Below, one piece after another: positions 1-20,362 of a stretch of 20,362 nucleotides of DNA. The stretch spans positions 1 through 20,362 of the IMG/VR virus record IMGVR_UViG_3300042878_000213; one strand, written 5' to 3'. Position numbers and translations under genes: made by a program. Numbering within the stretch: the stretch's first letter is position 1; each line of letters begins with the position of its first letter. The notes under the pieces are model-generated. The model had not been told where the DNA came from. It ran no database searches and worked only from the letters and a program-made list of their open reading frames with translations. Source of the stretch: a virus.

Positions 1-1
1 T

Positions 2-1171
2 ATCATGGCTAGAATAAACACCTCTATAGAAACTGCAGGTGCGTTATACTATGATAGACCTGCAATCCAAAGAGCTGTAAAAGAATACAATACTGATTAT
101 CTTCCTTCTATATTTACTGGTATTGGTAAGTCTAAAGAAAACTTTTATCAGAACAAGAAAAACCATAGTAAATATCAAGCTTTAGTAGAATATTTTAGAA
201 TGGTTAAAGCATACCAAGCAGACTCTGGTAAAGTGGATGTTATGAGTTGGGCATACTTTTTACAAGAAGGTGGTGAATACAATGCTCAGTCTAAGTCAGG
301 TGTAGCTGTTATTATGACAAGACAGTTAACAAATAGTAAGACAGGAGAAACTCAATCTATTTATGATGCTTTTAATTTTAATCCAAATACTGGTGAGTTA
401 AGTCTCAAAGATGGTTATGAGCTTTCAGAAAAAGAACGCTATGATACAATTAACTATATATTAGAAGTCAATAAACAGATACATGGTAACTATGCTTTTG
501 AAGATAGAATGGTTATTCAAGAACATTGGATTGGTCAGTTAGCAGCTCAGTTTCATAAATGGATATATCCTGCTTATAAGACTAGATTTAAAGGTAGATA
601 TATTGATGAAAATCTTGGTGAGGTAGAAGGAAGATACGCATCTGTACTTAGTTTAGTACAGTTTATTAGAGAATCAGAAGGATCTTTCCTAGAAAAGTTA
701 AGAGGTGGATGGGAAGGATTAGATGAAATCCAAGTAAAGAACATGTATAAGAACCTAGCTGAACTAGCTTTCTTTGCAGCAAGCTTTGCTATGTATGGTG
801 TATTTAGAGCATTATCTGATGGGGCAGATGACGATGATAAAACTTTAAAGCGTTGGTTAAACTTTATGGCTTACCAACAAAGTCGTCAAATGGCAGAACT
901 TAGTACTATGGTACCAATTGTTGGTACTAAAGAACAGTATCAAATTGCAAAAAGCCCAATAGCTATTCTTACCACTTTAAAAGATTTTGGTGAAGCTATT
1001 AAAGCTACTTTGAGTTTACCGTTCCCTCCATATGATAAAAATTATTATGAGCGTGGTACTAATGATGGAGAGTTAAAAGCTTGGAAAGAAATTAAAGATG
1101 TTATACCTGCTCTAAATGTTCTTAATAAGTGGGAGGCTTACGATCAAGTAAAAAGTTTCTACATAAAATAA
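2..1171 (+). CDS. C-terminal part of a large, probably virion-associated protein (partial)
   Basis: The reading frame is open to the left edge of the window, so this is read as a 3' fragment. An ATG at 5 is available but has no recognisable upstream signal. The visible 388 residues are polar and rich in Lys, Tyr and Glu, with one hydrophobic stretch around residues 254-270 (AFFAASFAMYGVF) followed by an acidic GADDDD patch. The end is rich in aromatic residues and prolines (LPFPPYDKNYYERG). The composition and position at the end of a rightward block resemble C-termini of the giant virion or ejected proteins (including RNA-polymerase polyproteins) of crAss-like and flavobacterial podoviruses. 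That comparison is from memory. No catalytic motif is visible here. It converges on the leftward unit, sharing the terminator hairpin region just after its stop. Confidence 0.55.
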   Translation: MMARINTSIETAGALYYDRPAIQRAVKEYNTDYLPSIFTGIGKSKENFYQNKKNHSKYQALVEYFRMVKAYQADSGKVDVMSWAYFLQEGGEYNAQSKSGVAVIMTRQLTNSKTGETQSIYDAFNFNPNTGELSLKDGYELSEKERYDTINYILEVNKQIHGNYAFEDRMVIQEHWIGQLAAQFHKWIYPAYKTRFKGRYIDENLGEVEGRYASVLSLVQFIRESEGSFLEKLRGGWEGLDEIQVKNMYKNLAELAFFAASFAMYGVFRALSDGADDDDKTLKRWLNFMAYQQSRQMAELSTMVPIVGTKEQYQIAKSPIAILTTLKDFGEAIKATLSLPFPPYDKNYYERGTNDGELKAWKEIKDVIPALNVLNKWEAYDQVKSFYIK

Positions 1172-1194
1172 AAAAGAGGGGTTAATACCCCTCT
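1169..1194 (-). terminator. Intrinsic terminator of the leftward operon
   Basis: An 8-bp perfect stem (AGAGGGGT, 1175-1182, with ACCCCTCT, 1187-1194) encloses a 4-base loop. On the minus strand the stem is followed directly by a T-rich tract (1174 down to about 1169), which makes a good leftward terminator. On the plus strand the following bases (CTATTATA) are a poor T-tract, so rightward termination of the virion gene would be weaker. The stem overlaps the last codon and stop of the 56-aa leftward gene. Confidence 0.8.
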
Positions 1195-1352
1195 CTATTA
1201 TAATGTACTATTCTAAAGAATACAATGACTATACCAAAGGATAGTTCAGTAAAGTAAAGTTTTTCACCATCTACAATCTCTGATCCTTTTTGGTGAAAGA
1301 TCCCAAGCAGGGATCTATATGGGCTGATTAATTCTACGCTTACTCTTGTCAT
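1182..1352 (-). CDS. Small hypothetical protein, last gene of leftward operon
   Basis: A 56-aa frame starting at ATG 1352 and ending with TAA at 1184-1182. It lies only 4 bases downstream of the stop of the cREC-domain gene, the tight spacing typical of this operon. The protein begins MTRVSVELIS and has a hydrophobic stretch (SFGIVIVFF, about residues 38-46) followed by RIVHYNREGY. It could be a small beta-rich protein or could contact the membrane. I do not recognise the family. Its stop codon and last residues lie in the terminator hairpin, so the 3' end of the gene and the end of the transcript are fused. Support is positional (spacing, full use of the gap); no domain evidence. Confidence 0.6.
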   Translation of the reverse strand: MTRVSVELISPYRSLLGIFHQKGSEIVDGEKLYFTELSFGIVIVFFRIVHYNREGY

Positions 1353-1356
1353 ATTG

Positions 1357-1797
1357 TTATTTTGTTTTAGTTTCTACTGTAAATGGGTGTTTACCGATGT
1401 AGCAATCTTCTGGTAGGCCCATGTGTTTTTTAAATCCGTTTATTAAGCTGTGTATATTAATAGCTCCAACGGGATTATGACTATGTACAGAACAACCACA
1501 TATAGGAATGTGGTTGATCTGACAATAGTCTACTAACCATTTAGCACAATCTAGACCAGTTTTCTCAGTGTACTCTTCGTAACTGGGATGCTGGTATCCT
1601 TGTGATAGTTTCTGTTTAAAATAATCTTCTATATGCTCTTCTGCTAGGTCATGATCAAATGATACAAAGTCCGGCATTCCTTTAGTTTTAAACCAGTTTA
1701 CAAACTCTTCGTAGTTTCTCACTACAAACCAAGGTTCGTATCCTGGAAGTGTATCTGTAGGTGTGCGTAAGTCATCTAGATATAATGCTCTTTTCAT
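1357..1797 (-). CDS. cREC (cyclic-phosphate processing receiver-like) domain protein
   Basis: This 146-aa protein fits the small receiver-like family called cREC (cyclic-phosphate processing receiver domain). Visible hallmarks are the N-terminal strand ending in two acidic residues (YLDDLRTP, D8-D9), a second acidic strand SFDHDLA (about residues 46-52), and a C-terminal CSVHSHNPVGAINI segment (about 101-114) matching the family's VHS.NPVG-type motif. The family is common in phages and was predicted to act on cyclic nucleotide phosphates or RNA 2',3'-cyclic phosphate ends; activity is not demonstrated here. The start ATG overlaps the stop of the upstream 46-aa gene (ATGA). A metallophosphoesterase and a HAD phosphatase lie upstream in the same unit, which could be a functional link. 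Confidence 0.7.
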   Translation of the reverse strand: MKRALYLDDLRTPTDTLPGYEPWFVVRNYEEFVNWFKTKGMPDFVSFDHDLAEEHIEDYFKQKLSQGYQHPSYEEYTEKTGLDCAKWLVDYCQINHIPICGCSVHSHNPVGAINIHSLINGFKKHMGLPEDCYIGKHPFTVETKTK

Positions 1798-1934
1798 AAC
1801 CAGTCTATATTGAGTGCTGATTCTTTAGATTGTCTTAGTATTAATCTAATACCTTTACATCTAAGTCTTCTAACAGCTCTTTTAATAATTCTTTTTACAT
1901 ATACGTCTTCTATAGGAAGGTAAGTATTACTCAT
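1794..1934 (-). CDS. Small basic hypothetical protein
   Basis: A 46-aa frame from ATG 1934 to TGA 1796-1794. It is very basic in the middle (VKRIIKRAVRRLRCKGIR, about residues 13-30), suggesting an amphipathic, nucleic-acid-binding helix; this is inference. It fills the gap between the MazG-type gene (stop 1938) and the cREC gene, and its TGA overlaps the cREC ATG as ATGA, the classic sign of translational coupling. No family is recognised. It also shows that TGA is used as a stop in this genome. Confidence 0.65.
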   Translation of the reverse strand: MSNTYLPIEDVYVKRIIKRAVRRLRCKGIRLILRQSKESALNIDWL

Positions 1935-1937
1935 TCA

Positions 1938-2240
1938 TTAGTCTTTAATAAATACACCGTTTACTGTTTTACCTGTACGGCTTTTAATCTCATTCCAAGC
2001 TGCTTCTAGACAGTCTGCAGGTTCCATACCCACTTGCTTAGCTAGAATGATTAGAGTGACGAAAGCGTCTCCTATGCCATCTTTAAGCTCTTCTTGCTTG
2101 TTCTTAGCCAAGGCTCCAGCAGTTTCTCCTACTTCTTCCATCACTTTAAGCATTTGCTTAGGTGCATTTTCAGGTTTTAAGATGTTTTTATCTGCTGCCC
2201 ATCCCACTACGTTCTCAATAAGTGTGTCAAATCTTTCCAT
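1938..2240 (-). CDS. MazG-type nucleoside triphosphate pyrophosphohydrolase
   Basis: A 100-aa single-domain all-alpha NTP pyrophosphohydrolase of the MazG-like superfamily, which hydrolyses (d)NTPs to monophosphate and pyrophosphate. The metal-binding residues are visible: EEVGE at 35-39, then E51-L-K-D54 and D58 in the second helix (ELKDGIGDAFVTL), matching the ExxE...ExxD pattern. Length equals one MazG domain. Phage versions are thought to clean the nucleotide pool or alter (p)ppGpp-linked signalling, so the placement directly downstream of ribonucleotide reductase makes sense. Start is the ATG at 2240, 32 bases after the nrdA stop, one of the wider gaps here. Exact substrate cannot be read from the sequence. 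Confidence 0.85.
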   Translation of the reverse strand: MERFDTLIENVVGWAADKNILKPENAPKQMLKVMEEVGETAGALAKNKQEELKDGIGDAFVTLIILAKQVGMEPADCLEAAWNEIKSRTGKTVNGVFIKD

Positions 2241-2272
2241 TTTGTTGTTTTAAGTTTGTAAAGTTACGGATT

Positions 2273-3898
2273 TTATCCCTCACAGCTTGCACATTCTAGA
2301 ATGTTTCTTGTAAAAGACTGAGCACTACTGATACTAAACTGATAGTAGAGAGTCTTTACCCCTTGTTCGTGAGCAAATAAATACAACTGATTGATGTCTT
2401 TAGCCGGAATACTTGGATGAATCATTAGGTTCAAAGACTGAGACTGATCAATAAACTTCTGTCTTGCAGCAGCTTGAATGATTAGTTCTTTAGGGCTGAT
2501 CTCAATGAATGATTTAAATACTGCTTTAGTAGGAAAGTCTAAGTGTTGTACCGATCCGTCTTTCTTAAGGATGCTGTCCCAAGTCTCTGGTGTATTAAGG
2601 TCGTACTTGTCAAGCTCTGCTTCTAAGAAAGGATTCTTGTAGACAGTTTTACTTTTAGCTAGGTCTTTGATAAAGTAATTAGACTTTATAGGTTCTATAC
2701 CCATAGATACTTGTCCATGAATAAATGAACTAGACTTAGTAGGAGCTATAGCAACTAAAGTTGTATTAGCAAACCCTGGTCTAAGAGATGTTACACCTTT
2801 TGCTGCACATAACATTTTAGATGTGTTATCAGATCTTTCTTTAATAGTTTTAAAGATATCTACGTTCATCATCTTTGCCTGCATAGACTCAAACTCTACA
2901 AGCTTAGACTGAAAGTAAGAATGGTATCCTAGTACACCTAGTCCTATTGCTCTATGTTGTTCTGCAAACCTGTGAGCTCTTGCCATCCCAGGGAGCACTG
3001 CAGATTTAGAAATAAACTCGTCCATCACTGCATTAAGAAAGAGGGTATAAGTCTCAATGGCATCTGTTTGTTTTATTTCATCCCAGTGTAATAGATTAAG
3101 GGACCCTAGACAACATACAAAAGAGTTGTAACTATCTGTAGGCAGCTGGATCTCTGAGCATAAATTACTTGCTGTGATTTCCATACCCAGCTCTTTGTAA
3201 GGAGAGTTGTTGTTAGTGTTATCTTTAAACATGATGTATGGAAAACCAAACTCATTACGTCTCTGGATAATCTTAGCCCAGATCTTACGCTTATCAGGGT
3301 CACCTGCTTTCATCTCTTCTATCCAGGCATCACCAACTGTGATACCATACTGAAGATTCTGAATAAGGTTACCTTCTGTACCAAGATCTAAAAACTCTAG
3401 AATGTCTGGATGCTCCACTGGCAGGTATGCTGCACATGCACCACGTCTAGCTTCAGATTGTTTGCAAACATCTACCACTGTGTCATATATACGTGCATAG
3501 TGTACAGGTCCATCTGCTGTTCCGCCTGTAGATATTACAGTGCCACGAGCTCTAATATTACCTAAGTATACACTAGTACCGCCACCATACTTAGACATCA
3601 TACCTATTTCACGTCCTGCATTAAGAATGCTGTCTAGATTATCGTCTATATTGCTGCCGTAGCAACTAATAGGTAAACCTTTTTGCTTACCAAAGTTAAT
3701 CCATACGGGAGTAGATAGACTGTAAAAGCCACGACTAATGTAGTCTTCAAACTTCTGTGCAAAACCGTTAATGCTTAAATACTTTTCTGCAGTTCTAGCA
3801 ATGTCTTTAATTCTTTGTTCCGGGGATTCTGTTATGTAACCTCTTGAGAGGAACTTACGGCTGTCCTCATTTAGCCAATAGTAATTAGAATAGGTCAT
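2273..3898 (-). CDS. nrdA: Class I ribonucleotide reductase large (catalytic) subunit
   Basis: Reduces ribonucleoside diphosphates to deoxy forms with the small subunit encoded just upstream. Counting from ATG 3898 (541 aa): STP at 62-64, substrate-site SC at C79, the N245-L-C247-S-E249 radical/catalytic trio, partner Cys at C262/C263, PTKSSS loop, the paired tyrosines Y518-Y519 of the radical path, and the C-terminal thiol pair C536-A-S-C539 close to the end. The protein starts almost at the catalytic barrel: the N-terminal ATP-cone (allosteric activity domain) is absent, so overall dATP shut-off is probably lost. A longer frame begins at a TTG at 3934, but the ATG at 3898 gives a normal 14-base overlap with nrdB and begins at the conserved NYYWLNEDSRKFLSRG block, so it is preferred. 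Confidence 0.95.
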   Translation of the reverse strand: MTYSNYYWLNEDSRKFLSRGYITESPEQRIKDIARTAEKYLSINGFAQKFEDYISRGFYSLSTPVWINFGKQKGLPISCYGSNIDDNLDSILNAGREIGMMSKYGGGTSVYLGNIRARGTVISTGGTADGPVHYARIYDTVVDVCKQSEARRGACAAYLPVEHPDILEFLDLGTEGNLIQNLQYGITVGDAWIEEMKAGDPDKRKIWAKIIQRRNEFGFPYIMFKDNTNNNSPYKELGMEITASNLCSEIQLPTDSYNSFVCCLGSLNLLHWDEIKQTDAIETYTLFLNAVMDEFISKSAVLPGMARAHRFAEQHRAIGLGVLGYHSYFQSKLVEFESMQAKMMNVDIFKTIKERSDNTSKMLCAAKGVTSLRPGFANTTLVAIAPTKSSSFIHGQVSMGIEPIKSNYFIKDLAKSKTVYKNPFLEAELDKYDLNTPETWDSILKKDGSVQHLDFPTKAVFKSFIEISPKELIIQAAARQKFIDQSQSLNLMIHPSIPAKDINQLYLFAHEQGVKTLYYQFSISSAQSFTRNILECASCEG

Positions 3899-4865
3899 CT
3901 TCTGTAATAGCTTTAGATTTTTTGTTATAGTCAATTTGTTTCTTGTAAAAGAAGTCCCCTTCTTTAGTAGCTGTAATCTCTACGTTAAACCAATGAGTTT
4001 GCTCTAATAGACTAGCATCTATAGGAAACATAGGCTGCATGCCAATCTTTACTAGAGAGTTGTTAAATCTGTTCATGACAAAAGCTTTGATGTTTTCTTT
4101 AGGAAGAAAGTCAAGCTCTCCTTTTTCAAAGATCCAATCTAGAATATCACACTCAGCAGCCAACGCTTTTTTACAAGCAGAGTATATCATATCTTCAAAC
4201 TCTTGGTCAAACCACTCTGGATTTTCTTCTCTGATAATATTAATCAGTTCAGCACCAAAGTTACCATGGATATCCTCTTCTTTAGAGGTGGCTTCTACAA
4301 CATTAGATATTCCTTTGAATAAATTCTTGTCTTTGTTAAAAGACATCATGATCAAGAACTGGCTGAATAAGCTAACGTGCTCAATGAATAGAGAGAATAA
4401 AAGTACACTCTTAGCATACATCTTATTGTCTTTACTACGAGATCCGTCTAGATACTTCTTTAAGTATTCTATTCTACCTTTGATAGCCGGGATATCTACC
4501 ACTGTTCTAAACTCATCTTCTAATCCTAAGATTCTTAGTAATCTAGCGTATGCATCTTTGTGTCTCACTTCTGATTCAGCAAAGGTCATACCTACATCAC
4601 CTATCTCGGTAATAGGCATTCTCTTATACAAGTCAGCCCAGAAGGTTTTTACATTCACCTCTATCTGAGCAATGGCTAGCATTGTTCTTTTAATAACTTC
4701 TCTTTCCTCATCGGTAACTTTAACTCTAAAGTCATCAATGTCAGTAGTAAAGTTATACTCTGTATCAATCCAGTAGGAGTGACGGATAGCATCTTTATAT
4801 GCTAATAGCTGTGGATACTCATAGGGCAGGATGTTTGCTCTAGCCTCAAAGATGTTTCTTCTCAT
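3885..4865 (-). CDS. nrdB: Class I ribonucleotide reductase small (radical) subunit
   Basis: A 326-aa ferritin-like protein that holds the di-metal centre and the tyrosyl radical for NrdA. Metal ligands are all in place: E69 (QIEV), E99 and H102 (ESEVRH), E162, E197 and H200 (EEDIH). Y106 sits four residues after H102, the position of the radical tyrosine in class Ia/Ib enzymes, so a classical tyrosyl-radical mechanism is expected. The first ligand is Glu where E. coli has Asp, as in many NrdB proteins. The gene precedes nrdA and overlaps it by 14 bases, so the two are translationally coupled. It starts 3 bases after the HAD gene stop. Confidence 0.95.
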   Translation of the reverse strand: MRRNIFEARANILPYEYPQLLAYKDAIRHSYWIDTEYNFTTDIDDFRVKVTDEEREVIKRTMLAIAQIEVNVKTFWADLYKRMPITEIGDVGMTFAESEVRHKDAYARLLRILGLEDEFRTVVDIPAIKGRIEYLKKYLDGSRSKDNKMYAKSVLLFSLFIEHVSLFSQFLIMMSFNKDKNLFKGISNVVEATSKEEDIHGNFGAELINIIREENPEWFDQEFEDMIYSACKKALAAECDILDWIFEKGELDFLPKENIKAFVMNRFNNSLVKIGMQPMFPIDASLLEQTHWFNVEITATKEGDFFYKKQIDYNKKSKAITEDDLF

Positions 4866-4868
4866 TTT

Positions 4869-5270
4869 TTAATTAGTGTTTTCTGTATTATTATTTAGTA
4901 GTCTTTCACATTTTTCTTTCCAGCCATTACCCATTACATCAATCATAGGTACAGCACAACCTTCTGTTCTTTTACATTGTGTAAACTCTCTATCATTATC
5001 ATCAAGATGCCACACAAAGTTGGTCCCTTTTAGATAAGTGGCTTTCCATTCCATGCAGGTAAATCTTACTCTATGTCTGGGTATACCTAATCTATCTACT
5101 ACTTCCCATAGATCATCTAGGGTGGCATTCATAGGATACTTATGCTTGTGATTTTCATCCCAGCGGGTGGTAACTACCCAAACTTCTATACCACGACCAA
5201 TTAATTCAGCAGCATATTCTTGAACATCAGTATGTTCTAATGTACCGTCAAAGTCAAAACTTATTTTCAT
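4869..5270 (-). CDS. HAD-superfamily hydrolase
   Basis: A 133-aa small HAD phosphohydrolase. Motif I is DFDGTL at residues 6-11 with nucleophile D6 and acid/base D8. Motif II is the Thr in VVTTR (about 37-41), a Lys follows in WKATYL, and motif IV is the acidic HLDDND. The cap is minimal, as in phage phosphatases that act on small phosphates or nucleic-acid 3'/5' ends. Substrate is unknown. It lies directly upstream of nrdB (3-base gap) and begins 2 bases after the stop of a 34-aa membrane peptide. A role in nucleotide metabolism or end repair is inference from context. Confidence 0.8.
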   Translation of the reverse strand: MKISFDFDGTLEHTDVQEYAAELIGRGIEVWVVTTRWDENHKHKYPMNATLDDLWEVVDRLGIPRHRVRFTCMEWKATYLKGTNFVWHLDDNDREFTQCKRTEGCAVPMIDVMGNGWKEKCERLLNNNTENTN

Positions 5271-5272
5271 AT

Positions 5273-5377
5273 TTATCTTTTTAACCAGTTAATAATATTA
5301 TACCATAGAGTAAAGCTTGTAGCAGCTATAACAAGCCATACAAATATTACATCCCATTTCCATTTACTCTGTTTCAT
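5273..5377 (-). CDS. 34-aa single-pass membrane peptide
   Basis: A short frame from ATG 5377 to TAA 5275-5273. A basic Trp-containing N-terminus (KQSKWKWD) is followed by a roughly 20-residue hydrophobic helix (VIFVWLVIAATSFTLWYNII) and a basic tail (KR), a credible tiny transmembrane protein. It overlaps the end of the next upstream membrane-protein gene by 14 bases and its stop is 2 bases from the HAD start, so it fills the gap exactly. The two consecutive membrane proteins may form a pair. Family not recognised; function could be holin-like, superinfection exclusion or envelope modification, with no evidence to choose. Confidence 0.55.
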   Translation of the reverse strand: MKQSKWKWDVIFVWLVIAATSFTLWYNIINWLKR

Positions 5378-5633
5378 GACCAATATAAGTTTTAAGTTGA
5401 TCGGCTGCTTTTGGATTAACTGATTCTAGATAGTTTATACCTAGTTCATATCTACCATTTTGAACTTGAGATTGAAAGTTTACTTCATACAGGCTGTCTT
5501 TTAATACGCTGACGCTGTCTAACTGTTTTTCTAATACATCTACTTGTTTTACTTGTTCTCTTAAGTCAAACATAGTATAGAATAATAAAGCAATTGTTCC
5601 AAAGCTTAATGCTGCTGTTATATATTTTTTCAT
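5364..5633 (-). CDS. Membrane-anchored coiled-coil protein
   Basis: An 89-aa protein from ATG 5633. The N-terminus KKYITAALSFGTIALLFYTMF is an inner-membrane anchor or uncleaved signal. A heptad-like region follows (LREQVKQVDVLEKQLDSVSVLKDSLYEV, about residues 25-52), then a polar tail. The frame extends upstream to a GTG at 5654, but that start would lie inside the previous gene by 20 bases; the ATG at 5633 sits 1 base after that gene's stop and immediately before the Lys-Lys-hydrophobic signal, so it is preferred (ATG 5642 is another option). The layout resembles inner-membrane spanin or anti-infection membrane proteins, but nothing specific can be assigned. Confidence 0.7.
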   Translation of the reverse strand: MKKYITAALSFGTIALLFYTMFDLREQVKQVDVLEKQLDSVSVLKDSLYEVNFQSQVQNGRYELGINYLESVNPKAADQLKTYIGHETE

Positions 5634-5634
5634 T

Positions 5635-5889
5635 TTAAACATTTTTAAGTCCACAATATAAATCTAAGAAAGCCATTTCTCTTTCGGCTAACTTTTTAGG
5701 CCAACGTTTTTTCTTACGAATGTAAGCTACTCCCCAGTCTATCCATTCTTTACGTTGGTCATCTGTCATTGTCCATTGACAATACCAATCATCTTTTCTA
5801 CCAACAACGTCATTATAGCTAACCTGATGGCCAGCTATAATGAACATTTGGTTTATAAGGTCTTCTGCTAAATTAGTCTTTTGTTTCAT
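5635..5889 (-). CDS. Conserved hypothetical phage protein (Trp-rich, 84 aa)
   Basis: An 84-aa soluble protein with a polar N-terminal helix, a central WYCQWTMTDDQRKEWIDWG segment (about residues 35-53), and a basic helical C-terminus (YIRKKKRWPKKLAEREMAFLDLYCGLK). I recognise the pattern WTMT..Q...WI.WG..Y.RK as a widespread small phage protein family without known function. It begins inside the upstream zinc-ribbon gene (17-base overlap) and ends 1 base before the membrane coiled-coil gene. No catalytic motif is visible. Confidence 0.7.
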   Translation of the reverse strand: MKQKTNLAEDLINQMFIIAGHQVSYNDVVGRKDDWYCQWTMTDDQRKEWIDWGVAYIRKKKRWPKKLAEREMAFLDLYCGLKNV

Positions 5890-6103
5890 AGTATAGTTCT
5901 CTAACTTTACTTCCTAATTCACTGTTATTGGGGGTCATAATAATAGTGGATTCAGGTACAATAATATGGTTACGTTCTTTAGTGCTATTATAACACCTAA
6001 CACATAGTTGCCCTAAGCCTTCTATGTATCCATTTCTCATATCTATATGAGTGGATACTTCATATGCAGTTTCAACACCGCAGGATACACAATGTTCTTT
6101 CAT
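5873..6103 (-). CDS. Small zinc-ribbon protein
   Basis: A 76-aa protein with two CxxC knuckles (C5-V-S-C8 and C34-V-R-C37), a four-cysteine zinc ribbon taking up most of the N-terminal half. The C-terminal half (IIVPESTIIM...VRELYYETKD) is unremarkable. The fold suggests nucleic-acid or protein binding; the family is not recognised. ATG 6103 gives a short 18-base gap from the upstream 38-aa gene, and the 3' end overlaps the next gene by 17 bases. Confidence 0.65.
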   Translation of the reverse strand: MKEHCVSCGVETAYEVSTHIDMRNGYIEGLGQLCVRCYNSTKERNHIIVPESTIIMTPNNSELGSKVRELYYETKD

Positions 6104-6121
6104 AGTTAAATAATTTAATAG

Positions 6122-6238
6122 TTAATCCATCCATTTACCGTGAGTTTTTAGGTGCCAAAACCTGTGTTTTAACACTTGAATAATTAGTTTCCATAAAGAG
6201 TCAGCTTCATAGCTTCCTTCTTTTACAAGTAGTTTCAT
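6122..6238 (-). CDS. Small hypothetical protein (38 aa)
   Basis: A 38-aa frame from ATG 6238 to TAA 6124-6122 that fills the 145-base gap between the metallophosphoesterase and zinc-ribbon genes. The sequence is amphipathic and Trp/His-rich towards the end (KHRFWHLKTHGKWMD). No family is recognised. Support is from position (10-base gap upstream, 18 downstream, same strand) and an A/T-rich leader; coding status is less certain than for the other micro-genes because it has no overlap with a neighbour. Confidence 0.45.
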   Translation of the reverse strand: MKLLVKEGSYEADSLWKLIIQVLKHRFWHLKTHGKWMD

Positions 6239-6248
6239 AATAAAATTA

Positions 6249-6938
6249 TTAAAGTTCTAGAATATTACCAAAAGAAGTTAATCCTCGGTCAAATTTACCA
6301 TCATCTACACAAGCTGCATTAGAAAAGATAGTTGGTGTCATTGAAAAAGTAGATATTCCTTGGTTATAAACTCCATCCATGTTGTGAATATGTCCAAAAC
6401 ATACAAATTTTAGTGTGTTTTGGAGAGATATACATCTCTTTAGAAGTGAGTAATCTCCACAGAACTCTAGTTTACCATCTCTATCAAAAGATAGATCTCG
6501 TATACCTTTAGGTGGGCCATGAACTATTAAGACTCCGGTGTCTTCTGGTATAGCTTCCCATACATGATGGGTCTTATCTCTAGCTTTCATGAATGCCCAT
6601 TCACCAAACGTAGGTGTTATAGGTGTGCCATAGAACTTAACTCCGTTTATATTTACAAAGCTATCTTCCAAGTAGATGATACCATTCACTTCAAAGTCTT
6701 GTTTAGTAATTCTTTTTCTTTCTATAGATGTATCATGATTACCTGCTACGTATATTTTATATTTAACAGGTACATTCTTATACCATTCTATAAAGTCAGC
6801 TACTTCTATAGCGTTTCTATAAGTATCTTTGTAGTTACTACAGTCACCGCTGTGTACCACTACATCAATATCTTTGAACTTTTCATCTGGAAACCTACTG
6901 TGAAACCCGTGGGTATCACTAAGATGTAATATTTTCAT
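6249..6938 (-). CDS. Calcineurin-like metallophosphoesterase
   Basis: A 229-aa two-metal phosphoesterase. The full ligand set is visible: D8-T-H10 (HLSDTH), GD at 31-32, GNHD at 66-69, H140 (VLIVHGPPKG) and GHIH at 182-185. The length is that of a stand-alone phosphoesterase domain with no membrane segment. Phage members hydrolyse phosphomono- or diesters, including cyclic phosphates and nucleic-acid ends; the substrate here is unknown. The 5' end overlaps the upstream small gene by 20 bases. Co-location with cREC and HAD proteins suggests phosphate-end processing, as inference. Confidence 0.9.
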   Translation of the reverse strand: MKILHLSDTHGFHSRFPDEKFKDIDVVVHSGDCSNYKDTYRNAIEVADFIEWYKNVPVKYKIYVAGNHDTSIERKRITKQDFEVNGIIYLEDSFVNINGVKFYGTPITPTFGEWAFMKARDKTHHVWEAIPEDTGVLIVHGPPKGIRDLSFDRDGKLEFCGDYSLLKRCISLQNTLKFVCFGHIHNMDGVYNQGISTFSMTPTIFSNAACVDDGKFDRGLTSFGNILEL

Positions 6939-7152
6939 CTCTTAAATAGTTTTGTTCATTTATATAATTTTCTGCATCATTAATATGATTACATAAACCA
7001 TCAGCATGGCCCGCATTATAATCTTCTATACGTTGTTTATTCTCCATCTCTTTGGCTTTCTTAAATATATTTACATTATGATCAAAATCTTCTGTACTAA
7101 ACGGATTACCTATTAAATTATCTTCTAACCAATTTACTACTGTCTGTTTCAT
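6919..7152 (-). CDS. Conserved small phage protein, acidic helical (77 aa)
   Basis: A 77-aa protein. Its N-terminus (KQTVVNWLEDNL) followed by a helix with FKKAKEMENKQRIEDYNAGHADG matches a very common phage orphan family of the pattern T.VEWL...F..AKEMEK.QI..AY..G. No function is known for the family. Its ATG is coupled to the dNMP kinase stop (4-base overlap), and its 3' end overlaps the metallophosphoesterase start by 20 bases. Confidence 0.75.
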   Translation of the reverse strand: MKQTVVNWLEDNLIGNPFSTEDFDHNVNIFKKAKEMENKQRIEDYNAGHADGLCNHINDAENYINEQNYLRDENITS

Positions 7153-7868
7153 AATATGTTTTCTTTTTCTAGGATCATCTGTACTGATAGACTAAGAGCT
7201 TTAACATCAGATACATTAGCTATCTTATAATCAAACTTCCATTTATCTAGTCCTGTCTCACTAGGATGATCGTTGATAGGTTTAACACCTGGTCTATCTA
7301 CACGGATTACTAATCCTCCTTTATCTTTGATAGCTTGAGCTTCATTAGGAAAACGTGTATCTGTAATAATCCAGTTAGGCATAGGGCCATCTTTATAACC
7401 ACCTATTGGACCATCTGCCCATTGTACTTGTGTAGGAGTATATCCGGCCATAAGTGCATTTACCCATGCATTATTATGTAGTCCATCTCTAATAGCATCA
7501 GTACCTAATCTTTGTAAGAACTCTCTTACAGATATTAAATGGTTAAACTGTATATCTGAAAATACTGGTATAGCATTTAAAGGATTAGATGTAACTGTAC
7601 CCCATTCAGGACCTAAAAGAGTTGTTTTAAACTCTTGGTCTTCAAAGTTTTCTACAGGTATTCCTGTAAGTAGAGATGCAACTTCTTTAAGTTTACCTGC
7701 CCACTTCTTAATTTCCCAACCAGATCTTTCTTCTAACCACCATATGTGATGTGGTGTTTTCTTTAATACTCCTTTTAGAGGAACATTAGTATCAGCTTGT
7801 AAATACTGAATGATAGTACCGACAGTGTCTTTCCCGCTGCCGGCATAGCCGTTGATTCCTATAATCAT
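7149..7868 (-). CDS. Deoxynucleoside monophosphate kinase
   Basis: A 239-aa P-loop kinase that would phosphorylate dNMPs to dNDPs for DNA synthesis, in the cytoplasm. The Walker A loop is G7-Y-A-G-S-G-K13-D-T15 at the N-terminus. A later TDTRFPNEAQAIKDKGGLVIRVDRPG region (about residues 166-192) is the characteristic DxRFPNE...GG..IRV.RPG block of the phage dNMP kinase family (T4 gene 1 type). It shares 4 bases (ATGA) with the downstream 77-aa gene. Together with nrdAB and MazG it forms the nucleotide-supply set of this phage. Confidence 0.88.
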   Translation of the reverse strand: MIIGINGYAGSGKDTVGTIIQYLQADTNVPLKGVLKKTPHHIWWLEERSGWEIKKWAGKLKEVASLLTGIPVENFEDQEFKTTLLGPEWGTVTSNPLNAIPVFSDIQFNHLISVREFLQRLGTDAIRDGLHNNAWVNALMAGYTPTQVQWADGPIGGYKDGPMPNWIITDTRFPNEAQAIKDKGGLVIRVDRPGVKPINDHPSETGLDKWKFDYKIANVSDVKALSLSVQMILEKENIL

Positions 7869-7879
7869 GTTCTTGGTTT

Positions 7880-8221
7880 TTAATCGTTAAAGTAAAAGTC
7901 AGGATGTCTTTCCTCTTCCAAAGCTTTAACTAAATTATTGTGTCCTTCTAAAGCTTCGTCATAAGTGCAGTATCTACGCTGATACTCATCATGTTCTCCA
8001 CCAAAAATCATAGACTCAAACAATACTGGGTCAGATGGTTTTATATCTGTACCAAAGTTTAAACCATGATCAAAATGTAAAAACACTGTAGATATTCTTT
8101 GTTCACCTATAAAGGTGTTACCTACATGTTTAGCTGTTTCATTAAATTCACCTAGCTTAGGATACTCCCCTTCAGGTAGTTTAGTAACTGTTTTATCTTC
8201 GTTTAAATGATAGTAATTCAT
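7880..8221 (-). CDS. Conserved hypothetical phage protein (113 aa)
   Basis: A 113-aa soluble protein. The pattern RISTVFLHFDHGL (about residues 42-54), then PVLFESMIFGG..DEYQRRYCTYDEALEGHNNLV, matches a common family of small phage proteins (ISTVFL..DH, PLLFETM.FG, Y.TW.EA..GH) of unknown function. Start ATG 8221 lies 14 bases beyond the GC-rich hairpin on the leftward transcript. The stop is 11 bases before the dNMP kinase start. Confidence 0.75.
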   Translation of the reverse strand: MNYYHLNEDKTVTKLPEGEYPKLGEFNETAKHVGNTFIGEQRISTVFLHFDHGLNFGTDIKPSDPVLFESMIFGGEHDEYQRRYCTYDEALEGHNNLVKALEEERHPDFYFND

Positions 8222-8235
8222 ATTAATTTAATTAT

Positions 8236-8258
8236 GGGGGAGATAGTTAATCTCCCCC
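8236..8258 (-). terminator. GC-rich hairpin between DUF932 gene and 113-aa gene (attenuator or processing site)
   Basis: A 9-bp perfect stem (GGGGGAGAT 8236-8244, ATCTCCCCC 8250-8258) with a 5-base loop lies 7 bases after the DUF932 stop. The leftward transcript continues CATAATTAAATT, with no T-run, so this is probably not a classical terminator. It may stabilise the upstream mRNA 3' end or cause partial attenuation. Confidence 0.5.
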
Positions 8259-8265
8259 TAGGTTT

Positions 8266-9087
8266 TTAAAGAAAGTTTACACCAAAGTCAGTAACTAGTT
8301 CTTCTTGTTCTTCTTCAATAACAATAGAATCTAGATCCACAGGATTTATTATATTACCTGTCGTTGATACAAGATTACCAAACTCGTTTACAAAGAAGTC
8401 ATGTACTCTTTGGTGATTAGATAAGTATCTAGTAGGGTGAGAATCTTTTAATGCTAGAGTGATATGATTGTACATATCCCAAGCACTGTTTGCATTGTCA
8501 CTATAGAAATGACTAGGCTTATCAATCTCACGTTTTACAATACCCACCTGGGTGAGTGTTAATATTTCATCTTCAGCAAACAATCTACCTAGGATGGTGC
8601 CCTTTTCTCTTGGACTAAGACTAACATCTTTAAGCATCTGCTTATCATGAATCAACTTATCATAATACTTAGAAGCATCTGATATCTGTTCTTGCATAAA
8701 AGTGGTTACATCAGTTAGTGCTGATCCACTGTGTCTTCTTCTATAATTACCTAGATCTCCTGACACTACGCCATTTGAGCAGATAAATACATGTGCACCA
8801 ATGGCACACTTAAATGCCATGGTTTTATTATAACTGTTTGACCAGACAAACATAAGACCCATATCTGGATCGTTGCCTGATTCTAAATGATACATACCTT
8901 GTGCTATGTCACCTGTTTGTGTAGCTTTATATAATTCTTTCTTGATGGCAAAACCAGCTGCTGCCAACTGGGTTCTAGCTTCATCTATCACTGCTCCGTG
9001 TGATATAATTGTATAAGACTTCCCGTAATTGGGAAGAGCAGAACTTCTTAAATAATGTTCTGTTTCAAAGACTGTTTTTACTGGCAT
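8266..9087 (-). CDS. DUF932 family protein
   Basis: A 273-aa protein of the DUF932 (phage/plasmid-like) family. The recognisable core is NSYNKTMAFKCAIGAHVFICSNG (about residues 84-106) followed by VVSGDLGNYRRRHSG; the C-terminal half is helical and ends in an acidic segment (IEEEQEELVTDFG). Members occur in phages and plasmids of many bacteria, with a suggested role in DNA transactions but no established biochemistry. It follows DNA polymerase with a 10-base gap, and a strong hairpin lies just after its stop, hinting at separate mRNA stability or level. Confidence 0.8.
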   Translation of the reverse strand: MPVKTVFETEHYLRSSALPNYGKSYTIISHGAVIDEARTQLAAAGFAIKKELYKATQTGDIAQGMYHLESGNDPDMGLMFVWSNSYNKTMAFKCAIGAHVFICSNGVVSGDLGNYRRRHSGSALTDVTTFMQEQISDASKYYDKLIHDKQMLKDVSLSPREKGTILGRLFAEDEILTLTQVGIVKREIDKPSHFYSDNANSAWDMYNHITLALKDSHPTRYLSNHQRVHDFFVNEFGNLVSTTGNIINPVDLDSIVIEEEQEELVTDFGVNFL

Positions 9088-9097
9088 ATTTGTAATG

Positions 9098-11038
9098 TTA
9101 AAATAGTGATAATTGTGTAGATGATAAACTTCTTTCTTTTTCTATCTGAGTGATCTCTTTATAGATCTGTTCTAAGTAGTAACTTTTGTTAATACTATAA
9201 GAGTCAAATGGAACCGTTTCGTTTATTTCGTTTATGGTGGTTTGTAACCATGGTCCAGACTCAACTTGTATAAGTCTACCGTCTGGATGACACTTAACTA
9301 GTTTCCCACCTTTGTTTGAAACATAGTATCTGACAATCTTTTGTTGTCTAATGGTGATAAGCTCACCGTTTTTCATTTCTTTATTCTCAAAGTACCAACC
9401 TCCTTTAGACTTGATACCTGCACAATAATCAAAGATGTTTTGATTACTTGCTAGAAAGTCTTCAGGCTTTATACCTTTTGTAAAGTAAGCATGGATAGCT
9501 TTAGGAATAACAAGAAAGCTTTTGTTCTTGTGGAACACTGCTACCTTCTTTTTGTCCAGGTCCTCCCATTCAAATGCACCTTTGCATTTTACTTTCCCGG
9601 ACTTAGAAACTGCTATGTAATTGTTTACATCTCTGATGATCATTTTAGAATACTCATCATGTTCTAACTCTAACTGGGTAGTTTTGCACCAGCGGTCACA
9701 AATTTCATGATACTTATCTATACAATAGGTAGGTAACAAGGTTTCAAAACCGTCAGTGTTTTGCATAAGAGGTACAGCTTCAGGTATTTCCTCACATATC
9801 ATCTCATAGAGCATAGATAATAGTAGCTGACCATTGATTGTAATTTGCATAGTCATCTTAGGATCGTACAGGAAGCTATTCTCGTCCCCTGTAAGACCGT
9901 AAGTACTATTTAGAATGATCTTATAAACATAGTTCTTAGGATCGCTCTTAGGGATCTTCTTACGCTCTTCAAAGAACCACTCATACAGTTCACAAAACTC
10001 CTCTTTAGGTAGGTGACTAGGATGGAACCCATTTCTAATAGCTAGATTAGGATAGAATGAAGTTACATCTGAGGTCATAATAGTGTACCCCTGCTTGGCC
10101 TCATAAACTCCTGCTGATCTGGCACCGTGAATACCGCCTAATCCATAGTCAGTTTTCATACCTTTGTAATCTAGAGTGTACTTAAACCCGTTCTTAGTGG
10201 ATATGATCACTTGTGTACGAAGATAGTCGTGCATCTTCTTAAACTCTTCAGTCTGAAACTTTACATAGGGCAGCATACACTGTCCTAAATAGATCTCACT
10301 ATGATAGGTTCTTAGAGTTTTGATATGGGATTTTTCCCAACCAAGCTTCTGAGATAGAAAATGCAAGAACAGTTCTTTAGATATTCTTGGCTCTGATGCA
10401 GAATAGAGATCTATCCCATAGTCATTGGTTAATGTTTGTCTCAACACTATCTGTTCCTTAGAATGTTCTAAGATCTTTTTAGTACTAAGTACATCGTTAA
10501 CACAATACTCTGTGATCATCTTAAGTTGCTCATCCGTTTCTACCGGGGCCATATGATGATGTGGCATCTCTTCTACATTCTGCCAGTCCATACTATACTG
10601 TATCCACTTTAGACTACTCATCTTAGCACGATTGTCCCAGTGGTTCATCTTGAATAGATCTATCTGCCTGATTTTAATTTTAGCAGGAGCGTATTCTAGA
10701 AAACTGTTTTGATCCTTAAGATTAATTGTCTTTTGTGCAAAAGCATAGATATCATTTATAACTGCTTCAGTACTAAGAGTTAGTAGCTGTCGTTGTTTAT
10801 CTAATATATGCTGACTTATCTGACCGTCAAAAGCTAAACCATTGTAGCTAATATGCCACTGATTTTTATTCTTACACTCATTCAGAAAGTCTATAAATTG
10901 TGGTAGGTCATTACGATCTTTGTATATGACAAAGGTCTTTCTGATTGTTTCATCTTTATAATGTTGAAACACAGCTATGAAACAATTTACCAGCGTCTCA
11001 TAATCCATAACCCAGTGGGCCGGCTTTTTTTCTTCCAT
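9098..11038 (-). CDS. Family B DNA polymerase with 3'-5' exonuclease
   Basis: The replicative polymerase, 646 aa, compact beside T4/RB69 gp43. Exonuclease motifs: Exo I D12-Y-E14, Exo II YN66GLAFD71, Exo III Y178-C-V-N-D182. A GGIHGA segment (301-306) precedes the polymerase domain. Motif A is SD324VTSFYP, motif B is K373-x3-N377-S-x-Y380-G, and motif C is QN427-T-D429-G. Motif C has Asn where most family B enzymes have the first Asp of DTD; the essential second Asp is kept. No N-terminal terminal-protein or primer domain is visible, and a primase is encoded nearby, so RNA-primed synthesis is expected. A terminator lies just upstream, with no clear promoter before the ATG. Confidence 0.93.
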   Translation of the reverse strand: MEEKKPAHWVMDYETLVNCFIAVFQHYKDETIRKTFVIYKDRNDLPQFIDFLNECKNKNQWHISYNGLAFDGQISQHILDKQRQLLTLSTEAVINDIYAFAQKTINLKDQNSFLEYAPAKIKIRQIDLFKMNHWDNRAKMSSLKWIQYSMDWQNVEEMPHHHMAPVETDEQLKMITEYCVNDVLSTKKILEHSKEQIVLRQTLTNDYGIDLYSASEPRISKELFLHFLSQKLGWEKSHIKTLRTYHSEIYLGQCMLPYVKFQTEEFKKMHDYLRTQVIISTKNGFKYTLDYKGMKTDYGLGGIHGARSAGVYEAKQGYTIMTSDVTSFYPNLAIRNGFHPSHLPKEEFCELYEWFFEERKKIPKSDPKNYVYKIILNSTYGLTGDENSFLYDPKMTMQITINGQLLLSMLYEMICEEIPEAVPLMQNTDGFETLLPTYCIDKYHEICDRWCKTTQLELEHDEYSKMIIRDVNNYIAVSKSGKVKCKGAFEWEDLDKKKVAVFHKNKSFLVIPKAIHAYFTKGIKPEDFLASNQNIFDYCAGIKSKGGWYFENKEMKNGELITIRQQKIVRYYVSNKGGKLVKCHPDGRLIQVESGPWLQTTINEINETVPFDSYSINKSYYLEQIYKEITQIEKERSLSSTQLSLF

Positions 11039-11079
11039 AGTATTTGGTTCAGTTAAGCTGTTCCCCCTTTTATGCCGCC

Positions 11080-11103
11080 AAAAAAAGGCAGAAGATCTGC
11101 CTT
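11080..11103 (-). terminator. Intrinsic terminator after the 134-aa gene
   Basis: An 8-bp perfect stem (AAGGCAGA 11085-11092, TCTGCCTT 11096-11103) with a 3-base loop is followed on the minus strand by a run of seven T (11086 down to 11080, including the foot of the stem). It lies 28 bases after the stop of the 11131-11535 gene and about 42 bases before the polymerase ATG, and should lower leftward transcription into the polymerase. Confidence 0.85.
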
Positions 11104-11130
11104 AATTGGTTTAATAGGACAAAATTAATA

Positions 11131-11535
11131 CTATACAGTTATAATACTCGACTGTTTTGGTGTTTCTAATTTCTTATCTACATACTCTTTATAGTCAAAA
11201 CTGTCTGCGTTAACAGCAAACATATTAATGAAGTCTTTAATCTCATCAAGGTTCTCAACATAGTACTCATAGAAAGTTGCAAGCGTCTTTCTCTCTTCTT
11301 TGTAATCTTTACCGTTTGGTCTTTTACCAATCTTTAAGTGTAAAACATCACCATCATCAGATAGTTTAGGCATCATATGAAAAGATTCTTTCTTTTCTTT
11401 ACCGATAACTGCTAACACTTTACTTGAAACGTCAAAAATGCACTCATTGTACGGGCATTCAGGTGTAATTGGTATCAGCTTAAAGGTTTTATCATTACCC
11501 CAGCTACTGGTAACCAACATCATTGAATTTTTCAT
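11131..11535 (-). CDS. Hypothetical protein in an insulated transcription unit (134 aa)
   Basis: A 134-aa soluble protein beginning KNSMMLVTSSWGND. It has a predicted beta-rich N-terminal half with two cysteines (TPECPYNECIF), a basic centre (KIGKRPNGKDYKEERK) and an acidic helical C-terminus (ENLDEIKDFINMF). I do not recognise the family; no catalytic motif is visible. Its setting is distinctive: a TANNTTTG -7-type box 20 bases upstream of the ATG and a strong intrinsic terminator right after the stop (TAG) could make it a separately and highly expressed unit between the nuclease module and the polymerase. A nucleic-acid-binding or host-directed abundant protein would fit, as inference. Confidence 0.75.
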   Translation of the reverse strand: MKNSMMLVTSSWGNDKTFKLIPITPECPYNECIFDVSSKVLAVIGKEKKESFHMMPKLSDDGDVLHLKIGKRPNGKDYKEERKTLATFYEYYVENLDEIKDFINMFAVNADSFDYKEYVDKKLETPKQSSIITV

Positions 11536-11554
11536 GTTTTTTTTATTATTTATA

Positions 11555-11586
11555 CAAATTTAAGTACCTTTTTTCAATAATTCCAA
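11555..11586 (-). promoter_or_regulatory. Possible Bacteroidota-type promoter for the 134-aa gene
   Basis: On the minus strand TTG (11586-11584), 21 bases, then TAAATTTG (11562-11555), which fits TTG-N17-23-TANNTTTG. The predicted transcript would start about 10-15 bases before ATG 11535. The -7 box matches fully; the -33 element is only three bases, so chance is possible in AT-rich DNA. The terminator right after the gene supports it. Confidence 0.45.
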
Positions 11587-12120
11587 CTCTTCTACGGGAA
11601 TTTTTAAGTTTTCTCTATTCATATCACAAGCATCACACAGTTCACCTGTCTTTTCTAGTATACTTACCTCTATATCTAGAAGTTTTGCATAGATACTAAA
11701 ATACTTTTCAGGAAACAAAAATGTTTCTATGTATTTATACTCACTTGATCTGTCACCATAGTAGTTTTTAATAGCTCTCTTTAATACATTAGATAATTTA
11801 GAGTACTTGCCTAATATAAAGTTGAACCAATCATCTTTATATATCTGAAAATCAAACACATATAACTTATATCCTTGTATAGGTATAACTTCTAGAAACA
11901 AAGGATTAGTTAATAGCATATGCTCTTCAAAGGCCTTGAAGCCTTCAGACTTATCGTCTACAAAACTACAAACTAGCTTCATATCCTCTGGACTTATCAC
12001 TCCTTCTATAGAGAGATAAGTACCAGAGGGTATAAAGTTGCTAGTACGCTTTATACCCAAAGCAGGAAACAGAAATGATCTGGATTTCTGGAAATATTTT
12101 GTGTATAAGCTGTCTATCAT
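11560..12120 (-). CDS. Conserved hypothetical phage protein (186 aa)
   Basis: A 186-aa soluble protein. The N-terminus (YTKYFQKSRSFLFPALGIKRT, about residues 6-26) resembles a recurrent sequence in hypothetical proteins of Bacteroidota phages, remembered but not searched. The middle is aromatic-rich (YKLYVFDFQIYKDDWFNFILGKYSKLS), and the end has a CDACDMN pair of cysteines (about 163-166) that could bind metal. No enzyme motif is visible. It lies between the PD-(D/E)XK nuclease (12-base gap) and the insulated 134-aa gene, so a role in replication or recombination is possible but not shown. Confidence 0.7.
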   Translation of the reverse strand: MIDSLYTKYFQKSRSFLFPALGIKRTSNFIPSGTYLSIEGVISPEDMKLVCSFVDDKSEGFKAFEEHMLLTNPLFLEVIPIQGYKLYVFDFQIYKDDWFNFILGKYSKLSNVLKRAIKNYYGDRSSEYKYIETFLFPEKYFSIYAKLLDIEVSILEKTGELCDACDMNRENLKIPVEELELLKKGT

Positions 12121-12132
12121 TTTAATTTTTAA

Positions 12133-13164
12133 TTACAAAACTACGGAACCTGTAGCAAAACTATGCGGTAAATCGTATCTTTTATTTACATAATGCCAAC
12201 TAGCTGCTTCTAAAACTTGTTCCATTCTTTCAAACCACCTTTTTAAGGTGCTTTCAGTTACTAAGAAAGGGTATGTTTGAAAAGCTCTATCTATAACTAC
12301 AAAGTGAAACTTCATTTCATATCCGTTGATTTCTATAAGTTCTTTATAAGTCTTAGCTACTAATGTACAATACATTACAGCTTGTAACCAATAAGAATAA
12401 AACTCTATAGTTTCTGGAAAGTCTTTTAGATCCTTACTTGTAGTTTTAATATCATTGATAAAGATAGTTTTTTTATCATGATTAATTACAACATTATCTA
12501 TAACACCTTTGATACCAAATGGTGCTTTAGAATGTTCTACACTTAAAAGAATCTCATTATGTACTTCTACATTATCAAACTCAGTTACATTACAACCAAT
12601 AAGACTACATAAGTCCTTATCTGTTTTAACTAATTCTACAGCATTCTTACAAAACTCATATGAGTCTTGATCTATAAGAGTTTTATTTCCTTTAGTTTTT
12701 AAGAACGACCAATAATTAATAGACTCTGGAGAAATAATTTTATCTAGACGTTGTTGATCTGTCTTGAGACTCTGATGATAGTTCATGTCTACCATTACAT
12801 CAAGAATAGCTTGATCAAAATGGTTTAACTCTGAACGTGTATCACCGTTTTGAGCTAGCTCTTGGTAGTGAGCAAACACTCTATCTATAACCACCTTAAC
12901 TGAATCACCTGGTAGTTTAGATGGGCTGATGATAAAATTATCATTAAACTTTTCTTCTTCTAAAAGAAGAGCATGTACAATCTTACCTTGTACTAAGTGA
13001 GCATCTGTACGCTCTTCTTTAATTCCCAGTATATACATTTGATAAAACACTGCGGGATTCCACATGAGCTTGTTAAGGCTACTATAACTAAAATAAAACT
13101 TTTTTAAGTAAAAGTCTTTCTCTAATGTTTCTGCAGATTCCTGCATGATTTCTTCTAACTCCAT
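12133..13164 (-). CDS. PD-(D/E)XK (RecB/Cas4-like) nuclease
   Basis: A 343-aa nuclease of the RecB-like PD-(D/E)XK superfamily. Motifs in order: YSSLNKLMWNP (about 27-37), the conserved His in GKIVHALLLEE (H64), GVID with D223, NDIKTT with D238 and K240, and Q261-A-V-M-Y265, the Qxxx[YF] motif of RecB/Cas4-type enzymes. Cysteines for a Cas4-style iron-sulphur cluster are not evident, so it is more like the phage exonucleases used in recombination or end resection. It sits between replication genes and likely pairs with the RecA-like ATPase and SSB for recombination-dependent replication; that pairing is inference. Confidence 0.85.
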   Translation of the reverse strand: MELEEIMQESAETLEKDFYLKKFYFSYSSLNKLMWNPAVFYQMYILGIKEERTDAHLVQGKIVHALLLEEEKFNDNFIISPSKLPGDSVKVVIDRVFAHYQELAQNGDTRSELNHFDQAILDVMVDMNYHQSLKTDQQRLDKIISPESINYWSFLKTKGNKTLIDQDSYEFCKNAVELVKTDKDLCSLIGCNVTEFDNVEVHNEILLSVEHSKAPFGIKGVIDNVVINHDKKTIFINDIKTTSKDLKDFPETIEFYSYWLQAVMYCTLVAKTYKELIEINGYEMKFHFVVIDRAFQTYPFLVTESTLKRWFERMEQVLEAASWHYVNKRYDLPHSFATGSVVL

Positions 13165-13170
13165 GTTGGT

Positions 13171-13563
13171 TTAATTTATTCTTTGTTCTAACTCTTGTTT
13201 CATGAGATCAAGTTTCCATTTTTCTATTCTATCTCCCATCTCTTTAATTACAGTTCCTAAATGTTCTGTATCCATTTCTGATACAGACATATACTTAATA
13301 GGTTCTGTACCATCTTTACCATAACTGCCCCATATAGGAGCTATTCTACATTTTTCAAATCCATCTGTTAGATAGATTGTTCCTGATAAGTCTACATGTT
13401 TAAGAACTTTACCACCATAACGCTGGTATTCAGTTCCTCCATCAAGCATAGTCTTATTATCACAACTACACATGACATAATCATGTCTGTGTCTTGATAT
13501 AAGTACTTCTCCACATAGTTTACATGTAGCAGTACTTAGTACGATTTGCTCTAGTCCGTTCAT
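13171..13563 (-). CDS. Zinc-binding phage protein, DUF7695-like
   Basis: A 130-aa protein with C14-x2-C17, SRHRHDYV (24-31), then C32-x-C34 and a DGG.EY.R.GG stretch. This arrangement matches a common small phage domain (pattern CK.CG..I.S.HRHD...C.CG...DGG..Y.R, likely DUF7695). The remainder is an acidic/basic tail (GDRIEKWKLDLMKQELEQR) with coiled-coil character. Function unknown. It lies 6 bases upstream of the nuclease gene. Confidence 0.7.
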   Translation of the reverse strand: MNGLEQIVLSTATCKLCGEVLISRHRHDYVMCSCDNKTMLDGGTEYQRYGGKVLKHVDLSGTIYLTDGFEKCRIAPIWGSYGKDGTEPIKYMSVSEMDTEHLGTVIKEMGDRIEKWKLDLMKQELEQRIN

Positions 13564-13575
13564 AATAGTTAGATT

Positions 13576-13782
13576 TTATCTACTAGGCCATAATCCTAGT
13601 TCTATTAATTTAGCACTCATCTTTTGTTGTGATCTTGTATCTACAGTGAGAGCTTCTTCATATTCAAGAAGAGCTACTAACTCTTTAATAAGATCATTAC
13701 AGTTGTTAAGTTCAGATTTCACTTGAGCCAGTTCAGCTCTACAGTCTTCTGATCTGAAAGTATCTTTATGTATATCTTCCAT
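13576..13782 (-). CDS. Small coiled-coil protein (68 aa)
   Basis: A 68-aa acidic protein that is mostly helical, with a heptad-like region (CRAELAQVKSELNNCNDLIKELVALLEY, about residues 14-41) and a short tail ending in LGLWPSR. No family is recognised. It starts 1 base after the stop of the 53-aa gene and ends 12 bases before the zinc protein, so its place in the operon is secure even though its role is unknown. Confidence 0.65.
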   Translation of the reverse strand: MEDIHKDTFRSEDCRAELAQVKSELNNCNDLIKELVALLEYEEALTVDTRSQQKMSAKLIELGLWPSR

Positions 13783-13783
13783 G

Positions 13784-13945
13784 TTATTTAAAGTTTTTTA
13801 ATTGTTCAGAAATTTCTTCTGGTAAATAGGCTAGCATGTTCTTCTTTGGTAAAAACTCTAGAAGTTCATAGATAGCAGTTTCATCTTGCATGGCAAGGTC
13901 TTCTTTTATCTGTTGTATAACAGCTTCAATTATAGGGTCTTCCAT
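13784..13945 (-). CDS. Small acidic conserved phage protein (53 aa)
   Basis: A 53-aa frame from ATG 13945 to TAA 13786-13784 that fills the gap between the HNH gene (1-base gap) and the 68-aa gene (1-base gap). The core DETAIYELLEFLPKKNMLAYLPEE (about residues 21-44) matches a recurrent phage micro-protein pattern (D.TA..ELL.F.P...L..YL.EE) seen in many unrelated phages. No function is known. The exact fit between neighbours and the recognisable pattern make it a good gene despite its size. Confidence 0.75.
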   Translation of the reverse strand: MEDPIIEAVIQQIKEDLAMQDETAIYELLEFLPKKNMLAYLPEEISEQLKNFK

Positions 13946-13946
13946 T

Positions 13947-14336
13947 TTACTTTTGTTTTTCTAATTGTGTCTTTGTATTATGACAGGTCTCACACAGCAC
14001 TTGTAGGTTATCTTGTTCACAAAATAGTCTATCTACAAACCCTGCAAGATCTGCAGAACAGTTAAGACTACCTGCTCCAACTATATGGTCTACATTAATC
14101 TCTTTATCTGGAAACCATTTTTTACAAGTATTACATTGGTATTCAAACTTTTGTCTTCTGTTGACACCTTTATAAGGTCTACGAGCTTTTAGTTTGCACT
14201 CTGTAATAGGTTTCCACCACCTTGATTTTTGACGTAATGCACTTCTTATGAAAGTCCAAAATGCGGACTCACTCATAGTACCTGCATTCCTAGTTTTAGG
14301 AGCTGCAGTACGTCTAACTGTTTTCTTCTTGGTCAT
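13947..14336 (-). CDS. HNH endonuclease
   Basis: A 129-aa protein with a basic N-terminus (MTKKKTVRRTAAPKTR) and a zinc-supported HNH fold: C68-x2-C71, D83-H84 (NVDHI), N110 and C115-x2-C118-H119 (LCETCHN). The form ARRPYKG...YQCN.CKKW...VDHI is typical of a set of HNH proteins common in Bacteroidota phages, usually inside replication operons rather than acting as a free homing nuclease. It may act in DNA processing or packaging; there is no evidence it is mobile here. Its start overlaps the primase 3' end by 23 bases. Confidence 0.88.
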   Translation of the reverse strand: MTKKKTVRRTAAPKTRNAGTMSESAFWTFIRSALRQKSRWWKPITECKLKARRPYKGVNRRQKFEYQCNTCKKWFPDKEINVDHIVGAGSLNCSADLAGFVDRLFCEQDNLQVLCETCHNTKTQLEKQK

Positions 14337-15318
14337 TTATAATTTTTTTATTAAGTATAGGTATTAACCTTACATATACTTCTTTAGGACCGTAATCCTT
14401 AATTGAATCAGATGGATCTTTACTCATTGGTAAAACAGCATACTCTACTTCAGGATACAATTCTTTATATCTTTCCATAGCTTTAATGCCGGGTTCATCA
14501 AAGTCAAAAAGTATAATTACTTTCTTATACTTCTTTAAGTATTGATCCATAAGTTCTTTACGTATGATAGTGTTCTCTGAGTCTGGTGCTATGATATCCA
14601 GTGTGGGTATCTTAAGACTTTTTAAAGACATTACATCTTTTAGAGAAGACGTTATAATTAGATAAGGTGCAGCTTTAACTTGTTCAGATCCTTGAACATA
14701 GTCATCTACTTTTATAAATTTTTTATCTAACGTTTTAGGCTGATAGATTTTGTACAGTGTACCATCTGATTTAAAGTAACCATATAGATAGTTACCTTTA
14801 ATGGTTAGATCAATGGGTCCCTCATCACAATCCTTATGCATAGTGTAATACTCTAAAGGTCTTACATTATATTCATCTAGAAGACGTGATCCAATATTGA
14901 ACTGAGTCCAGAAATATTGGTCTTGAGTGGTCCAGGATCTGAAAACAAACTGACTAACTTTATATTTAGAAGCTTGTTTAAATTTTTGTACATCGTACCC
15001 CCCGTTATTGTGGAGTACAAAATCATTATAATTCTCTACTACAAGAGTACAAGTTTTATGATAATTTAACCCAGTGATTTCTTTTACTAGATCTATTGCA
15101 GATCCACCGTGACCAGATGAAAAATCTTTATACTTGTATGTATCTTTTGTAGGTTCATAGTAAATACACATACTAGGTGTACGTTCCTTAGAATTAAAAA
15201 GACTTTTAATCTTTACATCATGCCCAGCAAGCTTTTCTTTCAGCTTACAAAAGTGTTCAAATATCCATGATACAGGAACATCCTTGATGTCGTGTACCAT
15301 ATTTTTTATCTTAAACAT
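14314..15318 (-). CDS. Toprim-type DNA primase (DnaG-like), degenerate zinc motif
   Basis: A 334-aa primase-like protein. The N-terminal SLFNSKERTPSM (39-50) followed by YKYKDFSSGHGGSAIDLV lines up with the CHC2 zinc-finger region of DnaG but lacks the zinc cysteines. The Toprim domain follows: LIITSSLKDVMSL (220-232), the acidic DFD at 272-274 and KDPSD at 300-304. Where DnaG has the Toprim Glu, this protein has Ser (T223-S224-S225). An upstream in-frame TTG (15372) would place a perfect terminator inside the gene, so ATG 15318 (or ATG 15300) is the real start. It would make primers for the helicase/polymerase set. The stop is TAG; the 3' end overlaps the HNH gene. Confidence 0.85.
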   Translation of the reverse strand: MFKIKNMVHDIKDVPVSWIFEHFCKLKEKLAGHDVKIKSLFNSKERTPSMCIYYEPTKDTYKYKDFSSGHGGSAIDLVKEITGLNYHKTCTLVVENYNDFVLHNNGGYDVQKFKQASKYKVSQFVFRSWTTQDQYFWTQFNIGSRLLDEYNVRPLEYYTMHKDCDEGPIDLTIKGNYLYGYFKSDGTLYKIYQPKTLDKKFIKVDDYVQGSEQVKAAPYLIITSSLKDVMSLKSLKIPTLDIIAPDSENTIIRKELMDQYLKKYKKVIILFDFDEPGIKAMERYKELYPEVEYAVLPMSKDPSDSIKDYGPKEVYVRLIPILNKKIINDQEENS

Positions 15319-15335
15319 GGGCTTGTGATTAAACG

Positions 15336-15363
15336 AAAAAAGGGGGAGTGATATTACTCCCCC
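15336..15363 (-). terminator. Intrinsic terminator between putative SSB and primase genes
   Basis: An 8-bp perfect stem (GGGGGAGT 15342-15349, ACTCCCCC 15356-15363) with a 6-base loop is followed on the minus strand by six T (15341 to 15336). It lies 17 bases past the putative SSB stop and only about 18 bases before the primase ATG, so primase expression must depend on read-through. Confidence 0.85.
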
Positions 15364-15380
15364 AGTCTTCAAGCAGGAAA

Positions 15381-15992
15381 TTACATATCAAAATCACTAT
15401 TAGCTGGCTCAAAGCTAGCTACAGACTTATTTTGTAAAGCCTTATAGTGGTATTGGTTGTTCTTATCAAACTTATCAAGCTTAGCTTCATCTGCTGAAAC
15501 AAACTTATACTTAGGTAGAGATAACTTAATGATAGTTTTACCATTGTATTCTTCTTCTGTACCTTTTAAGAACCAATATAAATTCTGTCCTTTAAGCATA
15601 GTCATTGCTTTTTCAACCCACTCTTCTAAATTAGATGCAGAAATATTATCAATCTGATCTCTAAGACCAAGCTCAGATGCAATAACTGCAATCTTAAACA
15701 TAATCTCATTCTTAGTTACGTTGGTTTCATTGAACTGATCTGTCCAGATAGTTGCAGATACACGACTTGATTGTCCTGTAAACTTTGGACCTTCTAGATC
15801 ATTCTTATCAATTGCCCAACCTTCAAAACCTTCAGATGCTGGCCCTTCTAGGATCAACTCTAAAGTTTTCTTATCACCTTTGTTGGATGTTCTGATCTGC
15901 CCACTATAAATGTGTGCATAAACTACTCCTGTTTGTAGAGACTTAGCTGTCCCTCCTGTTGTTTTGACTTCTTGTCCTTTTGTACTAAACAT
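15381..15992 (-). CDS. Putative single-stranded DNA-binding protein
   Basis: A 203-aa protein that is beta-rich in its first part (GVVYAHIYSGQIRTSNKGDKK..LELILEG), with later strands (NLYWFLKGTEEEYNGKTIIKLSLPKYKF, about residues 138-165). It ends in an acidic-hydrophobic tip, NSDFDM, like the C-terminal tails through which SSBs bind partner proteins. It has no catalytic motif. It lies between the RecA-like ATPase and primase, and a strong terminator just after it would favour higher expression of this gene than of downstream genes, as expected for an SSB. The assignment comes from these features and context, not a clear OB-fold signature. Confidence 0.6.
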   Translation of the reverse strand: MFSTKGQEVKTTGGTAKSLQTGVVYAHIYSGQIRTSNKGDKKTLELILEGPASEGFEGWAIDKNDLEGPKFTGQSSRVSATIWTDQFNETNVTKNEIMFKIAVIASELGLRDQIDNISASNLEEWVEKAMTMLKGQNLYWFLKGTEEEYNGKTIIKLSLPKYKFVSADEAKLDKFDKNNQYHYKALQNKSVASFEPANSDFDM

Positions 15993-16032
15993 GTTCTGTT
16001 GATTTAAACTTATTGTGAATTAAAAATGAATA

Positions 16033-16716
16033 CTAGTTCTCGTAATCTATGATAGCTTTTCTGACTAAACTCATGTCGTTATCTATCTCAAAGTCAGTAA
16101 ACATACCTCTGGGAGATTTACATGTGTTCTCACCATTGTTAGACGTCTCAAATACATATCTGATATTACCGTCTTTGTCTTTCTTAACTTTGCCAAACAA
16201 AACTATAGAAAATAATCCTTCTAAAGTAAGTTTTTCGTCAACCATTTTACCAATAGTTTTAGCTTTAAACTTCTTTTTACCTTCCATATCTGTAGATTCT
16301 TCAGCATGGGTTAGGATAAAAATTAATAGATCTTCCCTTAAATCCTTTGGCATACGTGCAATACGGGCAAGTTTGGCACCAATTTGTGTAAACTTTTCGT
16401 AACCTTTCTCGTCACTTCTGTCAAAGAACTCAAATGAGCTCATATACTGAAAGTCATCAACAACTAAGTTCTTGATGTCCTTACGTTTTTCTGAAACATA
16501 CTTCATGCATGCTTCTATTTGTTCTGATGAACTAGCAGAATAAAGATTACCTGTTGGGTTATCTTTGCTCCACGGTACATACTTCTTTCTCCATCCTTTG
16601 AAAGGTAGAGCCTTGTTAGCTACGTTTATAATAAACGTCTCTGCTGGATCTAGGTTCTCAATAGCTGTTGATTTACCTGACCCAGACTCTGCAATGATTA
16701 AGATTCCTTGTGCCAT
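16033..16716 (-). CDS. RecA-like P-loop ATPase, Sak4/AAA_24 type
   Basis: A 227-aa cytoplasmic ATPase. Walker A is A9-E-S-G-S-G-K15-S-T17 at the very N-terminus; Walker B is NLVVDDFQYM (about residues 83-92); a THAEES sensor-like strand follows (about 136-141). The small size, N-terminal P-loop and VVDDFQYM form match the phage Sak4-type (AAA_24) group, RecA-related proteins that act with SSB in single-strand annealing recombination. It lies 40 bases upstream of the putative SSB gene and 3 bases downstream of an unknown protein. With the PD-(D/E)XK nuclease it could provide a recombination pathway. The stop is TAG. Confidence 0.82.
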   Translation of the reverse strand: MAQGILIIAESGSGKSTAIENLDPAETFIINVANKALPFKGWRKKYVPWSKDNPTGNLYSASSSEQIEACMKYVSEKRKDIKNLVVDDFQYMSSFEFFDRSDEKGYEKFTQIGAKLARIARMPKDLREDLLIFILTHAEESTDMEGKKKFKAKTIGKMVDEKLTLEGLFSIVLFGKVKKDKDGNIRYVFETSNNGENTCKSPRGMFTDFEIDNDMSLVRKAIIDYEN

Positions 16717-16719
16717 ATG

Positions 16720-17298
16720 TTATTTTGTAGTTTTAATTAATTCATTCAACCATATTTTAGAACTCACTGGTTTACCTGTTTGGATAGCATAGTAATCTCT
16801 AATAGTCATGTCACTGTAAGGTGCGTCTTCCATTGTAGCAGGAGCTTTGTAAGCTTGCATAGGTGTCTTAGGTAAAGAGGAAGGTAATGCTTCAGTATCA
16901 ATACCAAACATTCCTGTCTTTTTAATAGCCACTGAGCTAGGATTTACTACTCTTAGTTCTTCAAGGGGAACAAGATAAGAACCTTTTTCATTAAGTTCAT
17001 ACTCTTCTTCATAAGATCCGCTTACAGGAACTCTGTAAACTTTACGATCTGCATCTGCAGGGCTTAAGTCTCTAGTAATTAGTTCAAAGAAAAAACCTTT
17101 GTCTTTTCTAAACTCTGAAGAGAAAATGCCTACTACCATTCTACCATGTTTGTCATAGAATGGCATTTTCATGTTAAAGTCAACTCTTGAAATCTGTAGA
17201 TCATCAATTAGATCTTGATGATAATCTCTAATAGACTCAAGCTTTAGTCTTTTTAATTCTTTAACGTCCGTTGTTTGTGGGGTGTTGATACTTGTCAT
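16720..17298 (-). CDS. Conserved hypothetical protein between helicase and RecA-like ATPase
   Basis: A 192-aa soluble protein. The N-terminus is helical and charged (DVKELKRLKLESIRDYHQDLIDDL); a beta-rich middle (RMVVGIFSSEFRKDKGFFFELITRD, about 53-77; VYRVPVSGSYEEEYELNEKGSYLVPLEEL) follows; then a Pro/Ala-rich linker (SSLPKTPMQAYKAPATM) and a short helical tail. No family is recognised. The gene is 3 bases from the Sak4-type ATPase and 15 from the helicase, so a role as an accessory factor of helicase loading or recombination is a reasonable guess. Confidence 0.75.
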   Translation of the reverse strand: MTSINTPQTTDVKELKRLKLESIRDYHQDLIDDLQISRVDFNMKMPFYDKHGRMVVGIFSSEFRKDKGFFFELITRDLSPADADRKVYRVPVSGSYEEEYELNEKGSYLVPLEELRVVNPSSVAIKKTGMFGIDTEALPSSLPKTPMQAYKAPATMEDAPYSDMTIRDYYAIQTGKPVSSKIWLNELIKTTK

Positions 17299-17313
17299 AC
17301 TGTGTGTTTTTGT

Positions 17314-18369
17314 TTATAATTCCTGGCCAACATCAGCCGAAGGTGCTTGTCTGTTTGTTCTTGGTCCTCTTGGAGTCCACGTTTGTGGTTGCTGCTGTAA
17401 AGTTGGAGGAGCAGCTGACTCAATCATTCTTTGTCTTTTAAAATCAGTTTGTAAGAAAATAATATTCTCATCTGTAGCTCCGTTACGTAGTTTTAATAGA
17501 TGAAGAAATACGTTCTCTTTACTAGCTTGATAGTGTTCTGGCCCATAGTCTTCTATGTTTAGTGTAAACGGTCTACTTATTGCAAAGACCAAGTCTGAAC
17601 CCTGCATAAGAGCATCACCACCAAATATATCTGATGAGCTAGGATAGTTAGCAATTGTACCTGGAGTTCTGCGTGATACATCTTCCATGGTACGATTAAG
17701 TTGTGTAAGGATAATTACAATTACAGGTAGGTCTCTTTTTACATCAATCAGCATATCTGCTATGTTGTATAGAGTCTGTAATTTCTCTCTTTCATCTGCT
17801 GCTTTTTTTACCAACCAGCTATGGTCAATAGTGACAATCATTGGTTTACCGCCCAGTTCATTAAAGTAATGATGGATAGCTTTTTTTATGTCAACAGAAG
17901 TGAGTGGCTTTTTAATACGTACTCTTTGAACACCAAGTTTTTCTAGTTCTTCTGATTCCTTTAGATACTTTTCCATTTGCTCGTAAGCAAAGTCATCAAG
18001 TTCTTTTTTAGATGAGAGCACTACGTTATAATCCATAGCAACCTGTGCCGCAAATTCTCTTGCAGCATAGGATTCATCACCCATCTCAAACTGAAACTCT
18101 AATATGGAAAAATCTTGGTCAGGATTGAGTCTTTTAGACTCTCTAAGAATGTGACTAATAAACATAGTCTTACCTGCAGCAGGACGAGCACCAATTGTAA
18201 CTAGGCTCCCCCATTCTATACCACCAATAGTAGCACTGTTAATAGCATCCCACGGTGTTCTTAAGGACTTAATACGTCCTTTACGTCTATCGTTAATATA
18301 CTTTAGACCTATTCGTAAACCTTCAGCATGCGTAATAGCACCATAAGGTCTGTCTATTTTTTGATCCAT
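17314..18369 (-). CDS. DnaB-type replicative helicase
   Basis: A 351-aa superfamily-4 helicase core that unwinds DNA ahead of the polymerase. Walker A is G60-A-R-P-A-A-G-K67-T68; the catalytic Glu is E95 in EFQFEM; Walker B is IVTIDH at 178-183; motif H3 is TQLNR at 222-226; H4 is FGGDALMQGSDLVFAISRP; an LKLRNG segment contains the probable arginine finger. The usual N-terminal domain of DnaB (about 150 residues) is nearly absent. The end is Pro/Gln-rich (PPTLQQQPQTWTPRGPR), perhaps an unstructured partner-binding tail. It begins the conserved replication block; the next gene starts 15 bases after its stop. Confidence 0.92.
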   Translation of the reverse strand: MDQKIDRPYGAITHAEGLRIGLKYINDRRKGRIKSLRTPWDAINSATIGGIEWGSLVTIGARPAAGKTMFISHILRESKRLNPDQDFSILEFQFEMGDESYAAREFAAQVAMDYNVVLSSKKELDDFAYEQMEKYLKESEELEKLGVQRVRIKKPLTSVDIKKAIHHYFNELGGKPMIVTIDHSWLVKKAADEREKLQTLYNIADMLIDVKRDLPVIVIILTQLNRTMEDVSRRTPGTIANYPSSSDIFGGDALMQGSDLVFAISRPFTLNIEDYGPEHYQASKENVFLHLLKLRNGATDENIIFLQTDFKRQRMIESAAPPTLQQQPQTWTPRGPRTNRQAPSADVGQEL

Positions 18370-18381
18370 AAAAGATTTTTA

Positions 18382-18606
18382 TTATAAACTTGGAAATGAT
18401 TTACTAAAAACCTCTTTAATAATGTCATTAGCCTTTGTATAAGACTCAATGCCTGCTGTTAAATAAGCTTTTCTTGTAGCGTCATCTACAATACCTTTTA
18501 GTACTTCAAAGTTTATAATACGTAGACTGGATCTTGAATCATCTACGGTAGGAAGAGACTCAAATATCTTTCTAAGCTCTTCATAATTGTTGGGTGTGTT
18601 AACCAT
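18382..18606 (-). CDS. Small hypothetical protein behind a host-type promoter (74 aa)
   Basis: A 74-aa soluble, helical protein (NNYEELRKIFESLPTV...INFEVLKGIVDDATRKAYLTAGIESYTKANDIIKEVFSK). No family is recognised. Its ATG lies about 16 bases from the predicted start point of the best promoter in the window, so it would be the first gene of that transcript and expressed from infection onset by host polymerase, as inferred. It ends 12 bases before the helicase start; a small helicase partner or regulator is possible. Confidence 0.7.
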   Translation of the reverse strand: MVNTPNNYEELRKIFESLPTVDDSRSSLRIINFEVLKGIVDDATRKAYLTAGIESYTKANDIIKEVFSKSFPSL

Positions 18607-18628
18607 GTTGGATTGTTTTATTGTAAGT

Positions 18629-18659
18629 CAAAAATATGATAAGTTAGGGGAAAAACAAA
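18629..18659 (-). promoter_or_regulatory. Bacteroidota primary-sigma promoter (-33/-7)
   Basis: On the minus strand TTTG (18659-18656), a 19-base spacer, then TATTTTTG (18636-18629). This matches the Bacteroidota housekeeping promoter TTTG-N19-21-TANNTTTG exactly in both boxes. Transcription would start near 18622, giving a leader of about 16 bases before ATG 18606. It is in the only sizeable gap (59 bases) near the start of the leftward unit, just upstream of the helicase module, and does not overlap a coding region. Confidence 0.7.
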
Positions 18660-18665
18660 ATTTTT

Positions 18666-19274
18666 CTAAGCTTTTTCTTGAAACCACTTAATATTTTGTT
18701 TTTTATAATGTTCTAAAGCAGGTTCTAGAATCTCTGGGCTATCTAGTAAAAGATCGCAATAGTTTGCTAGTTCAGAAGTACCAAACTTTTCTATAAAATA
18801 GCCACTATTTTTCATAAAATCAAACTTTACCTTCTCTTTTTCAAAGATGTAATACTCTGTAGCTATATGAACTAATGACCAATCATACTCAGGGTATGTT
18901 TTAAAGAACTCTATGAACTTTTTCTTTAGCTGTTCTACTGTTTGCTTAGATACTGCACCTGATGGTAATGTTCCTCTAGGAAATAACTCCCTATAATACT
19001 TGATTTTTTCTAGGAATCCATCTCCTAATACTTCTGTAGCTACTTTCTTTTTAGTCTTGACTAGGAAGGTTTCAAATCCATCTAAAATTACTAATGCTTT
19101 TTCTGTTAGTTGTCCTTGTTCATTAATATATCCCTTAGCTCTGCAAATGTTAGCCTCAGCATCTGGATTGATAATGTTAGTTGGCTTAATTCTACTTCTA
19201 CAGCAGTCTAGGAAATAAATCTGATTAGGGCTAACACTATACTTAATAAGTGTGGTCCATAATTGGTGGCTCAT
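18666..19274 (-). CDS. Leader gene of the leftward unit, conserved hypothetical (202 aa)
   Basis: A 202-aa soluble protein, first on the leftward unit next to the divergent promoter region. The N-terminal half, LIKYSVSPNQIYFLDCCRSRIKPTNIINPDAEANICRAKGYI, then LTEKALVILDGFETFLVKTKKK, has the helix-helix-wing look of a winged-helix DNA-binding domain and resembles a protein I recall from several Bacteroidota phages at the same genomic place. The C-terminal half (YDWSLVHIATEYYIFEKEKVKFDFMKNSGYFIEKFG) is helical. A regulator or replication-initiation role is inferred; there is no proven function. The stop is TAG. Confidence 0.7.
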   Translation of the reverse strand: MSHQLWTTLIKYSVSPNQIYFLDCCRSRIKPTNIINPDAEANICRAKGYINEQGQLTEKALVILDGFETFLVKTKKKVATEVLGDGFLEKIKYYRELFPRGTLPSGAVSKQTVEQLKKKFIEFFKTYPEYDWSLVHIATEYYIFEKEKVKFDFMKNSGYFIEKFGTSELANYCDLLLDSPEILEPALEHYKKQNIKWFQEKA

Positions 19275-19407
19275 GATGATGGTTTATATGTTTAAGGATG
19301 TAAATTATATTATATGTGATGGTTTTCTAACAGATATTTTGTATATTATAATGTAGGGTTTATAGAAATCTTACACTTCTGATATTTATATATAAATTAA
19401 TTATACC
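19275..19407 (+). promoter_or_regulatory. Divergent AT-rich promoter region
   Basis: A 133-base gap between divergent units with no gene. It holds two copies of a TATAnTATAATnTA-like motif facing opposite ways: TATATTATAATGTA (19342-19355, plus) and TATAATATAATTTA (19314-19301, minus), 12 of 14 bases alike, each with a TATAAT core. A TATTTTG at 19335-19341 resembles a Bacteroidota -7 box but is one base short. No clear -35 element is visible, so a phage-specific or modified polymerase may use these. Confidence 0.4.
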
Positions 19408-19683
19408 ATGGCTAAAAAGTTTTATGCCCAGAAAGACGCTTTAGGCTTCCCAATTCCTGGCACAATGATGTCTGTTACTGTTCCAGCTAACATTCCTGCA
19501 GATTCAATCCTTATTCCTGCACAAAATGTTGCAGCAGGTGGAGGAAAGGTAGTTGTTAACCAACCATCGGGACTACGCTACTTTGTACGTAGAGACGCTA
19601 ACGGTGGGATTGTACCTAACACGTTGACTATCAGTCTAAAGAAACCATTTGGTTCTGTTTATGAGTTCAAACTTTTAAAATAG
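19408..19683 (+). CDS. Small beta-rich protein, probably virion-related (91 aa)
   Basis: A 91-aa protein with no charged-enzyme motif, rich in Gly, Val, Pro and Ala (KFYAQKDALGFPIPGTMMSVTVP, then GGGKVVVNQPSGLRYFVRRDANGGIVPNTLTISLKKP). It looks like a small beta-sandwich. It is the first gene of the rightward unit. Its start is clear: ATG 19408 about 53 bases from the TATAAT-like motif. A pattern like KFYAQ.D..GFPIPGTMM occurs in small proteins of related phages as far as I remember. A minor structural role is inferred. The stop is TAG. Confidence 0.65.
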   Translation: MAKKFYAQKDALGFPIPGTMMSVTVPANIPADSILIPAQNVAAGGGKVVVNQPSGLRYFVRRDANGGIVPNTLTISLKKPFGSVYEFKLLK

Positions 19684-19691
19684 AAACCTAA

Positions 19692-19979
19692 ATGATCAAA
19701 GAGAACCCATCTATAGCAGCATTCAAGGTGTGGGTATTCCCAACACTTGTATCTCTTGTTAGTTTGCTTATCTGGAATGATGTAAACGAGATTAAATCTG
19801 ATGTAAAGTTGCTAATGGCCCAGTCTAATATAGACAAGACCAGAATAGATAACTTAGAACGTCAGTTGTTTAAATCAGCAGGTTTTCCTGCTACTCCTGT
19901 TAAGCATCTTAATGATTATCAATCACTTGTAGCTATTCTGCCGGATAACAAATATAAAACAATTAAGTATGACTTTTAA
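19692..19979 (+). CDS. Membrane-anchored coiled-coil protein (95 aa)
   Basis: A 95-aa protein with one transmembrane helix near the N-terminus (FKVWVFPTLVSLVSLLIW, about residues 11-28) and a helical, heptad-like region (VNEIKSDVKLLMAQSNIDKTRIDNLERQL, about 31-59), then a polar tail. It resembles membrane proteins in phage lysis or envelope cassettes, but no specific family is assigned. It starts 8 bases after the preceding stop and overlaps the next gene by 11 bases. Confidence 0.7.
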   Translation: MIKENPSIAAFKVWVFPTLVSLVSLLIWNDVNEIKSDVKLLMAQSNIDKTRIDNLERQLFKSAGFPATPVKHLNDYQSLVAILPDNKYKTIKYDF

Positions 19980-20211
19980 ACAATGGGCTCTAGATCTTTT
20001 TAAAGATGAACGTGGTTCCACTTCTATTAAACCTGTTGTAGGTTTTATGTGTGCATTGTTTCTATGTGTAACACTAACAGCTAATAGCTTTTCTCATGGA
20101 GATATTAAACCTTCAGACGCTTTAGTTGACGCTGTAATGTACATCTGTATAGCAGCATTGATTGGTGACACAGGTGATAAGTTCTCATTTAAAAAGAAGG
20201 TAGATGAATAA
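19969..20211 (+). CDS. Small two-helix membrane protein, holin-like
   Basis: An 80-aa protein with a polar N-terminus (FKQWALDLFKDERGSTSIK), a first hydrophobic segment (PVVGFMCALFLCVTLTANSF, about 22-41), a second (LVDAVMYICIAALIGDTG, about 52-69) and a Lys-rich tail (FKKKVDE). The layout is of small phage holins and matches a recurring hypothetical in Bacteroidota phages. Holin function is inference from topology and its place among other membrane genes. It overlaps the preceding gene by 11 bases and the next by 8. Confidence 0.6.
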   Translation: MTFKQWALDLFKDERGSTSIKPVVGFMCALFLCVTLTANSFSHGDIKPSDALVDAVMYICIAALIGDTGDKFSFKKKVDE

Positions 20212-20362
20212 GATATATTTCTTCATTATAGGTGTACTAGTAGTCTTTGTTCTTTTACAGAATAAAGGTTGTGTAGGTGGAGGTGTTCAATCTGGATCTG
20301 ATACTCTTGTAGTACATGATACTACTTGGTCAGTTAGAGATAGTTTGATTTTTTCTAAACCT
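20204..20362 (+). CDS. Membrane-anchored or secreted protein, cut by window end (partial)
   Basis: The first 53 residues from ATG 20204, running off the window. A hydrophobic N-terminus (KIYFFIIGVLVVFVLLQNKG) is an anchor or signal sequence, followed by a Cys-Val-Gly-Gly-Gly and a polar region with SDTLVVHDTTWSVRDS. Many Bacteroidota phage proteins in lysis cassettes have such a signal followed by DT-rich repeats (DT.W..DS). The cysteine lacks a canonical lipobox. It overlaps the holin-like gene by 8 bases, so translational coupling is likely. Role unproven. Confidence 0.65.
   Translation, partial: MNKIYFFIIGVLVVFVLLQNKGCVGGGVQSGSDTLVVHDTTWSVRDSLIFSKP

Follow-up and report, generated by a model that had tools for sequence, protein, structure and literature searches.

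A conserved host-type promoter is predicted before the replication genes of a crAss-like phage

Excerpts of a study of crAss001 place early RNA at 0–10 min and middle RNA, which covers the replication genes, at 10–30 min, and suggest the host polymerase as the reader of the middle and late genes (PMC8375218). A review, in its passages on this subject, has the virion RNA polymerase of crAss-like phages make early RNA as well as middle (replication) RNA, and describes phi14:2 transcription as virion-polymerase dependent (PMC10136315). On these passages the two papers disagree on the polymerase for crAss-like replication genes, the former suggesting the host enzyme and the latter naming the virion enzyme. 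A host-type promoter directly before the helicase gene makes this dispute testable, and the main interest of the element described here is its bearing on polymerase use in crAss-like phages. The titles and abstract starts of the open literature yielded no paper on phage promoters of this kind, which is a weak negative.

The consensus for the Bacteroidota housekeeping sigma factor, sigma-ABfr, is TTTG / TANNTTTG, refined to TAHHTTTG; in Flavobacterium johnsoniae the final G of the −7 box is nearly invariant, the distance from this box to the start is 4–5 nt, and genes have no Shine-Dalgarno (SD) sequence and an A at −3 (PMC6847099, in excerpt). In T4 middle promoters the MotA box lies 12 ± 1 bp from the −10 element (PMC2988021, in excerpt).

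The window analysed here is a stretch of viral DNA of 20,362 nucleotides (IMG/VR record IMGVR_UViG_3300042878_000213). An initial annotation had proposed that a Bacteroidota-type promoter, TTTG-N19-TATTTTTG on the minus strand, lies in a 59-base gap before a 74-aa gene and the helicase gene. Direct reading confirms this layout: the gap (18607–18665), between the stop of a 202-aa gene and the ATG (18606) of the 74-aa gene, holds the element, hereafter P2, with TTTG at 18659–18656, the 19-base spacer at 18655–18637 and TATTTTTG at 18636–18629. The features around P2 are as follows.

18666..19274, minus strand: 202-aa gene upstream of P2, conserved in the lineage
18656..18659, minus strand: −33 element TTTG of P2, invariant in 21/21 distinct close sequences
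18637..18655, minus strand: spacer of 19 bases, free to vary
18629..18636, minus strand: −7 element TATTTTTG (consensus TANNTTTG); T, A, T, T, T invariant, last position G in 17/21 distinct close sequences and A in 4/21
18623..18624, minus strand: predicted transcription start, 4–5 nt past the −7 element, from the F. johnsoniae spacing
18607..18624, minus strand: predicted leader of 17–18 nt, A-rich, with A at −3 and no Shine-Dalgarno sequence
18382..18606, minus strand: 74-aa gene, first behind P2, no family match; relatives have small ORFs at the equivalent place
17314..18369, minus strand: DnaB-like replicative helicase, 351 aa (phrog_19, 4.4e-30; DnaB_C, 3.6e-23)
9098..17298, minus strand: remaining replication block (192-aa gene, Sak4-like gene, 203-aa gene, primase, nuclease, DNA polymerase)
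16033–16716, minus strand: Sak4-like gene of this block
14314–15372, minus strand: primase of this block
12133–13164, minus strand: PD-(D/E)XK nuclease of this block
11555..11562, minus strand: internal −7-like box TAAATTTG, overlapping the stop of a 186-aa gene, 19 nt before the ATG (11535) of a 134-aa gene
9098–11038, minus strand: family B-type DNA polymerase of this block

The 202-aa protein has no match in PHROG or among named phages, and a weak Pfam match to PV_NSP1, below the cut-off, was ignored. The box TAAATTTG is a possible secondary internal promoter by its sequence; its counterpart in the relatives G001 and G002 is TAATTTTG, with TTTG at 21. Terminator-like hairpins number 25, compared with 8.0 in shuffled sequences, and strong ones within the replication block lie at 15342–15363 (minus strand), 11085–11103 and 8236–8258.

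P2 resembles sigma-ABfr housekeeping promoters in both boxes, in the 19–20-base spacing, in the A/T-only free positions (TT in the window, so that the not-G rule of TAHHTTTG holds) and in its short, A-rich, SD-free leader, and in relatives the boxes are kept as a unit, although a share of them has A for the final G. It differs in being phage-borne and read from sequence alone, and in the terminal A of the −7 box in some relatives. The predicted start would fall at 18624 or 18623, close to the 18622 given by the initial annotation. On either strand of the window P2 is the only match to TTTG-N17-21-TATTTTTG and the only match to TTTG-N19/20-TANNTTTG. At least one match occurs in 8 of 100 shuffled windows for the exact form and in 21 of 100 for the consensus form (mean 0.22); the sequence by itself is thus weak evidence, and one match in the window could be chance. 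Because of its intergenic position and its conservation in relatives, P2 nevertheless lies far beyond chance. The idea that P2 is one of many strict sites across the genome was rejected, with 0–5 per record on both strands versus 0–4 in a backward control (14 records). Sigma-70 sites of the E. coli type show no excess in the window over shuffles (65 versus 78.3).

The conservation of P2 was followed through a helicase search of IMG/VR, which gave 80 loci; L035, L036 and L061, which start within the helicase gene, were left out of the table. The close set comprises 37 loci with a full helicase start, of which 34 reach the P2 site (L007, L023 and L031 stop short). All 34 have TTTG and TANNTTT 19–20 bases apart, which bears out, at the matching position in relatives, the element expected there by the initial annotation: 29 carry TTTG-N19/20-TANNTTTG, five (L028, L029 and L032–L034) end in TTTA, and none is without the pair; L002 and L003 do not differ from the window at P2. 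Among the 21 distinct close sequences, nine of the ten core columns are invariant and the tenth has 17 G and 4 A, compared with one invariant column of 21 in the spacer and the two free −7 positions (column test, p = 4.8e-6, a guide only, since the rows share ancestry). These two free positions are A or T in every distinct close sequence (21/21). From the −7 box to the ATG 11 of 22 columns are invariant, and the coding columns of the 74-aa gene vary more than the P2 core (10/34 invariant).

In distant clades (helicase identity 50–58%), a looser pattern, TTG-N19/20-TAHHTTT(A/G), framed after looking at the distant sequences, is present in 22 of 25 distinct segments compared with 51 of 11,158 control segments. 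All 22 end the −7 box in TTTA and none in TTTG; the segments without even this form are L041, L063 and L069/L070, and L040, L064 and L075 were too short for the comparison. In L039–L065 the pattern overlaps the end of a small upstream ORF, and part of its conservation may come from coding, while in the rows inspected from L066–L081 it is intergenic.

The phage is crAss-like. The best-covered named relatives of its helicase are crAss-like phages (cr4_1: 30.5% over 91%), and the order helicase-unknown-ATPase-unknown-primase matches cr4_1 gp37–gp33. In the relative G002 (127,624 bases), a 3031-aa ORF contains SDFDIDK, a DxDxD motif, and matches 6vr4_A (1.3e-19), an entry that we take to be the phi14:2 virion RNA polymerase structure. 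The mark of the Crassvirales, a giant virion RNA polymerase with DxDxD, is thus found in G002, and the window holds only the end of the neighbouring subunit:

5..1171, plus strand: C-terminal part of a virion RNA polymerase module protein (24% identity to phi14:2 g065, 4e-15; 25% to cr4_1 gp27, 3e-17)

Its phi14:2 counterpart, g065, is a polymerase-associated protein; by the likeness to g065 and gp27, a module for a virion polymerase and the replication block run toward each other. The terminase, portal and major head protein of G002, which lie outside the window, have family-level matches (phrog_6681, phrog_6547 and phrog_11589). No DNA-level relatives of the window were found among named phages, and no host genomes were found to carry the helicase.

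A Bacteroidota host, as initially proposed, is supported indirectly and from independent signs: the SD-free, A-rich starts, the Flavobacteriales relatives of the reductase and the crAss-like kinship. In G001–G003 only 3/96, 6/103 and 4/85 starts are SD-like, compared with 7.5–8.5% of internal ATGs, A stands at −3 of 0.48–0.55 of starts versus 0.33–0.34 at internal ATGs, and starts are also A-rich at −12/−13. The ribonucleotide reductase small subunit was found at 44 loci in genome contigs by a scan seeded on exact peptide words and so biased toward close relatives; 39 carry Flavobacteriales names, some of their genera being presumed by us to belong to that order, at ~44–48% identity. The other five (61–81% identity), from metagenome bins assigned to various phyla, seem to be phage contigs. 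One locus, L105 (WLWP01000004.1, 114,697 bases), binned as Pseudomonadales, has a phage-like reductase pair at ~79–82% identity and is probably a mis-binned crAss-like phage.

Full −33/−7 promoters work without a phage factor, and since both boxes are present P2 should need no phage activator. Host polymerase with its housekeeping sigma-ABfr would bind TTTG at −33 and TATTTTTG at −7 and begin transcription at ~18623–18624; the RNA would open with a short A-rich leader and run on through the 74-aa gene and the helicase into the replication genes colinear with them, in a 'middle' period when the phage DNA is inside and the host polymerase is still working. We assign a probability of roughly 0.82 to this reading, in which P2 is a real crAss-like phage promoter, read by host sigma-ABfr polymerase and driving the replication genes, more probably as a 'middle' promoter than in the first minutes. 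P2 has the appearance of a conserved, ordinary host-type promoter; use by the host polymerase is a sound inference from the consensus, and the sigma-ABfr enzyme would be its simplest reader. A search of five long relatives found a Sigma70_r2 protein in none of the five. The conservation of P2 suggests that the phage lets the host polymerase read its replication genes, though its relatives carry a polymerase of their own.

The Bacteroidota-type promoter proposed in front of the replication module is upheld by consensus, spacing and position kept in relatives. Its proposed early use is not: a relative encodes a virion RNA polymerase of the phi14:2 type, and the crAss001 study, in excerpt, classes the replication genes as 'middle' (PMC8375218). 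Use of P2 within the first minutes would be helped by a full promoter independent of phage factors and by a host polymerase that is there from the start, but the early set can use the available virion polymerase and the replication genes of crAss001 begin only after that set, and we consider such timing unlikely.

More doubtful still is that the virion RNA polymerase of the phage reads P2, using A+T-rich, host-like sequence with the host enzyme uninvolved. Relatives do encode a phi14:2-type virion polymerase, and the review passages give it both early and middle RNA (PMC10136315), but what is conserved, in both boxes and their spacing, coincides exactly with the host sigma consensus. Moreover, phi14:2, whose virion polymerase is a characterised one and which is like the window's lineage in its replication genes and in having a virion RNA polymerase of the same family (in the relative G002), is unlike the window in that no strict sense host-type promoter precedes its replication genes: 0/6 strict TTTG-N18-21-TAHHTTTG hits lie in sense in its replication arm (100,000 bases scanned). 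A functionless chance match in A+T-rich DNA, for which the matches in shuffled windows and several other strict matches inside genes of G001–G003 might speak, is already contradicted by boxes conserved around a free spacer in the 21 distinct close sequences and by the reappearance of the element at the equivalent site in distant relatives, and is highly improbable.

In crAss001 (Steigviridae), a strict TTTG-N20-TACCTTTG lies within the middle-gene block, 29 nt upstream of the Sak4 gene. Three Kehishuvirus records retain it, cr126_1 has it as TTTG-N20-TATCTTTG (5 of 33 matching records inspected), and cr106_1 has ATTG in place of TTTG. The crAss001 site overlaps the end of the helicase gene, an operon position other than that of P2, and coding constraint may explain it. 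In host-type sites the comparison is suggestive of a lineage that resembles crAss001 rather than phi14:2.

Relatives carry a second promoter candidate, P1, farther upstream. Its layout, CTACAnTATAATATAC (≤1 mismatch), 20–21 bases, TANNTTTG, 20–23 bases and ATG, is present in 34/34 distinct sequences (51 loci); CTACAnTATAATATAC occupies the position expected for the −33 box, and TTG 17–23 bases before the −7 box occurs in 0/34. As background, TANNTTTG lies 12–35 bases before 11/333 ORFs in G001–G003. An IMG/VR scan found the layout with N20-21 in 112 stretches and with N14-15 in none. Of the 80 stretches examined, 76 are followed by a DnaA-C-like ORF; the remaining four run into ORFs that begin in a similar way, three of them short and apparently cut at the stretch end, and one of the four, L181 (160 aa), is without the DnaA-C motif looked for. 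A gene for a DnaA C-terminal domain (Bac_DnaA_C, 3.3e-13) precedes the 202-aa gene in relatives outside the window's clade; in the window and nine further loci no DnaA-C-like gene was found up to 2.2 kb upstream. The window retains one part of P1:

19341..19356, minus strand: P1 phage block CTACATTATAATATAC; −7 box and DnaA-C-like gene absent

Without the P1 box, the stretch from the divergent region to the helicase holds no consensus promoter other than P2. The suggestion that replication genes are expressed from here and 'not only from the divergent region' is plausible: the divergent region of the window keeps the phage block, but a consensus −7 box is missing there in front of the 202-aa gene.

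P1 is like T4 middle promoters in pairing a phage-specific block with a host-type box and in being without a −33 box. Its block-to-box distance, however, is 20–21 bp rather than the 12 ± 1 bp of MotA, so that at most P1 'works like' a MotA middle promoter. Many P1 boxes, of the form TAGATTTG, break the not-G rule, which would fit an activator-dependent promoter. Tentatively, and with somewhat less than even confidence, P1 may form a lineage-specific 'middle' class in which a phage activator on CTACAnTATAATATAC (~−41) stands in for the −33 contact and brings host sigma-ABfr polymerase to TANNTTTG, with activator-free P2 as its backup; the DnaA-C-like gene would have been lost from the window's clade together with the P1 box, leaving the clade with P2 alone. 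If so, the replication genes would be driven by the host polymerase, against a virion polymerase making early and middle RNA, and the composite P1 would point to a phage activator.

Left of the P1 block, TGTAG forms an inverted repeat with CTACA in most relatives (L012:2180–2300 and equivalents; 19341–19375, minus strand, in the window). A second copy of CTACAnTATAATATAC lies in the structural arm (G002:27031–27046, G001:64403–64418, G003:49948–49963), and in most long records it shares the strand of the first copy, about half a genome away; in G002 it adjoins a terminator-like hairpin. The copies were considered as origin and terminus and rejected, the skew extremes of G002 lying at ~66.5 and 112.5 kb versus copies at 27.0 and 92.7 kb. 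A tie of the DnaA-C-like protein to DnaA boxes was likewise rejected, TTATCCACA showing no enrichment in G001–G003 or the window. Close to the GC-skew minimum, the other divergent region holds a palindromic TATATTATAATATA (G002:65355–65370 and equivalents), a possible origin or early promoter. TTTG-N19-TAGNTTTG recurs 20-odd bases before a 95-aa gene (G002:70470–70500, G001:109498–109528, G012:19653 and G013:35909).
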